From Fodinibius salinus (GTDB lineage: Bacteria; Bacteroidota; Rhodothermia; Balneolales; Balneolaceae), in assembly GCF_008124865.1 (NCBI RefSeq), contig NZ_VNHY01000001.1:682001-746000 (forward strand): 64,000 nt of DNA, given 5' to 3'. This document shows positions 1 to 64,000 of the stretch, one piece after another. The notes beneath the pieces are model-generated. The model had not been told where the DNA came from and ran no database searches. It saw only the letters and a list, made by a program, of their open reading frames with translations. Within the stretch, counting starts at the first letter, position 1, and the number at the start of each line of letters is the position of its first letter. Made by a program: the position numbers and the translations under genes.

Positions 1-2
1 TA

Positions 3-251
3 CACAACGGTACGACCTATATTTCATGGATGGAACGTAAATCAGGAAAGACACAACTAAGGGTATCATCTCTCGATGATCAAAATAAAAAAGAAAAAAC
101 AATAACGGTTGATACTATCAAGGGGGCTCGTAAAAGTGGATTCCCGCAAATGGAAGTGATGAACAATCAGCTTTTCTTTGCATGGACAAAAGCTGACAGT
201 ACATCCCCAAAAATTACTACGAAACGCATTTTACTGCCGTTGGGTAAATAA
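3..251 (+). CDS. C-terminal end of a probable beta-propeller (sialidase-like) protein, cut by window edge
   Basis: The reading frame is open from base 3 to the TAA at 249-251, so the gene begins upstream of the window and about 82 residues are visible. The first Met in frame (position 30) is internal, because good coding sequence (HNGTTYISW) precedes it. Alternating short strands with repeated aromatic residues (TYISWM, LFFAWT) and the GFPQM motif resemble the last blades of BNR/sialidase-like beta-propellers. That family call is inference from pattern only. No membrane segment is seen in the visible part. It converges on the minus-strand acyltransferase gene, and I see no clear terminator between them. 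Confidence 0.5.
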   Translation, partial: HNGTTYISWMERKSGKTQLRVSSLDDQNKKEKTITVDTIKGARKSGFPQMEVMNNQLFFAWTKADSTSPKITTKRILLPLGK

Positions 252-348
252 GCAACTTCTCATGTTTCAAGCGTGAGCATTTATCATATTGCTACACAGA
301 GGTTCATTAAAGGTTTTGGGGATAATCTACTATAGATATATCCATTTA

Positions 349-1110
349 TTAGGTAGCTAAATTATCAAGCTCATCGGCAGGTTGATTTCTCCACTCCGCC
401 AGCTGGTTAAGTATTTGCCCGCGCACCTCTTGGGACAGTGAACGCGCCTGGTTCTCCTCATATTTCTCCACAGAAACAGGTGGCAACACCCGCAGTTTTA
501 TATGCTTGGCAATGCCAAACTTCCAGCTCCTTTTGGGCAGGGTATTCTGCGTACCGTCAATAACAAGGGGCAAAACTGGGACATCTTCGCGGATAGCAAG
601 TTTAAAAGCACCTCTGGTAAAAGCATTTAACTTCCCATTCCTGGATCGAGTTCCCTCGGGGAAAAACATCACTGAACACTGGCGATCCAAATAGTAAGAT
701 GCCTTATCCAATGTCCGCTCTTTTCGGTCTGTAGCCTGACGATCTACTGAAATATCACCGGCTAATTTCATCATCCATCCAACGACAGGCGTATCGAAAA
801 GTATTTTCTTGGCTACCCATTTCATCTCCCACGGAAGGTTCGAAATAAGCGGTATATCAGCCTGCGACAAATGATTACAAACCACCACATACGGCCGGCG
901 ATCATCAATATTAACCTTGCCGGTTATTGATAATTGCCAGTTGGGATTAATCCGCGATATCGTCTTTCCCAACTTGCGAAAAAACTTACCCGTATAGTAA
1001 TGGGCCGGATCGCGATCAAAAAGACGAATGACAGCCATCAGCGGCAGCCATATAAGAACTAATAAAGCTATGGCACACCAAATGAGCAGTGATTTCAGGG
1101 ATTCCCACAT
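349..1110 (-). CDS. plsC: 1-acyl-sn-glycerol-3-phosphate acyltransferase (PlsC family)
   Basis: Transfers an acyl chain to lysophosphatidic acid to make phosphatidic acid, the second acylation of phospholipid synthesis at the inner membrane. Residues 8-30 form one hydrophobic membrane anchor. The catalytic HX4D motif is NHLSQAD (residues 79-85), and the acyl-acceptor binding block FPEGTRSRNGK lies at 150-160. Both are intact and in the right order, and 253 residues is normal for PlsC. It starts one base after the stop of the upstream DEAD-box helicase gene, so the two are very likely cotranscribed. It could prefer another lysophospholipid, since PlsC-type enzymes cannot be told apart by motif alone. 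Confidence 0.9.
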   Translation of the reverse strand: MWESLKSLLIWCAIALLVLIWLPLMAVIRLFDRDPAHYYTGKFFRKLGKTISRINPNWQLSITGKVNIDDRRPYVVVCNHLSQADIPLISNLPWEMKWVAKKILFDTPVVGWMMKLAGDISVDRQATDRKERTLDKASYYLDRQCSVMFFPEGTRSRNGKLNAFTRGAFKLAIREDVPVLPLVIDGTQNTLPKRSWKFGIAKHIKLRVLPPVSVEKYEENQARSLSQEVRGQILNQLAEWRNQPADELDNLAT

Positions 1111-1111
1111 C

Positions 1112-2662
1112 CTAGCCCCCTATTTTTGGGATATAACTTTTTATGACCCCCCAAATGCCTTTTGCCGGGCGCAGTGATCGCTTATTGCGCAACACAGCCT
1201 TTCCAATAACTTCCGGCTGAAAGATATCTTCATCATAGTCTCCCAGATGTTTACGCAGGGCCGCACGCTTCTTCTTTTGAATCTCTTTATTAACTTCTTC
1301 CTGGGATTCCTCAACCTCTTTCTTTTTTTCTTTCTCTTTCTTCTGTGATGATTTAGAATCCGGTTCTGGCTCCGGCTTGGGCATATCCTCTTTAGTCAAA
1401 TGTGCCGGGCGGGGCTTACGAGTATGTTTTTTTGCCGTATCCGTTTGCTTCTGCTGTTTTTCCTCTGATTTCTGAGCTTTCTTTTTAGTGGCCGCTTTCT
1501 TCTTTTGAGATTTCTTAGGTGACCGACTACTCTTTTCTTGCTCTTTTCCTTTCTTGGAAGATAAGTCTTTGACAGTCAGCTGATCTCCCACCACATTCTT
1601 GATCGCATGGTAGTATTTTTTGTCATTATTACTTACGAAAGTGATTGCCGTACCCTTTTTATCATATCGACCCGTCCGACCAATACGATGGATATAATCT
1701 TCGGGATTGTTGGGGACATCAAAATTGACAATCAACGAGACGTCATCGATATCGATACCGCGCGAAAGAACATCCGTTGCTACCATCACCGGATGAGTAC
1801 GATTTTTAAACTGCCGCAGTGCTTCATTTCGCTCCTTTTGATCCCTGTCGCCATGCATACTTACAGCATTGACGTTACGCTTTTTAAGCATCCTTTCAAC
1901 CTGGTCAGTGCCCTTTTTGGTAGCACAAAATACGATAGCCGTTTCATATTTATCAGCATCAAAAAGCTGCTCAAAAAGTTTAATTTTCTTTTTGGGATGC
2001 ACAAAGTAAATCTGCTGATCAACGCTGTCGGCCGGCTTTGACACTTCAAACTCTACTTCTACCGGATCAATCATCACTTGGTCAACAACTTGCTGTACCT
2101 CTTCGACCATTGTTGCCGAAAACAGCATGGTTTGTCGATCTTTGGGAAGTTGCTTCACAATCTTCATTACATCGGGTAAAAAGCCCATGTCCAACATGCG
2201 ATCGGCCTCATCAAGCACCAGGTAGTCAAGGTGACTAAAGTCGATGTTGAGCACATTCATTTGGTCGATAAGACGTCCGGGGGTGGCAACAATAATATCA
2301 ACGCCCGCCCGAATAGCTTTGACCTGTGTGCCATAATCACTGCCTCCGGTGACCGTAGCCGAACTAACACCGGTATGGTATCCTAATGCAAAAATTTGTT
2401 CTTCGATTTGCTGGGCCAGCTCACGTGTCGGAGACAATATTAAAGCCCGGGTGTGATCCTGTTCATTGTTGGCAATCTCTTGCAATAACGGAATTACAAA
2501 TGCTCCCGTTTTGCCGGTACCCGTCTGGGCAGCACCGATAACATCTTTGCCTTTGAATATGAGTGGGATACATGCCTCTTGTATGGGTGTAGGCTCTTCG
2601 TATTTCAAGTCCCGAAGGCCCATCATCAGTTTATCACTGAGATCGAAGTTTTTGAAGGTCAA
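1112..2662 (-). CDS. DEAD-box ATP-dependent RNA helicase with basic C-terminal tail
   Basis: Unwinds short RNA duplexes with ATP, in ribosome assembly or RNA decay. The complete motif set is visible: the Q motif around residue 20-28 (PTPIQ), Walker A AQTGTGKT (about 45-52), PTRELAQQ, DEAD (about 152), SAT, and motif VI HRIGRTGR (about 327). From about residue 385 to 490 the protein becomes a low-complexity Lys/Glu/Gln-rich tail, typical of RhlE-type helicases in this phylum and presumably an RNA tether. The last 30 residues are again more ordered. The start MTFKNF matches the usual RhlE opening. It lies immediately upstream of plsC on the same strand. RhlE versus another DEAD subfamily is not certain. 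Confidence 0.93.
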   Translation of the reverse strand: MTFKNFDLSDKLMMGLRDLKYEEPTPIQEACIPLIFKGKDVIGAAQTGTGKTGAFVIPLLQEIANNEQDHTRALILSPTRELAQQIEEQIFALGYHTGVSSATVTGGSDYGTQVKAIRAGVDIIVATPGRLIDQMNVLNIDFSHLDYLVLDEADRMLDMGFLPDVMKIVKQLPKDRQTMLFSATMVEEVQQVVDQVMIDPVEVEFEVSKPADSVDQQIYFVHPKKKIKLFEQLFDADKYETAIVFCATKKGTDQVERMLKKRNVNAVSMHGDRDQKERNEALRQFKNRTHPVMVATDVLSRGIDIDDVSLIVNFDVPNNPEDYIHRIGRTGRYDKKGTAITFVSNNDKKYYHAIKNVVGDQLTVKDLSSKKGKEQEKSSRSPKKSQKKKAATKKKAQKSEEKQQKQTDTAKKHTRKPRPAHLTKEDMPKPEPEPDSKSSQKKEKEKKKEVEESQEEVNKEIQKKKRAALRKHLGDYDEDIFQPEVIGKAVLRNKRSLRPAKGIWGVIKSYIPKIGG

Positions 2663-2834
2663 AAGTATATTCTGCTTTTATTCGTAATTGTGATGTGATA
2701 CTGATACTAAACCAGCGCTAAAGATATGATTTTATTATGAATTCACTTAATGTTTGATGTAAATTTTTTAACGGTGAAAAATTTAAATAACTTCGGTGTC
2801 TAATCAAGAATCCAAAATTTATCAACGTAATTCA

Positions 2835-3575
2835 ATGAAATTAACAAATACTTCTATTTGCCTACTTTTTGTGAGTGCATTGTTATTAATGGGATGCAAC
2901 TCCAACAAGGTATCCAGTGATGCTAAATTATCTACAAATATTGATAGTGTAAGCTACAGCATAGGATATCAAATCGGCTCACGATCACTTCAAAAACAGG
3001 GAATGACCGATGTGAATCCTGCCTTGATAGCTTCCGGAATTAAAGCTGCCTTTGAGGATGGTAATGGACAGCTTTCTGACAGCACAATGCAGGTCGTTAT
3101 GCGTAATTATCAGATGAAAGCCCAACGTCGTGCTCAACAAGAAAAGATGGAAAAGGGTAAAGAATATGCTAAAAAAGGAGAGGAATTCCTCGCTAAAAAT
3201 AAGAAGAAAGAAGGTGTAAAAACCACTGACAGTGGATTGCAGTATAAAGTACTTAAAGAAGGGTCCGGTGTTTCTCCCGACACAACTGATAAAGTAAAGG
3301 TTGATTACAAAGGTACTCTTATTGACGGCACTACATTCGACAGTTCCTATGAACGTGGAAAACCTGTTACCTTTCCCTTAAATCGTGTTATTCCCGGATG
3401 GTCAGAAGGACTACAACAAATGAAGGAAGGAGCAAAATATAAGCTCTGGATTCCCGGTGAACTTGGTTATGGATTAAATCCACCGCCCAAAAGTTCTATT
3501 GCGCCAAACCAAACGCTCATTTTTGAAGTGGAACTCCTTGAGGTCAATCCTGAAGGCTCCGGTTCTTCGAACTAG
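2835..3575 (+). CDS. FKBP-type peptidyl-prolyl cis-trans isomerase, lipoprotein
   Basis: Catalyses prolyl isomerisation during folding of exported proteins. The start at 2835 is chosen over an in-frame ATG at 2796 because it places a classic lipoprotein signal at the very N terminus: MKLTNTS, a hydrophobic core, then lipobox LLMGC at about residues 16-20. An FKBP N-terminal dimerisation helix domain follows (about 35-125, SYSIGYQIG, then a Lys/Gln-rich helix). The FKBP catalytic domain comes last (about 140-235), with VKVDYKGTLIDGTTFDSSY, PVTFPLNRVIPGW and the closing LIFEVELLEV strand. The architecture equals FkpA/Mip proteins anchored to a membrane. It is followed by a strong terminator. 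Confidence 0.93.
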   Translation: MKLTNTSICLLFVSALLLMGCNSNKVSSDAKLSTNIDSVSYSIGYQIGSRSLQKQGMTDVNPALIASGIKAAFEDGNGQLSDSTMQVVMRNYQMKAQRRAQQEKMEKGKEYAKKGEEFLAKNKKKEGVKTTDSGLQYKVLKEGSGVSPDTTDKVKVDYKGTLIDGTTFDSSYERGKPVTFPLNRVIPGWSEGLQQMKEGAKYKLWIPGELGYGLNPPPKSSIAPNQTLIFEVELLEVNPEGSGSSN

Positions 3576-3595
3576 TTTTTAGCATCTAGACTTTT

Positions 3596-3630
3596 AAACC
3601 TGACAGGCTTTGAAACCTGTCAGGTTTTTT
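3596..3630 (+). terminator. Rho-independent terminator after the FKBP gene
   Basis: A perfect 9-bp inverted repeat (CCTGACAGG at 3599-3607 and CCTGTCAGG at 3616-3624) is extended by flanking AAA/TTT pairs, has an 8-base loop and is followed by a T run. It sits 20 bases after the FKBP stop codon. Confidence 0.9.
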
Positions 3631-3767
3631 ATTTTAGAACCTTTTCTCAAAATACGGTGAGTAAGATAAACCGATCTCAGCGCAGAAGCGATTATGTGAT
3701 ATATGTTATGTAAGATCTCCCTTTAATGATTTTAAACAATCAATAAATCTTCTTTCGGAAAAAGCTC

Positions 3768-4463
3768 TTATTCCAACCCTGAACCAATCATTTCGAAGAG
3801 GTCTTTTTTGTCCATATCAAAATGGGTGTTATAATCTTCAATACTTCTGTTAACCACTTCTTTAGCCTCCTTTTGCCCATAGATATGGGTAATCTCGATT
3901 TCACGTTCCTCGTCGCTGAACGGACGTTCTTTATAGGTTAAAAAATAATGCGACAACCGTTCAATGATATGCTTGGGTACCTCTTGGATATCTGTCATCT
4001 CTCCGAAGGAAGCGTCGCCTTTCATCACGGCAATAATTTTGTCATCAGCCTCATCCCCATCGATCAATCGAAAACCTCCCACCGGAATGGCATCAAGAAT
4101 TAAATTACCATGCGGAATATTACGCTCGGTAATCACACAAATATCCAGCGGATCTTGATCTCCCCCGATATGCTCACGTCCGGTTTTTGTGGAACAATAC
4201 TCTCCTACGCTTTCAGCGCAAAGCGTTTGTGGTACAAAGCCGTATGGCAAGGGACAAATATTTGAAAAACGCTGCGGCCGATCGACCTTCAAAAAACCAC
4301 TTTCTTTATCCAGCTCATACTTCATAGTATCTCCCGGTACTAGTTCTATAAATACTTTAATTACATCAGGTGATTGGTCCCCAATGTCAATTCCGTGCCA
4401 GGGATGTGGTTTTGAAAATAGTTTTGTTAAGCGTAAGAAGCGACGAATCTGATCTCGATCCAT
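3768..4463 (-). CDS. ppa: Inorganic pyrophosphatase, family I
   Basis: Hydrolyses pyrophosphate to phosphate in the cytoplasm, pulling biosynthetic reactions forward. Signature pieces of soluble family I enzymes are present: KYELDKESGFLKVDR, NICPLPYGFVPQT, the metal-binding GDQDPLDICV (three Asp), and DGDEADDKIIAV. At 231 residues it is longer than the usual bacterial enzyme of about 175, through an N-terminal extension of about 35 residues (HPWHGIDIG) and a longer C-terminal helix. Similar long forms occur in Bacteroidota-type organisms. It is monocistronic, with a hairpin terminator separating it from the recD end on its upstream side. Confidence 0.93.
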   Translation of the reverse strand: MDRDQIRRFLRLTKLFSKPHPWHGIDIGDQSPDVIKVFIELVPGDTMKYELDKESGFLKVDRPQRFSNICPLPYGFVPQTLCAESVGEYCSTKTGREHIGGDQDPLDICVITERNIPHGNLILDAIPVGGFRLIDGDEADDKIIAVMKGDASFGEMTDIQEVPKHIIERLSHYFLTYKERPFSDEEREIEITHIYGQKEAKEVVNRSIEDYNTHFDMDKKDLFEMIGSGLE

Positions 4464-4530
4464 AGTTTTTTTATATAAGTTCGGGATTATTAATGCCTAA
4501 AATAAGAAAAATGCTTTGAGGTGGGAACCG

Positions 4531-4571
4531 TAAAAAAATAAAAGGAGCCGGGATCAACCGGCTCCTTTTTG
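4531..4571 (-). terminator. Terminator at the end of the recCBD operon
   Basis: An inverted repeat AAAGGAGCCGG (4541-4551) and CCGGCTCCTTT (4561-4571) with a GATCAACCG-side loop is flanked on the left by an A-rich run, which is a U tract in the minus-strand transcript. It lies about 175 bases beyond the recD stop. The right flank is also T-rich, so it could work in both directions. Confidence 0.8.
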
Positions 4572-4746
4572 TACGTTGGCTTTTCGGGGTACAAATCAAT
4601 GGTCACTTTAGAAAAGTAACCAGGGATCAGTATGTTCAATATTTGTTACTGGGGAGATATAATATTGTTCCGATTTTTTTGAAATTTCTTTCTAAGGTTT
4701 AGTAACGAACTGCAAAGAATATTATTGAGTGCCAATCGGGGTAAAA

Positions 4747-6612
4747 TTACGTCCACAGATGATCCCGAAGTCCCGATGAGCGACGTAATTGTGTATTAAT
4801 GCTGTATTGCAGAACCGATTGCTGACCCAAGATAGAAATAGATGTGCGAGCGCGGGTAATGGCAGTGTAAATGAGCTCTCTGCTAAGTACTTTTGATCGA
4901 TGATTGGGCAAAACCAACAGTACCTCATCAAATTCTGATCCCTGACTTTTATGCACGGTAAGCGCATATGCCATGCTGTGGTCGGGTAAACGTCCCGGGA
5001 CAACAGATCGAACCGAATCCTCATGACGAAAGTAGATCTTCAAGTCGCCGGCTTCATCCCGCAGACAAATGCCTGTATCTCCATTACGCAGGTCTAGCGT
5101 ATAGTCGTTCACATCCACAATCACCGGTTTACCTACATACCAGCGATCATATTTGGGGATAAGCCCCTGCCGCTGCAAAAGTTGTTCAGCAAGCTGGTTT
5201 AAATATTCAATGCCCCACGGACCCCGGCGATGGGCCGCCAGCATTTGGAAATCCCCAAAATAATCAAGCGCTTGTTCCGGAGAATCACTCTCAATAATCT
5301 TTTGGATATACCCCGTCAATTTCTGCTCCAACACCGAATCCAGCGCATCCTGATCCTCAATGGATACCAGCGAAGCACCCTCATAGTCATTTGAAGAGAG
5401 AACATTTATGGCCGATTCGGAAGCTCCCCTGTTCACACTTGCTGCCAACTGTGCGATGCCGCTGTCCTCATCAAAGCGATAGCTTTTAGTAAGTAAAGTG
5501 ATATTGTCAATAAGCGACTTTGGATCAGCTGCAATATTCTCTTGTGGAATATCAAGCGAAATCTCAGCCAGCCAGTTCGCCATCCCCTGCGACACGTTGT
5601 TCATATCGAGATCACAAATATCACCGAGTACCGAACCGGCCTCCACCGAAGCCAACTGATCTTTATCTCCCAATAATATTACCTTTGTATCCTCAAGCAA
5701 AGCAACCATCAGTTTACTCATCAACGCCTGGTCAACCATTGAAGCCTCGTCAACAATCACCACATCATAGGGTACGGGATTTTCTTTATTATGCTTAAAT
5801 ACAGAGGTGTGCCTGCGTGCACCCAGCAGCTGATGTAAAGTTATGGCCTTATCAGGAATAGCAGCTCGGATATCATCCGCAATATTCAGCTCATTTTTTG
5901 CAGAAAGGATGGAATTCTTGAGCCGGGCAGCCGCTTTTCCGGTAGGTGCAGCCAGCGCAATATTAAGTGAGGCTTCCCGCTTTGAAGCTTGCTCTAACAA
6001 CAGCGCCAAAATACGTACTACCGTGGAAGTCTTGCCCGTACCCGGTCCGCCGGATATAACCGAAAATTTCTTCTTTACTGCAGTAGCAGCGGCAATTTTT
6101 TGCCAGTCCGGATGTTCGGAAGTATCTTCAAAAAGGCGTTCTAATCCATCTTGCAGCAGCTCGAGGCTGATATCTTCCGTATCCTGTTCACCTCTTTTGA
6201 CCAGCTGTTCTGCCAGGCGATTTTCGTACTGCCAAAGCTTGTGAAAATACAGCCGCCCGGCCTCATCCAGAATCAAAGGTTTAAAATCTCCCGGATTCCC
6301 GACGATAGGAGAATTTCTGAGCTCGTGCAGCCATGAATCCAGATCGGGAACAGGTATGGAATGATCTTCATCCGTTTCATTAAAAAGACTTTCCGAGGCA
6401 TACTGCTCCAGCGGCAGACACACATCCCCTCGTCCATACAAGTGACTTGTCAGACACACCGCAAGCAATGCATCGTCGGAAATATCCTCGTACTCCTCAG
6501 CAAATAGGCGGCAAATCTCAACATCAATATCCCGGATGATGTCCTTTTCTCGAAGAGTGGATAAGTCGTTCATTAATTTACGCATCCTCTCCTCCGGTTT
6601 TAATGTATTCAT
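4747..6612 (-). CDS. recD: RecBCD exonuclease V alpha subunit, RecD helicase
   Basis: The fast 5'-to-3' helicase motor of the RecBCD complex that processes double-strand breaks. Superfamily 1B helicase motifs are intact: Walker A GGPGTGKTS near residue 187, DEAS near 290, GDKDQLASVEAG, and the C-terminal UvrD-like block LTVHKSQGSEFDEV near 556. The N-terminal quarter is the RecB-interacting domain typical of RecD rather than the RecD2 form. 621 residues matches E. coli RecD (608). Its start lies inside the end of recB (35-base overlap), indicating translational coupling. It is the last gene of the recC-recB-recD operon. Confidence 0.95.
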   Translation of the reverse strand: MNTLKPEERMRKLMNDLSTLREKDIIRDIDVEICRLFAEEYEDISDDALLAVCLTSHLYGRGDVCLPLEQYASESLFNETDEDHSIPVPDLDSWLHELRNSPIVGNPGDFKPLILDEAGRLYFHKLWQYENRLAEQLVKRGEQDTEDISLELLQDGLERLFEDTSEHPDWQKIAAATAVKKKFSVISGGPGTGKTSTVVRILALLLEQASKREASLNIALAAPTGKAAARLKNSILSAKNELNIADDIRAAIPDKAITLHQLLGARRHTSVFKHNKENPVPYDVVIVDEASMVDQALMSKLMVALLEDTKVILLGDKDQLASVEAGSVLGDICDLDMNNVSQGMANWLAEISLDIPQENIAADPKSLIDNITLLTKSYRFDEDSGIAQLAASVNRGASESAINVLSSNDYEGASLVSIEDQDALDSVLEQKLTGYIQKIIESDSPEQALDYFGDFQMLAAHRRGPWGIEYLNQLAEQLLQRQGLIPKYDRWYVGKPVIVDVNDYTLDLRNGDTGICLRDEAGDLKIYFRHEDSVRSVVPGRLPDHSMAYALTVHKSQGSEFDEVLLVLPNHRSKVLSRELIYTAITRARTSISILGQQSVLQYSINTQLRRSSGLRDHLWT

Positions 6613-9600
6613 CTAACTCCTTAATCCTTTTGTAATCAGGACGGTCAAAAAAGATACCTTCATTGCCCTTTTTATTCATTCCGCGAAGGAATAAATAAAA
6701 AGCACCTCCAAAATGATCTTCATATGAATAGTCATCCTGCTTATGTTTCTTCAAAAAGCGATGCAGCGCAATAGAATAAACATGATACTGTAAATCGTAA
6801 GAAGCCTCCTGCATCTCATGGATCAGATGCGGTTGTTCATAATCTGCAATACAGTCACCCAAATAATTCGTCTTGTAATCCAGTAAATAATATCGGCCGC
6901 CAAACTTAAAAGTGAGATCTATAAATCCTTTCAAAAATCCGGCGTCTGCCCTTCCCTCTTCTGAACCTGCTGAATAATCATCTCGAATAATAGAAAGCAA
7001 CTTTCGGGTTTTTATATGCTCATTTTGGTAATAAAACTCCATTTCCGCATTCAAATTGTCAGTACCCAACTCTGACAGTGTGAGTCCCTCTATAGCAGGG
7101 TGTAACGATTTATGGACAACCACTTCGAGCATCTTTTGTACCACCGTACTCCACTGCTGATCGATACCATAGGTAGATAAGCTTTCATCAATAACCTTGT
7201 CGGCATCATCGAGATCTGTAAAGTCTATATTCTCAAAAATATGGTGAATACAGGTGCCGGGTTGCGGTCCCTTTGGAAAAGTAAACATCGTTTTGGGATC
7301 GTCCTCGGCAGCCACCTCAACCATATCGGGCTGATCCAAAAACTGGTCATAATCCGGCATTTCCGGATCTTCATTCATCCAGCTGGTAAGCGAAGAAAAA
7401 CTGGACACGCCGTAGCTGACCTCCAGCGGCGGCGACCGATCAAAGTCCCGCGACTCTAAATTTGCTGCTTTATTACCCATAGACGATAAATCCAGCTGAC
7501 CAGCATCTTCAGGTCTCTCAGGCACTCGTTTTAACGTAAAGAAATCACCATGCTCATCGCAAAGCGTACCGATGGCTTCATGGAAATCGTCGCGCGACCA
7601 GTCCCCGGCCTCCCCGTAATTCACTTTATCCATAAGTTGCGACTCGGCCAGCTTGGGATCCTGAAGCAAATAGCCCAGCGATGAAAGTTGAGAATCCGAC
7701 GCAAACTGCCACGTCAGATACAGGCATTGCTGAGCCCGGGTCATAGCTACGTAGGCCAGCCGCAGACTTTCGGCCTGTTGTTCCCGGTAATTATAAAATC
7801 TCTGCTCTTCCCGATCGTCTCCCTTTTCACCGTATAAATCCAGGTAAGCCGTATCATTATCATCCGGTCGGTGATAAACCATTGGATTAGTTTCTCTTGT
7901 AATATGAGGACCGTGCCACAAAAACGGGCAAAATACAATGGGATATTGCAATCCCTTACTTTTGTGCATCGTTACAATTTTAACAAGCTCCTCATCGCTT
8001 TCCAGCCGCAGCTGCTCTTCATCCTGCTTACTGCTGCTATTTTCCTGCCGCTTTCGGGCCAGCCATTGCAGCAGACTCCGGGCCCCTTCTTTATGATTCC
8101 GGGATTCCTCCTGCAGCAATTCGCCCAGATGTAACAGGTTTGTAAGACGCCGTTCGCCATTGGAATAGTCAATGATATGTTCCGCCATGTTCAGCTCGGC
8201 CATCAACGATCGAAACATGGGCGCAAATCCCTGGTGTTGCCACTGCCGGTGCCATTCTCCAAACTGATCGAGCACATCGATCCACTGCTGCTGCTCTTCT
8301 TCGATCTCAAGCAATTGATTAGCGGTATAGCCGGAGAGCGGCAGTGAAAGTGCAGTCTTTACTAACGTTTCGTTGGATGGTTCGGCCACAGCCTTCAATA
8401 GTTGTCCCAGCTGCTTTGCCTCATCGCTCTCAAACACACTTTGGTCACTGTGGCGCACGCTTTTGATATCCAACTCCTGAAGAGCATCATTGACCAGGTC
8501 GGCCTGTTTATGCTTACGCACCAACACCGCAATATCTTTGGCCTCCACCGGCTCTCCACCGATGGTAATCTGCCGGTTTCTGCCCCCTTCCAGCAATCGA
8601 GCGATCTCACGGGCGGTATCTTTGGCCGCCTGCTTACGCGCTTCTTTTTTGTTAAGCTTATCCTGTCCCGGCTCAGAAAGTCGGCGAAAACGGATAGCGG
8701 GACGCTCCTGGCCGTACTCCAACAAAGAATCATACCTTTCCTCATCCCAGCCCGGTTCCACCTTGTTATATTCAATCTCATTTTCTATTAAAAAGGGATT
8801 CTCGTGTCCGCCCCAAAAGGCATTTACCCCTTTAAGCAGATTAGGAACCGATCGAAAGTTGCGATCTAGTTTAAAGCGATTTTCTTCAGGAGCATCTTTC
8901 CGCGCCTTGATATAAGAATACACATCCGCCCCGCGAAAGCTGTAAATCGATTGTTTGGGATCGCCGATCATAAACAAAGCACCTTCATCCGCATCCCGAT
9001 AAATCCGCCGAAAAATATCATACTGATTGGGATCAGTATCCTGAAACTCATCTACCATAGCGATGGGATACTTGTCACGCATTTTCTGCGCCAGCTGCTG
9101 GCCTCGTTGCTCATCCAACAGCGCATTACGCAATCTCAGCAATAAATCATCATACGACAGTACCTGCTGCTCTTCTTTCTTTTGATTGAGTTCACTGCGG
9201 AGGTAAGTGAGAAGCTCTTTTTTAAACGATACATCAAAATCAGAAAGTCGATGAGCAATCTGCTGATATTCATCAGCCAATTTAAAAAATAAGTGTTGAG
9301 GTGGCTGGGTGCTCTTCTCTCGTGCAGCTTTCTTCAAGCTGTTGTCAATACGGCTCTGTGTAAAACGGTCGAACTGGTCAAATATTTCGACCGTAGCCGT
9401 ATCAGACTGAAAGATCACATCCATCTTAGAAAACCAATTTTCAAGCCAGCTCGAGCGATAATTACTCATTTCATCTCTGCCAAGCAGTGCCCGTATATCC
9501 GCTCGCTGCTCACTCCAAAGTTCTCTCATCTTGGTATGAAGCTCCTGAAGCTCTCGAAGCTGAGCATCTACATGTTCCAATTGGATATCCTCCGGCAAGA

Positions 9601-10216
9601 TATGCAGATAGGGCTTACCAATATAATTTTCCAGCTCACCGGCCAGTGAGTCCGGCCCTATGCCCTTGTCGTCCAATAATTTAAGCAGCGGGTGTTTTTC
9701 GGGATTTTCTGTGGCCTCAGCCATCCACCTGCGCCAGTAGTCATCAACAGCTTCCTGCACCAGCTCAGTATCTTCGCCAATCATCTCGGCGTCGTACATT
9801 GCCCTGCTTTCAAAAGCCCGCTCTTGGAGCGACTGGTAGCAAAAACCGTGAATGGTATAAATGGCAGCCTCATCAAAATTGCGGACAGCCTGTTCCAGTT
9901 TTTTAATGGCAGCGCTGCTGTCCGTCACCTTTTGAAGGAGCTCGGTAAGAAACTGGTCGTGTTTGTCATCACCGGTTACTTCTGCTGCCCGAAGAATAGA
10001 AATAGATTTCCGTATCCGCCGCAAAAGCCCATCTTTGAGCTCCTTGGTGGCCGCTTCGGTATAGGTTACTACTAAAATTTTATTAACGGGCATATCTAGC
10101 TCAATAATCGCGCGGATGTAAAGCGACATGATATTATACGTCTTGCCGGTTCCCGCACTGGCTTCTACCAGGTTTATGCCCGAGAAATCAATATCAAAAG
10201 GTTCAAGTACATCCAT
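6578..10216 (-). CDS. recB: RecBCD exonuclease V beta subunit, RecB helicase-nuclease
   Basis: The 3'-to-5' helicase and the only nuclease of RecBCD, which also loads RecA after Chi. Visible motifs are Walker A ASAGTGKT near residue 20, DEFQDTDP near 389, GDPKQSIYSFRGAD, VTMHKSKGLQYPIV, and LAYVAMTRAQ. The C-terminal PD-(D/E)XK nuclease domain has the catalytic LLDYKTNYLG near residue 1105. Both helicase and nuclease appear functional. 1212 residues is close to E. coli RecB (1180). It begins two bases before the recC stop region ends and overlaps recD, giving one tight operon. Confidence 0.96.
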   Translation of the reverse strand: MDVLEPFDIDFSGINLVEASAGTGKTYNIMSLYIRAIIELDMPVNKILVVTYTEAATKELKDGLLRRIRKSISILRAAEVTGDDKHDQFLTELLQKVTDSSAAIKKLEQAVRNFDEAAIYTIHGFCYQSLQERAFESRAMYDAEMIGEDTELVQEAVDDYWRRWMAEATENPEKHPLLKLLDDKGIGPDSLAGELENYIGKPYLHILPEDIQLEHVDAQLRELQELHTKMRELWSEQRADIRALLGRDEMSNYRSSWLENWFSKMDVIFQSDTATVEIFDQFDRFTQSRIDNSLKKAAREKSTQPPQHLFFKLADEYQQIAHRLSDFDVSFKKELLTYLRSELNQKKEEQQVLSYDDLLLRLRNALLDEQRGQQLAQKMRDKYPIAMVDEFQDTDPNQYDIFRRIYRDADEGALFMIGDPKQSIYSFRGADVYSYIKARKDAPEENRFKLDRNFRSVPNLLKGVNAFWGGHENPFLIENEIEYNKVEPGWDEERYDSLLEYGQERPAIRFRRLSEPGQDKLNKKEARKQAAKDTAREIARLLEGGRNRQITIGGEPVEAKDIAVLVRKHKQADLVNDALQELDIKSVRHSDQSVFESDEAKQLGQLLKAVAEPSNETLVKTALSLPLSGYTANQLLEIEEEQQQWIDVLDQFGEWHRQWQHQGFAPMFRSLMAELNMAEHIIDYSNGERRLTNLLHLGELLQEESRNHKEGARSLLQWLARKRQENSSSKQDEEQLRLESDEELVKIVTMHKSKGLQYPIVFCPFLWHGPHITRETNPMVYHRPDDNDTAYLDLYGEKGDDREEQRFYNYREQQAESLRLAYVAMTRAQQCLYLTWQFASDSQLSSLGYLLQDPKLAESQLMDKVNYGEAGDWSRDDFHEAIGTLCDEHGDFFTLKRVPERPEDAGQLDLSSMGNKAANLESRDFDRSPPLEVSYGVSSFSSLTSWMNEDPEMPDYDQFLDQPDMVEVAAEDDPKTMFTFPKGPQPGTCIHHIFENIDFTDLDDADKVIDESLSTYGIDQQWSTVVQKMLEVVVHKSLHPAIEGLTLSELGTDNLNAEMEFYYQNEHIKTRKLLSIIRDDYSAGSEEGRADAGFLKGFIDLTFKFGGRYYLLDYKTNYLGDCIADYEQPHLIHEMQEASYDLQYHVYSIALHRFLKKHKQDDYSYEDHFGGAFYLFLRGMNKKGNEGIFFDRPDYKRIKELDEYIKTGGEDA

Positions 10217-10217
10217 A

Positions 10218-13200
10218 TCAGGACTCCCCTCGCTTTAGTGCCTCAAAATACGGTTCCCAAAATCCACAGCTTATTGCTCTAAAGTCAGAGTCTTCAAGCG
10301 GCTCCCGGCCATCGGTAACCAACTTATTACTGGGATCCTCTTTTTCCCCCGTATAATTATACCCGCTCTCCCACTTCTTTTGCGCCCGACTGACGGCCGC
10401 TTCCTCGTCTTTTTCATCCTGCAATATCGATTCAGCGTAGGCATAAGAGGATTTACAGTAGAAATCAAGCGGACACTGCATCCCCTGCCAAAACCAATCC
10501 AGCAAATCAGACAGTATGGCGTTGGGATCTTCAACTGGCGCCAGAGTTTGTTGCTGCAGAGCAGTGTCCTCCCAGTTCAACATCAGGCTCTTTCCCGAAT
10601 GCCCGTCCGGTTTAACCCGCTGAAACAACAAGTGCCGAATCCAGAAATCGACCTTATCTTTGGGGCGCGCCTTACCAAAACGGTACTGTAATTTTAGTTG
10701 GGGAAAAACATCCCCGAGTACTCCTGTTATTCGAAATCCGTTGACCTGAATATCAACCTCGCAATCCGGCAGCTGCTGCCGGTTCAATTGCTGCTGAATA
10801 GCGTTTCCAAACTCTCGAGCCTCCGAAGCTTTCTGCTGATACACTTGCTTGCCGCTCCATCCCTCGGGGAGCCAATCCCGAGACTGCATGACCTTCTCAT
10901 AGCTTTCCAGCGGCTGCTCTTTCAAAAACTGCTCCAGCAATGCCTGCTCTACGCGATACTTATCAAGCCGTTCCAGAGCAAACAGTTCCCGATCTTCGGT
11001 GAGTACCTCCTCCTCATCTAGATAAATCCCCAACCGGTTTCGCAGCAAAAATTTAGCCGGATGCTGAAAGAAAGAAATCAAATTACCTATCGACAGCTTT
11101 TTCCAATCATCGTCCGGTTCCGGCAGCTCACCATCTATAAACGACTTAGATTCTCCACGATTCCCCACTAACCGCTGACCAATTTTTTGCTGTGATTGTG
11201 AATAAGAAAACAGCTGACCATCCATAAAATACCTCGGACTAAAGGCCTGCAGGCGATGCTCAGTGACCATGTCGCCGGATGACAATCCGTAGGAGTCTTC
11301 CAGGTAGTCCAGGAATTCAGCAAGAATGACCGAAGGCGGAAAATCGGCATCCTGGCGATTGCTCTGCCCTACATAACTAAAATACAGGATGCTGCGGGCA
11401 GAAATCAGGTTCTCCAGGAACAGGTATCGATCTTCTTCGGCCTGCACCGGATCTCCGGGCTGCGGATCCAAATGCATAAGATCAAACTCAATGGGGATGT
11501 TGGATCGAGGAAAAGCATCTTCATTCATCCCAATTATACCAATCATCTCAAAAGGGATACTCCGCATCGGCTTAAGCGAACTAAAGGTCACCCCGCGCCC
11601 CAGACGGCCACCGCCTGTCGTCTGCTCCTGGAGCTGTTCCTGCAGCCACAGCCGGACAACCTGAAAGGGAACACGGCCGTCAAATGCCGCTAAGTCAGCT
11701 TGCTCAGTTAACGTATTCAAGGCCTCCCGAATCTTCGAAATTTCCCAATAATAATCCCGGTTATCGGGGAGAAACCGGTCCGGTATTTTCGTCAATTCTT
11801 CCTTCCACCGAGATATTGATTTCTCCTTTCCAACCAAATCATTAATCTGAAATAAAGCCTGCATAAATCGCGAAAAGCGTCCGGCCAGGGCCGCATCATC
11901 AGAAGTTTCAATCTCCTCGTATGGAAAAATATCGTCAAATAAATGCTCCTCATCAGAATTCATAGTATAGCCCAGCAACATGCGCTGGAGTCCCGATTTC
12001 CAGGTAAAATGATCACTTTCCGGCAAATTCATCTGTTGCTTAAAGTTCCCGTCGATGCCCCAGCGAATTCTGTTATCCTCAACCCATTTCTCCAGTCGAT
12101 TCAAATCATCATCACTAAAACCAAACACCTCACGAACAGGAACAGCATCCAACAGGTCAAACACATCCGTAATCTTGAATCGGCTACCGCACAACTCAAG
12201 AATCTTCAACAATGACTGGGTCGCCGGACGATCACCCTGAATGCCGCGATCGGCAATGCTATACGGAATTCCCGGCTGTCCCTCATCCGGTGCCTCAAAT
12301 ACCGCCTCAATCATTGGTGCATAGGTCTCTATATCCGGCGTCATAATAAGAATATCATCCGGATTGAGCCCGGGATTTTCATCCAGCACGGCCAGCAGCT
12401 GATCGTAGAGCACTTCCACTTCGCGCATGGGACTGTGGCAGGAATGCACCCGGATAGACGTATCCATGGGCGGCCCATCCGGCTCCGAATCCGAAGGCCG
12501 TTTATCTCGTACTAGATCCGACTGAACCTCATTAAAGACCGAAGAATTATCAGTATGATCCGTATTTTCGACCGACCGGTACTCAATCTCCGCCCGGGCA
12601 GGAAACAGCGACATAAAGGTGGTGCCCTGTTTGCCCAGCGACTGCAGCAATGGATTCCGAAAATTATCGCAGTCTTTGACACCGGGATCTATATTCAACT
12701 GATAAAAATCAACCGGAATAAGATCCGAGAGCTCGGTAAGAATGCGAACAGATACCTGCGGCAATGAAGATACCCCAAATACCGAAATGCGTTCAGGAAG
12801 GGGGTCTGTATCCAATTCCCGGCTCCTAATCTGATCCAATAATTTTTGCTGCAATCGAGCCCGGTGGATTTTATCTTCGTCATGCGATTTTTTCCAGTGA
12901 TCGAAGAGCCGGTTCCACAGCTGCATCTGCCACCGTTCAGCCGGCCAGTCAGTTTTCAGCTCCTCTTTTTCCCATTGGCCAATCATTTCGGGACGATAAA
13001 TGAGGTACTGGTCAAAAACATCCGCAATTTTTTCGCTGAGCTTCCAGCTGCGCAACACCTGTTGTTGTGGGTTCTCATCCCGTATATAATGCCGCAGGTT
13101 ATCGAACTCATCCAGGAAAGTATCATCCTGGAAAAGTGTCATTAGTGTCCACGTCATGGGTCCCCGATCGGATGGCAAAGTCTGGGGAATATCATCGTCC

Positions 13201-13427
13201 ATAAGACGAATAAGGCTCCAGATGCGCTCAGAGGGAAACTCAAACTTTAGGTTGGCAGATATCCCCTGCCGGCGGGCCATATGCAGCGACAGCCACTGCC
13301 CGATGCCGTGGTTCTGCACCACAAAAATTTCCGGCTCCAGCAGATTTTCCCGGGCATTATCATCCAGCTCTTCAAGCAATTGATCTGCTAGATCTTCTAA
13401 TTTTGTGCTGTGATAAACGTTAAGCAT
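10218..13427 (-). CDS. recC: RecBCD exonuclease V gamma subunit, RecC
   Basis: The Chi-recognition and strand-splitting subunit of RecBCD. It opens with the typical RecC N terminus (LNVYHSTKLEDLADQL) and carries the family blocks IWSLIRL, RIHSCHSPMREVEVLYDQLL, PDDILIMTPDIETYAP, and GRLGRGVTFSSLKPMRSIPF followed by GMNEDAFPR. The dead nuclease-like fold is expected at the C terminus. 1069 residues is near E. coli RecC (1122). It is first in the operon, and its start faces the integron-like array across a 350-base gap. Chi specificity cannot be read from the sequence. Confidence 0.94.
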   Translation of the reverse strand: MLNVYHSTKLEDLADQLLEELDDNARENLLEPEIFVVQNHGIGQWLSLHMARRQGISANLKFEFPSERIWSLIRLMDDDIPQTLPSDRGPMTWTLMTLFQDDTFLDEFDNLRHYIRDENPQQQVLRSWKLSEKIADVFDQYLIYRPEMIGQWEKEELKTDWPAERWQMQLWNRLFDHWKKSHDEDKIHRARLQQKLLDQIRSRELDTDPLPERISVFGVSSLPQVSVRILTELSDLIPVDFYQLNIDPGVKDCDNFRNPLLQSLGKQGTTFMSLFPARAEIEYRSVENTDHTDNSSVFNEVQSDLVRDKRPSDSEPDGPPMDTSIRVHSCHSPMREVEVLYDQLLAVLDENPGLNPDDILIMTPDIETYAPMIEAVFEAPDEGQPGIPYSIADRGIQGDRPATQSLLKILELCGSRFKITDVFDLLDAVPVREVFGFSDDDLNRLEKWVEDNRIRWGIDGNFKQQMNLPESDHFTWKSGLQRMLLGYTMNSDEEHLFDDIFPYEEIETSDDAALAGRFSRFMQALFQINDLVGKEKSISRWKEELTKIPDRFLPDNRDYYWEISKIREALNTLTEQADLAAFDGRVPFQVVRLWLQEQLQEQTTGGGRLGRGVTFSSLKPMRSIPFEMIGIIGMNEDAFPRSNIPIEFDLMHLDPQPGDPVQAEEDRYLFLENLISARSILYFSYVGQSNRQDADFPPSVILAEFLDYLEDSYGLSSGDMVTEHRLQAFSPRYFMDGQLFSYSQSQQKIGQRLVGNRGESKSFIDGELPEPDDDWKKLSIGNLISFFQHPAKFLLRNRLGIYLDEEEVLTEDRELFALERLDKYRVEQALLEQFLKEQPLESYEKVMQSRDWLPEGWSGKQVYQQKASEAREFGNAIQQQLNRQQLPDCEVDIQVNGFRITGVLGDVFPQLKLQYRFGKARPKDKVDFWIRHLLFQRVKPDGHSGKSLMLNWEDTALQQQTLAPVEDPNAILSDLLDWFWQGMQCPLDFYCKSSYAYAESILQDEKDEEAAVSRAQKKWESGYNYTGEKEDPSNKLVTDGREPLEDSDFRAISCGFWEPYFEALKRGES

Positions 13428-13781
13428 TCAGCCTCACTCGATATGACATCCGTCGATTTCTAAGTGATATCAAAAACCGAAAAAAGCGCGTTAAAGTAAA
13501 CCCCGGGTTGGGTATTTGTTCATAGTTATTAGGTACTTGTTATTGGTTATTCGTTATTTGTTGCGAGGGATCTTTATTCATAGCAATTATTGTTTGGGCG
13601 GTATCAACGATGAATGTGTCTCATAGGCAGGCCGTCATGTTATGTCAACATGTTATAGCACATGGCTGCACCATAATATGCCCCTATAATATTCGATTTT
13701 GCCCTTAACAGCCTTTTATACAACTTACGATCGTTGAACAATAATATTATTATGCAATCACCTAGTTGCGATAATCATAGG
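13428..13781. other. Intergenic gap between recC and the attC array
   Basis: About 350 bases with no credible gene. It holds an AT-rich stretch near 13519-13561 made of repeated GTTATT-like words, and a 6-bp inverted repeat CATGTT/AACATG at 13636-13652. The DNA becomes visibly AT-richer towards the array. It must contain the recC promoter and could contain an old attI or attC end, because the box that opens the first cassette (GTTAGCC) lies right at 13781. No integrase gene or remnant is visible here. Confidence 0.5.
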
Positions 13782-13828
13782 TTAGCCGTACTTCAACTTA
13801 ATTTTAATCTAAATCGGGGTAAGTAGTT

Positions 13829-14233
13829 ATGAAAAGAATAATTTCTTTGTGCGCTTTTTTAATTTTATTATCTGGCTGTGCAAGTGATTTCTATACTAAC
13901 CTTCAGAATGAATCCGAAGGTGAAGAATATGGGAACTTAGCAGTCAAATTATCGGAACCTGTAAATGGTGTAAATGTGACTATTGACGGAGAGTTAATCG
14001 CAAGAGATAAAAATACTGAGTACATAAAAGTAGATAATGTACCTGTAGGTGAACGTTCCGTTAATGTTGATGCTACCAGTTCGGATTTAAAAAGTAACAT
14101 AAATTTAGAGGAAACTGTTAACATTCAAACAAATGAAACGGAGACTTTGTTGGTACAAGTTCCACCTAAAAGTACAGGCTATTGGATTTATATGAGTCTA
14201 GCGTTACTGCCAACATTAATAATTGTTTACTAA
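13829..14233 (+). CDS. Cassette-borne small lipoprotein, PEGA-like
   Basis: A 134-residue protein with a lipoprotein signal: MKRIISLCAF, then lipobox LLSGC at about residues 13-17. The middle (about 35-95) reads like a small beta-sandwich carrier domain (VNGVNVTIDGELI, VPVGERSVNVDA), similar to PEGA or carboxypeptidase-regulatory-like folds. The last 20 residues are a hydrophobic segment (YWIYMSLALLPTLIIVY), so the protein could be anchored at both ends. It is the first cassette of the array. The cassette begins at 13782 with GTTAGCCGTAC and closes at 14254 with GTACGCCTAAC, complementary except for one base. Function is unknown. Confidence 0.75.
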   Translation: MKRIISLCAFLILLSGCASDFYTNLQNESEGEEYGNLAVKLSEPVNGVNVTIDGELIARDKNTEYIKVDNVPVGERSVNVDATSSDLKSNINLEETVNIQTNETETLLVQVPPKSTGYWIYMSLALLPTLIIVY

Positions 14234-14247
14234 TCTCAGAAAAGTAC

Positions 14248-14378
14248 GCCTAACCCGCGCATTAAGTGGGACGTGCCTCGCCGTTGGCTGTCAGTTTCGA
14301 TTTGGTCAGTTTCCGTAGTACATTTTAAAACTAATTCAAGGCTGTTTTGCACGCCCCTTATGCGCAAGGTCGTTATAC
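14248..14378 (+). repeat. attC site 1 (type A)
   Basis: R'' box GCCTAAC (14248-14254) and R' box GTTATAC (14372-14378). The inner arms GCGCATTAAGTGGGACGTGC (14257-14276) and GCACGCCCCTTATGCGC (14349-14365) pair perfectly except for three extra bases in the left arm, the extrahelical bases typical of attC. The central spacer is long and not palindromic. Confidence 0.9.
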
Positions 14379-14411
14379 CACCAAATAGTCATTTTGAATA
14401 AAAAAATCATC

Positions 14412-15059
14412 ATGTCTATTCTAAACAGAAAATACTGGAGAATACTTGAGCAATGGAGCCCTATCCTTTTTTATTTTGCAGGAATTATTTTTCTACTAAG
14501 CTCACTGCAAAATTTTATTGGTCCGATTCCTTACCTATCATTTTTGGGTTATATTCCTATTGGTAGTATTCTATCATTAATTGGTGTACTCAGTTTGTAC
14601 CCAAATCTTTCAAAGAAAGCACCAAACTTGGCACGTGCTGGTTTTTTATTTTTGGTAGTTTCTGTAATTACTATCGTAAGTATTTCTATAATAAGCCCTT
14701 TGCTAAAACTTAATCCAGATCAATCTGTCATTCCAGATTTTATATTGCCTTTCTTTACTTATGGGCAGCTTACTACAGTTTTTCTCACTTATCTTTTATT
14801 TGGAGTTGCAGTATTTAAGTCAAGTTACTACACTCAAATTCTTGGATACTTATTGTTGCTACCTGCTTTATTAGTAGCTGGTGAGTTGCTAATCTTAAAT
14901 CAACAAGCTCAAGGGAAAATTATTAAATGGTTTTTCATCACAGCGCTAAGTATACAGGCTTTGGATTCTTTGGGAATCGGGTATGTAATTTATAAACAAA
15001 GTGAAGCTGCACATACTAAAATTGATAGCGTTTATTCAAGAATAAAAGAGATGGTATAA
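14412..15059 (+). CDS. Cassette-borne multi-pass membrane protein, unknown
   Basis: About 215 residues with six or so hydrophobic segments, starting soon after the attC (the ATG at 14412 is preferred to a TTG at 14394). The pattern is a short basic N terminus (SILNRKYWR), membrane helices to about residue 185, and a hydrophilic C-terminal tail. No motif that I recognise is present, and the overall look is of a DUF4386-like or similar small membrane family (weak). Its TAA stop lies inside the attC R'' box (GTATAAC), so the gene fills its cassette exactly. AT-rich codon use sets it apart from the backbone. Confidence 0.7.
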   Translation: MSILNRKYWRILEQWSPILFYFAGIIFLLSSLQNFIGPIPYLSFLGYIPIGSILSLIGVLSLYPNLSKKAPNLARAGFLFLVVSVITIVSISIISPLLKLNPDQSVIPDFILPFFTYGQLTTVFLTYLLFGVAVFKSSYYTQILGYLLLLPALLVAGELLILNQQAQGKIIKWFFITALSIQALDSLGIGYVIYKQSEAAHTKIDSVYSRIKEMV

Positions 15060-15181
15060 CCCGCGCATTAACGCGGATGCACCTCGCCTACTCTGCCCGT
15101 TTTGTTTTCTGAATGCCAACTAGTAAACTGTAATCGAATTTAAACTGTTCCGTGCGCCGGTTAAGCGCAAGGTCGTTATAC
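15054..15181 (+). repeat. attC site 2 (type B)
   Basis: R'' GTATAAC (15054-15060) and R' GTTATAC (15175-15181). The left arm GCGCATTAACGCGGATGCAC and right arm GTGCGCCGGTTAAGCGC pair with three bulged bases and one G-U type pair. The closing box GGTATAAC is the exact complement of the box that opens this cassette (GTTATACC at 14372). Confidence 0.88.
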
Positions 15182-15248
15182 TGCTTGATTTAAATTCAGC
15201 CCATTAATTACAATTTTAATCAAAAGTAAATTTTTTGAGGTTTTGTTT

Positions 15249-15671
15249 ATGAATGTTCAACAAATCAAAGAACTATCATCGAGTTACATGAAAATTTGGA
15301 ATGCTGGAGAGGAAAATTTGCTCAATGAATTTGCTGCTGATGATTTAATAGTTAACTACACACATTTTGAAAATACATATACCAGCATTTCTGAATACAA
15401 ATCAATGCTACAACAAACCCATGAATTTTTTCCCGATTTAGAAATTACATTAGAAGAAATAATTCCAAGTGAAAATGGACATGGTGCCACAATACATTGG
15501 GAATACAATGGAACTCATAAAAATGGCAACTTATTTGGCGTTGACTCATCAGGAAAGAAAGTAACTGTACAGGGAATGACGTTGCTTAAATTTCAAAATG
15601 GAAAGGTTGTAGAAGAAAAAGGAATAGTAGATAATTTAAGCTTGATGATGCAATTAGGAGCAATAGGTTAA
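15249..15671 (+). CDS. Cassette-borne SnoaL-like / ester cyclase protein
   Basis: A 140-residue single-domain protein of the NTF2 fold. It starts at the ATG at 15249 with a GAGG ribosome site just upstream. SnoaL-type features are the opening helix with IWNAGEENLLNEFAADDLIVNY, the HEFFPDLEITLEEI block, IHWEYNGTHKN, and the closing sheet KVTVQGMTLLKFQNGKVVEEK. Members are enzymes (polyketide or ester cyclases) or binding proteins, so no substrate can be given. It is alone in its cassette, whose ends GTTATACTGC and GCAGTATAAC are perfect 10-base complements. Confidence 0.8.
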   Translation: MNVQQIKELSSSYMKIWNAGEENLLNEFAADDLIVNYTHFENTYTSISEYKSMLQQTHEFFPDLEITLEEIIPSENGHGATIHWEYNGTHKNGNLFGVDSSGKKVTVQGMTLLKFQNGKVVEEKGIVDNLSLMMQLGAIG

Positions 15672-15703
15672 AAAAATGTTGCTTCAATTAATAGTTAATC
15701 GCA

Positions 15704-15834
15704 GTATAACCCGCGCATTATGTGGGACGTGCCTCGCCATCGTTTGGCGATTTCGATTTAGTCAGTTTACGTAGTACATTTTAAAATAAATTTAACGCGA
15801 CTTTGCACGCCCCTTATGCGCAATGTCGTTAGGC
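15704..15834 (+). repeat. attC site 3 (type A)
   Basis: R'' GTATAAC (15704-15710) and R' GTTAGGC (15828-15834). Nearly the same sequence as site 1, including the right arm GCACGCCCCTTATGCGC and the central GTAGTACATTTTAAAA. The left arm has one extra change (ATTATG for ATTAAG). Confidence 0.9.
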
Positions 15835-15866
15835 GTAAATAGAGTACAACTAAAAATTAAGGACAT

Positions 15867-16298
15867 ATGTTCTTTGAATCTGACTTTCACGAAATATTTA
15901 TTCCAGCATTTTTTGCAGTAGTATTATGCATGGTTGGTTATTATTACTGGCAGGGACAAAGAAAAAATGAATTAGAACAAGCAATCTCACTGCTTAAAGT
16001 CAATACTTTTGCTGTGGGTCTTTTAGCGATATTGCTATGGTTTTTGCTTCCTTCCACTCCCTCACTTAGTAGTTTTGGGTTCCCAGAAACAGTAAAAGAA
16101 ATAGAATCTAAAGAACAGTTGCTCAACTATTTGCAGGAGTACAATCAAGCTATCGTTCGTATCACTCAAGTAGTATATTGGTTCATTTTTATTATTGTTT
16201 GGTGGTTTTTGGCTGCTGTCTATTCTGTTACAAAAGTACTTAACAACCAACAAGGCAAAGAATATTTTAAAACCGTAAAAGAGAAATTTTCCGCCTAA
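15867..16298 (+). CDS. Cassette-borne small membrane protein, unknown
   Basis: 143 residues with three hydrophobic segments (about 10-28, 45-62 and 105-125) and short charged loops; I recognise no family. It starts 33 bases after the cassette boundary. Its TAA stop is formed by the R'' box itself (GCCTAAC), so cassette and gene end together. The cassette ends GTTAGGCG and CGCCTAAC are exact complements. A W-rich third segment (FIIVWWFLAAVYS) suggests an integral membrane role. The function is unknown. Confidence 0.7.
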   Translation: MFFESDFHEIFIPAFFAVVLCMVGYYYWQGQRKNELEQAISLLKVNTFAVGLLAILLWFLLPSTPSLSSFGFPETVKEIESKEQLLNYLQEYNQAIVRITQVVYWFIFIIVWWFLAAVYSVTKVLNNQQGKEYFKTVKEKFSA

Positions 16299-16420
16299 CC
16301 CGCGCATTAAGTGGGACGTGCCTCGCCTATCCTGCCCGTTTTCATTTCTTTCTGCCAAATAGTAAACTGTAACCAAATTTACTCTGGCCTGTGCGCCGGT
16401 TATGCGCAAAGTCGTTATAC
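16293..16420 (+). repeat. attC site 4 (A/B hybrid)
   Basis: R'' GCCTAAC (16293-16299) and R' GTTATAC (16414-16420). The left arm is identical to type A (site 1), while the spacer and right arm (GTGCGCCGGTTATGCGC) are type B (site 2). As a result the inner arms pair less well than in sites 1 and 2. Confidence 0.85.
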
Positions 16421-16432
16421 AGAGTTAAGTTT

Positions 16433-17329
16433 ATGAGCAATTTAAGTCTTTTAACAACGCAACTAATACTTCCTCTTCTCTTCATTTTATGGCTCTGGGG
16501 CCGCAGGCATTCAAGTCGGACCCATTGGGTACTGCAAGTTCTTGCCACTACATCGGTAGTATCTTTTTCTCTTGTTGTAGGAGCACAAGCTTGGACGAGT
16601 ATTTACATAGGTAGCCTTTGGTTAATCTTGCTAATTGTTGCTTTTTTAAAATCATTTTTTAGGCTGTCTGAAAACTGGAAGGCCTTCAAATTAGGCGAAG
16701 GGTGGGAAGAAAAAATTTTTACAGTCACAAATATTTTAATTTGCATAATCTTTTTACCGTTGAACATCTATGCCTTTACAGGTTATTTCTCAGTTTCAGA
16801 ATCGGTAGATTTAGGTTTCCCATTAAGAAACGGAGTTTATATTGTAGGTCACGGAGGTAGTAATCCATTAATCAACTATCATAATACAAATAATAGACAG
16901 CGGTATGCTCTTGATATCTCCAAGATCAATGCCTACGGAACTCGAGCTAAGGGCCTTTATCCCAAACAACTTAAATCGTATGCCGTTTATGGAGACACCG
17001 TTTATAGTCCATGTAAGGGAAAAATACAAAAAACGGTTTCCAATTTGGCAGACTATACGCCCCCAAAGCGTAATAAAGAGCATCCTGCTGGGAATCATGT
17101 TATTATTAAATGCGATGAAGTTCGCATTTTCTTAGCGCATTTGATGCAAAGAAGTATTGTTGTAGATAGCGGAAATGTGATCAATCAGGATGTTCCAATC
17201 GGACGTGTAGGAAATTCGGGAAACACATCAGAGCCTCATTTGCATATTCACGCCGTCCAAAACGAAAAAGGCATCCCCATTACTTTCAATGGCCGGTTTC
17301 TGGTTAGAAATAGTCTTATATGGAGGTAA
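16433..17329 (+). CDS. Cassette-borne membrane-anchored M23 peptidase (LytM-like)
   Basis: 298 residues, starting at the ATG at 16433; an upstream in-frame extension would run back into the attC. Residues 1-135 hold four membrane helices. The C-terminal domain is an M23 metallopeptidase: a first His/Asp region (RYALDI in place of the usual HxGxD-type ligand), GNHVIIKCDEVRIFLAHLMQRS, then GRVGNSGNTSEPHLHIHAVQ with the HLHIH zinc and catalytic motif. Such enzymes cut peptide cross-links in peptidoglycan or other glycine-rich peptides. A peptidase in a mobile cassette could act in cell-wall turnover or rival killing (inference). The cassette ends are near-complementary with one base missing. Confidence 0.85.
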   Translation: MSNLSLLTTQLILPLLFILWLWGRRHSSRTHWVLQVLATTSVVSFSLVVGAQAWTSIYIGSLWLILLIVAFLKSFFRLSENWKAFKLGEGWEEKIFTVTNILICIIFLPLNIYAFTGYFSVSESVDLGFPLRNGVYIVGHGGSNPLINYHNTNNRQRYALDISKINAYGTRAKGLYPKQLKSYAVYGDTVYSPCKGKIQKTVSNLADYTPPKRNKEHPAGNHVIIKCDEVRIFLAHLMQRSIVVDSGNVINQDVPIGRVGNSGNTSEPHLHIHAVQNEKGIPITFNGRFLVRNSLIWR

Positions 17330-17343
17330 TCTTATAGAAACTC

Positions 17344-17468
17344 TTATAACCCGCGCATTAAGTTGGACGCACTTACCCTCCCTTGCTCTTTTTGATTTCT
17401 ATGGTACAAATAGGAAACTAGAAATTGGCTTTCTTTTTATTCGCAACTCATACATCAGATCGTTAGAT
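17344..17468 (+). repeat. attC site 5 (degenerate right half)
   Basis: R'' TTATAAC (17344-17350) followed by the conserved CCGCGCATTAAGT. The right arm has drifted (ATTCGCAACTCATACATCAGATC) before R' GTTAGAT (17462-17468). The hairpin would be weak, so this site is probably inactive. Confidence 0.7.
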
Positions 17469-17574
17469 AGCTAAGTTGACAACCAGTAATAATAAAACGA
17501 ACGTTCTATTTATTAAAAACAGCTCCCATTCTGATGTCACTAATATTCTATAAGTAAAGATAGAATCTAGGCTT

Positions 17575-18206
17575 GATGGAAAGTTCAGTTAAAAAAGTAT
17601 AAAACCGTTACATCAGCATTGGCAATTCCATTTTTTCTGTGGACGATGGCCTTCACATTTACCGGCTTTATTCTATCGCAAGCAGATTCACCCATAACAG
17701 TGCCCTATGAGGTTGCTTGGTTTGCTCAGTTCAGTCTACTGTCACGGCTATCTTACTGGTGTGGACCAAGAAAGGTACAAGTAGCGGCAAAGAGCTAATA
17801 AGCCGGCTGATGCGCTGGCGTATTAATCCAACATGGTACGCCGTTGTGCTTTTTACGGCTCCCACTTTGGCTACTTTGGTCTTGTTGTTTAATTATATGT
17901 TAGGATTTGAAACCACAGAATGGGCTATACTCGGTTCATGGGCAGAACTGTGACAGCATATTGGGATATGCAAATTCAGGGACCGGAGGGCCCACTTCAG
18001 GTAATTGATAGTTATACACAGGTAAGCTCTTCGAAGATCACAGTAATTATAATCGTCGCATTTGCCATCGTAGCAGACGGCTTACCTGAGGAACCGGGAT
18101 GGAGAGGATATGACTACCTAAAATCCAAGAACCCCATACTCCACTTGCCACGGGTAATCATCGCCCTATATGCGGCACTCTGACATATTGCTTTTCTGTC
18201 AATGGT
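17575..18206 (+). pseudogene. Decayed CPBP-family intramembrane protease
   Basis: Coding similarity begins at the ATG at 17575 (MESSVK) and immediately shifts frame in a run of six A, continuing as YKTVTSALAIPFFLW. Another shift near 17740 and one near 17950 are needed to keep reading. The hallmark EEPGWRGY (EExxxR glutamates of CPBP/Abi proteases) is present near 18090. The next conserved block should be Trp-His, but it reads TGA-CAT at 18181-18186, so the Trp codon became a stop. The frame then runs a few residues (HIAFLSM) before it meets the TetR remnant. A functional product is not expected. Confidence 0.75.
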
Positions 18207-18658
18207 AAGGAACACATTGTAGAGTCCATCGCTGAAAAAAGCCGCAGTTCAACTCAGTTCTTTTTAAGGATGTTCAACACTCCCATTCAAGAGAAAAAGT
18301 CTTACAGAAAATATTGCGAATATCTCTCAAACCTTTTGCTGAAGCAACAAAAAAAAGACCAATTAACAATGAAAATTCGCCTGTAGAGTGAAACCCAAGA
18401 ATCCGAAAAAATACGTGGGATTCTCAAAGAGAATTATGCCAACATCCAAAAGAAAATCATGGGCTTCCTTGAAGAACACGCACCCAAGAACAAAGAGGAA
18501 CAGAACGTTCCGTTGAAGAATCAGCCCGAATTATTATTGCCACTTACCAAGACCTGGTCTTGCAGATGATCCTGAATGAGAACGTAAGTCCAGCGAATTT
18601 CATGGGCTATTTGGCGTATTTATTTACAAATCACGATTCATTAAGAAAAATACTGTAA
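18207..18658 (+). pseudogene. Decayed TetR-family regulator, ligand-binding part only
   Basis: From 18207 the frame reads KEHIVESIAEKS, the usual segment that follows the helix-turn-helix in TetR proteins. A helical domain follows (YRKYCEYLSNLLLKQQ, IRGILKENYANIQKKIMGFLEEH), ending with ARIIIATYQDLVLQMIL and a stop at 18656-18658. It has an in-frame TAG near 18390 and a frameshift near 18505. The DNA-binding N terminus is absent, having been replaced by the end of the CPBP pseudogene, so a deletion joined the two genes. The family call rests on helix pattern, not on a catalytic motif. Confidence 0.5.
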
Positions 18659-18718
18659 CAATGCTTTATCCCAATTAGTATAATTTCAAAACAACTTACC
18701 AACAAATAATCTAACTGA

Positions 18719-19018
18719 CATGAAATATTTAATATTTCTGTTTTCTCACTAATGTTTCACACTCCTAATCTCACACGATGGCACCATTAAAAATACAGCC
18801 TTAAACTATATTGAAGACTGTATACGGGAAATGTGGAGTGGATGGACGAAGCATCCACCCCAAAATCGCAAAACGATTAGTGGGTCAAAGTCCAAAGAAT
18901 GGCAACTGGGTGGTCTCTGAGCAAGATGCCTAAACACTAATAAAGTATACTGAAAAAGGTGCTGGTACTCGAGTTCCAGAAAATAACCGACCAAAAGACT
19001 ATCTGGAAAAGTAACTGA
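18719..19018 (+). pseudogene. Decayed secreted NTF2-like (lumazine-binding-type) protein
   Basis: Starts MKYLIFLFS, which would be a signal peptide, then hits a stop. Shifting frames gives TALNYIEDCIREMWSG, ALHPKIAKRLVGQSPKNGNW and KYTEKGAGTRVPENNRPKDY, which follow the known pattern of small NTF2-like proteins with a conserved HP-KR motif. At least three frameshifts or stops are needed. The following 19020-19150 carries another short coding-like piece (LADIKALTVDEDWSGPKFV) of a gene I cannot name. Confidence 0.55.
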
Positions 19019-19152
19019 TTGTACCTTACGAAGGTGGGGAAAATAGCCCGAGAATTTGTTTTACAAAATTGGTTGGCGGACATCAAAGCCTTGACTGTTG
19101 ATGAAGACTGGAGCGGGCCAAAGTTTGTTAATCGCAAGAAAGACCGAAATTG

Positions 19153-19800
19153 ATGAATTCTTTTATACAGAAAATTAAAAATAAGATATGGACACAGCTT
19201 CTCATCATTTATACGCGATACCTCATTGGCGGGGCTTTTGTCTTTGCCAGTATAATCAAGGTAAAAGGCAAACGGTTTACAACAGAAAGTGGGGCTGAGT
19301 ATTCTATTGATACGGCTTGGCATTTATTTGAAACGATGTATCAGTCGGGACTATATTGGCAATTCTTGGGTATTAGTCAATTGGTCGCCGGCTTCCTGCT
19401 TATGACACAGCGTTACTCAAAGCTGGGAGCACTGCTGTTTTTACCAATTATCGGCAATATATTTGTGATCACACTCTCCTATTATTTTGCTTATACACCG
19501 GTTTTAACCGGCATGATGCTTGTTGCCAATTTGATGCTCGTCGCATGGGATTGGAATGAACTGAAGGTACTTTTTAACCGAACCCCAGTGATGAGTTCCG
19601 ATAATAGACTTGAAAATAAACCTGTGTGGGAATGGACTGGTTTGGCGCTTTTTATATTTACGGCCATCTACCACGTAATTAACAATGGGCATGATATCAA
19701 ATTCTGGAGTCTCATCTGTATCCTCATAGGATTGGTTGGTTTAGGAATCGGACTCTGGAAACACAAGATAAATGCCGACTCCATCTCTTTAGGCAAATAG
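19153..19800 (+). CDS. DoxX-like integral membrane protein
   Basis: 215 residues, with the ATG at 19153 preferred to the TTG three bases earlier. Four to six membrane helices are present, opening with the DoxX-type first helix (YTRYLIGGAFVFASIIKVKGKRF), then GLYWQFLGISQLVAGFLLM and a Tyr-rich third helix. A longer C-terminal extension adds two more helices (about 155-205). DoxX relatives are linked to quinone or redox metabolism, but this member cannot be assigned. It is intact, although it lies within a stretch of decayed genes, and it is oriented like a cassette gene. No attC separates it from the pseudogenes upstream. Confidence 0.7.
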   Translation: MNSFIQKIKNKIWTQLLIIYTRYLIGGAFVFASIIKVKGKRFTTESGAEYSIDTAWHLFETMYQSGLYWQFLGISQLVAGFLLMTQRYSKLGALLFLPIIGNIFVITLSYYFAYTPVLTGMMLVANLMLVAWDWNELKVLFNRTPVMSSDNRLENKPVWEWTGLALFIFTAIYHVINNGHDIKFWSLICILIGLVGLGIGLWKHKINADSISLGK

Positions 19801-20156
19801 TCTTTCCTGTTATTATCACACAAAACGAAACATGGGAAAGTGAAGATGCCTTTCTCAATTATTGCGTGCTCTATATTTTCTGTTTCCGCCACTGTCCTTA
19901 TCCCCCGATATCAGTTGTTAGAGCACTTGGCCACCGACTTTACGGGGCCGTCAAAGCTGCCAAAGAGATCTTGCAACAATCGGCAGCTGGTGGGTAGGTT
20001 GGCCTCCCTAATTACTTTTACGTAGCCATTAATTGCTACATTTACCATACCATTAGTATGAAGAGCGATTCCTCTGTAAGTCATGAGGTCTTCCTTGGAT
20101 CAGTTATAGTTGATTATCGCTAATCTAAGTGCCCCCCGAATGCTCAGGCTTTTTAG
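19801..20156 (+). other. Gene-poor stretch with a short coding remnant
   Basis: About 355 bases with no intact gene. Near 19905-19987 one frame reads ISVVRALGHRLYGAVKAAKEIL and ends in a stop, looking like the C terminus of a deleted flavin- or NAD-binding enzyme. I cannot name the parent gene. The remainder shows nothing recognisable before attC site 6. Confidence 0.4.
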
Positions 20157-20284
20157 AAAGATCTCGCGCATTAACACAGCAAGTCACGCCATCTGCTTGC
20201 CTCCCTTTCATTTATTAGCTAATCTATCATTTTCAAATTAATTCGAGATTCTTGCGTCTGCCCCTTATGCCAAGGTCGTTAGTC
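20157..20284 (+). repeat. attC site 6 (left box decayed)
   Basis: The left box is degenerate (AAAGATC at about 20157-20163), but TCGCGCATTAAC follows as in sites 1-5. The right end CTGCCCCTTATGCCAAGGTC and R' GTTAGTC (20278-20284) are well kept. Confidence 0.7.
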
Positions 20285-20290
20285 CATCAC

Positions 20291-21355
20291 TTATAAGCTG
20301 GAAAGAGATTGTTTAAGTTGACGGACAGCACGGTGAGCACTTTCAACCACGCCATCCATATAACCTGGAAATTCTGTTGCGGTTTCTGATCCTGCAATGA
20401 GTAACCGTTTATCAAGAAAAGCTTTTTGGAATATGGCGTGACCGTTGTGTTGATGTGGTACAATAGGTTGTTCGTAATTGCTGTAGGAAAAGGGCTCTTT
20501 TTGCCAAACCAATTCCCGATATGATTGGTAGCTGTCAACCTTCCCGCCGTAGAATCGGCGGAGTTGTTCAATGACTAATTGCTTTCGCTCTTCACGAGAT
20601 ACAGCTTGATAATCATTATTCATAAATCCCTTTAAGGCGTATTGGTTATCAGTTGAGTGATCATACATTTCACTAACAGGGCCCACATTGCTAAAGATCG
20701 TCCCGCTTGAATCTGTATTTCGCCAAAAAGGTTCATCAAAGGTGAGAGCGACTTTGATGGATTCCGCCATCCAGGTATGTGTTTGGGAGGCAATATGCGT
20801 AAGCTCCTCAGGTAGAGAAGGAGAAAAATCAACATTATCGACCAAAAGTTTAGGTGGGAGTGTGCTAATTGCGACATCAGCCTTGAAAAGGTCATTTTCT
20901 GTCTCAATTACTAACTTTGTATCGGTTTGCCGAATGGTTTGTACCGCTTGGTCTATATGAATTTGTCTTTGGTCAAGCCCCTCTTCCAATGTTTGGATTA
21001 CGTTGTCCGTTCCACCTGCAATTCGGTAACTCGGTTCTTCGTTTGGTGGTAAATCAACAAGCTGTGGCGGTGAAACTGACATAGGCTCGTAGTATCCTTT
21101 GTCTCCCATATATTGCTGGTAAATATCGATACCTAGATCATCTAATAAATCCAGTAAATGACGATGCTTTTTCCCCAGCCAAGTAGCTCCCATCTCTATG
21201 GGAGGTTCATCATCTGATCTCAATGTATATATACGTCCCCCCAGCCGATTTCTTGCTTCTATAATTTGAGGTCTTAATCCTTCTTTTTGGAGTAAATAAG
21301 CGATGAGCAGACCAGAAAAGCCGCCTCCGATAATGACAATATTAGAAGTTTTCAT
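20291..21355 (-). CDS. FAD-dependent amine oxidase / NAD(P)-binding protein, reversed in its cassette
   Basis: 354 residues. The N terminus is a Rossmann FAD-binding motif (VIIGGGFSGLLIAYLL) with the Arg-rich second motif ARNRLGGRIYTL, and the C terminus has the FAD-contacting IAGSETATEFPGYMDGVVESA. This is the flavin amine oxidase (monoamine oxidase-like) family, which oxidises amines or related groups; the substrate is unknown. It is shorter than MAO (about 450) but in the range of small bacterial members. It reads against the array direction, although its cassette ends (GTTAGTCCATCAC at 20278 and GAATGGCTAAC at 21429) still match with one indel. Confidence 0.85.
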   Translation of the reverse strand: MKTSNIVIIGGGFSGLLIAYLLQKEGLRPQIIEARNRLGGRIYTLRSDDEPPIEMGATWLGKKHRHLLDLLDDLGIDIYQQYMGDKGYYEPMSVSPPQLVDLPPNEEPSYRIAGGTDNVIQTLEEGLDQRQIHIDQAVQTIRQTDTKLVIETENDLFKADVAISTLPPKLLVDNVDFSPSLPEELTHIASQTHTWMAESIKVALTFDEPFWRNTDSSGTIFSNVGPVSEMYDHSTDNQYALKGFMNNDYQAVSREERKQLVIEQLRRFYGGKVDSYQSYRELVWQKEPFSYSNYEQPIVPHQHNGHAIFQKAFLDKRLLIAGSETATEFPGYMDGVVESAHRAVRQLKQSLSSL

Positions 21356-21432
21356 AACAGTGTTAAGTGACGAGCATTAAAGAGAATGAAAGGTATAGAT
21401 TCGGAGGTGTTGGCACAAACCTGGCCGTGAAT

Positions 21433-21549
21433 GGCTAACCCGAACATTAAGCGGCCAGGGCTTGCCACTTTCTGGCTTTTCCCTTTTCGTTCGTTATTCA
21501 CCAGCTCAACATTCATTCACGTGCCCACTTATACGCAAGGTCGTTAGGT
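21433..21549 (+). repeat. attC site 7
   Basis: R'' GGCTAAC (21433-21439), left arm with ACATTAAGCGGCCAGGGC, right arm CGTGCCCACTTATACGCAAGGTC, R' GTTAGGT (21543-21549). It is shorter and more diverged than sites 1-4. No matching closing box for GTTAGGTGTTTAACG was found downstream. Confidence 0.75.
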
Positions 21550-21692
21550 GTTTAACGTACGTTTTGAGCAATTGGACTATTTAAGAAGAAATAGAAATAG
21601 GTACAATTGTCTTTTATCAGAGATCTTTATTTCAGCAGTCAAGTTAGAAGGATATTAATCTAAAATGCTACCAACAAAACTCAGAAAGAGCC

Positions 21693-22976
21693 TTAGTTAT
21701 TTGCTCCTTTATAGCCGGAATGCAACCAGATATAAGCCTCTCTTAACAGTAACAGAGCGGTAGAAATGCCTATCACTACATAAAGAGTTGTCGGCTCGGA
21801 ACTGTAAATGTCATAGATCAAAATACTCATTGCGAAGGCACAACCCAGAGATCCTGATATTGGAAGAAATCGTTTCCATCCTTCAAATACCTCGTATTTG
21901 TAACCCATAAAATTAACAATGGAAAACACGAAGAGAAATACCAGGCTCGAAAAGGCGGTTATCTGTTCGAGATTCCCATAAAATTGTACTACGATCGCCA
22001 GTACTGCTATAAGCAGGGCGAAATATACCGGCATCCCCGCTCGCTTCAGGTCAGTCAGTTGATCAGGAAGTTGCCCGTCATCGGCGATTCGCTTGGCTAG
22101 TCTTGAGATGGCAAAGATGGTAGCCAATATTGCAGATGCTGTTGAGAAGACAGCCGCAACCAAAACGATTATAATGCCTGTCTGTCCCAATACGGGCTTG
22201 GCCAGCATCGCCAAAGCCGTCTCTTTGTGCTCGGCAATAATGCTGGGGGTCAATGAACCCGTAATAACAAATGCTATTAACATATAGATACATATAACGG
22301 CCGTAATTGAAATGATAATAGCTCTCGGGAGATTAGTTTTGTGATTTTCTATGGTATTATAGTCATATGTCAACAATTGAAATCCTTCATAGGCTACAAA
22401 AACCAGTGCTCCAGCCTGTATGATATTACCGACACCTTGATTGACAATGGGATAGATCTTATCCGGGTGGACTGTCATAAATCCAATACCAATCAAACCG
22501 GCCAGGATGACTATCTTGGTGTAAACGAGAAGGTCTTCCGAGATTCCCGACTCCCGGACACCCGATAAATTAAGAATAGTTATGAATATTACTACGGTGC
22601 TACCCAACCAGAAGTTCGGACCGGAACCAAAGCCCAAAAGGCGACCAGCATAGGACCCGAAAGTGTAGGCATACAGGCTAATTGTAAATACATAACCTAA
22701 TATTAAAAACCAGCTAATTGTCCCGGCAAAACGGAAACTGGTAATATGTTCCATAAAAATGAAACTCCCGCCCGCCTCATCAAATTTGATCGTAAGCTTG
22801 CCGTAAACGAGACCCGTAATCAAGGCCAATATTCCTCCAATCCCCAGACTGATGAATGCTGCATTCCCGGAAGTCATCATAGCCTCTCCCAGTACGGCAA
22901 AAATACCTCCGCCGACCATCCCACCAATGGCCATTCCACAAGCGTCAAATAGTGACAGCTTATCTTTAGAGGGCAT
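21693..22976 (-). CDS. APC-superfamily amino acid permease
   Basis: 427 residues with about 12 membrane helices. The first helix carries the glycine-rich motif of APC transporters (DACGMAIGGMVGGGIFAVLG). Helix 6 (GALVFVAYEGFQLLTYDYN) fits the substrate site, and a conserved loop follows (ISRLAKRIADDGQLP). It imports or exchanges amino acids or amines across the inner membrane, with unknown substrate. It lies after attC site 7 but on the opposite strand, in a 5 kb block without attC sites, so it may be an insertion or an old backbone gene rather than a cassette. Confidence 0.88.
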   Translation of the reverse strand: MPSKDKLSLFDACGMAIGGMVGGGIFAVLGEAMMTSGNAAFISLGIGGILALITGLVYGKLTIKFDEAGGSFIFMEHITSFRFAGTISWFLILGYVFTISLYAYTFGSYAGRLLGFGSGPNFWLGSTVVIFITILNLSGVRESGISEDLLVYTKIVILAGLIGIGFMTVHPDKIYPIVNQGVGNIIQAGALVFVAYEGFQLLTYDYNTIENHKTNLPRAIIISITAVICIYMLIAFVITGSLTPSIIAEHKETALAMLAKPVLGQTGIIIVLVAAVFSTASAILATIFAISRLAKRIADDGQLPDQLTDLKRAGMPVYFALLIAVLAIVVQFYGNLEQITAFSSLVFLFVFSIVNFMGYKYEVFEGWKRFLPISGSLGCAFAMSILIYDIYSSEPTTLYVVIGISTALLLLREAYIWLHSGYKGANN

Positions 22977-23177
22977 TTTAAATTGTCATGTTAAATTAAT
23001 TTGTAATAATTGACGGAAAAAAATATTTCAACAAGAAAGACAAACGCAAAAAAACCTGATCCGAAAAATATGGAACTAATACCGCAGGTGAATAGTTTAC
23101 GCCGATAGGTAAATTTCAGAAAATGGCGGTATTGAAAAAATCTGAATTACATTAATAAAAAATTTTAGAGGATAAAT

Positions 23178-23465
23178 ATGAGTAACAGAGACAAATATAT
23201 TGACAAGCTTACAGAAAAACTTAAAGAATGGGATGCCGAACTTGATAAGCTTGAAGCCAAGGCTGACCAGTCCAAAGGTGAAGTAGAAGACGATATCAAA
23301 AAACAGATTAACGAGCTCAAGAAAAAAAGAAAAGAAGTTTCAAAGCAGTTAGATTCTGTAAAGGATGCATCTGATGATGCCTGGGAAGACTTAAAAGATG
23401 GATTAGACGAAAGCTGGGATGCTCTGTCATCGGCTTTTGAGAAAGCTAAATCTCGGTTCAACTGA
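23178..23465 (+). CDS. Small coiled-coil stress protein, sll1863-like
   Basis: 95 residues, almost entirely one charged helix: DKYIDKLTEKLKEWDAELDKLE, then a Lys/Glu heptad region, then the conserved tail DASDDAWEDLKDGLDESWD and SSAFEKAKSRF. This matches the small family named after cyanobacterial sll1863, found as single-copy stress-associated proteins of unknown mechanism. A ribosome site (AGAGGA) lies 8 bases before the start, and a hairpin with a T run follows. It reads towards the porin gene and is separated from it by that terminator. Confidence 0.75.
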   Translation: MSNRDKYIDKLTEKLKEWDAELDKLEAKADQSKGEVEDDIKKQINELKKKRKEVSKQLDSVKDASDDAWEDLKDGLDESWDALSSAFEKAKSRFN

Positions 23466-23497
23466 GATAATTATAATTTTATTTATAGAATATAATG

Positions 23498-23523
23498 AAC
23501 CAGGCGTTATTGCCCGGTTTTTT
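23498..23523 (+). terminator. Terminator after the coiled-coil gene
   Basis: AACCAGGC and GCCCGGTT form a stem with one internal A-C mismatch and a 6-base loop, followed by a T run. It is placed 33 bases after the stop codon. Confidence 0.65.
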
Positions 23524-23549
23524 GTTAATCCAAAAATCGAATACAGATT

Positions 23550-24575
23550 ATGAAAAGATACGCTACAACAATTATTACATTAATTTTTCTATTAATCGGG
23601 TCTTATAGTGTTAAAGCGCAATCATTTGATGATGAACCACTATATGACAAGCTTAAAAAGAATTTCCAGAAGGAGTACTTTAGTGTTGGATCTTTAGTAC
23701 AGTTTGTAGGAGACTTTCAACCGGAACGTAATATGGGTGGAAATAATGGTTTTTCAATTGCCAACCTGCGATTAAACGTTTCGGGGGATCTGGATAATGG
23801 GTTTGGTTACCTGGTACAAACCAAATTTGACACATCACCTACCATACTCGATGCAAAAGCTTATTGGAAGTACTCTGAAGGATTTCAGATAGATGCTGGT
23901 TTATTCAAGTCTCCATTCAGTTACGAATTGCTAACCGGTGCCGCTGCCATTGATTTTGTTAACCGTTCCAGGGTGGTTAGCAGTCTCGCTCCTTCACGCC
24001 AAATAGGAGTACAGGTAAGTGGCTGGTTACTGCCCAATACCATTCACTACGCTGCCGGTGCTTTTAACGGGAACGGATTTGGGGGGAATTCCAATGATAA
24101 TAATAATTTTCTCTATTCCGGAAGGTTGGAATACCATATGCAATCATCCCCCAATAATAACCTGGTTCTAGGTGTCAACGGAGCGATAAGCGAAGATGAT
24201 AATATTTCGCTAAGTGGAATTACTAATAATTTTGATGGTACTCGCTCTCTGGGTGGTGCAGATGCCCGGTGGACTATTAATAAGTTTATGGTGAGCAGTG
24301 AATTTATCTACAGTAGCTTGGAAACCACTAATAGTGATTTTAATCCTTTTGGTTTTCATGCAACAGCAGGTTATATGGCCGGCTCAAAAACCCAGATTTT
24401 GCTTCGTTGGGATCAGTTTGATGCTGACGGCACTGGTCCGGATACGGAATCCGTTATCGCAGGCTTAAATATTTGGCCAACTCAGGTTTCTGAAATTCAG
24501 TTCAACTATATTTTGCCAACCAATGAAAGCATAGAGTTTTCGCAGATACTCATCAATTTCCAGATAGGATTCTAA
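23550..24575 (+). CDS. Outer-membrane porin (OprO/OprP-like)
   Basis: 341 residues with a signal peptide (MKRYATTIITLIFLLIGSYS, cleaved after KAQS). Alternating beta-strands follow, typical of a 16-18 strand barrel: RLNVSGDLDNGFGYLVQTKFD, YWKYSEGFQIDAGLFKSP, then SRQIGVQVSG. It ends in an aromatic-free but strand-like IEFSQILINFQIGF whose final Phe is the outer-membrane insertion signal. This resembles the phosphate-selective porin O/P family, but selectivity cannot be inferred. It is followed directly by a decayed fragment of another porin. Confidence 0.85.
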   Translation: MKRYATTIITLIFLLIGSYSVKAQSFDDEPLYDKLKKNFQKEYFSVGSLVQFVGDFQPERNMGGNNGFSIANLRLNVSGDLDNGFGYLVQTKFDTSPTILDAKAYWKYSEGFQIDAGLFKSPFSYELLTGAAAIDFVNRSRVVSSLAPSRQIGVQVSGWLLPNTIHYAAGAFNGNGFGGNSNDNNNFLYSGRLEYHMQSSPNNNLVLGVNGAISEDDNISLSGITNNFDGTRSLGGADARWTINKFMVSSEFIYSSLETTNSDFNPFGFHATAGYMAGSKTQILLRWDQFDADGTGPDTESVIAGLNIWPTQVSEIQFNYILPTNESIEFSQILINFQIGF

Positions 24576-24576
24576 A

Positions 24577-24749
24577 ATGAAGTAGGTATTGATTCTTTTT
24601 TCTATCTGCTGCTCCTATTCTTGGGTGGTAACTCCGAAATCGTTGGCCAAGATTCTGAAAAAGAACCCTGTATTTTAAACCGGGAGGAAACTACTGGCGA
24701 CTGGGGCACTTTAGGTGCCCCGGTCAACAGTTATGGCAAATCGTACTGA
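24577..24749 (+). pseudogene. N-terminal fragment of a carbohydrate porin (OprB-like)
   Basis: Just after the porin stop there is an ATG whose frame breaks at once. The neighbouring frame reads a hydrophobic leader (FFYLLLLFLGG), then the hallmark opening of OprB porins, NREETTGDWGTLGAPVNSYG, where a typical protein has Leu-Thr-Gly-Asp-Trp-Gly-Gly. It ends in a stop after about 52 codons. The rest of the gene is missing, so this is a remnant. A 7-bp hairpin (GGGGCAC/GTGCCCC) lies inside it and has no T run. Confidence 0.6.
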
Positions 24750-24805
24750 GCATTAATGTTATTTCTGGCAGGCTTCAATCTAATCGGGTGGTTTTCACAT
24801 CTTTG

Positions 24806-26245
24806 TTATTTTATTGTTTCAATCACTTCCCCATCCTCATACCGCTCTTGCTTGATGATATTTCCATCTTTGTCATATTCAGTCATCAGCCCCTGGTATA
24901 CCTGGTCACCAGTGTAAGAAACTTCAACTGAAAGTTGTCCATTATCATGCCACAAGCGAATATGACCCATTCCGTCTTCACTTTTGGTAGGAAAAATATC
25001 TTTATATACTAAGGTATCATTGACATACATTTCCTGCATTTTAGGGAAGTTCTGATATAAACCATTCTTTATTCGATAAGTATCCCCATCTTCATATTGG
25101 ACAGAACCGGTATTTATCCCGTCTTCGAAATACATTTCCATATGTAGACTGTCATTTTCGGTGTAATAAATCTTTTGGGTTCCCGTGAAAGGCTCTCCGG
25201 AAGAAGTATAATGAGTGGCAATAGGCTTCCCAAGCTCTTCAGAGCGGTTGCTATCAAAATGTAGTTCCACATCACTGTAGGTTGTCTGAGAATGCTGTGC
25301 AGTGTCTTCTCGCTCCTTACTGCAAAATGTAAACGTGAGCAAGGCCAGGATGGGCACCAGCACTGCAGTCTTTGAACCGAACCGGAAGCGTGAATACGAT
25401 CGAAACATCATTTGCAGCCGCTTTTTGGTGAGTGAGAAGTTGATACTACTGGTTAGGTTCAGAGATTTATTTCCAGCGCAGGCACGGATCAGCATATTTT
25501 GATAGTCACTTGGCGATGAAATCTTACTCACTATGGATTCATCCGCTATAAACTCATGGTTTAATTGAATAGCACGTTTGTATAAATACATGAATGGATT
25601 AAACCAAAAAATAACTTTCAAAAACTCGACAAATAGAACATCCAAAGTATGGAACTGGCGCACATGCGTCAGTTCATGATCCAGGATTTTAGGTCCAATC
25701 TCTCCATTTTCAAATTGTTCTTTTCCAAGGAAAATAAACCTGAAAAATGACTGTGGGGTGATGGACTTATCCAGTAAGACCAAAGTGGCAGCACCTGTTT
25801 TTTGGTGATTTCCAACCTTTATTTTATGCCGGATTTCTAATAATCCTCCTGCAAACCGGATCAAAAGAAATAGAGTGACCAATCCATATAAACCAAACAA
25901 TATATCTGTAGCACTTATAGCTCCTCCTGTTTCTGCAGGTGTAGCTGGAGCTGTTTCAGTGTTGGTTAAGGGAGCAGGCTCAGAGACTATTGCTGATTCA
26001 ACTGAATTGCTTATTGCCTCAGCAGGGACATTAACAGCTTGTTCCATTTGCTGCATCTTGATTCCGGCAATGTCCTGTTCGGGGTAAATTTCAAAAGTAG
26101 TCAATGGTGCCGTAAGCCCGAAGAGTAAAGAAAAAAGTAAAAAGAACCGGTTAAAGTAGTGCGTTTTTTCATTTTCTAACAATAGCTTATAAATCCCGAA
26201 AAGTAACCCAAGCAGTAGCGTAGATTTCACTAAATAGATGATCAT
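24806..26245 (-). CDS. BlaR1-type M56 membrane metallopeptidase with C-terminal MORN-like repeats
   Basis: 479 residues. Four membrane helices surround an M56 peptidase domain with the zinc motif DHELTHVRQFH near residue 188 (HExxH) and a downstream NHEFIADESIV carrying the Glu ligand. In BlaR1/MecR1 this domain destroys the repressor encoded beside it. In place of a penicillin-binding sensor the C terminus (from about 335) has repeats such as HYTSSGEPFTGTQKIYY, DNGQLSVEVSYTGDQ and DKDGNIIKQERYEDGE, the MORN/YwqK-like pattern. The signal is therefore probably not a beta-lactam. It overlaps blaI by four bases. Confidence 0.87.
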   Translation of the reverse strand: MIIYLVKSTLLLGLLFGIYKLLLENEKTHYFNRFFLLFSLLFGLTAPLTTFEIYPEQDIAGIKMQQMEQAVNVPAEAISNSVESAIVSEPAPLTNTETAPATPAETGGAISATDILFGLYGLVTLFLLIRFAGGLLEIRHKIKVGNHQKTGAATLVLLDKSITPQSFFRFIFLGKEQFENGEIGPKILDHELTHVRQFHTLDVLFVEFLKVIFWFNPFMYLYKRAIQLNHEFIADESIVSKISSPSDYQNMLIRACAGNKSLNLTSSINFSLTKKRLQMMFRSYSRFRFGSKTAVLVPILALLTFTFCSKEREDTAQHSQTTYSDVELHFDSNRSEELGKPIATHYTSSGEPFTGTQKIYYTENDSLHMEMYFEDGINTGSVQYEDGDTYRIKNGLYQNFPKMQEMYVNDTLVYKDIFPTKSEDGMGHIRLWHDNGQLSVEVSYTGDQVYQGLMTEYDKDGNIIKQERYEDGEVIETIK

Positions 26246-26613
26246 TGGTTTTTCCTCTCTATTTCTTTTTCAACAATAGTTTTTAATTCTTCCAATTCCT
26301 CCTCAGAAAGCTCGGTTTCTGACGTAAAGAAAGAGGCAAACTGGGCGGCTGAATTATTAAAAAACTTCTTGATGAGCCCGTTTACATGTTTCGAAAAATA
26401 ATCTGATTTCTCAACCAGCGGATAATATTGCCGCGATCGCCCCATCTGTTCATAATCCACAAAACCTTTCTTAGTCATCCGTTTGAGCAGAGTTGCTACC
26501 GTTGAAGGAGCAGGCTTGGGCTCAGGGTATAACTCTAGCAGGTCTTTCATGAACGCTTTTTCCAGTTTCCACAAATACTGCATCAGTTCTTCTTCTTTTT
26601 GAGAAAGATCCAT
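26242..26613 (-). CDS. BlaI/MecI/CopY-family repressor
   Basis: 123 residues with a winged helix. The opening LSQKEEELMQYLWKLEKAFM, the recognition region PAPSTVATLLKRMTKKGFVDYEQMGRSRQYYPLV and the C-terminal dimerisation helices are all typical. It represses its own operon with the M56 protease downstream, and the protease cleaves it upon signal. The last codons overlap the start of the protease gene (ATGA-type coupling). Two palindromes resembling the BlaI operator TACAnnTGTA lie immediately upstream, supporting autoregulation. Confidence 0.92.
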   Translation of the reverse strand: MDLSQKEEELMQYLWKLEKAFMKDLLELYPEPKPAPSTVATLLKRMTKKGFVDYEQMGRSRQYYPLVEKSDYFSKHVNGLIKKFFNNSAAQFASFFTSETELSEEELEELKTIVEKEIERKNQ

Positions 26614-26618
26614 ATACT

Positions 26619-26652
26619 TCTACATGTTTAGAATTGTTTCTACAAATGTAGA
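26619..26652. promoter_or_regulatory. Two tandem BlaI/MecI-type operators
   Basis: TCTACATGTTTAGA (26619-26632) and TCTACAAATGTAGA (26639-26652) are two near-identical palindromes, 20 bases centre to centre. The second contains the exact consensus TACAnnTGTA known for BlaI/MecI operators. They lie 6 to 39 bases upstream of the repressor start, where bound dimers would block its promoter. Confidence 0.75.
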
Positions 26653-27028
26653 AATTGAAACAGAATTTTCAAAACGGATTGCGATCCCCTATATAAATTT
26701 AATTTTACCTACCAAAGACTTTTAAAAAAATTTCTTATTACACTTTCAGCATTTTTTCTGCTGATCTCTTAATCGTAACAAAAAAGAGTTCGATATACTT
26801 TAATATCCTTCGCATTGGTAAACCGACAGCGGTCGGGATAAGCAGTGCCTTTCGATCGATTGCCCGTTTTGCATTGCTCCATTTCTGTAGTACATTTTGT
26901 TGCTAATTTAACATGCGGCTGCACGCCGGTTAAGTGGTACACCTACGTAGCTTTAACTTCGGTCTCTTACACTCCATAACTTCAGCGACGGGACGCATAG
27001 TGGGTCGCATAGTACTTTATACTTCAAT
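26653..27028. other. Intergenic region with an attC remnant
   Basis: Apart from the attC remnant listed separately, this stretch shows only AT-rich DNA upstream of the repressor operators and a short segment (26937-27028) in front of the Crp-like gene. No credible gene is present. Confidence 0.45.
26817..26936 (+). repeat. attC remnant 8 (right end lost)
   Basis: Left box GGTAAAC (26817-26823) and a core shared almost exactly with site 11. The right arm GCACGCCGGTTAAG is present, but the expected CGCAAGGTCGTTA end is replaced by unrelated sequence from about 26936. An array deletion at this point is the simplest reading. Confidence 0.6.
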
Positions 27029-27154
27029 TTAAATACTAAAGCTATAGAGAAACTGATAAACCATATCGAAGAGACTGTTTCACTCGATAATTCTGACCGC
27101 TCTTTAATTCAGAAGCATTTTAAAAGTAAAGAACTGAAAAAAGACGAGATCCTT

Positions 27155-27619
27155 TTGTTCAAAGGAGACGTCTCCAGACACATGCGATTCATAGCAGACG
27201 GGTGTTTGAAATGCTATCATATTGACGAAGATGGCAATGAACAAATATTGCAGTTTGGTATTGAGGGGTGGTGGATTAATGATTTATATAGCTATCTGAC
27301 CCAAACACCGGCTAAATACTTTGTTCAAGCTATTGAAGACAGTTGTGTTCTTCAGATTAAGCGACATTCCTTGGAGGAACTTTACAAACAAATTCCTACC
27401 ATTGAACGATTTTTCCGAATTAAAATTCAAAATGCCTATGTCGCCTTGCTGGATCGTACCATTCATAATATGAGTAAACCTGCCAAACAGCGGTATCTCG
27501 ATTTCCGCACCTCTTACCCCAACATTGAACAGCGGGTACCGCAGTATATGGTAGCATCCTATTTGGGTATTACACCAGAGTTTCTAAGTTCTATCCGTAA
27601 TGAAATAACAAATTCGTAA
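27155..27619 (+). CDS. Crp/Fnr-family regulator, N terminus lacks a start codon
   Basis: A cyclic-nucleotide-binding-like domain (LFKGDVSRHMRFIADGCLKCY, EQILQFGIEGWWINDLYSY) is followed by a C-terminal helix-turn-helix (QYMVASYLGITPEFLSSIRNE). The only start available in the frame is TTG at 27155, inside the conserved domain. Coding similarity clearly continues upstream to about 27029 (KAIEKLINHIEETVSLDNSD), which would give the normal length of about 190 residues, but no ATG, GTG or TTG exists there. The gene has probably lost its start and may be a young pseudogene. It lies upstream of an FMN reductase gene. Confidence 0.65.
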   Translation: MFKGDVSRHMRFIADGCLKCYHIDEDGNEQILQFGIEGWWINDLYSYLTQTPAKYFVQAIEDSCVLQIKRHSLEELYKQIPTIERFFRIKIQNAYVALLDRTIHNMSKPAKQRYLDFRTSYPNIEQRVPQYMVASYLGITPEFLSSIRNEITNS

Positions 27620-27700
27620 TTTCTTAAGATACCTTAAGTCCTTTCTCTCTGCCTCTTTACATGTTAGTGCTGTAATAAAGTCCAATCAAAAACCAGCACT

Positions 27701-28258
27701 ATGAATAATCACATTATCGCATTTGCGGGAAGTAACAGTTCAAACTCGATTAATGCGCAACTAACAAAAGCAGCAATCAATAACATATCCATAGAGGATG
27801 TAAATTATGTTGATCTCAGAAATATGGACATCCCAATGTATCGAAAGGAATTAGAAAACCAACAAGGTATTCCACAGCCCATTAAGAATTTATATCAGAA
27901 AATGACAAAAGCGGAAGGGTTTATCGTGGCTTCCCCTGAACATAACGGTCTGTTACCTGCTTTCTTTAAAAATATAATTGATTGGCTGACTCGTATAGAT
28001 CAAGAAATATTCATGAATAAACCAGTACTCTTGCTAAGTGCCTCTCCAGGAGATAACGGTGGAGCAACTAATCTATCAATACTCTCAGATCTTATGCCAT
28101 TTTGGGGCGCTGAAGTAGTAGATACGTATTCACTTGGTAAGTATAACGAACATTTCGACAATGAATCTCAATCTATTGTCAATCAAAAAGAACTAAAGAA
28201 GTTATCAACTGTCATTGAACATTTCGAAGAAGTGATAACAAAACCTTTAGCACATTAA
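27701..28258 (+). CDS. NADPH-dependent FMN reductase family protein
   Basis: 185 residues of flavodoxin fold. The FMN phosphate loop is FAGSNSSNSINAQLT, and the second signature is ASPEHNGLLPAFFKNIIDWL. These match the azoreductase/chromate-reductase-like flavin reductases that use NADPH to reduce FMN, quinones or azo dyes in the cytoplasm. It sits 81 bases after the Crp-like gene on the same strand, so a regulator-target pair is possible. It ends right at attC site 9. Substrate is not inferable. Confidence 0.88.
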   Translation: MNNHIIAFAGSNSSNSINAQLTKAAINNISIEDVNYVDLRNMDIPMYRKELENQQGIPQPIKNLYQKMTKAEGFIVASPEHNGLLPAFFKNIIDWLTRIDQEIFMNKPVLLLSASPGDNGGATNLSILSDLMPFWGAEVVDTYSLGKYNEHFDNESQSIVNQKELKKLSTVIEHFEEVITKPLAH

Positions 28259-28259
28259 C

Positions 28260-28438
28260 GTTGAACTCTACCGCCCATTAAGTGGCTCCCAAAAGGTTGG
28301 AACAGGCAGCGCCTCGTAGCCACCCCTACGTGCAAGAATTCGGGGCGCAGGCCACTGTTATCTTATTTTGAGGATCTTCTTTTGTGTTGTTGATTCAACG
28401 CTAAACCGTGTGCCCATTAATCTACAAGGTCGTTAGGG
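28260..28438 (+). repeat. attC site 9 (long form)
   Basis: R'' GTTGAAC (28260-28266), then TACCGCCCATTAAGTGG; the right end is CGTGTGCCCATTAATCTACAAGGTC and R' GTTAGGG (28432-28438). At 179 bases it is longer than the others, with an expanded centre. Confidence 0.65.
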
Positions 28439-28819
28439 GTACAAAGATCACCCAGTGCAAGTCTGAAGTGGCAGCTGTGTCCAATCTGGTCAAAGTTTTC
28501 AGTTTACTTATTCTCTACGCCGTTGAAATAATCCATCCATATGCTGGTAGTTGATAACATCACTTCTCGTCAGTCCTTTTAATATGCAAACTGCCAGTCA
28601 TTGAAAAAGCTGCTGCAATTTTAACAGTAAATCCGGTTCGATTAGTGGTCCGGACAAAGAAAATTTAACAAAACTTGAAAAGAAACTTTTAAACAAAGAG
28701 TAATTGTCAGAATAAAATTTCAACTAGCTAGGTGCATCAATATTTAATCGACACTGTAAGATCACCATTTGCTGTTGAACTAACTTATTTTATAGCTTTA
28801 TTAACTATGTGCTAGACAC
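28439..28819. other. Gene-poor stretch before the sensor kinase end
   Basis: About 380 bases without an intact gene. Short coding-like pieces near 28600-28700 (for example LTKLEKKLLNKE) suggest a decayed cassette gene that I cannot name. No terminator hairpin is obvious for the kinase gene that converges from the right. Confidence 0.35.
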
Positions 28820-31159
28820 TCAATGCCTCGGAATTCGCATTGTAAACGTTGACCCAACATCTAATGTACTCTCGATAATAATCTCACCTTCTTGTAATTC
28901 AACTAAATGGTGACAAAGTTTAAGACCAATTCCACTCCCCTTTTCACCTTTTGTACCGCGTGTGTTTGGATGTTCTGAACTAAAAAGCTTTTCCTGTGTT
29001 TCCTCAGTCATTCCGGCCCCTTCGTCTTGCACAGATATTTCCCAATGGTCGTTACTACATGAACAGGTTATTTGTATTTCATCACCGGCAGAAGAAAATT
29101 TAATTGCGTTGCTTATAAAATTACGGATAACTGTTTTGACCATTTGTTCATCCGTTTCTACAAGCAATTCCTCATTCCCGCAGTCATAGGTAAGATCAAT
29201 ACCTTTTTTCTCAGCGGTGGGACCTAATAATTCTTTTATATCATTTACTGTTTCATGAACGGAGATCTCTTCAATGGTCAGCTCAAAACCTTCTGTTTGA
29301 AACTGTGCCCAACGAGATAAATCTTCAAGCATTCCTCCCATTTGTATAGCGGACCGATTAATATGGGAAAGATATTGCTTCAGCTCTGGATCTATATCAA
29401 CATTTTCAAGATCTGACAAAATAACTTCAGAAAACCCGATAATACTGGTTAACGGCGTTTTTAAATCATGCCCGAGAACCGAGTAAATTTTGTTGGTTGT
29501 CTCATTTAGCTTTTCAAGAGCCTGATTTCGCTCTCGAAGGGCCTCTTCCATCTCTTTCCGTTTTGTAAGGTCCTTAAAAACGCCATAAACTTTATAAACG
29601 TTGCCTTCTTCATCTTGTTCGACCTTGCCAATAGCTCTTATCCACTTCCGATTACCCTTGGCAGTAATAATAGGTAGCTCCATGTCATACCCTATTCCTT
29701 CTTCAACAGCTCTTGTTACAGCTTCTTGAATCTGATGCCGGGAACCAGGAGAATAAAAATCTATTGCTTCTTCTATATCAATTTCTTTACTCACAGGTAA
29801 TTCATGAATCCGATATACCTCATCGGTCCAGTATAGATGATCATTATTAACATCGTATTCCCAGCCTCCTACTTCGGCCAATTTATTTGTTTCTTGTAGT
29901 AAGAGCTCCAACTTTTTTCGGTCCGTAATATCTCGTGACCCGGTACGCAGTTTGACAACCTCTCCTTGTTGGTTTGTTATCGGCTCTGTTGAAGTTTCAA
30001 ACCAGATATATGTCCCATCCTTTCGTTTTATCCGGTATTGTATACTGGTGATTTTTTGATTTGATTTAGCTAGGCTATGAGATTGTGCTTCAACCTTTTC
30101 TAAATCATCCGGATGAAAAAGGGTATATGGGTTTACGCCAATTAATTCATCCGGCGTATATCCAAGAATATCAGTCACTGAAGGGGACACATATTCATAG
30201 GTCCCATCCGGCTTATGCAAGCAAACCAAATCTGCTGAGTGTTCAGAAATAAGCCGAAATTTTTCCCGGCTTTCACGAAGCTTGGTTTCCGTCTTCTTTC
30301 GCTCTATCATGGCACTCAACCACTCAGCAAATAAACGAAGCATATCTTTATCAGCCTTGGTAAATGGCTCCGTTCTTGGACTTGTGGATGAAAAGTTTAT
30401 TGTGCCAAACCGATTGCCGTTAGCAGATAGTGGAATTCCAATATAAGATTCCAGCTCAAACTGCTCATAACACGGATGACCTTCATAAGCAGACTCTGTC
30501 ATGTGTTCGATACCGACAACGCCATCAGCATTATACGTTATATCACAATAGGTGTTTGCAAGATCAAATTGTATACCTTTTTCCAAATCACTGTCCTGCG
30601 GATAGAAATATTCAATCGTATAATCATTACCGGATATGCGACTAATAATTCCGACCTCAAGGTTTAAAACCTTGGTCATCTTTTTTAACGATTCTTCAAT
30701 TGCTTCCTCAATGGTTTCATGAGTCCCGGTCGTTATTTCGACCAGCAGTTGAAGCCGTTCCGAAAGCTTTTGGAGCTCATGTTTTCTTTTTTTCTGAGTA
30801 GTAAGATCCCGGGTAATGCCCAAATAGCCGATCGTGTTACCTTCATCACCCTTTACAACACTTCCGACCGTTTCTGCAGGAAAGACCGTTCCATCTTTGC
30901 GCTTATAATCTAATTCATATATAACTGAATTAATATCAGAGGTGGGATTATATTTGGTTTGTCCTGTTTGTTTGAAATCCTCTTCTGAAGCATATAGCAT
31001 TTTTGTTTTTTGGCCGATTACCTCCTGCTCACTAAAACCAAAAATGGTTTCGAAAGTACTATTTACCGAACGGATATTTCGCTCTTTATCTGCTATAACT
31101 ATAGCATCCGGGATAGAGTTAAAAACCGATTGCAAAAAATTGGAATCAATATTACTCAT
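28820..31159 (-). CDS. Multi-PAS/GAF sensor histidine kinase
   Basis: 779 residues with no membrane helices. In order: PAS 1 (about 5-125), a GAF domain (about 140-290), PAS 2 (about 298-415), PAS 3 (about 425-545), and a HisKA dimerisation domain with the phospho-His in VLGHDLKTPLTSIIGF (near 572). The ATPase domain follows with N box VIRNFISNAIKFS, G1 VQDEGAGM, and GSGIGLKLCHHLV. It is cytoplasmic and probably senses light, redox state or small ligands. The typical H-E/D-x-x motif is HDLKTP, as in many PAS kinases. No response regulator is adjacent. It is reversed relative to the array and very large for a cassette gene. Confidence 0.92.
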   Translation of the reverse strand: MSNIDSNFLQSVFNSIPDAIVIADKERNIRSVNSTFETIFGFSEQEVIGQKTKMLYASEEDFKQTGQTKYNPTSDINSVIYELDYKRKDGTVFPAETVGSVVKGDEGNTIGYLGITRDLTTQKKRKHELQKLSERLQLLVEITTGTHETIEEAIEESLKKMTKVLNLEVGIISRISGNDYTIEYFYPQDSDLEKGIQFDLANTYCDITYNADGVVGIEHMTESAYEGHPCYEQFELESYIGIPLSANGNRFGTINFSSTSPRTEPFTKADKDMLRLFAEWLSAMIERKKTETKLRESREKFRLISEHSADLVCLHKPDGTYEYVSPSVTDILGYTPDELIGVNPYTLFHPDDLEKVEAQSHSLAKSNQKITSIQYRIKRKDGTYIWFETSTEPITNQQGEVVKLRTGSRDITDRKKLELLLQETNKLAEVGGWEYDVNNDHLYWTDEVYRIHELPVSKEIDIEEAIDFYSPGSRHQIQEAVTRAVEEGIGYDMELPIITAKGNRKWIRAIGKVEQDEEGNVYKVYGVFKDLTKRKEMEEALRERNQALEKLNETTNKIYSVLGHDLKTPLTSIIGFSEVILSDLENVDIDPELKQYLSHINRSAIQMGGMLEDLSRWAQFQTEGFELTIEEISVHETVNDIKELLGPTAEKKGIDLTYDCGNEELLVETDEQMVKTVIRNFISNAIKFSSAGDEIQITCSCSNDHWEISVQDEGAGMTEETQEKLFSSEHPNTRGTKGEKGSGIGLKLCHHLVELQEGEIIIESTLDVGSTFTMRIPRH

Positions 31160-31348
31160 ATAAAATTCAGCCCTTGGAAGATATTACTATATGTTTAAAG
31201 GATAATAACGAATCTAAAATTAAAAACGGACTTATTAAAAAATAGTTACTACGGTTACTAATTTAGGGGCTTATAACAAACATAAAGATGCAATTATCAT
31301 ATCATTTTGTTCATTTTAATATTTTCTGCACTCATCTGAAAACCGGTA

Positions 31349-31480
31349 TCATAACTATCGCATTAGCACGTCAAGGTCTGCCCCTTTTGGCTTTTTAGCT
31401 TTCCATTCGTTATTTAACAACTCAACATAATTCGTGCCGTCCTTATGTAAACGATATAGTAAGCCGTAAAGTCGTTACAG
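31349..31480 (+). repeat. attC site 10
   Basis: R'' TCATAAC (31349-31355) with TATCGCATTAGCACG. The right end is CGTGCCGTCCTTATGTAAACG, a short extra piece, then GTAAAGTC and R' GTTACAG (31474-31480). An internal duplication or insertion seems to have altered the right arm. Confidence 0.6.
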
Positions 31481-31520
31481 AGCTGAATTTATGATTAAGT
31501 CGTTTAAGTTTTTTTAAAAA

Positions 31521-32303
31521 ATGAAACGCATTCATCTATTTGAATTTGAAGATTTTGCTTGGTTCCCAGACTGGTTGCGTAGATGCATCATGCGATTGAT
31601 CGCAGTTATGCACGATTTACTCGGAACAAGTCATAAAATTGCTAAATTAATTGCCAACCCACTTCGAGACTCTTATTCATCAACTATTCTGGATCTATGT
31701 TCGGGAAGCGGGGGACCAATGCCTGAAGTTCTTCAGATTCTTCATGATAAATATGATATGCACAACATCAGTTTAACGTTAACAGACCTTTATCCCGACC
31801 TTAAAAGAGCAGATGTTCTGAATAGTCAAGACGCAAATAATATCACCTATCTGACAAGCCCCACTAATGCTACTCAAATTGATGGCGAAATGAGCGGATT
31901 CAGAACGATGATTGGAAGCTTTCATCATATGAAACCAACAGAAGCAAGAAAGATATTAGCATCCGTTCAAAATAACGGCCTGCCTATCTTTATCTTTGAA
32001 GTTAGCGATAATAGCACACCTATTGGGCTTTGGTGGATCGTATTTCCTATTAACTTTATCATGACTTTTTTTATTACTCCTATGGTAAGGCCCATGACTT
32101 GGCAACAACTTATTTTTACCTACATTATTCCTATTGTCCCAATCTGTTTTGGATGGGATGGAGCCGTTTCAAATGCAAGAACATATACTCTCAATGATTT
32201 AGACGAACTGTTAAGTGACATCGAATCTCATAATTATAAGTGGGAAAAAGGGACCATTGAAGGAAAAACCAGTCAGATTTATTTACTCGGTCTCCCAAAT
32301 TGA
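31521..32303 (+). CDS. Cassette-borne SAM-dependent methyltransferase-like protein
   Basis: 260 residues. A Rossmann methyltransferase core starts with ILDLCSGSGGPMPEVL (motif I, residues about 57-72), then LTLTDLYPDL (motif II), a FRTMIGSFHHMKP block in place of motif IV, and FIFEVSDNSTP. A membrane-inserting region follows (about 172-215, IVFPINFIMTFFITPM), which is unusual for a small methyltransferase and suggests a lipid or membrane substrate. It starts 40 bases after attC site 10 in array orientation. The substrate is unknown. Confidence 0.75.
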   Translation: MKRIHLFEFEDFAWFPDWLRRCIMRLIAVMHDLLGTSHKIAKLIANPLRDSYSSTILDLCSGSGGPMPEVLQILHDKYDMHNISLTLTDLYPDLKRADVLNSQDANNITYLTSPTNATQIDGEMSGFRTMIGSFHHMKPTEARKILASVQNNGLPIFIFEVSDNSTPIGLWWIVFPINFIMTFFITPMVRPMTWQQLIFTYIIPIVPICFGWDGAVSNARTYTLNDLDELLSDIESHNYKWEKGTIEGKTSQIYLLGLPN

Positions 32304-32324
32304 ACACTATGTTATCACTCGCAC

Positions 32325-32447
32325 TCTATAATCCGCCTTATCAAGATATGCCCTGCATCAACTGCCCGTTTTGCATTGCTCAATTTCTGTAGTACATTTT
32401 TTTATCAACGCTGGGCTGCACACTCGTTAAACGCAATATTATTAGGC
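32325..32447 (+). repeat. attC site 11
   Basis: R''-like CTATAAT (32325-32331) and R'-like ATTAGGC (32441-32447, G changed to A). The closing CACTCTATAAT complements the cassette opening box GTTACAGAGCTG (31474) with two changes and one deletion. The centre shares 37 of 38 bases with remnant 8. Confidence 0.7.
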
Positions 32448-32481
32448 GTAAGCAATCATCAAATTATAAATTCAAATAGCA

Positions 32482-32991
32482 ATGACTGTTCAGGATTTAG
32501 AAACTTTTTACGACTATAACTATTGGGCAAATAAAAAAATATTGCCCACGATTTCCCAGCTCACAACTGAAGAATTTACCCAGCCTGTTGCTGGAGGATA
32601 CGGTTCTATCAGAAATACAATGGTTCATCTGCTTAGCACCGAGTGGGGCTGGCTTAGTCGTTGTGGTGGCCACCCGCGTGGGGCAAGCCTTAAAGCTGAG
32701 GATTACCCCACAGTTGAACCACTGCTTAAAGACTGGAAAAAAGTTGAACGTTATATGCGCGAATTTTTGTCTCAATTAGAAGATGAGGAGCTAAATCATA
32801 CGATTGAATATCGTGGTGAAGGCGACAAAAAACGTGCAATGCCTTTGGGAGAATTACTTCACCATTCGATTATTCATGGAGCCCACCATCGAGGACAGGT
32901 TGCTATATTACTGCGGGAACTCGGATATGCCCCGGGGAGTTTTGATATTCTTTTTTATTATGCAGAAAAACACGGTGTCCCGGCATGGTAA
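32482..32991 (+). CDS. DinB-family putative metal-dependent protein
   Basis: 169 residues forming the four-helix DinB/YfiT bundle. The three expected metal-ligand His are visible: NTMVHLLSTEWGW (about 55), then HHSIIHGAHHRGQ (about 132-144). The family includes thiol transferases and hydrolases (bacillithiol-, mycothiol-type), but most members have no known reaction. It begins 35 bases after the cassette boundary. It is followed after only 18 bases by another gene without an attC between them, so two former cassettes may have fused. Confidence 0.87.
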   Translation: MTVQDLETFYDYNYWANKKILPTISQLTTEEFTQPVAGGYGSIRNTMVHLLSTEWGWLSRCGGHPRGASLKAEDYPTVEPLLKDWKKVERYMREFLSQLEDEELNHTIEYRGEGDKKRAMPLGELLHHSIIHGAHHRGQVAILLRELGYAPGSFDILFYYAEKHGVPAW

Positions 32992-33009
32992 CCATTTTTA
33001 AACTCTAAT

Positions 33010-33396
33010 ATGAAACATCCACTGACCTTTTATATAATTTGTCTTTTGGCTGTTTCTTGTCAAGAAGAAGTGCCTGTTAAAGGATTCTATACCGGAGGAT
33101 GGGAATGGAGTCAATTTGAACCTTGTAACAATTTAGACGAACAGTGGTGGGTAACTGGGGATACCGTATTTTTTAACAAATATGATTCATTAGTAAAGGC
33201 GAAGGGAGATAACAGCAACCTTGGTCCTTATGTCTATTTAGAAGTTCAAGGAACCAAGAGTCAGGAAGGGACTTATGGTCATCTAGGCGAATATATCAGA
33301 GAGTTTGAAATCACACGAGTTGATTCCATTGAATATCAAAAAGAAATACAAATGGGAAATCAGAAGATTAAAGAAAAGTTTTGTACAGAAATGTAG
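33010..33396 (+). CDS. Cassette-borne small lipoprotein, unknown
   Basis: 128 residues. The signal MKHPLTFYIICLLAVSC ends in a lipobox-like AVSC at residues 14-17. The mature part is rich in Trp and Tyr (FYTGGWEWSQFEPCNNLDEQWW) and likely forms a small beta domain. Two further Cys (about 37 and 126) could form a disulphide. I recognise no family. It ends six bases before attC site 12 and follows the DinB gene closely. Confidence 0.65.
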   Translation: MKHPLTFYIICLLAVSCQEEVPVKGFYTGGWEWSQFEPCNNLDEQWWVTGDTVFFNKYDSLVKAKGDNSNLGPYVYLEVQGTKSQEGTYGHLGEYIREFEITRVDSIEYQKEIQMGNQKIKEKFCTEM

Positions 33397-33401
33397 CGGT
33401 T

Positions 33402-33527
33402 CTATAACCAGCACTTCAAACGGACAAGCCGCGCCAAATCTTGCCCCCATCCTATTTTTTAGCTAACCTTTCGGTAGTAATCAATTTCAAAACATTGGCG
33501 TACCCCATGTACGCAAGGTTGTTATAT
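33402..33527 (+). repeat. attC site 12
   Basis: R'' CTATAAC (33402-33408), left arm diverged (CAGCACTTCAAACGG), right end GGCGTACCCCATGTACGCAAGGTT and R' GTTATAT (33521-33527). Confidence 0.7.
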
Positions 33528-33565
33528 GGCTTATTTTTTGCTCAATCCTCAAACGTCTGAAAATT

Positions 33566-34017
33566 ATGAAAACAATATTCGATCAAGCAACAAGGGATGA
33601 ATTAATCAATAGAATCAATTCTCTTAATAAAAATAGTGAGGCACAATGGGGTAAAATGAATATTAAACAGATGATAAGACATTGTATATAATGTGGGACG
33701 AAGTGACATTAGGCAAGAGAACGGTCAAACAACTATTCTTGAGCAGATTATTTGGCAAGATGATTCTAAAAGGATTTGTAAAAGATGATAGCCCACTGAA
33801 ACGATATTTACCTGCAGTTGATGGAATTAAAGTAAAATAAACTATTTACAATGATTTCAATTCCGAAAAAAAAGAAGTGGATTTCCTTAATTAAAAAATA
33901 TCCACGATTATCAGATCACGACTTTGAACTACCATTTTCGGAAAAGTAACAAAAGAGCAAGCCGGCTATTTAGCTTATAAACACCCAGATCATCATCTAA
34001 GGCAGTTTAATGTATGA
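33566..34017 (+). pseudogene. Decayed DUF1569 (DinB-like) protein
   Basis: Starts MKTIFDQATRDELINRIN with a good reading frame, which breaks near 33690 (IRHC followed by stops). It continues in another frame as MWDEVTLGKRTVKQLF and SRLFGKMILKGFVKDDSPLK, breaks again near 33838, and ends HPDHHLRQFNV. This order matches DUF1569 proteins, whose His residues sit at the HC and HPDHH blocks. At least two frameshifts make it inactive. The cassette has perfect complementary ends (GTTATATGGC and GCCATATAAC), so it was mobile before it decayed. Confidence 0.7.
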
Positions 34018-34032
34018 ATCAGTAATAACGCC

Positions 34033-34092
34033 ATATAACCGGAGTGTTAACCGTAGATACCGATCCATAGGCGCAGTGTAAGATCGTTACAC
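34033..34092 (+). repeat. attC site 13 (short form)
   Basis: R'' ATATAAC (34033-34039) and R' GTTACAC (34086-34092) only 60 bases apart, like the short attC sites of mobile integrons. The inner arms GGAGTGTTAACC and GCGCAGTGTAAGATC are partly related to the others. Confidence 0.65.
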
Positions 34093-34123
34093 GGTCCAAC
34101 ATATCACATTCATCTACTTTAAA

Positions 34124-34576
34124 ATGACAACATCAAAGCCAACATATAGAGAATATGAAGAGCGAAGGCTTGGACATTCAGTTAATCAGTTAGCTGGTAT
34201 CGCGTCCATGTTTCGACGCTCTTTCGGCTCGTCAACATTTGCTGGTTTTTGGCGTTATTGGAATCCCTTTTTCAGCTATTACCTTTATTATTATTGCTAC
34301 AAACCATTAGCAAAGTTCTTGCCTCGCTCTTTGGTAGTTGTATGTACATTTATTGTGAGTGGAGCCATTCATGATCTTTTTGCAAGTATCATACTGCTCG
34401 ATGGGTACATACTTTTTTCACCGGTCTTTGCTTTTTGGGGATTGTTAGTTGTTATTGAAGAAGCCTTTGCCATAACCTTTTCATGGGCTCACTTTTGGGT
34501 TCGTGTTAGTATCTATGCTTTTATAATCATTGGAACTATCACAATGGGGTTGAAAATCCGCTCACTGTTAGCATAG
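34124..34576 (+). CDS. Cassette-borne MBOAT-like membrane protein (short)
   Basis: 150 residues with about four membrane helices. The block GFWRYWNPFFSYYLYYYCYKPL and the following SGAIHDLFAS resemble the core of MBOAT O-acyltransferases, including the conserved membrane His (in AIHD). Full MBOAT proteins are about three times longer, so this is either a minimal relative or a fragment. The first 25 residues are charged. It is the last gene of the array; the end box after it (CGCCATATAA) is truncated. Confidence 0.6.
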   Translation: MTTSKPTYREYEERRLGHSVNQLAGIASMFRRSFGSSTFAGFWRYWNPFFSYYLYYYCYKPLAKFLPRSLVVVCTFIVSGAIHDLFASIILLDGYILFSPVFAFWGLLVVIEEAFAITFSWAHFWVRVSIYAFIIIGTITMGLKIRSLLA

Positions 34577-34598
34577 AGCAAGCGCCATATAAGCAATT

Positions 34599-35399
34599 TC
34601 ACTGGTTAGTAACGGACTTCAGATAATTCCGAATGCGCTGGGCGTTAACGCCGATATCCCCTTTTCCGATGCGGGATACTGAACGGATATCAATTTTAGT
34701 CTTGTTTTGAGTCTTTGCTGTATCCACGCGAATTACAATATCATCTTTAAATCCAAACCAAGGAAGTTTATCAACAGCTTCAATTCGTCCTGCTGATTTA
34801 TCTGAGGTCACGACCTGCTCCCAGGGCATCCGTTTTGCTGCTGCCAGCGCACGAGCATAGGCATCATCATATCCCATATCCAAATAGAGTGGCTGAATAT
34901 CCGGATAATGCTCTCGCTGGATATCGGCCTTCTCCTGATCACCATAGGTAGTATCGTTGGGAGCATCGGCCCGCAGCGGAACAATCGCTTCAAATGTAGG
35001 CGGATGTTCGATATCGGTACTGATATCGTGGATAGGCGGATACTTCTGCACTTCATTAAGCCAGTATATGGCCGTTCCCATCACCGACAATCCAAGTAAA
35101 AAACCGATCAAAGCTACAACAACTCCTCTTTTTTGGGGATTCCTCCACTTCAAGAATCCAAAGAAGAATCCCAGCGAAAAGCCCATCAGTCCCAGCATCG
35201 TGCTCAGCGGCATGATCCACGTAAAGGCGGTGCCCAGCTCCCACCAGCTCCACTGATATCCATAGCCCGTGCCCACGAAAAACAAGGCCGATATTACGCC
35301 AAACATCAGGCTGGCAAGTGCCCACCTCGATATTCTTACTTTAGCTGTAGCACCGGAGCTTGATAACAAATTGTTGATATACTCAATGGTGTTTAACAT
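34599..35399 (-). CDS. DUF1499 membrane protein
   Basis: 266 residues. The N-terminal half has three or four membrane helices (about 25-125), and the C-terminal half (about 130-262) is a DUF1499 domain with HPPTFEAI, AGRIEAVDKLPWFGFKDDIVIRV and the diagnostic DIRSVSRIGKGDIGVNAQRI. DUF1499 is common beside cell-envelope genes, but its function is not known. It marks the return to backbone-style DNA immediately right of the array, with the stop only 6 bases past the truncated attC box. Confidence 0.88.
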   Translation of the reverse strand: MLNTIEYINNLLSSSGATAKVRISRWALASLMFGVISALFFVGTGYGYQWSWWELGTAFTWIMPLSTMLGLMGFSLGFFFGFLKWRNPQKRGVVVALIGFLLGLSVMGTAIYWLNEVQKYPPIHDISTDIEHPPTFEAIVPLRADAPNDTTYGDQEKADIQREHYPDIQPLYLDMGYDDAYARALAAAKRMPWEQVVTSDKSAGRIEAVDKLPWFGFKDDIVIRVDTAKTQNKTKIDIRSVSRIGKGDIGVNAQRIRNYLKSVTNQ

Positions 35400-35513
35400 A
35401 AATGGAAAATAAAATTATGATCAATATTTTTGTTGGAATCTTAAAAGTGATCTCATATCAAGTATAGAACTGCCTTGGCACCCAAAGAAATATAGCCGTA
35501 ATTTTTAGCACTC

Positions 35514-36362
35514 TCATATAATATCCGCTACAAAATTCGGGAGTGCAAAACAGCTTTGATGGATATCCTCATTATAGTAATTTAGCTTGCTTCCAAAAGT
35601 TGGGAGCCCCTGCTCTACCCTTTGCATGGCTTGTTGGCTAAGTGGATTGGCACCTTTGCTGGCAAAAGCAAACGACCACATGCCCGCAGGATAAAGCGGA
35701 ATATAAGCCAGATATATTTTTGAGACCTCATAGATATCATCCAGTGCAGCAAACACTTGCTTCATGCTTTTATGATAATCCTGAACCCATGGACTTTCGG
35801 TCTGGGCAGTCAGCACACCATTATCTTTCAATCCGTCATAGCATGCCTGCATAAAATCTGTTTTAAACAACCCTTCAGCCGGACCCAAGGGATCTGAACC
35901 GTCAATAATAATCACATCGTAGGGATCCTCGATATTTTTAACAAATTCGATGCCGTCTTCAATCAGAACATTTAGCTTGGGGTTTCCCCAGTCTCCCACA
36001 TCCGGCAAAAACTCTTTTGATGTACGAATCACCACCTCATCAATTTCAACCATATCTACCTGCTGTACTGATTGGTGACGCATTACTTCACGAGCCGTGC
36101 CGCCGTCTCCTCCCCCTACAATAAGCACCTGCTCGGGATGGGGATGCGAAAAAAGTGCCACATGAGTCAGCATCTCATGATAGACAAACTCATCCTTTTC
36201 TGAGAGCATGACCATCCCGTCTATCGCCATCATCCTTCCCCAGGTATCAGTTTCTAATATCTCCACCTTTTGATATGGAGTCTGCTCAGAAAAAAGTACC
36301 TTCTGCACACCAACTGTTAGGCCTGTTCGACCATTGTAAAACTCATTGAAGGTCAAGGACAT
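35514..36362 (-). CDS. speE: Spermidine synthase (polyamine aminopropyltransferase)
   Basis: Transfers an aminopropyl group from decarboxylated AdoMet to putrescine or agmatine. The nucleotide-binding motifs LIVGGGDGGTAREVMRH, MVEIDEVVI and the active-site DGSDPLGPAEGLF are intact, as is the small N-terminal beta domain (TGLTVGVQKVLFSEQTPYQ). 282 residues matches the family. It is the last gene of a three-gene unit after AdoMet decarboxylase and arginine decarboxylase. No agmatinase lies beside it, so the acceptor could be agmatine (the aminopropylagmatine route) or putrescine made elsewhere. Confidence 0.94.
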   Translation of the reverse strand: MSLTFNEFYNGRTGLTVGVQKVLFSEQTPYQKVEILETDTWGRMMAIDGMVMLSEKDEFVYHEMLTHVALFSHPHPEQVLIVGGGDGGTAREVMRHQSVQQVDMVEIDEVVIRTSKEFLPDVGDWGNPKLNVLIEDGIEFVKNIEDPYDVIIIDGSDPLGPAEGLFKTDFMQACYDGLKDNGVLTAQTESPWVQDYHKSMKQVFAALDDIYEVSKIYLAYIPLYPAGMWSFAFASKGANPLSQQAMQRVEQGLPTFGSKLNYYNEDIHQSCFALPNFVADII

Positions 36363-36438
36363 GTACTTTCTATTTTGAAATTAGATATTGATAATAGACA
36401 ACGAGTGATGAAAATATATAAATGTCACTTTTTGCTCG

Positions 36439-36933
36439 TCACTCATACCACAACACCACACCTGCAAAGGCAGAAGCACACTCTTTAACTTTGTGATCAA
36501 TCCCAATCGATTTAATTTCTTTCAGCTCTCGATTTCGGGATTCAAAAGCATTGACGACCATTTGTCGAGCCTTCTGCTCCACCGTAAGCAGCTCATCCTC
36601 ATCCTCAAACTCCATAATGACACCCGGCGCCTCATCATCTTCGGGGATGCCCACCGCTACCGCCGAAGCAATGACTGTGCCGGGTCTCTTCGAATCAATG
36701 GCAGCATATGCCAGCGGCAAGAATCCACCGGCCGGTAAATCCAAATCTGCAATGTCATGCTGTTGCGCATCGGGAGGCAATATACTGCTCATGCGCATCA
36801 GATTAGTATCGCCTACACCGGCATTAAGCAGTGCATTATCAAACGCATTGAGCGGCGTCTGTCCTTCAGATGATCCTCTGACTAAACTATAAATGTTGGC
36901 CGTAGGAGCCATTAAATTCGAAACGTCAATCAT
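36439..36933 (-). CDS. Pyruvoyl-dependent arginine decarboxylase
   Basis: Makes agmatine from arginine using a pyruvoyl group formed by self-cleavage. The cleavage site is the Ser-Ser pair in RMSSILPP. ANIYSLVRGSSEGQTPLNAFDNALLNAG before it and SAVAVGIPEDDEAPGVIMEFE after it are typical. The start at 36933 (MIDVSNLM) is chosen because an upstream Met (36999) would overlap the end of the speD-type gene by 59 bases. The chosen start leaves a 7-base gap and gives 164 residues, normal for PvlArgDC. It is the middle gene of the polyamine unit. Confidence 0.92.
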   Translation of the reverse strand: MIDVSNLMAPTANIYSLVRGSSEGQTPLNAFDNALLNAGVGDTNLMRMSSILPPDAQQHDIADLDLPAGGFLPLAYAAIDSKRPGTVIASAVAVGIPEDDEAPGVIMEFEDEDELLTVEQKARQMVVNAFESRNRELKEIKSIGIDHKVKECASAFAGVVLWYE

Positions 36934-36940
36934 TATACTG

Positions 36941-37351
36941 CTAGTTTTTTGATGCTGAGTGACGGGGATCAAAAAGCTGCTTTTTACCGGCATTAACATT
37001 CAACACACCACGTTCAATTTCTTCTTCTGAGATATGCTGAGCCTCAAATTCCTTTTCAAGGGAATCTCGAATAGCTTCTGCATTAATGGTATTGCCACAG
37101 GTAAAAATATCAACGGCAGCATAGTCATATTCAGGCCAACTGTGGATTGACACATGTGATTCGGCGATCACGATCACGCCGCTTACCCCGTGAGGACTAA
37201 ATTTATGAAAATCATGCGAAATAATGGTTGCTCCCGAGGCACGCGTAGCCTCCAGCATAGTCGTTTTAATAAAATCTGTGTCATTAATTTTATCGGAAGC
37301 ACAATCATAAAGCTCAACCAAAATTTGTCGTCCAAGTGCTTCTGTTGCCAT
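36941..37351 (-). CDS. speD: S-adenosylmethionine decarboxylase proenzyme
   Basis: 136 residues of the short prokaryotic type (also called SpeH). Self-cleavage occurs at the Ser in ESHVSIHSWPEY, creating the pyruvoyl cofactor, and the following DYAAVDIFTCG carries the catalytic Cys. It supplies decarboxylated AdoMet to the aminopropyltransferase two genes downstream. It begins the operon speD, arginine decarboxylase, speE, with short gaps. Confidence 0.94.
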   Translation of the reverse strand: MATEALGRQILVELYDCASDKINDTDFIKTTMLEATRASGATIISHDFHKFSPHGVSGVIVIAESHVSIHSWPEYDYAAVDIFTCGNTINAEAIRDSLEKEFEAQHISEEEIERGVLNVNAGKKQLFDPRHSASKN

Positions 37352-37548
37352 AATTAGAAACTGTCAATTTGAATGAGTAAATAAATACTTATCGAAAGAA
37401 CCTGCTCAAATTATGATACATCTGATATCTGTTAACCGTTCGTTACGATTAAAAATAAACCATAAATTTAGTTGCAATTATTCTACAACTCTAAGATGTT
37501 TGGCATAATTATCGCACGGCAAACTTACATAATTATCAGCACTTTTAA

Positions 37549-39531
37549 ATGATCGAACCGCAAAAAGAAATTACTGCTCAACAGGCACGCTCATTATATA
37601 AAGACCTTCTGCTTCCCCGCCGTATTGAGGAGCGAATGCTCAAATTATTGCGTCAAAATAAAATAAGTAAATGGTTTTCCGGTATGGGACAGGAAGCCAT
37701 CTCGGTAGGGGTATCTTCTGCTCTCCATGAGGAGGACTACCTGCTGCCCATGCACCGTAACCTGGGACTTTTTACAACCCGCGGCGTAGATTTGTACCGA
37801 CTTTTTTGTCAGTGGCTGGGTAAAGCCGATGGCTATACGGGTGGACGAGATCGCTCATTTCACTTTGGGGTACCTGAAAAACGCATTGTGGGAATGATTT
37901 CCCATCTGGCTGCCACTATGCCCATTGCTGATGGACTAGCCTTATCCTCGAATCTGCGTGATAATAACTTTGTAGCCTGCAGTTTCTGTGGCGATGGGGC
38001 TACCAGTGAAGGTGAATTTCATGAAGCACTAAACCTTGCTGCCGTATGGGAATTGCCGGTCATTTTCATGATCGAAAACAACGGTTATGGCCTATCTACT
38101 CCTACTAACGAGCAATATGCCTGTGACAATTTAGTTGATCGTGCCCAAGGCTACGGTTTGGAAGGCATGAAAATTGACGGTAACGATATTTTTACGGTGA
38201 TGGATGCGGTGACCACAGCTAAAGAGAATGCCCTTGAAGGCAAGCCTACGCTTATAGAAGCTAAAACTTTTCGGATGCGCGGCCATGAAGAGGCTTCAGG
38301 AACTTTCTATGTCCCCGATGAAAAGTTCGAAAAATGGGCTGAAAAAGATCCCATCGACCGGATGGCCCGATGGCTCAAAGAAAAACAGTTTGTGTCCGGG
38401 GATAATGAATTAAGTACTATCCAAGACGAGGTTGATGAACGTTTTCTGCCCAAACTCGACCGTGCTCTAGAAGCCAATGAGCCCGTTTTTGATCTACAAA
38501 CTGAAACTAATCGCTTATTTACTTCTTTTGATTTACCCGATTCCTCTCCCGCTGAACAATCATCTGAAAAACGTTTTGTAGATGCCATTCAATTTTCGCT
38601 ACAGCAGGCATTTGAGGAAGATGATGACTTTATCATGATGGGGCAGGATATCGCAGAATACGGCGGTGTATTTAAGGTCACTGAAGGATTTATAGATCAA
38701 TTTGGTAAAGATCGCATCCGCAATACCCCCATCATTGAAGCAGGCGCGCTGGGCTGCGGTATCGGTTTGGCTTTAGAAGGATTTAAACCGGTGGTGGAAA
38801 TGCAGTTTGCCGATTTTATCTCCTGCGGATTTAACCAGATCATCAACAACATTTCGAAAGCGCAATACCGCTGGATGCCGCCGCTAAATCTTACAATTCG
38901 GGCTCCCCATGGCGCAGGCGTTGGCGCTGGCCCATTTCATTCACAATCCCCCGAAGGTTGGTTTATGCAACATCCGGGACTCAAAATTGTGGTTCCCTCC
39001 ACGGTAAAAGATGCACAGAACCTAGTATACAGTGCCCTGTATGATCCCAATCCCGTGCTTATCTTTGAGCATAAAAAACTGTATAGAAGTATTCGTGAGG
39101 TAACGCCCGACTCGTGTACACCCGAAAAAATTGGAAGGGCGAAAACCTACCGTCAGGGTTCTGATGCTTCTATTATCACTTATGGAATGGGGGTTCACTG
39201 GGCGCAGGAAGTTGCAGATGAATATGCAAAGAATGGAATAGAAATTGAGATTATAGATTTGCGCTGTCTGGCACCACTTGATCTTGATACGGTTAAACAA
39301 TCAGTGGCTAAAACTAATAAGGTACTGCTCTTGCAAGAGCCTTCTACAACGCTTGGACCCATGAGCGAGCTTTCCTCCCTCATCACTGAAAAATGCTTTG
39401 AGCATCTCGATGCGCCCGTATTGCGTTGCTCATCGCTGGATATTCCGGTGCCGTTTAGTCCTAAGCTGGAGAAGCACTACCTGGCCGATGCGCGGCTGAA
39501 GGAAACGTTACAACGATTATTATTGTATTAG
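37549..39531 (+). CDS. 2-oxoacid dehydrogenase E1, fused alpha and beta subunits
   Basis: 660 residues joining both halves of the thiamine-diphosphate E1 enzyme. The alpha half (about 1-330) has QEAISVGVSSAL, the TPP motif FCGDGATSEGEFHEALNLA, ENNGYGLSTPTN and the phosphorylation-loop-like FRMRGHEEASGT. A linker of about 15 residues follows. The beta half (from about 340) has GQDIAEYGGVFKVTEGF, TPIIEAGALGCGIGLAL and APHGAGVGAGPFHSQSPEG. The fusion is typical for branched-chain or pyruvate E1 in Bacteroidota-like groups. No E2 or E3 gene is adjacent, so the exact substrate is open. Upstream is a 197-base divergent gap from speD. Confidence 0.93.
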   Translation: MIEPQKEITAQQARSLYKDLLLPRRIEERMLKLLRQNKISKWFSGMGQEAISVGVSSALHEEDYLLPMHRNLGLFTTRGVDLYRLFCQWLGKADGYTGGRDRSFHFGVPEKRIVGMISHLAATMPIADGLALSSNLRDNNFVACSFCGDGATSEGEFHEALNLAAVWELPVIFMIENNGYGLSTPTNEQYACDNLVDRAQGYGLEGMKIDGNDIFTVMDAVTTAKENALEGKPTLIEAKTFRMRGHEEASGTFYVPDEKFEKWAEKDPIDRMARWLKEKQFVSGDNELSTIQDEVDERFLPKLDRALEANEPVFDLQTETNRLFTSFDLPDSSPAEQSSEKRFVDAIQFSLQQAFEEDDDFIMMGQDIAEYGGVFKVTEGFIDQFGKDRIRNTPIIEAGALGCGIGLALEGFKPVVEMQFADFISCGFNQIINNISKAQYRWMPPLNLTIRAPHGAGVGAGPFHSQSPEGWFMQHPGLKIVVPSTVKDAQNLVYSALYDPNPVLIFEHKKLYRSIREVTPDSCTPEKIGRAKTYRQGSDASIITYGMGVHWAQEVADEYAKNGIEIEIIDLRCLAPLDLDTVKQSVAKTNKVLLLQEPSTTLGPMSELSSLITEKCFEHLDAPVLRCSSLDIPVPFSPKLEKHYLADARLKETLQRLLLY

Positions 39532-39600
39532 CCAAAAATGTACCAGAATTGAAAATATTTTTTATTGCAAAAACACAATTTTAAGTAAAGAGGAGTATTG

Positions 39601-41019
39601 ATGAGTGACGTTCAACCTAGTGTCAGCTATAGTTTCACCATGCGTTTGTACATCAAAAACAAACCGGGCATGCTGGCCAAAGTTTTAAAAGAAATTGCAC
39701 AACAAAAAGGCGATCCGGGGGCTGTTGATGTCGTAGAAGTTGCCGGAGAATATAAGGTACGGGACCTTACTGTTAGCGCCCGCGATGAAGATCATTCCAA
39801 ATCAATTGTTGAGGCCATCAAAAAAATTGACGGCGTCAAGGTTCGGAATGTATCCGATCGTGTGTTCCTACTTCATCTCGGAGGTAAAATCCATATTCAA
39901 AACAAGGTTCCGGTGGACACACGGGACTCCCTATCTATGGCTTATACCCCTGGTGTGGGACGAGTTTGCCAAGCCATCGCCGAAAACAAGGAAAAGGTTC
40001 ATAACCTTACCATAAAAGACAATTCGGTGGCTATCGTCAGTGACGGCTCGGCCGTTCTGGGGCTAGGAAACATCGGTCCCGAAGCTGCCATGCCTGTGAT
40101 GGAAGGTAAAGCAATGTTATTCAAGGAATTCGGTAAAGTGGACGCCTATCCTATCTGCCTTGATACCCAGGATGTGGATGAAATTGTCAAGGCCGTAAAA
40201 TGGATGTCGCCCGGTTATGGAGGGATTAACCTAGAAGATATCAGCGCTCCCCGTTGTTTTGAAGTCGAAGATAAACTAAAAAAGGAATTGGATATCCCCG
40301 TCTTTCATGACGATCAGCATGGGACGGCTGTTGTTACGCTGGCAGCGACCATTAATGCCCTTAAAGTTGTAGACAAAGAAATGTCCAATCTACGCGTAGT
40401 AATTGTGGGAGCTGGGGCTGCCGGAGTTGCTATCACCAAAATCCTGCTTGAAGCCGGAGTAAAAGAAATTCTATGCTGCGATAGCACGGGTATCATAAAC
40501 AAAGATCGTCTGAAAAATCTGAATTCCAGCAAGGCATGGCTGGCACAGAATACCAATCAGAATAATAAAACAGGATCTGTAACAGATGCCGCTTCAGATG
40601 CCGATCTCCTCGTCGGCGTAAGTGGACCCGGAACAGTACCTAAAGAAGCCATTGAAAAAATGGCTGAGGATCCCATCGTATTTGCCATGGCCAATCCCGA
40701 ACCTGAAATCAGGCCGGAAGAGATCCATTCTATTGCTCGAATTATTGCGACAGGAAGAAGTGATTATCCCAATCAAATTAATAATGTACTGGCATTTCCA
40801 GGAATTTTTCGCGGGGCTCTGGATGCCCGTGCCTCTGATATTAATGAAGCCATGAAAAATGCGGCAGCCCATGCTATTGCCGAATGTATTGATGAAGAGG
40901 GACTCGGAGAGGAATATATTATTCCAAGTGTGTTTGATAACAGTGTAGTTAATAATGTCGCAAAAGCCGTGAAAGATGCTGCTTACGAAAGTGGTGTTGC
41001 ACGTCGGCCTGAGCCATAA
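39601..41019 (+). CDS. NAD(P)-dependent malic enzyme with N-terminal ACT domain
   Basis: 473 residues, ATG at 39601 with GAGGAG ribosome site. An ACT domain (about 10-85, MRLYIKNKPGMLAKVLKEIA, then VKVRNVSDR) precedes the malic enzyme core: YTPGVGRVC with the catalytic Tyr, SDGSAVLGLGNIGPEAAMPVMEGKA, ISAPRCFEVE, FHDDQHGTAVV, GAGAAGVAI and FAMANPEPEIRPEE. It decarboxylates malate to pyruvate. The ACT domain suggests allosteric control by an amino acid (inference). It follows the E1 fusion by 69 bases and both act around pyruvate. Confidence 0.94.
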   Translation: MSDVQPSVSYSFTMRLYIKNKPGMLAKVLKEIAQQKGDPGAVDVVEVAGEYKVRDLTVSARDEDHSKSIVEAIKKIDGVKVRNVSDRVFLLHLGGKIHIQNKVPVDTRDSLSMAYTPGVGRVCQAIAENKEKVHNLTIKDNSVAIVSDGSAVLGLGNIGPEAAMPVMEGKAMLFKEFGKVDAYPICLDTQDVDEIVKAVKWMSPGYGGINLEDISAPRCFEVEDKLKKELDIPVFHDDQHGTAVVTLAATINALKVVDKEMSNLRVVIVGAGAAGVAITKILLEAGVKEILCCDSTGIINKDRLKNLNSSKAWLAQNTNQNNKTGSVTDAASDADLLVGVSGPGTVPKEAIEKMAEDPIVFAMANPEPEIRPEEIHSIARIIATGRSDYPNQINNVLAFPGIFRGALDARASDINEAMKNAAAHAIAECIDEEGLGEEYIIPSVFDNSVVNNVAKAVKDAAYESGVARRPEP

Positions 41020-41070
41020 AGGACTTGACCTTGGCAGGATTCTAAAACCTAGGTAGTACTAGTTAAAATA

Positions 41071-41793
41071 TTACATCGGCGGAACGCGCCCGTGTTGAGG
41101 TTTGACTAAGATTTCCTCCACGACCGTCCGCGGTGATAAAAGAATTAAATTTAAAATAATCTTGGCTACATCATCGGGATCGATCAACAGATCACGATCA
41201 ATGAGTGAGCCTTCCCAGGAGGTCGATTGTGTTTGTCCCAAGTTGATGGCTGTAACACCAACTTTCGTTTCCATCAGTTCTTGACGCAGTGAACGCGTAT
41301 ATCCCAGCAGTGCATGTTTGGAAGCGGAATATGCCCCGCTGTCTTTAAGTCCCTCTGTTGCCCCAACCGAACAGATATTGATAATGAATGAATGAGACTT
41401 TTGTTTCAAATCATCCAAAAAACAATTGGTCATATTAACTGCTGAAAAAAGGTTTGCCTGAATCTGCTCGTTAAATTCTTGATGGCTGGTCTTTTCCAAT
41501 GTCTTAAGCAAGTAAGAGCCCGCATTGTTAATAATAATTTTGGGGGTGGGAAATTCATCGGGCAACGTAATGCTTTTTGTGGATTTCGGGTCCGAGGCAT
41601 CAAGCGGCAGTATAGTAATTTCATTATCCCCAATGTTACCACAGAGCGTTTTGGTGTCTTTTAAATCAGATTTAGTACGTGCCACCAAGACAAGTGCGTA
41701 ATCAGTCTCACGTGCAAATGCCTGGGCAATACGTCTCCCGATGCCACGGCTGGCTCCGGTAATGATAACGGAATGTTTATGATCTGAAGTCAC
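41071..41793 (-). CDS. Short-chain dehydrogenase/reductase (SDR)
   Basis: 240 residues of classical SDR type. The coenzyme motif is ITGASRGIGRRIAQAF, INNAGSY is the NAG-type motif, and the catalytic Ser and Tyr/Lys pair lie in NICSVGATEG and YSASKHALLGYTRSLRQE. The family oxidises or reduces alcohols, ketones or sugars with NAD(P), and the substrate here cannot be told. It converges on the malic enzyme gene. The final segment (VVEEILVKPQHGRVPPM) is a C-terminal tail often seen in 3-oxoacyl-reductase-like members. Confidence 0.9.
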   Translation of the reverse strand: MTSDHKHSVIITGASRGIGRRIAQAFARETDYALVLVARTKSDLKDTKTLCGNIGDNEITILPLDASDPKSTKSITLPDEFPTPKIIINNAGSYLLKTLEKTSHQEFNEQIQANLFSAVNMTNCFLDDLKQKSHSFIINICSVGATEGLKDSGAYSASKHALLGYTRSLRQELMETKVGVTAINLGQTQSTSWEGSLIDRDLLIDPDDVAKIILNLILLSPRTVVEEILVKPQHGRVPPM

Positions 41794-41927
41794 TTTGGTA
41801 ATATTTTCTTATATAAAAATTGTGTTATGAATAACGACGCGGCAGCCCAAACGTAAAGAAAAGATCCCTGGCTCCTTCATTCTGCAGCAGAGCAGCGGAA
41901 TGAGATTATAGCAAGATTATTTACCTA

Positions 41928-42584
41928 CTACTCTACGCCCATAAATTTATGCGTTTGCAAGCTTATCCCCCACTCAGGATTGCTCTTGACGTAATCAATG
42001 ATGAGTTCTACTGCTCCTTCTTTTTCCCACTCAGGCTGCAGCAGTAATTGCGTGCTGTCAGGACATTTAGCTGCATTTTTTTCGGCCCATTCCAGATCTT
42101 TGTTTGTGAGCACTACAACTTTAAGCTCATCTACATATCGAAAAATATCATCAGTGGGCTCTTTAAATCGTTTTGGGGAAAGCGTAATCCAATCCAGATA
42201 GCCGGAAACTGGTGATGACCCGCTGGTTTCAATATGCACATCCATGCCAGCTTGTTTAAGCTGATAAGTCAACGGGCCCAAGTCATGTAACAGTGGCTCT
42301 CCACCGGTAATGACCGCAAATTTTGCTCCGCTGTCTTTTGCTCCCTGCACAATATCAGCAACTGACTTCTTGGAATGCTTTTCCTCGTCCCAGCTTTCTT
42401 TCACATCGCACCACCAGCAATTGACATCGCAACCCGCTGTACGAATAAAATACGCCGGACGCCCACTGTGAGCTCCCTCCCCCTGTATGGTATAAAAATC
42501 CTCTACCAGCGGGTATTTTACCCCCTTCATCTCATCTTCGTCGATGAGGTTATCCATTTTGTTCTTTTCAAGCATGTTAAACAT
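41928..42584 (-). CDS. queE: 7-carboxy-7-deazaguanine synthase
   Basis: Radical-SAM step of queuosine precursor synthesis, converting carboxytetrahydropterin to 7-carboxy-7-deazaguanine. The iron-sulphur motif CDVNCWWC (CxxxCxxC) is near residue 52, preceded by FYTIQGEGAHSGRPAYFIRT. GGEPLLHDL provides AdoMet binding. 218 residues fits the family. Its start overlaps the end of queD by 8 bases (an alternative Met is 9 bases downstream), so the two are translated together. Confidence 0.93.
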   Translation of the reverse strand: MFNMLEKNKMDNLIDEDEMKGVKYPLVEDFYTIQGEGAHSGRPAYFIRTAGCDVNCWWCDVKESWDEEKHSKKSVADIVQGAKDSGAKFAVITGGEPLLHDLGPLTYQLKQAGMDVHIETSGSSPVSGYLDWITLSPKRFKEPTDDIFRYVDELKVVVLTNKDLEWAEKNAAKCPDSTQLLLQPEWEKEGAVELIIDYVKSNPEWGISLQTHKFMGVE

Positions 42585-42966
42585 CGTCTTCGGTATATTC
42601 TACCCAACAGCTTTCTGTCTCCCAAACCGTAATTTTCAGTGACACATCATCGGGAATACGCCGGTTGGTTTCTTTATAGATAAACTCAGCAATGCGTTCT
42701 GCAGTTGGATTTACGGGTAACTCATCGTTGAGCACTGCGTGATCCAGCCCTCCTTTTTCGGACCCTTTTGACGCCCACTTAAGCTCGCGAAAATCGCACA
42801 CCATATCATCGGTATCAAGATACTTGGATGGATGTAATGTATTGGATTTTGCTTCAACATGAACCTTATAAGAATGTCCGTGCATACGTCCGCACTTGCC
42901 CTCATATCCTTCAATCAGATGAGCAGCATCAAACTTAAACTTGGTATTGAGTATCCACTTAGGCAT
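42577..42966 (-). CDS. queD: 6-carboxytetrahydropterin synthase
   Basis: Converts dihydroneopterin triphosphate to carboxytetrahydropterin for queuosine synthesis. Zinc ligands and the catalytic Cys are visible: FDAAHLIEGYEGKCGRMHGHSYKV (His, Cys, HGH), then DHAVLND and the C-terminal VWETESCWVEY with Glu. 129 residues is normal. It is followed by overlapping queE and preceded by a terminator that closes the next operon upstream. The candidate queuosine mannosyltransferase lies 7 kb away. Confidence 0.94.
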   Translation of the reverse strand: MPKWILNTKFKFDAAHLIEGYEGKCGRMHGHSYKVHVEAKSNTLHPSKYLDTDDMVCDFRELKWASKGSEKGGLDHAVLNDELPVNPTAERIAEFIYKETNRRIPDDVSLKITVWETESCWVEYTEDDV

Positions 42967-42983
42967 GTATAATCGTTAGTGAT

Positions 42984-43019
42984 TTAAACAAAAAAGGTTT
43001 GCCAGTAAACTGGCAAACC
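42984..43019 (-). terminator. Terminator of the thioredoxin/Atl operon
   Basis: GGTTTGCCAGT (42996-43006) and ACTGGCAAACC (43009-43019) form a perfect 11-bp stem, with a run of A on the left flank that is a U tract in the minus-strand RNA. It sits 47 bases beyond the thioredoxin-like stop. Confidence 0.88.
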
Positions 43020-43066
43020 ATAAAATAGGCAAATAATAAGAGAATTAGGAATAATACACCCCTATT

Positions 43067-43693
43067 CTATCTGGGCCATTTGATGGTGCAGCCCAGTGAT
43101 TTTGTAGCTTTAGGATCAATTTCTTTACCTGCTGCCAAATCCTTGATTGCATTTTTAAGATACGGCTGTTCTACTTGTTCGGCCGAAGCTGCATTATCAT
43201 CTATAGCTCCTTTATAAACCAACTCCATATCTCCGTTAAACAAAAAGATATGTGGTGTATGACTAGCCCCGAAAGCTTGGGCAATCTTCGCATTTTTATC
43301 CAGTGCATAATAAAACTGGTATTCGCTTTTCTGCGCCCGCTGCTGCATATCTTGCATTGACTCTCCCTTATCGCGATACGACGCATTGGGATTCAAAGCC
43401 ACAACACCTATGTCACGTTTTTCTGCAATATTTGCAATAGGATTATACCGATCTTCCCACTTGGCTACCCAGGGACAGGTATTGCAAGAAAAGTTTACCA
43501 ACAATCCATTTTCTTTAGCCACCTCTTGCAGAGTCAAGGTTTCTCCCGAAACATCTTGAACCTCAACATCGGTAAGGGGAGCTGAATCTCCAAGAGCCAG
43601 CTCATCCTTCTTTACCTTTTCTTCAACAGGTAAAAAAGCATACAGGCATACAGCTAATAAAACAGGAATAACTAGTAGTAGATATTTCTTCAT
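43067..43693 (-). CDS. Exported thioredoxin-family (redoxin) protein
   Basis: 208 residues with an N-terminal membrane anchor or signal (YLLLVIPVLLAVCLYAFL). A thioredoxin fold follows with the active-site pair NFSCNTCPWVAKWEDRY (CxxC), the cis-Pro region GASHTPHIFLFNGD, and a helical extension. This is the AhpC/TSA-like redoxin type with CNTC that occurs widely in Bacteroidota-like genomes, presumably a periplasmic thiol reductase. It is the last gene of a six-gene unit, 8 bases after a TlpA-like gene. Confidence 0.88.
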   Translation of the reverse strand: MKKYLLLVIPVLLAVCLYAFLPVEEKVKKDELALGDSAPLTDVEVQDVSGETLTLQEVAKENGLLVNFSCNTCPWVAKWEDRYNPIANIAEKRDIGVVALNPNASYRDKGESMQDMQQRAQKSEYQFYYALDKNAKIAQAFGASHTPHIFLFNGDMELVYKGAIDDNAASAEQVEQPYLKNAIKDLAAGKEIDPKATKSLGCTIKWPR

Positions 43694-43701
43694 GATCTCA
43701 A

Positions 43702-44220
43702 TTATTTTATTGCAGTTTTAACGTGTTTTTCAAAAGTCGAATATTCAGCACTTTGCTCCCAGCTGGCAACTACATTGCCCTCTTTGTCAACTACTTTACT
43801 AAACGGCAGTGCGCCGCTCCATTTAGAGGACAACGCCTCAATAAACGGCTGATCTTTCCCCGTTTTAAAATAAGTCGTCCAATCTACGTTTTGTTCCTTT
43901 AAAAAAGATAAAGCTTTTGATCGGTTTTCCTTAAAATCTGCCGAAATAAAGATCACCTTCAACTGTTCGGGATAGTTACGCTGTAATTCTACAATATGGG
44001 GGAATTCTTCGACGCATGGACCACACCAAGTAGCCCAAACATTGACAAGTACCGCTTTTTTGCCCTGATAAGAATCAACAATTTGTTGCAATTCATCAGC
44101 TGTTACATCTTTAAGGAGCGGATCATTGATTGTAATACCTGCATTTTGATCTGCAAAACCCGTTAGCAAAATTAGCACTGTTAATATAAAAGTACCAAAA
44201 ATTGTTTTGTTGGATATCAT
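43702..44220 (-). CDS. TlpA-like thioredoxin family protein
   Basis: 172 residues with a signal or anchor (FGTFILTVLILLTGFA). The active site is VNVWATWCGPCVEEFP (WCGPC), with the typical downstream KVIFISADF and a cis-Pro area (LPFSKVVDKEG). It reduces exported protein disulphides, often for cytochrome maturation. It is seven bases after the Atl gene and eight before the next thioredoxin-like gene, so two envelope redox proteins are made together. Confidence 0.92.
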   Translation of the reverse strand: MISNKTIFGTFILTVLILLTGFADQNAGITINDPLLKDVTADELQQIVDSYQGKKAVLVNVWATWCGPCVEEFPHIVELQRNYPEQLKVIFISADFKENRSKALSFLKEQNVDWTTYFKTGKDQPFIEALSSKWSGALPFSKVVDKEGNVVASWEQSAEYSTFEKHVKTAIK

Positions 44221-44227
44221 ACAAAAC

Positions 44228-44545
44228 TTAATTCAATTCCTCATTAGGATTCCATAAATGGGCTTCAATATCAACCTGAAAATCATCTATAAACGTTACT
44301 TGCTCCTGTTGTAAACGTTCTCGCATAGTATCACCAGGAAAATAGGCTTTACCCGTTAGTTCTCCATTCCTATTTACAACACGGTGAGCAGGGATTTCCG
44401 TTTCCGCCACCTTGTTGAGAGCATACCCAACCATTCGAGCACCAGATTTGATCCCTAAATATTGCGCAATAGCCCCATAGGTAGTAACGCATCCTGCCGG
44501 AATCTGCTTAACTACTTCATACACCCGCTCGTAATAATCATCCAT
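44228..44545 (-). CDS. Alkyltransferase-like protein (Atl)
   Basis: 105 residues matching the C-terminal DNA-binding half of O6-methylguanine transferases: VVKQIPAGCVTTYGAIAQYLG, SGARMVGYALNK, then IPAHRVVNRNGEL. The methyl-accepting Cys of the PCHRV motif is Ala here, so it cannot repair DNA by itself. By analogy with known Atl proteins it would bind alkylated bases, flip them out and hand them to nucleotide excision repair (uvrC is 15 kb away). Its last codons overlap the next upstream gene by 8 bases. Confidence 0.93.
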   Translation of the reverse strand: MDDYYERVYEVVKQIPAGCVTTYGAIAQYLGIKSGARMVGYALNKVAETEIPAHRVVNRNGELTGKAYFPGDTMRERLQQEQVTFIDDFQVDIEAHLWNPNEELN

Positions 44546-45413
44546 AATTGTTAAACATTTTACGCAGTTTATTAGCCTTTGTTTCCTTTAAAGATCCCGA
44601 TCGTTCGGCTAAGTTTACAGTGCGTTTCCCCATTGTGATATACAGATCAACAAGTTCAGAATGACCTTCCAATAGTTCAAGATGCTGTTTTACCGTCCCT
44701 ATATCACCGCGTTGAATAGGTCCCGTGAGCGCACCCTCAAAAGAACCTTCGTCAATATTTTGAACTGCTGTTTGAATGAGTGGCATCAGTGCTTTCTTAG
44801 CTTGAATCTTAGACAGTCCACTGAGTGAGGCTGTTTGAACAGAAGCATCCAACAGCGCTGTCAAATAATTAGAGGCCAACACAGCCGCGGCATGTAGATC
44901 AGATTTTTGTTGGGGAGTAACTTCGAGTGTCTCAGCATCCAGCTTTTGGGCAACATCTTTTAACGCATTAAAGGCATCATTATCCCCCTGGAGACTAAAA
45001 GATATTCCTTCCAATCGGCCTTCCGCTGATTCGCCAGTAAAGGTTTGTAATGGATGAAAGGACGCTATTACTGCTCCTTTTTCTTTCAGTGGTTTCAATA
45101 CCTCAGCGGATTGATTTCCTGAACAATGTACAATGATATGATTACTGAAATCACTTCCAAGTTCCGCTAACTGCTGGGCGGTATCTTCAATGGCTTGATC
45201 GGCAACCGTAAGAAAAACCAACTTACCGAGCTCATTTACTGAAGAAGGAAATGTAGAAACGATACTGATCTCAAATTTATTCGATAAACCTCGTGCTTTT
45301 TCGACCGTTCTATTAAATACACTTTTTATCGAAATGTCCTTGTCGTAAAATGCACGAACCAATGCACTACCCAATCGACCGGTTCCTATCACAGTTGTAT
45401 CAGGCAGTGACAT
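44538..45413 (-). CDS. Rossmann-fold and DUF2520 domain protein
   Basis: 291 residues. The N-terminal half is a Rossmann NAD(P)-binding domain (TVIGTGRLGSALVRAFY, FLTVADQAIED, IIVHCSGNQSAEVLKPL, SFHPLQTF). The C-terminal half is the DUF2520 helical domain (HAAAVLASNYLTALLDAS, GPIQRGDIGTVKQHL). These look like 6-phosphogluconate-dehydrogenase-like oxidoreductases, but the reaction is not established. It lies 15 bases after the MEMO-like gene. Confidence 0.9.
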   Translation of the reverse strand: MSLPDTTVIGTGRLGSALVRAFYDKDISIKSVFNRTVEKARGLSNKFEISIVSTFPSSVNELGKLVFLTVADQAIEDTAQQLAELGSDFSNHIIVHCSGNQSAEVLKPLKEKGAVIASFHPLQTFTGESAEGRLEGISFSLQGDNDAFNALKDVAQKLDAETLEVTPQQKSDLHAAAVLASNYLTALLDASVQTASLSGLSKIQAKKALMPLIQTAVQNIDEGSFEGALTGPIQRGDIGTVKQHLELLEGHSELVDLYITMGKRTVNLAERSGSLKETKANKLRKMFNNYG

Positions 45414-45428
45414 GAGAGGAAAGTTTAT

Positions 45429-46190
45429 TTAATATCGGACCGTTTGTCGGTTGCTATAGGCAGTAAGCAGGCTTCCGGTATTACTCTCATCATTATTACT
45501 CAAAAAACTAAGATCCACCTGCCATTTATCAGCGACAATGATACCGGCAATAAAAGACGTGACTCCTTTAATCTTAGACTCTCCGCTATTCAAATAGTTC
45601 ATTAGTCCAGATTGATTATCATCATTAAGTAATTCCATAACCTTTTGGAACTCTTGCTTGTAGTTGTTGTCCAGCTCACAGCAAAAGACAATCAGTGCAT
45701 TGCGGGAGGCCAGCACCTCTTCGAGCACATAGGCCAACTCTTTTACAATGGCGGGACTGGGATCCGCAATCTGGACGCTAAGTGCTTTAAAATCATCCGA
45801 AAGAGTCTGTAAGAACATCAGCTGCTGAAATAAGCTAATATCTTTATCAAAGGCTTCATCATGAATAAAAAAGTCATCATCTTCATCACAAAATTCGTTG
45901 CGCATATAGTCATCAACGGGCACGCTGCCAACCGGCGTCTCGAAACGCATATTTGATGCCATCGGCAACTTTTTGTCTAACTTCTCATCGTGCGACTCTA
46001 CTACAACCACGGTATCAATAGTTGACATTTCAACACGGCTGTAAATGGCACAGGCATCTTCAAAGTTGTCATCGTCGATGCGTTCGGGAGCAAAAAGTAA
46101 CCGTACATGCTCTTTGGAATCTGCACTTTTTTTCTTGGCTTCAACAATCCCCCGCTGGATATCTGCGGGCTTATAAGAAGTAATATTCAT
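45429..46190 (-). CDS. Degenerate MEMO-like (AmmeMemoRadiSam B-type) protein
   Basis: 253 residues with a weak match to the MEMO fold: a block ETPVGSVPVDD (MEMO proteins have TPLG-V-VD), then FFIHDEAFDKDISLFQQLMFLQ where a family member has HxxEHSxExQLPFLQ, and ALIVFCCELDNN in place of an SSDLSHY block. The His ligands expected for the metal centre are mostly missing, so a catalytic role is doubtful. No partner radical-SAM gene is near. It is 23 bases after the phosphopantetheinyl transferase gene and begins inside the same operon. The call is inference from pattern. Confidence 0.6.
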   Translation of the reverse strand: MNITSYKPADIQRGIVEAKKKSADSKEHVRLLFAPERIDDDNFEDACAIYSRVEMSTIDTVVVVESHDEKLDKKLPMASNMRFETPVGSVPVDDYMRNEFCDEDDDFFIHDEAFDKDISLFQQLMFLQTLSDDFKALSVQIADPSPAIVKELAYVLEEVLASRNALIVFCCELDNNYKQEFQKVMELLNDDNQSGLMNYLNSGESKIKGVTSFIAGIIVADKWQVDLSFLSNNDESNTGSLLTAYSNRQTVRY

Positions 46191-46213
46191 ACGAAATACT
46201 GATCCTTATCTAA

Positions 46214-46846
46214 TTACTGGTAGTGCGCAACGGCCACCCAATTATTTTCTGATTGGAAACTACAAATTTTAGCCCTTTTGTCATTATTTAATTGCGCTTC
46301 AAAATGAGCACCGCTGGGCTGAATACAAACCTCATTCATATTCATCCGCAGTCCTTCTCCCCGCAACTTGATATAAGCTTCTTTAATAGTCCACAATTGT
46401 ACCGTTGGTATCTCGTTAATTGCCTGTGATTCATTGGGATGAGATATTCTTTTACTTAGTTTTGACGGGACTTTTCGTTCTACGGGTTCTAAATCAATAC
46501 CTATCGGTTTTGATACCGTTATGCCACAAAATACATGCTGCCGCGTATGAGCAATACTTACAAAATATTGTTCGTCCCCACATACAGCGAATGGCTGGCC
46601 GAGTTCATCTTTCCTGATCTGTATATCATCCTGCACGGGCAGTGATTGATGTGCCATCTTTTTAAGCAGCAGTCTGGACGTAACAAACTCACGCTGCCGC
46701 CTCACATTCGTTTGTTCTTTCAATTCTTCACGTTCATATCCTGAAAGCTGTTCCAGATCTTCGGTTGAAAGCTCTGTAATAGTTGTCCATGCAAAACAAC
46801 CCTTAAACGATAAAAATTGCTGTATATGAGAAGAAATATCATTCAT
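46214..46846 (-). CDS. 4'-phosphopantetheinyl transferase
   Basis: Attaches phosphopantetheine to carrier proteins. The metal-binding core GIDLEPVERKV (Asp and Glu) and the catalytic LWTIKEAYIKLRGEGL (WxxKEA) are intact; VSIAHTRQHVFCGI precedes them. The start at 46846 (MNDISSH) is preferred because the upstream start at 46867 is a TTG. About 210 residues places it in the Sfp-type superfamily. It leads the six-gene unit that ends with two thioredoxin-like proteins. The target could be an acyl carrier or a secondary-metabolite enzyme. Confidence 0.9.
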   Translation of the reverse strand: MNDISSHIQQFLSFKGCFAWTTITELSTEDLEQLSGYEREELKEQTNVRRQREFVTSRLLLKKMAHQSLPVQDDIQIRKDELGQPFAVCGDEQYFVSIAHTRQHVFCGITVSKPIGIDLEPVERKVPSKLSKRISHPNESQAINEIPTVQLWTIKEAYIKLRGEGLRMNMNEVCIQPSGAHFEAQLNNDKRAKICSFQSENNWVAVAHYQ

Positions 46847-47010
46847 CGAGATCAATATTAAATGCAATATAATTCCTGAAAATGATGAATTATATCATAT
46901 TGTGAAACAATTTCTCGAGCTTCAGAAAAAAGTCACAATTTTGCGTTGAATTATTTATTTTTACCGACTTAATAATTCTTACCCAATAGAATAAAATATC
47001 ATTTTCTCTC

Positions 47011-48543
47011 ATGAGCAACACTGAATCCTCGGCAAGTGAGCAACATGAAATACGTCTCGAAAAGTTACAGGAACTTCGTGATTTAGGATATCAACCCTAT
47101 CCGCATAATTTTGAAGTAACTCATCACAGTAAATATATACTCGATCATCCGAAACTTATTAAAGAAGATGATCAGGATGAAGAGGACGTTGAGCAAGTGT
47201 CGGTAGCAGGACGCGTGATGACACGGCGAATCATGGGTGGATCTACATTCTTTAACCTGCAGGATTCAGAAGGAGAAATACAGGTATATATTCGCCGTGA
47301 CGATGTAGGAGAGGAAGAATATAACACGGTCTTTAAGAAACTTACTGACATCGGCGACTTCGTGGGTATTAAGGGGCATGTGTTTAAAACAGGAACCGGC
47401 GAAACGACGGTATATGCCAAAGAGTTTCATATGCTCAGCAAGACCTTGCGCCCTATTCCCGTTCCCAAAGAGGTAGAAGAAGACGGCGAAACCAAAGTCT
47501 ATGATGCATTTTCAGATAAGGAACAACGTTATCGGCAACGGTATTTGGATCTTGTCGTTAATCCCGAGGTGCGCAATACTTTTCAGCAACGCAGTGAAAT
47601 GGTACAAGCCATGCGCAACTATATGAACGATGAAGGGTATCTTGAGGTTGAAACACCCATTCTGCAACCGGTATATGGTGGTGCTTCGGCCGAGCCTTTT
47701 GTTACTCACCATAATGCGCTGGATATGAAACTGTATCTGCGTATCGCCAACGAACTTTATCTCAAACGACTTATCGTTGGCGGATATGACGGCGTCTATG
47801 AGTTTTCTAAGGATTTTCGAAATGAGGGGCTCTCCCGTTTCCATAATCCGGAGTTTACCCAGGTTGAGCTATACGTAGCGTATAAGGATTACAACTGGAT
47901 GATGGAATTTGTGGAACAACTAATCGAACATGTAGCCAAAGAACTACATGGATCGACGGAAGTAGAAGTCGGCGAAAATACTATTGATTTTGCAAGTCCC
48001 TGGCCGCGTATTCCTATGTTCGAAGCTATTGAAGACGAAACAGGTAAAGACTTATATGGCAAAGATATTGATGAACTCAAAGAGGCCGCCCAAGATTTAG
48101 ATATTGAGCTGGAAGACAGTTTCGGCAAGGGTAAAATTATTGATGAAATTTTTGGTGAGTATGTCGAACCAAACCTTATCCAACCTACATTTATCACGGA
48201 CTATCCCATTGAAATGAGTCCACTAGCCAAGAAACACCGCGAGAAAGAAGGACTTGTTGAACGGTTTGAGTGTATCTGCAACGGCAAAGAAATTGCCAAT
48301 GCCTTTTCGGAGCTTAATGATCCGGTTGATCAGCGCGAGCGCTTTGAAGAACAGGCACGCCTGCGAGCTGATGGCAATGAAGAAGCAATGACTATTGATG
48401 AGGACTTTCTGCAGGCGCTGGAGTACGGCATGCCTCCTACGGCCGGACTCGGTATCGGCATTGACCGACTGGCGATGATTATGACTAACTCGGATTCTAT
48501 TCGGGATGTACTGTTCTTCCCTCAAATGAAACCGGAAAAATAG
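47011..48543 (+). CDS. lysS: Lysyl-tRNA synthetase, class II
   Basis: 510 residues. An N-terminal OB-fold anticodon domain (about 60-165) precedes the class II core. Motif 2 is [22 protein letters not shown], and motif 3 is [15 protein letters not shown] near the C terminus. [19 protein letters not shown] marks motif 1. It charges tRNA-Lys. It is divergent from the phosphopantetheinyl transferase operon with a 164-base gap, and no T-box or other leader structure is visible. Confidence 0.97.
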
Positions 48544-48639
48544 TTTTTTGGTTCATAGTTGATGATTATTTGGATGAAAATGATTAGCTAGAAAAATTCA
48601 TCAATCATTAACAAGCACCAGTAACAAATAACTAACAAC

Positions 48640-49866
48640 ATGAACTTCGAATGGTATTTAGCCAAACGGTATTTTAAGGGTAAGCGGAGGGGGTCTCGTT
48701 TTTTATCCTTCATTAAAACCATGGCCATTACCGGTGTTGCCGTAGGATCGGCGGGGCTACTGATTGCCCTCTCAGTTGTTCACGGTTTTAAATCCGTTAT
48801 CGATAATAAAGTGCTTGGCTTTGCTCCTCATGTTACCGTTTCTACCTTCAACGGGACTCCCATTGCAGAAGCCGACACACTTCTTGAAGATATTAATAAG
48901 CATCTTGAAATAGCCCGGGCACAGCCTGTTGTACAACAACAAACCATGATACAGTCCTCCTCTGATGTGACTGGTGCCATGTTCAAAGGCGTGGCCCAAA
49001 GCGGTGATGTAACGGATATAAGGAATTATATCCATAAAGGAGCATATGACCTTTCTACTGATAGTAGTGGTCTGCCGGGGATGGTATTGGGGGCTGACCT
49101 TGCCAAAAGCTTGGGAGTCAACATTAACTCAGTTATCACAGCCTATACTATTGAAGGACTGCCCAGTCCGCTGAACTCTCCTAATATCAAGCAATTTCGG
49201 TTGGCAGGCATTTACAAAACTGGTGTCAGCCAGTTTGATAATATCCTCGCGCTCGTCGATCGCCCTCATGCACAACAACTTTTTGACTTGCCTGAATCTA
49301 CTGTTTCGCAAATCGAAATACGACTAAAGGACCAGTCAAAAATTAAAACATTCGGGCAAACACTACATGATGACCTGGGTTATCCCTACTTTACAGAAAC
49401 AATATATAATCGTTATGGAAGCATCTTCGCCTGGGTAAATCTGCAAGAGGAAACTATTCCCTTCGTCATCAGCGTAATGATTATCGTTGCCGCTTTTAAT
49501 CTTATTGGTACCGTGCTAATGATGGTACTGGAGCGCACACGTGATATTGGCATCCTAAAAACGATGGGCGCTAGCGACAAAAGTATACGTGGCATATTTT
49601 TGCTAGAGGGAGTTTTTGTAGCTGTATTGGGGCTGGCCATTGGCATCGCACTCTCCCTTATTTTTGCCTGGCTGCAATCCACTTATCAAATAATACCTCT
49701 TTCGCAGGAAAACTATTACATGGCTTACGCCCCTGTTGAACCACATATGCTCGATTTCTTTCTTGTAACCGGCGTAACACTGCTGCTCTGTGCCCTTGCC
49801 TCGTGGCTCCCTGCCCGCATCGCTTCTAAGACAGATCCGCTTAAAATTATCGCCTACGGACGGTAA
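48640..49866 (+). CDS. ABC transporter permease, LolC/E-type
   Basis: 408 residues of the MacB/FtsX permease family. One membrane helix follows the N terminus (SFIKTMAITGVAVGSAGLLIALSVVHGF), with a large periplasmic domain (about 60-270), then three C-terminal helices with the coupling segment RTRDIGILKTMGASDKSIRGIF and the closing WLPARIASKTDPLKII. This matches lipoprotein-releasing (LolC/LolE) proteins, which pull lipoproteins off the inner membrane. Its ATPase partner is not adjacent. It follows lysS by 96 bases. Confidence 0.91.
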   Translation: MNFEWYLAKRYFKGKRRGSRFLSFIKTMAITGVAVGSAGLLIALSVVHGFKSVIDNKVLGFAPHVTVSTFNGTPIAEADTLLEDINKHLEIARAQPVVQQQTMIQSSSDVTGAMFKGVAQSGDVTDIRNYIHKGAYDLSTDSSGLPGMVLGADLAKSLGVNINSVITAYTIEGLPSPLNSPNIKQFRLAGIYKTGVSQFDNILALVDRPHAQQLFDLPESTVSQIEIRLKDQSKIKTFGQTLHDDLGYPYFTETIYNRYGSIFAWVNLQEETIPFVISVMIIVAAFNLIGTVLMMVLERTRDIGILKTMGASDKSIRGIFLLEGVFVAVLGLAIGIALSLIFAWLQSTYQIIPLSQENYYMAYAPVEPHMLDFFLVTGVTLLLCALASWLPARIASKTDPLKIIAYGR

Positions 49867-49955
49867 GTCATTCATTTTTCAGCAAATCACCACATCTCTA
49901 CCTGCTGCTTATGCCTCCATCCGTTCCCACTGCTCTACTGGGGAAACAGATTAAA

Positions 49956-51089
49956 CTACGACAACGCTGACTTGATCTCTATATCCCTACACTCCTCAAA
50001 CATGGCATCAAAAGCTTCAATACGATTCGACCAATCTAGATGTTTGTTGATATTTTGCAGCGAATCGTTGGGAAGTGGTTTTGTTTCATTAGTCAGCAGA
50101 TCTTTAAGGTAATGGAACAGGTCATCTTCGGTATCATACAACACCGGTGCATGAAGCAAGGGTTTGTGCTGGTTTTCAGGAATTAACTCCGGATAATGTA
50201 ATCGGTTGGGTACCAACGGGTGACAACCACAGTATATAGCCTCCATGATGGCCACACAGAAAAACTCATAAGTAGCTGTCGATACTACAATATCACCGCT
50301 ATGTAGTAGTCGGCTGTAATTTTCTTTGTTTTCCACATAACCAAAATGCGTAATATGTTGCCCGTATCGCTCCCACGCCTTTTCAAACTCTTCAGGCTTC
50401 TCGTGTTGCGTATCACCGGCCAAAATAAGATCAAAAGTAAGATCAATATCATTAAGCCGGTTGAGTACACGAAAGAACATGGCAGGATTACGATCGAACT
50501 GCCAGCGTTGATTCCACACAATAACTGGATTATCATTGGACTGCTGCTGGTCAGGCAGCTCATCAAAACGATGCAAATCCAGTCCCGGATACAGCACGAT
50601 GCTTTTTTGGGCAATTTTATCCACCGGATAGTAATGCTTGTCATCGGGATGATGTTGTAAAAATTCAGGAAGGGCTTCCAAAAAATCATCACGATGAAAA
50701 TTAGAGGAAAAAATCAGGCGATCAGCCGAGAGCATACTCAAATAGTTAAGGTAGCAATAGGTTAAATCACGCTCCTCCCCTTCAGGCATAGGCTGCGTAA
50801 ACTGATTTTCGTGCATATACATCACTTTGGGCACATCGGCAAAGCGGGGGTTCGTCAGCGATAGAAAAGCAGGCAGGTTTGTCATACTGCTCACCAGCAA
50901 CAGATCAATATCATCGGGAATTTCTTGCGTCATACCAGCCAGCGCCACAGAATTGCCGTGCATCTGCCATTTCTTGCCCTTATAGCTCAGGTTTACAGGA
51001 ATAATATTATGCTGGGAATGTCTTTCTAACCCCTGTAAAAAAGCTTTGTGTGATCCGCTGTAAAATGGCTCTACCGCCAGAATATTCAT
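49956..51089 (-). CDS. Glycosyltransferase of the tRNA-queuosine mannosyltransferase (GTDC1/DUF3524) type
   Basis: 377 residues, GT-B fold. The N-terminal DUF3524 block (MNILAVEPFYSGSHKAFLQG, NLSYKGKKWQMHGNS) is diagnostic of the GTDC1 family. The C-terminal GT4-like donor domain has WNQRWQFDRNPAMFFRVL and ATYEFFCVAIMEAIYCGCHPLVP. The human relative transfers mannose to queuosine in tRNA-Asp. The genome has queD and queE in this window, so queuosine or a related substrate is plausible, but this specificity is inference. It is monocistronic between a LolC-type permease and mutL. Confidence 0.85.
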   Translation of the reverse strand: MNILAVEPFYSGSHKAFLQGLERHSQHNIIPVNLSYKGKKWQMHGNSVALAGMTQEIPDDIDLLLVSSMTNLPAFLSLTNPRFADVPKVMYMHENQFTQPMPEGEERDLTYCYLNYLSMLSADRLIFSSNFHRDDFLEALPEFLQHHPDDKHYYPVDKIAQKSIVLYPGLDLHRFDELPDQQQSNDNPVIVWNQRWQFDRNPAMFFRVLNRLNDIDLTFDLILAGDTQHEKPEEFEKAWERYGQHITHFGYVENKENYSRLLHSGDIVVSTATYEFFCVAIMEAIYCGCHPLVPNRLHYPELIPENQHKPLLHAPVLYDTEDDLFHYLKDLLTNETKPLPNDSLQNINKHLDWSNRIEAFDAMFEECRDIEIKSALS

Positions 51090-51316
51090 ACTTTCGATTA
51101 CTAACTATTCACTTGTTAAACATCATTAGTTATTTAATCTTCCAAGTCTTTCGTTTTAGAAGAGATTCTTAAAGCCAATCTTCTTTTATTAAAGTACCCT
51201 TTCTTGCCTGCCCCGAGTATTCGGCGGGAGTATCTTGGTTTTACCAAAGTCTATAAGTAGTATCTACGTAATAATTTTACCTTCTGTTAATTTTAACTGA
51301 GAATCCTTCTAAGTAA

Positions 51317-53173
51317 TTAACGAAATTTCGCTTCAATATCTTCAAGAGGGATATACTCTAACGTGGGTTTGTCCAGTGGATCTTTATAAGGCTCATCACA
51401 GGCAAAAAGCTGATCAAGCAAATTTTCCATCTCCATATCCGTAAGCTTTTTCCCTTTGGGTATTGCCGTTTTAGCTGCAAAAGCAATAGCTAACTTTTTA
51501 CGCTCATCGAGTTCTACCTTGCCTTCCAATTCGTGATACTGCTGCAGCATAGCTTTTAATACCGACTGTTCATTACCAATATCGATATCTGCCGGTACTC
51601 CACTAACCATCGCAGTATTTCCACTCATTAACTGCACATTAAATCCCATACGCTGAATGATGGGATGAAGTTCTTTAAGCAGTGAAAATCTGGAAGCAGA
51701 AAAATCAACAGTTTGTGCAAACAACAGCTGTTGCGTACTTGGGATGGCGGCCTCGGTAGCGCTGAGAGCCTTTTCATAGATAATACGCTTGTGGGCCGCA
51801 TGCTGATCGATCATACACAATCCCGACCGTGTCTGTGTCAAAATATAGCGATCGTGCAGTTGCCAAAAACCTCGGTTTTGAATTTGCTGTGGACGACCCT
51901 CAGTTTCCTGATCAGATTTTGAAGATTCTTTTTGGGATTGGCCGCCAACGTTACTGTAAAGTTGCTGAGAAAAATCACTCTGATCACGGTTCGATGAATC
52001 CCCGGATCGATCATAATTAATACGGGACGGAAACTTTACCGGTTTATCTTTGTTGGACTGTCTGTTCTTGTGTCCTCCAAAATTAAAGTTTGATGAAAAC
52101 CCACGCGATGCCGGTGATGCGCTATCCTGCTCTTCTTGATCCGACACATCAGGTACCATAAACTCCTCGTTGAGCCTTCTCTTCACCACTGATTTAGTCA
52201 GCTTAATAATACTTTGCTCATCCTCGAATTTTACCTCTTCTTTAGCGGGGTGAACATTCACATCAACCTGCTTGGGATCTACTTCTAAAAAGATGGCATA
52301 AAAAGGATAGTCCTTGTCGCCCGTCCATGTATCATAGATATCCAAAATAATGTAGGTCAAATAACGGTGCTGAATAGGACGACCATTCACAAACAAAAAC
52401 TGCTCTCCGCGGCTGCGTTTTGTCAGCTTGGGATCAGCCAAAATACCATGCACTGTCAGGTAGCTGGTTTCTTCCCTAAAACTGATAAGACTGGCTTTGT
52501 AGCTCTTGCCAAACATAGCCGTAATACGATCTTTCATAGACTGCTCTTTGGGCAGGTCGTAGATAATATCACCATCAGCTTCAAGTTTAAATCCCAAATC
52601 AGGATTTGCCAATGCTGCTTGCTGCACCGTCTTTAGGATATGCCGAAATTCCGTAGCATCCGTTTTTAGAAACTGGCGTCGTGCCCTGACGTTGTAAAAC
52701 AAATTTCGTACCGCTACCGAAGTCCCGTCTTCAACAGCTGCCGGCTCAAAGGATTTTTCTTCGCCGCCCCAAATCTCATACTTGTATCCCATATCGGCAT
52801 CGGGACGTTTGGTCTTAAGTGTAACTTGTGAGACGGATGCAATAGATGCCATTGCTTCACCCCGAAAGCCCAGCGTTCGCACGCGAAAAAGATCATCCAT
52901 ATCCTTAATCTTCGAAGTTGCATGTTGTTCAAAGCAAAGCGTGATATCCTCCTTGCCCATTCCGCAACCATTATCAACTACTTGTATAAGCGTTCGTCCT
53001 GCATTTTGGATGATAATCTTCAGCTCATCTGCACCAGCATCAATAGCGTTATCTAACAATTCTTTAACCACCGAACTGGGACGCTGAATGACCTCACCGG
53101 CAGCAATTTTATTTGAAATTTCCGGGGGAAGCGGCTGAATGATAGAATCTGATGAATCTGTTTCCTGGGTCAA
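51317..53173 (-). CDS. mutL: DNA mismatch repair protein MutL
   Basis: 618 residues. The GHKL ATPase part is typical: ISNKIAAGEVIQRPSSVVKELLDNAIDAGA, VDNGCGM, FRGEAMASIASVS. A transducer domain follows (LFVNGRPIQHR, DVNVHPAKEEVKFEDE), then a Ser/Gln/Asp-rich linker of about 90 residues and the C-terminal dimerisation domain. The usual endonuclease motif DQHA-x2-E-x4-E reads DQHAAHKRIIYE, and the distal metal motif (CPHGRP in many) reads DPLDKP. Nicking activity may therefore be reduced or achieved differently. It is downstream of a small membrane-protein gene. Confidence 0.95.
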   Translation of the reverse strand: MTQETDSSDSIIQPLPPEISNKIAAGEVIQRPSSVVKELLDNAIDAGADELKIIIQNAGRTLIQVVDNGCGMGKEDITLCFEQHATSKIKDMDDLFRVRTLGFRGEAMASIASVSQVTLKTKRPDADMGYKYEIWGGEEKSFEPAAVEDGTSVAVRNLFYNVRARRQFLKTDATEFRHILKTVQQAALANPDLGFKLEADGDIIYDLPKEQSMKDRITAMFGKSYKASLISFREETSYLTVHGILADPKLTKRSRGEQFLFVNGRPIQHRYLTYIILDIYDTWTGDKDYPFYAIFLEVDPKQVDVNVHPAKEEVKFEDEQSIIKLTKSVVKRRLNEEFMVPDVSDQEEQDSASPASRGFSSNFNFGGHKNRQSNKDKPVKFPSRINYDRSGDSSNRDQSDFSQQLYSNVGGQSQKESSKSDQETEGRPQQIQNRGFWQLHDRYILTQTRSGLCMIDQHAAHKRIIYEKALSATEAAIPSTQQLLFAQTVDFSASRFSLLKELHPIIQRMGFNVQLMSGNTAMVSGVPADIDIGNEQSVLKAMLQQYHELEGKVELDERKKLAIAFAAKTAIPKGKKLTDMEMENLLDQLFACDEPYKDPLDKPTLEYIPLEDIEAKFR

Positions 53174-53263
53174 GTTAAGAAGTGTAGGTTTTTACAAGAT
53201 TGGAGTTAGTACAAATACCTGTGCCACATATTCTGTAAATCAGAAAATAGGCCGTCGAAAGTG

Positions 53264-53464
53264 CTATAATATATACATGATATACACAACAAGCGCCAGC
53301 CCCAAAGCATACAACATCACCGAACGCCCCTGATGATACCTCTTATGGTTTCGCTTGATGCTAATACGCTGTTTTCGCCGCTCCTCTTCCTTGGGATCAT
53401 AATGCTGAAACTGATAATTAAATTTCCGCGGTTCTGGGCGATGCCCAAACATTGGCTTGATCAT
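53264..53464 (-). CDS. Small conserved basic membrane protein
   Basis: 66 residues. A basic, aromatic N-terminal part (KFNYQFQHYDPKEEERRKQR, then KRNHKRYHQGRS) leads into one C-terminal membrane helix (VMLYALGLALVVYIMYIL). Similar small proteins with this layout sit next to mutL or related genes in Bacteroidota-like genomes (recollection, not checked). The function is unknown. It reads towards mutL with a 90-base gap and might be cotranscribed. Confidence 0.65.
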   Translation of the reverse strand: MIKPMFGHRPEPRKFNYQFQHYDPKEEERRKQRISIKRNHKRYHQGRSVMLYALGLALVVYIMYIL

Positions 53465-53673
53465 AACAGCTTCCGTTTTAGGAGTCGAAGTTTATCTCAA
53501 AAGAAATATAATCAGAAAATCATTCAAATTTTAGCTGCTTATTAAATTTCTTTTCTCTCATCGATCCAAAGAAAATCATGTGGATTCAACCCGCTCAATT
53601 CCAAGCATGCACCTCCTTCATTTTTTTACTATACTTTAAGACAAATTAAATTCAAATATATTGCTGAAACTCC

Positions 53674-54921
53674 ATGAGTTACGATAAAATTACGCCTCCC
53701 GAAAACGGGACCAAAATTACAGTAAATGCTGACGGCTCTTTGAATGTCAGTGATAATCCCATTATCCCTTTCATCCAAGGTGATGGTATTGGTATTGATA
53801 TCACGCCCACAATGCGCAATGTGCTGGACAGTGCTATTGAAAAAGCCTACGACGGTAAAAAGAAAATTGAATGGTTCGAAATTTATGCCGGAGAAAAAGC
53901 CGTTGATTTTTATGGCGAAGGCCAATGGCTGCCCGAGGATACACTAAATGCTATTGAGGATTATAAAGTAGCAATTAAAGGTCCATTAACAACTCCTGTA
54001 GGTGGCGGCATTCGCTCATTGAATGTAGCTATCCGACAGCAAAAAGATCTGTTTGCCTGTGTCCGTCCCGTTAAATATTACAACGGAACACCCAGTCCGG
54101 TAAAACATCCGGAAAAAACGGATATGGTAATCTTCCGCGAAAATACTGAAGATATTTATGCCGGTATTGAATATCAGACAGGTACCCCGGAAAATGATAA
54201 GCTTAAAAACTTTTTGATTGATGATATGGGTGTTGATCAGATACGATTCCCTGACACCACCTCCCTGGGTATAAAACCTATTTCTGAAGAAGGCACTAAG
54301 CGCCTGGTTCGATCAGCCATTAATTATGCTATCGAAGAAGGACGCGACAGTGTCACGCTGGTCCATAAAGGAAACATCATGAAATTTACTGAAGGCAGCT
54401 TTAAGGACTGGGGTTATGAAGTAGCTCGCGAAGAGTTTGATGCCGAAGTAATTGGCGAAGGCCCTTGGTGCAAACTGCCAAATGGTATAGTAGTCAAAGA
54501 TGCTATCGCAGATGCCTTCTTGCAGCAGATCTTAACGCGTCCTGATGAATATGACGTAATTGCTACGATGAATCTCAACGGCGATTATGTTTCTGATGCG
54601 CTGGCTGCTTGCGTAGGTGGTATAGGTATTGCCCCGGGAGCAAACATCAACTATAATACCGGTCTCGCTGTTTTTGAAGCAACGCACGGTACCGCTCCAA
54701 AATATACCGGTCAGGATAAGGTTAACCCTGGATCATTAATTCTTTCGGCCGTAATTATGCTCAACTATATGGGCTGGACTGAAGCTGCCGACCTTATTGA
54801 AAAAGGTATTGAAGCTTCGATCACTAAAAAACGAGTGACCTACGATTTTGAGCGGCTGATGGATGATGCAACACTTCTGAAGTGCTCAGAATTTGGCGAA
54901 GAAATTATAAAGAATATGTAA
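53674..54921 (+). CDS. icd: Isocitrate dehydrogenase, NADP-dependent
   Basis: 415 residues of the E. coli Icd type, acting in the citric acid cycle. The substrate-binding [23 protein letters not shown] is intact and includes the regulatory Ser position. [20 protein letters not shown] has the Lys-Tyr pair that favours [12 protein letters not shown] and VYF-type signatures agree. It is followed by a strong terminator and sits alone between divergent and convergent genes. Confidence 0.97.
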
Positions 54922-54951
54922 CTTCGCTTTTATATTTCTTTTAATTGACAG

Positions 54952-54986
54952 ACCCGCAAAGTGTTATAAACTTTGCGGGTTTTGTT
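54952..54986 (+). terminator. Terminator after icd
   Basis: ACCCGCAAAG (54952-54961) and CTTTGCGGGT (54971-54980) form a perfect 10-bp stem with a 9-base loop, followed by TTTGTTTT. It is 31 bases past the icd stop. Confidence 0.9.
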
Positions 54987-55078
54987 TTGCTTAAAACCAC
55001 TGCCCCCCTTCTGGCAACAGACTCTAATAAATATAGATCACCTATTCGGAAGGTAAAACACTACAGTAAAGAAATATT

Positions 55079-55636
55079 CTAAAAATTTTGAAAAGCTTTG
55101 GAAGTCTTCATAGCCTTCCATGCTTTATCGTAACCCGACAATCGCTTATCAATCCTCTCTATTAACTCCTCCTTCGACACAGATACTTGTACAAATCCGC
55201 GATAGCTCTCTTGCCCCTCAACAGAAATAACTTCTTCTTTTTGTTTTTCTAAAAGATATGGAACCGCTTTATCTGCTTTACGCAACGCAATCAAAAAATG
55301 GGAAGAATCCAGTCCCGATTCTGATCCCTGCTCAACCAAGGCCTCAGAACGAATATCTTCCAGTCTATCAGATACTGAAGATTGTAATTCCGATCCTGCT
55401 CTATCCATAGCCTTATCTATAACAGAAGCTGAATCACCGCTAATAGCCGCGCCGTAGACTAAGAAATTGTTTTCAGTACTTTCAACTAACTTATTACTGT
55501 TATACCACGAGGGATAGCTGGATGCCTTTATTTTTTCTGCATTTTCTCCCTTCGATGCCATATTTGCCGTCGAAGAACATGACACAATGAAAATTGATAA
55601 AACAAAACTCAAAAACGTAATTAGCGTGCGGCGCAT
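55079..55636 (-). CDS. LPP20-like lipoprotein
   Basis: 185 residues. A lipoprotein signal (MRRTLITFLSFVLSIFIVSC) ends in an IVSC lipobox at about residues 17-20. The mature part starts SYPSWYNS and has a helix-sheet-helix layout, ending in a helix with DKRLSGYDKAWKAMKTSKAF. This follows the LPP20 lipoprotein family (named from Helicobacter), whose members attach to the outer membrane and have no known enzyme activity. It starts 10 bases after the HtrA-like protease stop. Confidence 0.8.
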   Translation of the reverse strand: MRRTLITFLSFVLSIFIVSCSSTANMASKGENAEKIKASSYPSWYNSNKLVESTENNFLVYGAAISGDSASVIDKAMDRAGSELQSSVSDRLEDIRSEALVEQGSESGLDSSHFLIALRKADKAVPYLLEKQKEEVISVEGQESYRGFVQVSVSKEELIERIDKRLSGYDKAWKAMKTSKAFQNF

Positions 55637-55646
55637 ATAAAAATAT

Positions 55647-57173
55647 TTAAGGTTGAAAAGTAACTGTTTTTTGACGGCCGTTTCTTGTTTCTACCGTAAA
55701 CGATACCAATTCATTCTTTTGTGTTATTTCTCCCAAAATATCCTGTAAAGATTCCAAATCTTCAACTTTTTGATTCTGAACCTTCAGGATTCGAAACCCC
55801 TCTCGTAAACCTGTATCTGCAATGGGCGATCCTGAGCGAATATCACTTATAATTAAATTGAATATGGAACTTCCGGGAGCACTGCGAACAGCCATCACGC
55901 GAAATCCCATTTCAAAAGTAGCAAACTGTACGGCCTGTTTTTGTTCCGCACCATTCCCTTGTTCGGGTTCCTCTTGCCGGCTGTAACTGGCAAGCTCTTC
56001 TGTGGATTCAAGCATCCCCAATTCTACATTTTGAGTAAATACCTTTCCATCACGATATATCTGTAACTCCACAATATCTCCCGGATGTTTGACGGCTACT
56101 TTTTGCTGCAGCTGATTCGATTCGCTTACCTTTTCCCCGTCAATACTAAGAACTACATCATCAGCCTGTAATTGTGCTTTTTCAGCAGCTCCATTAGGAG
56201 AAACCCCCGTAATTTGAACCCCCCTAATTTCATCCATTTGCAACTCTTTTGCCGTAGCAGCATTTACGCTGCGTATGGTAACGCCAAGCAATGCACGCCG
56301 TACCTTTCCGTATTCTATTAAATCTTCGGCGACTTTAGCTGCTAAATTCGATGGTACAGCAAATCCATACCCTTGGTAATTTCCACTTTGGGATGCGATA
56401 GCCGTATTTACGCCAATTAATTCACCACCGGTATTGACCAATGCCCCACCACTGTTCCCTTTGTTAATAGCGGCATCAGTTTGGATAAAACTTTCTACGC
56501 GCATACGGTCATTGATAATCTGTACATCTCTGCTGAGTGCACTTACAATTCCTGCCGTTACGGTAGAGCGTAAGCGAAACGGGTTGCCGATTGCCAGCAC
56601 CCATTCTCCCACATCTACCTTATCAGAATTACCGATTGTAACAACAGGGAGATTTTTTGCGCCTATTTTTAGCACAGCTAAATCAGTGGTAGGGTCCTGC
56701 CCTACAATACGTCCCTTGAAGGTACGCTTGTCATTCAGAGTAACCTCAATTTGATCATCAACAGCACCGTCAATAACGTGATTGTTTGTTAAAATATAAC
56801 CATCGCTGCTGATAATTACTCCAGACCCAACGGTTTGAGCACGCTTTGGAATCATATCTCCCCAAAAACCGTCCTCATCGTTATGAATTTCATCATCGGG
56901 CATCCGCCGGCCAGAAAACGGCACAGAAGCTTCGATATAAACTACTGTGGGCTTCACCCGCTCAGAAATTTGTTTAAACAAAAACCGGTCATCTATTTTC
57001 GCCAGCTGCTCATCCGAAAAAATGGGTCGATCGCTGTGTTTTACCTCAGTTACATCTACCTCGGCCTGATCATTAACACTATTTTGCTGCTGATAATAGG
57101 CCATCAGGGTGCCAATAATAATCCCGATAAGAACTAACAGTATGCCGGTTAAATACCGATCTCGTTTCTTCAT
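55647..57173 (-). CDS. Do/HtrA-family periplasmic serine protease
   Basis: 508 residues, membrane-anchored by an N-terminal helix (YLTGILLVLIGIIIGTLM). The trypsin-like domain has the catalytic triad in ILTNNHVIDGA (His), TTDLAVLKI (Asp) and NKGNSGGALVN (Ser). Two PDZ domains follow (VRRALLGVTIRSV and the last quarter, GFRILKVQNQKVED). It degrades or refolds misfolded envelope proteins. Downstream is an LPP20-like lipoprotein gene, and upstream, two bases away, recO. Confidence 0.94.
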   Translation of the reverse strand: MKKRDRYLTGILLVLIGIIIGTLMAYYQQQNSVNDQAEVDVTEVKHSDRPIFSDEQLAKIDDRFLFKQISERVKPTVVYIEASVPFSGRRMPDDEIHNDEDGFWGDMIPKRAQTVGSGVIISSDGYILTNNHVIDGAVDDQIEVTLNDKRTFKGRIVGQDPTTDLAVLKIGAKNLPVVTIGNSDKVDVGEWVLAIGNPFRLRSTVTAGIVSALSRDVQIINDRMRVESFIQTDAAINKGNSGGALVNTGGELIGVNTAIASQSGNYQGYGFAVPSNLAAKVAEDLIEYGKVRRALLGVTIRSVNAATAKELQMDEIRGVQITGVSPNGAAEKAQLQADDVVLSIDGEKVSESNQLQQKVAVKHPGDIVELQIYRDGKVFTQNVELGMLESTEELASYSRQEEPEQGNGAEQKQAVQFATFEMGFRVMAVRSAPGSSIFNLIISDIRSGSPIADTGLREGFRILKVQNQKVEDLESLQDILGEITQKNELVSFTVETRNGRQKTVTFQP

Positions 57174-57175
57174 AA

Positions 57176-57913
57176 TTACTCCTGCAATATTTGTTCAAAG
57201 ACCGCGTCAGATTTTCGATTCTTTAATCCCTCAACATGGTACTTCAAATACCGGTCCAAATGATCAATCAAGTTTTTTAGTTCCCCCAGTTCAAAATGTA
57301 AATCAAATAATACTGAACTTTTAGCATGTAATGCTATATTAATATAACGATATTGAGTATCGGTAAGTTTATATGAATATGAAGATATATTAGAATCCGT
57401 AACCAATCCCGATTCTATATTCAAATAATGCGGTCCTTTTGCTGATTGTTGTGCATTTAACTGAAGTCCAATACCTGTAAGGGCAGCCAGTCGAATTTGT
57501 ATATAGGGGAACAATTGTGGCGGATGAATATCAGCCGTATTAAGCCACTGTAACATGTTTTTGGTAAAGTCAAAGAGCGGAACGTTCACCTCATTTTCGT
57601 GTAGAAGCTGACTGATTAGCTCAACGGCCGATGTCATTGTTGCCATCTTTTCAAAATCAATGCGGAGATTTTTATTCTTGAGAAGATAGCTGGCTTCCGA
57701 CAATATCTGTACCGACCGGGACGCCTTAAAGTAGTACACGACTTCCAGTATATTTCCCACCTCTATCAATCCCGAAAATTTACTTTTCGGTTTTTTGGCA
57801 CCATGAGCTATAAGCGCGATTTTGCCATGCTCTTTGGTGAACATGGTCACTATTTTGCTGGATTCCTGGTAATCAACCGATCGGAAAATTACAGCTTCGG
57901 TATGGGCAATCAT
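57176..57913 (-). CDS. recO: DNA repair protein RecO
   Basis: 245 residues. An N-terminal OB fold (HTEAVIFRSVDYQESSKIVTMFTKEHGKIALIAHGAKKPKSKF) is followed by a helical C-terminal part with a family-typical NLLQWLN-like region. RecO works with RecF/RecR to load RecA onto gapped DNA, complementing RecBCD encoded at 4.7-13.4 kb. It ends two bases before the HtrA-type protease gene, so the pair is likely cotranscribed. Confidence 0.92.
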   Translation of the reverse strand: MIAHTEAVIFRSVDYQESSKIVTMFTKEHGKIALIAHGAKKPKSKFSGLIEVGNILEVVYYFKASRSVQILSEASYLLKNKNLRIDFEKMATMTSAVELISQLLHENEVNVPLFDFTKNMLQWLNTADIHPPQLFPYIQIRLAALTGIGLQLNAQQSAKGPHYLNIESGLVTDSNISSYSYKLTDTQYRYINIALHAKSSVLFDLHFELGELKNLIDHLDRYLKYHVEGLKNRKSDAVFEQILQE

Positions 57914-57982
57914 TCTTAATCCATTATAAAGTTAACATCCGGATAAAGAAGTATAGAAGCTTTAGAAGTCGAAAACCAACAA

Positions 57983-58624
57983 TTAATTCCCCGATCCGGT
58001 GAGCTGTAGATTATTCACGCGATTGGTGCCACCGGGTGGGTTCTTTACAGGCTTCAATTTTTGAGTAGCATTTTTGATGATAGCCTGAAAATTGGCATTA
58101 GAACCGGAGACCTGTTCTTGAAATCGTAGAATGTCATTGCGATCTACCCATGGCGAGACATCCGATTCTGCAGAAACTGTCTTATTTTGTGCCGATACAT
58201 CACTCGACTCTTCCATTGAAGCAGCTGCAAGATTGGAGGAGGTCTGAGAAACAGCAGTGTTCGCAGACGATACCTCAGAACGGCTTTGAACTTCGGTTTC
58301 GGCCCCCACATATAACCACATGCCACCAGCCGTAATCGTTAACGCCACCGTAGCGGCAACAGCGTATTTAAGTACAGGGTTATACTGGCTGGATCGCCGG
58401 TTTTTTTCTGCCTGCTCAGCAGCCTTTTCCATAATAGAATCGGTAACATCCGATGGCGGTTCAACTTGTGGCAGTTTGTCAAGCTTTTGAAGAGTCTGCC
58501 GCATACTTTCTACTTCAATGAGCAGATCTTCATCAGACATCATTGCCCGTTCCATCAGTAGTTCTTCCGAAGGATCCATTTCCTTCATCAGATACCGAAT
58601 ACAATCGTTGTCACTTTGCTGCAT
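57983..58624 (-). CDS. Anti-sigma-factor-like membrane protein
   Basis: 213 residues. The cytoplasmic N terminus (MQQSDNDCIRYLMKEMDPSEELLMERAM) resembles anti-sigma segments that bind ECF sigma factors, then one membrane helix (about 95-112, YAVAATVALTITAGGMWL) and a Ser/Gly-rich exported region. The start at 58624 (MQQSDND) is preferred over a more upstream Met (58657), because it gives a plausible overlap of 14 bases with the sigma-factor gene. It probably holds the sigma factor until an envelope signal arrives (inference). Confidence 0.8.
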   Translation of the reverse strand: MQQSDNDCIRYLMKEMDPSEELLMERAMMSDEDLLIEVESMRQTLQKLDKLPQVEPPSDVTDSIMEKAAEQAEKNRRSSQYNPVLKYAVAATVALTITAGGMWLYVGAETEVQSRSEVSSANTAVSQTSSNLAAASMEESSDVSAQNKTVSAESDVSPWVDRNDILRFQEQVSGSNANFQAIIKNATQKLKPVKNPPGGTNRVNNLQLTGSGN

Positions 58625-59255
58625 AATTTTGTTCTTCTTTCTCTTTTTCTTTTTCAAAAAGTTTTCGAAGATTTATTAACGCATATCGCATGCGTCCTAG
58701 TGCAGTATTAATTGAAACATCGGTTAATTCTGCAATTTCTTTGAACGGCATCTCATAATAGTGGCGCAGCATTACAACTTGCCGCTGTTCTTTTGAAAGC
58801 TCACCAATATGTTTCATGAGGCTACTTTTTGCTTCGTCTCTTTCAATCTGTTCCTGAGCATCTATATGATCTTCATCAGGTAGCCGATCAAAGTAATCAT
58901 CCTTTGAATCTTCGTCATAGCCTCCATTAACGTCCGCAAATCGTTTTTGTTTCCTTATATAATCAATTGTTGCATTATGAGCGATACGCATAACCCAGGC
59001 AATCCATTTACCCTGCTCATTATACGTATCGTCCATCTTGGTGATCACCTTTGTAAAAGTCTCCTGAAAAATATCGTCAGCCTTGCCGGCACCACCCACC
59101 ATACTGTAAATATATGAGTATATCTTGTTCTGATGACGGTTCATGAGCTCACTAAAAGCCTGTTCATCTCCATTCTGACGATAAAAACGAACCAGATCCT
59201 TATCTTCCAGTTGCTTGTACTTCTTGCTGATATGTTTTGACTGTTCGAACTTCAT
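58611..59255 (-). CDS. ECF-type sigma-70 RNA polymerase subunit
   Basis: 214 residues with regions 2 and 4 of RpoE-like sigma factors: region 2 has DDIFQETFTKVITKMDDTYNEQGKWIAWVMRIAHNATIDYIRK, and region 4 has LSKEQRQVVMLRHYYEMPFKEIAELTDVSINTALGRMRYALINLR. It directs RNA polymerase to envelope or stress promoters. It overlaps its likely anti-sigma gene by 14 bases. The adjacent HtrA protease and lipoprotein downstream are plausible members of the same regulon. Confidence 0.95.
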   Translation of the reverse strand: MKFEQSKHISKKYKQLEDKDLVRFYRQNGDEQAFSELMNRHQNKIYSYIYSMVGGAGKADDIFQETFTKVITKMDDTYNEQGKWIAWVMRIAHNATIDYIRKQKRFADVNGGYDEDSKDDYFDRLPDEDHIDAQEQIERDEAKSSLMKHIGELSKEQRQVVMLRHYYEMPFKEIAELTDVSINTALGRMRYALINLRKLFEKEKEKEEQNYAAK

Positions 59256-59621
59256 AATGACCTCGTTGCTGAATTAAGAAGTTTTAGCCGGGCAATACAA
59301 CTTATAACCTATTGATTGCATTGCAGTGACATCATCTTACTGTTCAGAACTATTGTTACGTATTAACTATTCCTTGCTTTACGTAGTAAACAGTTATTTA
59401 CGCCACTTTTCAACTAAATATTCTAAAACCGACTGCGCTTTTAGTTAATAACTATCTGTATTGTACAAGGCGCACGCTGACTTGTCTATCACATGATAAT
59501 GTTAGATAGTAAAAGTACAATTTCCATGCCATAGCTAAAGAATGTGACAAAATTAATGGTTTATGCCTTCAGAATTTCCTTTCTGCCGTCCCATCGTCAA
59601 ACTGATAAAGTAATAAAGAGG
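59256..59621. other. Intergenic gap between uvrC and the sigma-factor gene
   Basis: About 365 bases of AT-rich DNA with no gene, RNA or clear hairpin. The sigma-factor promoter must lie on its right side. Nothing else is recognisable. Confidence 0.5.
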
Positions 59622-61490
59622 TTATTCTTCTTCATCCTTATGGAAATAAGAAAACACCTTTTGACCAGTTTTATTTCCTATTTCATCTTGTAAATCATTT
59701 AACGACGTCTCCCTAACGCTACTTACCGATCCAAAAGTGCTTAACAACTGTTTTGCCGTTTTATCACCGATTCCAGAAATCTGCGTGAGTTCTGTTTGTA
59801 TCGTTCGTTTTGAGCGTTTTTTTCGATGGAATTCTACAGCGAAACGATGTGCTTCATCCCGAACCTGTTGTAATAACTTCAGTGCTGATGACTTTTTGGG
59901 AATCATAATCGGCTTTGGCTTACCTGGCACAAAAACTTCTTCCAGTCGTTTTGCCAGTCCTACGATTTCACACTCTCCATAAAATCCAATCTCCTTGAGT
60001 GCTTCAACGGCACTGCTGAGCTGACCTTTACCGCCATCTACAACAATTAAATCCGGAATTTGCTGTTCTTCATCCATCACTCGTTTGTAACGACGGCTAA
60101 GTACCTCTTTCATTGATGCAAAATCGTCCGGACCCTCTACGGTTTTAATATGGAACCGTTTATATTCGCTCTTGCGGGTTCGTGCATCCACAAAGCACAC
60201 CATTGAGGCTACAGGATCCGACCCTTGTAAGTTGGAATTATCAAAACACTCAATGCGTCTGGGCAACCGCTGCAGATTGAGCTGTTCTTTTAGTTCTTTT
60301 ACGGAATGGGGAATCCGCTGCTTGGCAGCTTTTTCTTTTTCAAGTTTCCGTTCTCCCAGCAATAGCTTAGCGTTGGAAAGCGCCATTCGAATCATCTTGG
60401 CTTTTTCGCCGCGCTGTGGACGGTGCACCCGCACTTTCTTGCCGCGTTCTTGCTGCAGGTACTCACGCAACGGCTCGTCGTTTTTAAGTTCATCACTTAC
60501 ATAAACCTCATCGGGTATGATTCCTCTCCCGAGTTCTCGGGATCCTGTATAATAATCTTCTACAAATGACTGCAGCATCCCTCCTTTATCGAGATGGTCA
60601 ATGTTTTTTAGAAAACGGTGAAATTTACTAATTAGCTTGCCTTCACGCACTTTAAACAAAACACCGCAGGCTTCCGAAATTTCCTCATCTACTTTTACGG
60701 CAAATAGATCCCGATCTACTTTTTTATCCGTTACCATCTTCATCTTGCGACTATATTTCTGAACGGCCTGTAGGCTATCCCGAATACGAGCAGCCTTTTC
60801 ATAAGCCAACGCATCCGAAGCAATCGACATTTCATCTTTTAAGTCACTGATCAAAGCATCAGTCCGGCCATTAAGCATGCGTTCTACCTTATGAATGGTC
60901 GCCTGATATTCTTCAAGATCCCAGTCACCAGAGCAGCTTTCCAAGTAATCATCAAAGCAAGAGTGCCACTTGGGCGCGCCTTTTGTACGGTTCACATTTT
61001 TACGCGATACCGCACAGGTACACAACCCAAAGGCTTTACGAATAGTCTCGAGCATCCGCTTCATGTGTTTAACACTATCGTACGGTCCAAAATACTTACT
61101 GCCGTCGTTGATGACCGTTCTAGTGGGATATACGCGCGGACGATTGTCATTGGTCACACAAATATATGGGTACGTTTTGTCATCCCGATACATCACGTTA
61201 TAGCGCGGCTGATGCTTTTTGATCAGATTATTTTCGAGGATAAGTGCTTCGGCCTCCGAATCAGTGACAATCACTTCCAGATCGTCAATTTTTTTGATCA
61301 TCACACGGATGCGTCCATCATGTGCACCAGAATCCTGAAAGTAGGAGCGTACCCTGTTGCGTAATCGCTTGGCTTTGCCGATATACAGCAGTCGATCTTT
61401 ACTGTCCTTAAACATATAAACCCCGGGTGAAAGCGGCAGATGGTCAACTTTTTCTTTGACATCAACTTGGGGACTATCCGAATTACTCAT
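59622..61490 (-). CDS. uvrC: Excinuclease ABC subunit UvrC
   Basis: 622 residues from the Met at 61490 (MSNSDSPQ). An upstream Met gives 15 extra residues with no family match. GIY-YIG nuclease at the N terminus (PGVYMFKDSKDRLLYIGKAKRLRNRVRSYF), UVR domain near 200, RNase H-like core with VVDGGKGQLSSAVEAL and the metal Asp residues, and a C-terminal helix-hairpin-helix (ISGIGDKTAKQLLSTFG). It makes both incisions in nucleotide excision repair, and Atl (44.2 kb) could feed it substrates. Confidence 0.97.
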   Translation of the reverse strand: MSNSDSPQVDVKEKVDHLPLSPGVYMFKDSKDRLLYIGKAKRLRNRVRSYFQDSGAHDGRIRVMIKKIDDLEVIVTDSEAEALILENNLIKKHQPRYNVMYRDDKTYPYICVTNDNRPRVYPTRTVINDGSKYFGPYDSVKHMKRMLETIRKAFGLCTCAVSRKNVNRTKGAPKWHSCFDDYLESCSGDWDLEEYQATIHKVERMLNGRTDALISDLKDEMSIASDALAYEKAARIRDSLQAVQKYSRKMKMVTDKKVDRDLFAVKVDEEISEACGVLFKVREGKLISKFHRFLKNIDHLDKGGMLQSFVEDYYTGSRELGRGIIPDEVYVSDELKNDEPLREYLQQERGKKVRVHRPQRGEKAKMIRMALSNAKLLLGERKLEKEKAAKQRIPHSVKELKEQLNLQRLPRRIECFDNSNLQGSDPVASMVCFVDARTRKSEYKRFHIKTVEGPDDFASMKEVLSRRYKRVMDEEQQIPDLIVVDGGKGQLSSAVEALKEIGFYGECEIVGLAKRLEEVFVPGKPKPIMIPKKSSALKLLQQVRDEAHRFAVEFHRKKRSKRTIQTELTQISGIGDKTAKQLLSTFGSVSSVRETSLNDLQDEIGNKTGQKVFSYFHKDEEE

Positions 61491-61660
61491 GGTAAATCTG
61501 GAAATGTTTCTGATCAATAATTCTAAACATTCCAAAGGTACTTATCCTTTGGCTGGAATGGAAACAATGTTGAAGCTAATTAAGTTGCAACATGATGATA
61601 TCCTGTCCTCATAGTGCAAATGAATCGCACGTTGATAAGTACTAAAGAATTATTACATTA

Positions 61661-61921
61661 ATGGGCAAATTTAAAGTGCGCTCATCCAATATGAGTACCC
61701 GCAAGAAAATCTTTCTGGCCTTATTGTTGATCATTCAACTAAGTATCATCTGGCCGGGCTTTGCCATATTTGATGGTATCTATCCCCTTATTCTCGGTCT
61801 CCCTCTCTCCTTCGCCTGGATTGTAGCTATGCTCCTTTCAGCTTTCTTTTTACTGCTCTGGTATTATCTCAGTGAACCAAAACATAAGCAACAATCCCAA
61901 ACCAAAACCGATCACCGCTGA
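61661..61921 (+). CDS. DUF3311 small membrane protein, symporter partner
   Basis: 86 residues with two membrane helices (about 16-38 and 45-68) and the family-typical second half IYPLILGLPLSFAWIVAMLL. DUF3311 proteins are nearly always encoded just before a sodium:solute symporter of the SSS family, as here, and may be an accessory subunit. Its stop TGA shares bases with the ATG of the symporter (ATGA). The Met at 61691 is an equally good start. Confidence 0.85.
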   Translation: MGKFKVRSSNMSTRKKIFLALLLIIQLSIIWPGFAIFDGIYPLILGLPLSFAWIVAMLLSAFFLLLWYYLSEPKHKQQSQTKTDHR

Positions 61922-63393
61922 TGGAGACCTGGGTCATTATACTTCTCATATGTGGACTATACCTGGCACTCACCCTTGCCATGGGTATTATTCCGGGGCT
62001 CAAAGTTTCCGAAAGCGTCAGCGGATATGTTGCCGGCGATCGGAGTATGAATCTGCTTATACTGTATTTTGTGATGGGCGCTTCTGTCTTCTCCTCCTTT
62101 GCTTTTCTGGGCGGACCGGGTTGGGCTTACTCTCGCGGTGCCGCTGCTTTCTATATCATTGCCTATGGCACTACTGGTATGATTCCCATTTACTTCTTCG
62201 GACCAAAAGTGCGGCGGCTGGGTAAAAAATTTGGCTTTGTCACTCAGGCCGAGATTTTGGAAGATCGCTTTAACAACAAATATTTATCAGTCCTGCTAGC
62301 AATCCTCAGCATCATTGTATTCATTCCTTATCTGACATTGCAAATGAAAGGAGCCGGATACGTCATAACCACCATCAGTGAAGGTGTTATTCCTCAATGG
62401 CTGGGAGCCGGCATCGCCTATCTCGTAGTACTGCTATATGTTTTTTATAGTGGCGTGATGGGCGTGGGATGGACGAATACCTTCCAGGGTATTTTTATGA
62501 TGGTTATCGCCTGGTTTCTGGGGCTATATCTGCCCTACAAACTTTTTGGAGGTGTAGGTGAAATGTTTACCCAAATTGCTCAATCTGATATGTCGGCCAT
62601 GTTAAAAGCTCCCGGACTTAACGCCGCCGGAGAACCCTGGAGCTGGTGGGGATACAGTTCGTCTGTGGTCGTTTCTGCCGTGGGACTTTCGGTATGGCCA
62701 CACTTGTTTATGCGTTCCTTTGCTGCTGACAGTGACCGCACGATGAAACTTACTGCAGTACTGTACCCCACATTTCAACTATTTTTAATTCCCATTTTGA
62801 TTATCGGGTTTACCGCCGTACTCGCTTATCCCGGTGTTACCCCGGCTGACAGTATTTTGCCCCACGTTTTAACCCAGCTTGAACTGCCCGTCACTATCAT
62901 TGGACTGGTTTGTGCTGGAACGCTGGCTGCCTCAATGTCTTCAGGAGATGCTATTCTCCATTCCGCCGCCTCCATTGGAGTGCGGGATGGACTATCACAC
63001 ATATTGCCTGAACGACTGAAGACTGACAAAAAAGAACGGTATCACATCCGTATATTAGTAATCATCATCAGCGTAATTGCCTACTATTTTGCAGTCATCT
63101 CGGACGTGCCGATTGTAAATCTGCTACTTGGTTCCTATGGCGGGGTGGCACAAATATTTCCTCTTGTTTTCTGTATGTTTTACTGGCGCAGGGCTACGGG
63201 TTACGGTGCAGTTGCAGGACTTCTCGGCGGTATCATCATAACCATATTATTTCTGTTATATCCCGACTTGCGGCCCCTGCCAATGCACGAAGGCATATAT
63301 GGATTAATAGTTAACATTGCGCTGATCGTTGGCGTCAGTCTTTCTACTGAACCGGAATCTCAAGAACGTATTGAGCAATATTTTAACGCATAA
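61921..63393 (+). CDS. Sodium:solute symporter (SSS family)
   Basis: 490 residues with about 13 membrane helices. The first helices carry GYVAGDRSMNLLILYFVMGAS and FAFLGGPGWAYSRG, then GFVTQAEILEDRF, and AGTLAASMSSGDAILHSAASIG gives the conserved sodium-site Ser and Thr region. It imports a small solute (for example acetate, proline or a sugar) with sodium, and the substrate is unknown. It overlaps DUF3311 by one base at the 5' end and the next gene by one base at the 3' end (TAATG). Confidence 0.92.
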   Translation: METWVIILLICGLYLALTLAMGIIPGLKVSESVSGYVAGDRSMNLLILYFVMGASVFSSFAFLGGPGWAYSRGAAAFYIIAYGTTGMIPIYFFGPKVRRLGKKFGFVTQAEILEDRFNNKYLSVLLAILSIIVFIPYLTLQMKGAGYVITTISEGVIPQWLGAGIAYLVVLLYVFYSGVMGVGWTNTFQGIFMMVIAWFLGLYLPYKLFGGVGEMFTQIAQSDMSAMLKAPGLNAAGEPWSWWGYSSSVVVSAVGLSVWPHLFMRSFAADSDRTMKLTAVLYPTFQLFLIPILIIGFTAVLAYPGVTPADSILPHVLTQLELPVTIIGLVCAGTLAASMSSGDAILHSAASIGVRDGLSHILPERLKTDKKERYHIRILVIIISVIAYYFAVISDVPIVNLLLGSYGGVAQIFPLVFCMFYWRRATGYGAVAGLLGGIIITILFLLYPDLRPLPMHEGIYGLIVNIALIVGVSLSTEPESQERIEQYFNA

Positions 63394-64000
63394 TGAACGT
63401 AACACACACTAATCCCGAGCTACCAATTATCTTTGAGGATGACCATCTGCTTGTCATTGAAAAACCGGCGGGGGTTTTATCACAAGAAGACCATACTGGT
63501 GACCCTGATGTGCTAAACCTTTGTAAACAGCATCTTTCTCAATCAACAAAAAACCCATACGTGGGACTCGTACACCGGCTGGACCGTCCGGTGGGTGGAC
63601 TTATGATATTAGCTAAAACATCTTCTTCGGCCAATGCCCTTTCGCAACAAATGCGCGACCGTACCATGCAAAAAACATACTGGGCCGTAACCCAAGGTCA
63701 TCCGCCTCAAAATGGAATGCTTACCCATCATCTCAGCAAAAACAGGGATACCAATATTGTAACCGTGGTATCCGGCAATCAGAAAAAAGGCAAAGAAGCA
63801 ATCCTTTCATTCGCTAAAATGGAAGAAGTCGGGAATCTGCATTTACTGTCGGTGCACCTACAAACGGGTCGACCACATCAAATTCGCGTGCAGCTGGCTC
63901 ATGAGGACTATCCTATCTGGGGCGATTACAAATACGGGAAAAACCAGCCCGACGGGCGTGATATTGCACTGAGAGCAGTAGAGCTAATTTTTGAACATCC
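63393..64000 (+). CDS. RluA-family pseudouridine synthase (cut by window edge)
   Basis: Runs off the window after about 202 codons. The catalytic region GLVHRLDRPVGGLMILAKT holds the HRLD motif with the essential Asp. DDHLLVIEKPAGVLSQ and LLSVHLQTGRPHQIRVQLAH are also typical of RluA/RluD enzymes, which turn uridine into pseudouridine in rRNA or tRNA. No S4 domain is seen at the N terminus, as in the RluA subgroup. Its ATG overlaps the symporter stop (TAATG). The C-terminal end lies outside the window. Confidence 0.9.
   Translation, partial: MNVTHTNPELPIIFEDDHLLVIEKPAGVLSQEDHTGDPDVLNLCKQHLSQSTKNPYVGLVHRLDRPVGGLMILAKTSSSANALSQQMRDRTMQKTYWAVTQGHPPQNGMLTHHLSKNRDTNIVTVVSGNQKKGKEAILSFAKMEEVGNLHLLSVHLQTGRPHQIRVQLAHEDYPIWGDYKYGKNQPDGRDIALRAVELIFEH

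Follow-up and report, generated by a model that had tools for sequence, protein, structure and literature searches.

Complementary own ends of gene cassettes in an integron array of Fodinibius salinus and the extent of their pairing across lineages

In the integron literature, cassettes are excised via circles and recombined through the bottom strand, and passages of Bouvier et al. 2009 (PMC2727003) report that most cassettes show self-pairing over 9-11 consecutive nt and that tyrosine recombinase binding sites measure 9-13 bp. A passage of a 2017 mBio paper (PMC5371416) adds that the variable R' bases need not complement R'' in the array. Clusters of attC sites lacking an integrase are termed CALIN in the abstract of PMC7923331, and a complete integron of Salinibacter ruber M1 is mentioned in the text on IntegronFinder 2.0 (PMC9024848). 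A literature search returned no paper combining integron and attC with Balneola or Rhodothermia, a search that papers using other names would escape, and the names searched for the host group were absent from a paper on integrons of hypersaline sites.

Here we describe an array in Fodinibius salinus, a member of the Balneolaceae related to Aliifodinibius. The window, meaning the whole stretch of DNA that was analysed, comprises 64,000 nucleotides and forms part of contig C1 (682,001-746,000) in a genome of 2.86 Mb. Its cassettes open with a GTT... box, the core of an integron attC site, and close with the inverse core (...AAC). The system is an ordinary integron, and the matching of each cassette's own ends is a good instance of an already published property; the addition over known work is a between-lineage difference in the average extent of own-end pairing. 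Taken together, the data very probably describe a Balneolaceae integron array in which own-end arms of about 10-12 bp pair in the circle and would be kept for reinsertion.

The attC array and its attI-like platform

Covariance models were used to locate attC sites because pattern scans either missed sites or drowned in chance matches: a strict GTTRRRY scan missed GTTATAC, and another pattern matched 82 times on one strand and 71 on the other, where five shuffles gave 67-84, which is chance level. The first model (R1), which draws on ten of the host's own attC sites and leaves the R boxes unpaired, was searched on the host genome and its relatives. At least 31 attC sites at E<=1 were found in the host genome (150 of 1,044 candidates scored), with the layout R''-L''...L'-R' and scores of up to 140 bits. 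Rfam at its gathering threshold gave no match in the window, a result that is uninformative about attC.

The window array spans 13,781-34,100, with an attI-like copy at its head (Table 1). Four strong attC sites were detected by R1 within 14,248-16,420, followed by mostly weaker ones onward to 33,527. Cassettes 1-5 each carry one + strand ORF of at least 90 aa in the direction of the array, and cassette 4 is additionally overlapped by an ORF of 115 aa on the - strand (16062-16409); beyond cassette 5, ORFs lie on both strands. The long stretch 17500-20150, flanked by degenerate attC sites, has few long ORFs and looks like decayed cassettes. At a distance from the integrase, lower-scoring attC sites, clustered or single, were also seen at C1:163-165 kb, C2:272-276 kb and C1:912 kb.

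Table 1. Coordinates within the window of the attI-like copy, cassettes and attC sites
Feature	Positions	Strand	Details
Putative attI-like platform, second genome copy	13637..13785	+	97% identity over 149 bp to C1:584939-585087
Cassette 1	13781..14254	+	ORF 13829-14233, 134 aa, without Pfam match; 12/13 end bases match, mismatch at position 6
attC of cassette 1	14248..14378	+	cmsearch R1 140.3 bits; among the ten model sites
Cassette 2	14372..15060	+	ORF 14394-15059, 221 aa, without Pfam match; own-end run 9
attC of cassette 2	15054..15181	+	R1 115.3 bits; in model
Cassette 3	15175..15710	+	ORF 15243-15671, SnoaL-like; own-end run 10
attC of cassette 3	15704..15834	+	R1 133.9 bits; in model
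Cassette 4	15828..16299	+	ORF 15867-16298, 143 aa, without Pfam match; own-end run 8
attC of cassette 4	16293..16420	+	R1 119.7 bits; in model
Cassette 5	16414..17350	+	peptidase M23 domain ORF, listed as 16391-17329 with an in-frame ATG read by eye at 16433; own-end run 6
attC of cassette 5, degenerate	17344..17468	+	R1 48.5 bits
attC, degenerate	20157..20284	+	R1 44.3 bits
attC closing cassette 20278-21439 (own-end run 5)	21433..21549	+	R1 87.6 bits; in model
Weak attC-like site	31349..31480	+	R1 25.9 bits
attC, degenerate	32326..32447	+	R1 49.5 bits; flanking cassettes both own-end run 0
attC preceding last cassette	33402..33527	+	R1 90.6 bits; in model
Last cassette of the sequence-only reading	33521..34039	+	own-end run 10; own attC from ~34033 by eye, missed by R1

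The only full-length integron integrase found in the genome (319 aa, C1:583,917-584,858) lies 111 kb from the window array; a genome-wide profile search placed it in the intI subfamily (TIGR02249, 440.1 bits, cut-off 265), and no integrase match of the searched genome fell inside the window. Between this gene and the first cassette beside it lies a putative attI site, recognised by position and copy (C1:584939-585087, L015:4939-5087) and followed by a short array of five closed cassettes, the first defined by eye and four included in the 99-cassette set below. The copy at the head of the window array was the sole further match to this region at E<=0.001 in a search of the genome. It has no adjoining integrase gene and ends at GTTAG, the start of the first cassette. 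Next to this end of the array, a recBCD-like operon begins on the opposite strand.

The genome carries three attI-like platforms but one full integrase. The third copy (L025:6271-6438), more diverged and recognised by BLAST over 34 bases only and otherwise by eye, heads an attC cluster at C1:787-794 kb. A 103-aa ORF on the - strand (C1:583274-583585, L015:3274-3585), immediately downstream of the complete integrase gene, matches the N-terminal third of integron integrase (TIGR02249, 98-100 bits), which suggests a tandem duplication followed by loss. Integrons are common in the host's class: an integron integrase match at E<=1e-70 was obtained in 93 of the 195 class genomes drawn, the host genome and its relatives being counted.

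Complementarity between the two ends of a cassette

The sequence-only reading had paired the box opening each of four cassettes with the box closing the same cassette, and all four pairs were present where it placed them. Counted from the G of GTT, the exact runs were 10 (15175/15710), 8 (15828/16299), 10 (33521/34039) and, where the reading had given 8, 9 (14372/15060). Of the 24 possible pairings of the boxes of these four cassettes, the true one was the best: it had 24 matches at positions 5-11, compared with an average of 13. The reading had also proposed to test whether complementarity within cassettes exceeds that between cassettes; it did so for the nine definable window cassettes, where 536 of 362,880 permutations reached the true value. 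Among the five cassettes that it had not quoted, 13781-14254 has a run of 5 but agrees at 12 of its first 13 bases. The other four match poorly (runs 6, 5, 0, 0), and this counts against the reading preferred here.

For a larger test, a cassette was taken to lie between two attC sites that follow each other on the same strand, and had to be 150-2,500 bases long. From 131 of the 143 R1 matches, partial or weak ones being left out, this yielded 99 cassettes of this genome and its relatives (98 for the lineage comparison, one duplicate having been dropped). Their own-end runs averaged 8.63 against 4.29 when permuted (largest of 5,000 permutations 4.75), and none of the 5,000 permutations reached the observed value on any of five measures. 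Matches at positions 8-14 numbered 4.40 for own ends and 2.05 for permuted ones, and runs of at least 9 were found in 63.6% of own pairings compared with 1.3% of permuted ones. Ends that adjoin each other in the array, forming the linear attC, had a mean run of 4.40 and none of 73 reached 9. The ends of one cassette thus pair with each other and those meeting at an array junction do not, as expected of a site that is complete only after excision. The complementarity is therefore a feature of the circular cassette, which is indirect evidence for the excised-circle signature that had been proposed. A start and an end that match each other but not their neighbours also constitute a clean test for distinguishing true cassettes from chance repeats.

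Across the 99 cassettes, the own match at positions 5-11 was 0.88, 0.82, 0.85, 0.84, 0.85, 0.75 and 0.77 (background 26-48%), fell to 0.48, 0.37 and 0.34 at positions 12-14, and reached background level from about position 15. Positions 8-9 carry all four bases in this set. Own-end matching was related to attC score only weakly in the host (rho 0.33, p 0.13, n=22) and not at all in the relatives (rho 0.04, n=77). Both results count against the preferred reading, and they do not establish that ends decay once function is lost.

Extent of the paired arm across lineages

The pairing, restricted to a cassette's own ends, has an outer limit that differs on average between lineages: it fades after position 9 in 23 loci outside Balneolota, after 10-12 in Balneolales and after about 14 in one other Rhodothermia array. 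For this comparison a second covariance model was searched on integrase loci spanning many phyla, with 131 of 134 attC matches used (three cut by a contig end were left out), 16 of 18 (two lone sites were left out) and 78 of 78. The group outside Balneolota comprised 78 cassettes from 23 loci after removal of one duplicate, with taxa as titled (L104 only as 'bacterium'). Locus L081, labelled Chitinophagaceae and contributing one cassette, was placed with Balneolota, as it ranked third by E-value in the integrase search with 59% identity. A hold-out of Balneolaceae provided 44 cassettes from 11 of 15 loci, 14 of 58 having been removed as repeats of earlier ones or of each other; three of the 44 come from L184, which, judged by identical scores, belongs to the same genome as L082.

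Outside Balneolota, the own match was 0.62 at position 9 and 0.37 at position 10 (background 0.29; 78 cassettes), and of the 34 cassettes whose run is 9 or longer, position 10 matches in 15 and position 11 in 10. In the first Balneolales set the corresponding counts were 62 and 63 of 73. The hold-out matched at 80% or more up to position 10, at 52% at position 11 and at 32% at position 12, and its runs were 9 or longer in 32 of 44 cassettes but in none of 28 linear neighbours; of those 32, 30 match at position 10 and 20 at position 11 (Fisher p 1e-5 and 0.013, values that are optimistic, cassettes of one array being non-independent). The Balneolales arm is stated as 10-12 because pairing in the hold-out weakens at position 11. 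Tested per locus, positions 10-11 gave p 0.0006 in the first set, which includes the model-building loci, and a non-significant p 0.06 in the hold-out alone. Full matching at positions 10-11 also occurs in four single-cassette loci outside Balneolota, and the lineage difference is therefore one of averages.

Longer arms were observed in a single locus from another Rhodothermia family (L174, G090:C25:42501-51400), where all eight cassettes have runs of 12-15 with a median of 14. In Balneolales, arm length followed neither attC length nor the energy of the inner hairpin, a result counted against the preferred reading, and outside Balneolota the run was related to attC length with rho 0.27 (p 0.02, n=70). 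These observations suggest that arm length is lineage-dependent.

Mechanism, alternatives and known systems

A cassette consists of one gene and one attC site, and excision by the integrase would join its first bases (TTRRRY and beyond) to its own attC. In the resulting circle, one arm of a bottom-strand hairpin would come from the R'' box that closes the cassette and the other from the R' box that opens it. An attC within the array instead carries the start of the next cassette, with arms matching by consensus only. A circle that folds well would reinsert well, and own-end pairing, about 10-12 bp here, would in this way be maintained; we infer that the outer bases stay paired through selection acting when cassettes are reinserted.

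Folding calculations agree with such an advantage. The bottom-strand hairpin was predicted to be stabler in the circular attC than in its linear counterpart, with mean differences of 5.6 kcal/mol for the first Balneolales set (87 of 99 cassettes more stable), 6.4 kcal/mol for the hold-out (41 of 44) and 3.2 kcal/mol outside Balneolota (62 of 78), and exchanging the own start for a random other start in the first set returned the predicted energy to that of the array form (-17.8). Among seven attC sites, compensatory change was found in 6 of 18 predicted pairs. The covariation term given by RNAalifold on these sites was unfavourable (+1.31), which is counted against the preferred reading, and single-strand folds of the seven linear sites (z -2.39 to 0.95) were mostly no better than shuffles.

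As tyrosine recombinase binding sites span 9-13 bp, the integrase footprint is a plausible limit to the arm. A further elaboration, which we consider doubtful, is that the own-end match acts as a length-tuned substrate label: only the free circle would present a full integrase arm, the arm at array junctions being broken, so the integrase would favour insertion over excision, and arm length would have evolved with the integrase.

Alternatively, the end match might arise by copying rather than selection, with repair of mismatches in the hairpin, or the replication that resolves an insertion intermediate, making the two arms co-evolve. Such copying would likewise act within one cassette and end where the hairpin ends, and would need no sequence preference, in keeping with the four bases seen at positions 8-9; alone, however, it leaves the lineage-dependent limit unexplained, and we judge it unlikely. 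Still less probable is a fossil of cassette birth, in which both ends descend from one palindromic precursor and have drifted since. The pairs are indeed specific to each cassette, as a fossil would require, but many cassettes still match to at least 9 (32 of 44 in the hold-out), and the average length varies by host lineage; had unequal precursors drifted, the limits should be more ragged. Chance, or inverted repeats of another kind (transposon ends, terminators), is hardly credible even though inverted repeats flank many elements, being contradicted by the attC homology, by the genome's integrase and attI, and by the result of 0 in 5,000 permutations.

The array can be set beside several known systems. 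The integron of Salinibacter ruber M1, a species which we take to belong to the same wider group as the host, comes from a lineage different from the host's. The host IntI is 47% identical to IntI1 of class 1 integrons, and these share the own-end match in the only two records examined, where the aac(6')-Ib cassette has a run of 12 and, by eye, aac(6')-IIa has a run of 8 followed by one mismatch and cmlA8 a run of 8.

Like a CALIN, the window array has no adjoining integrase gene; unlike one, it retains its own attI-like site, 97% identical to that beside intI. The chromosomal integron arrays treated in passages of PMC2727003 resemble the present array in their GTT/AAC boxes, in the L''/L' inner stem and in own-end pairing that continues past the 7-nt box. 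The median attC length is 124 here and, in contrast to the 9-11 nt given there, pairing extends on average over 10-12 positions in Balneolales and about 14 in the other Rhodothermia array.
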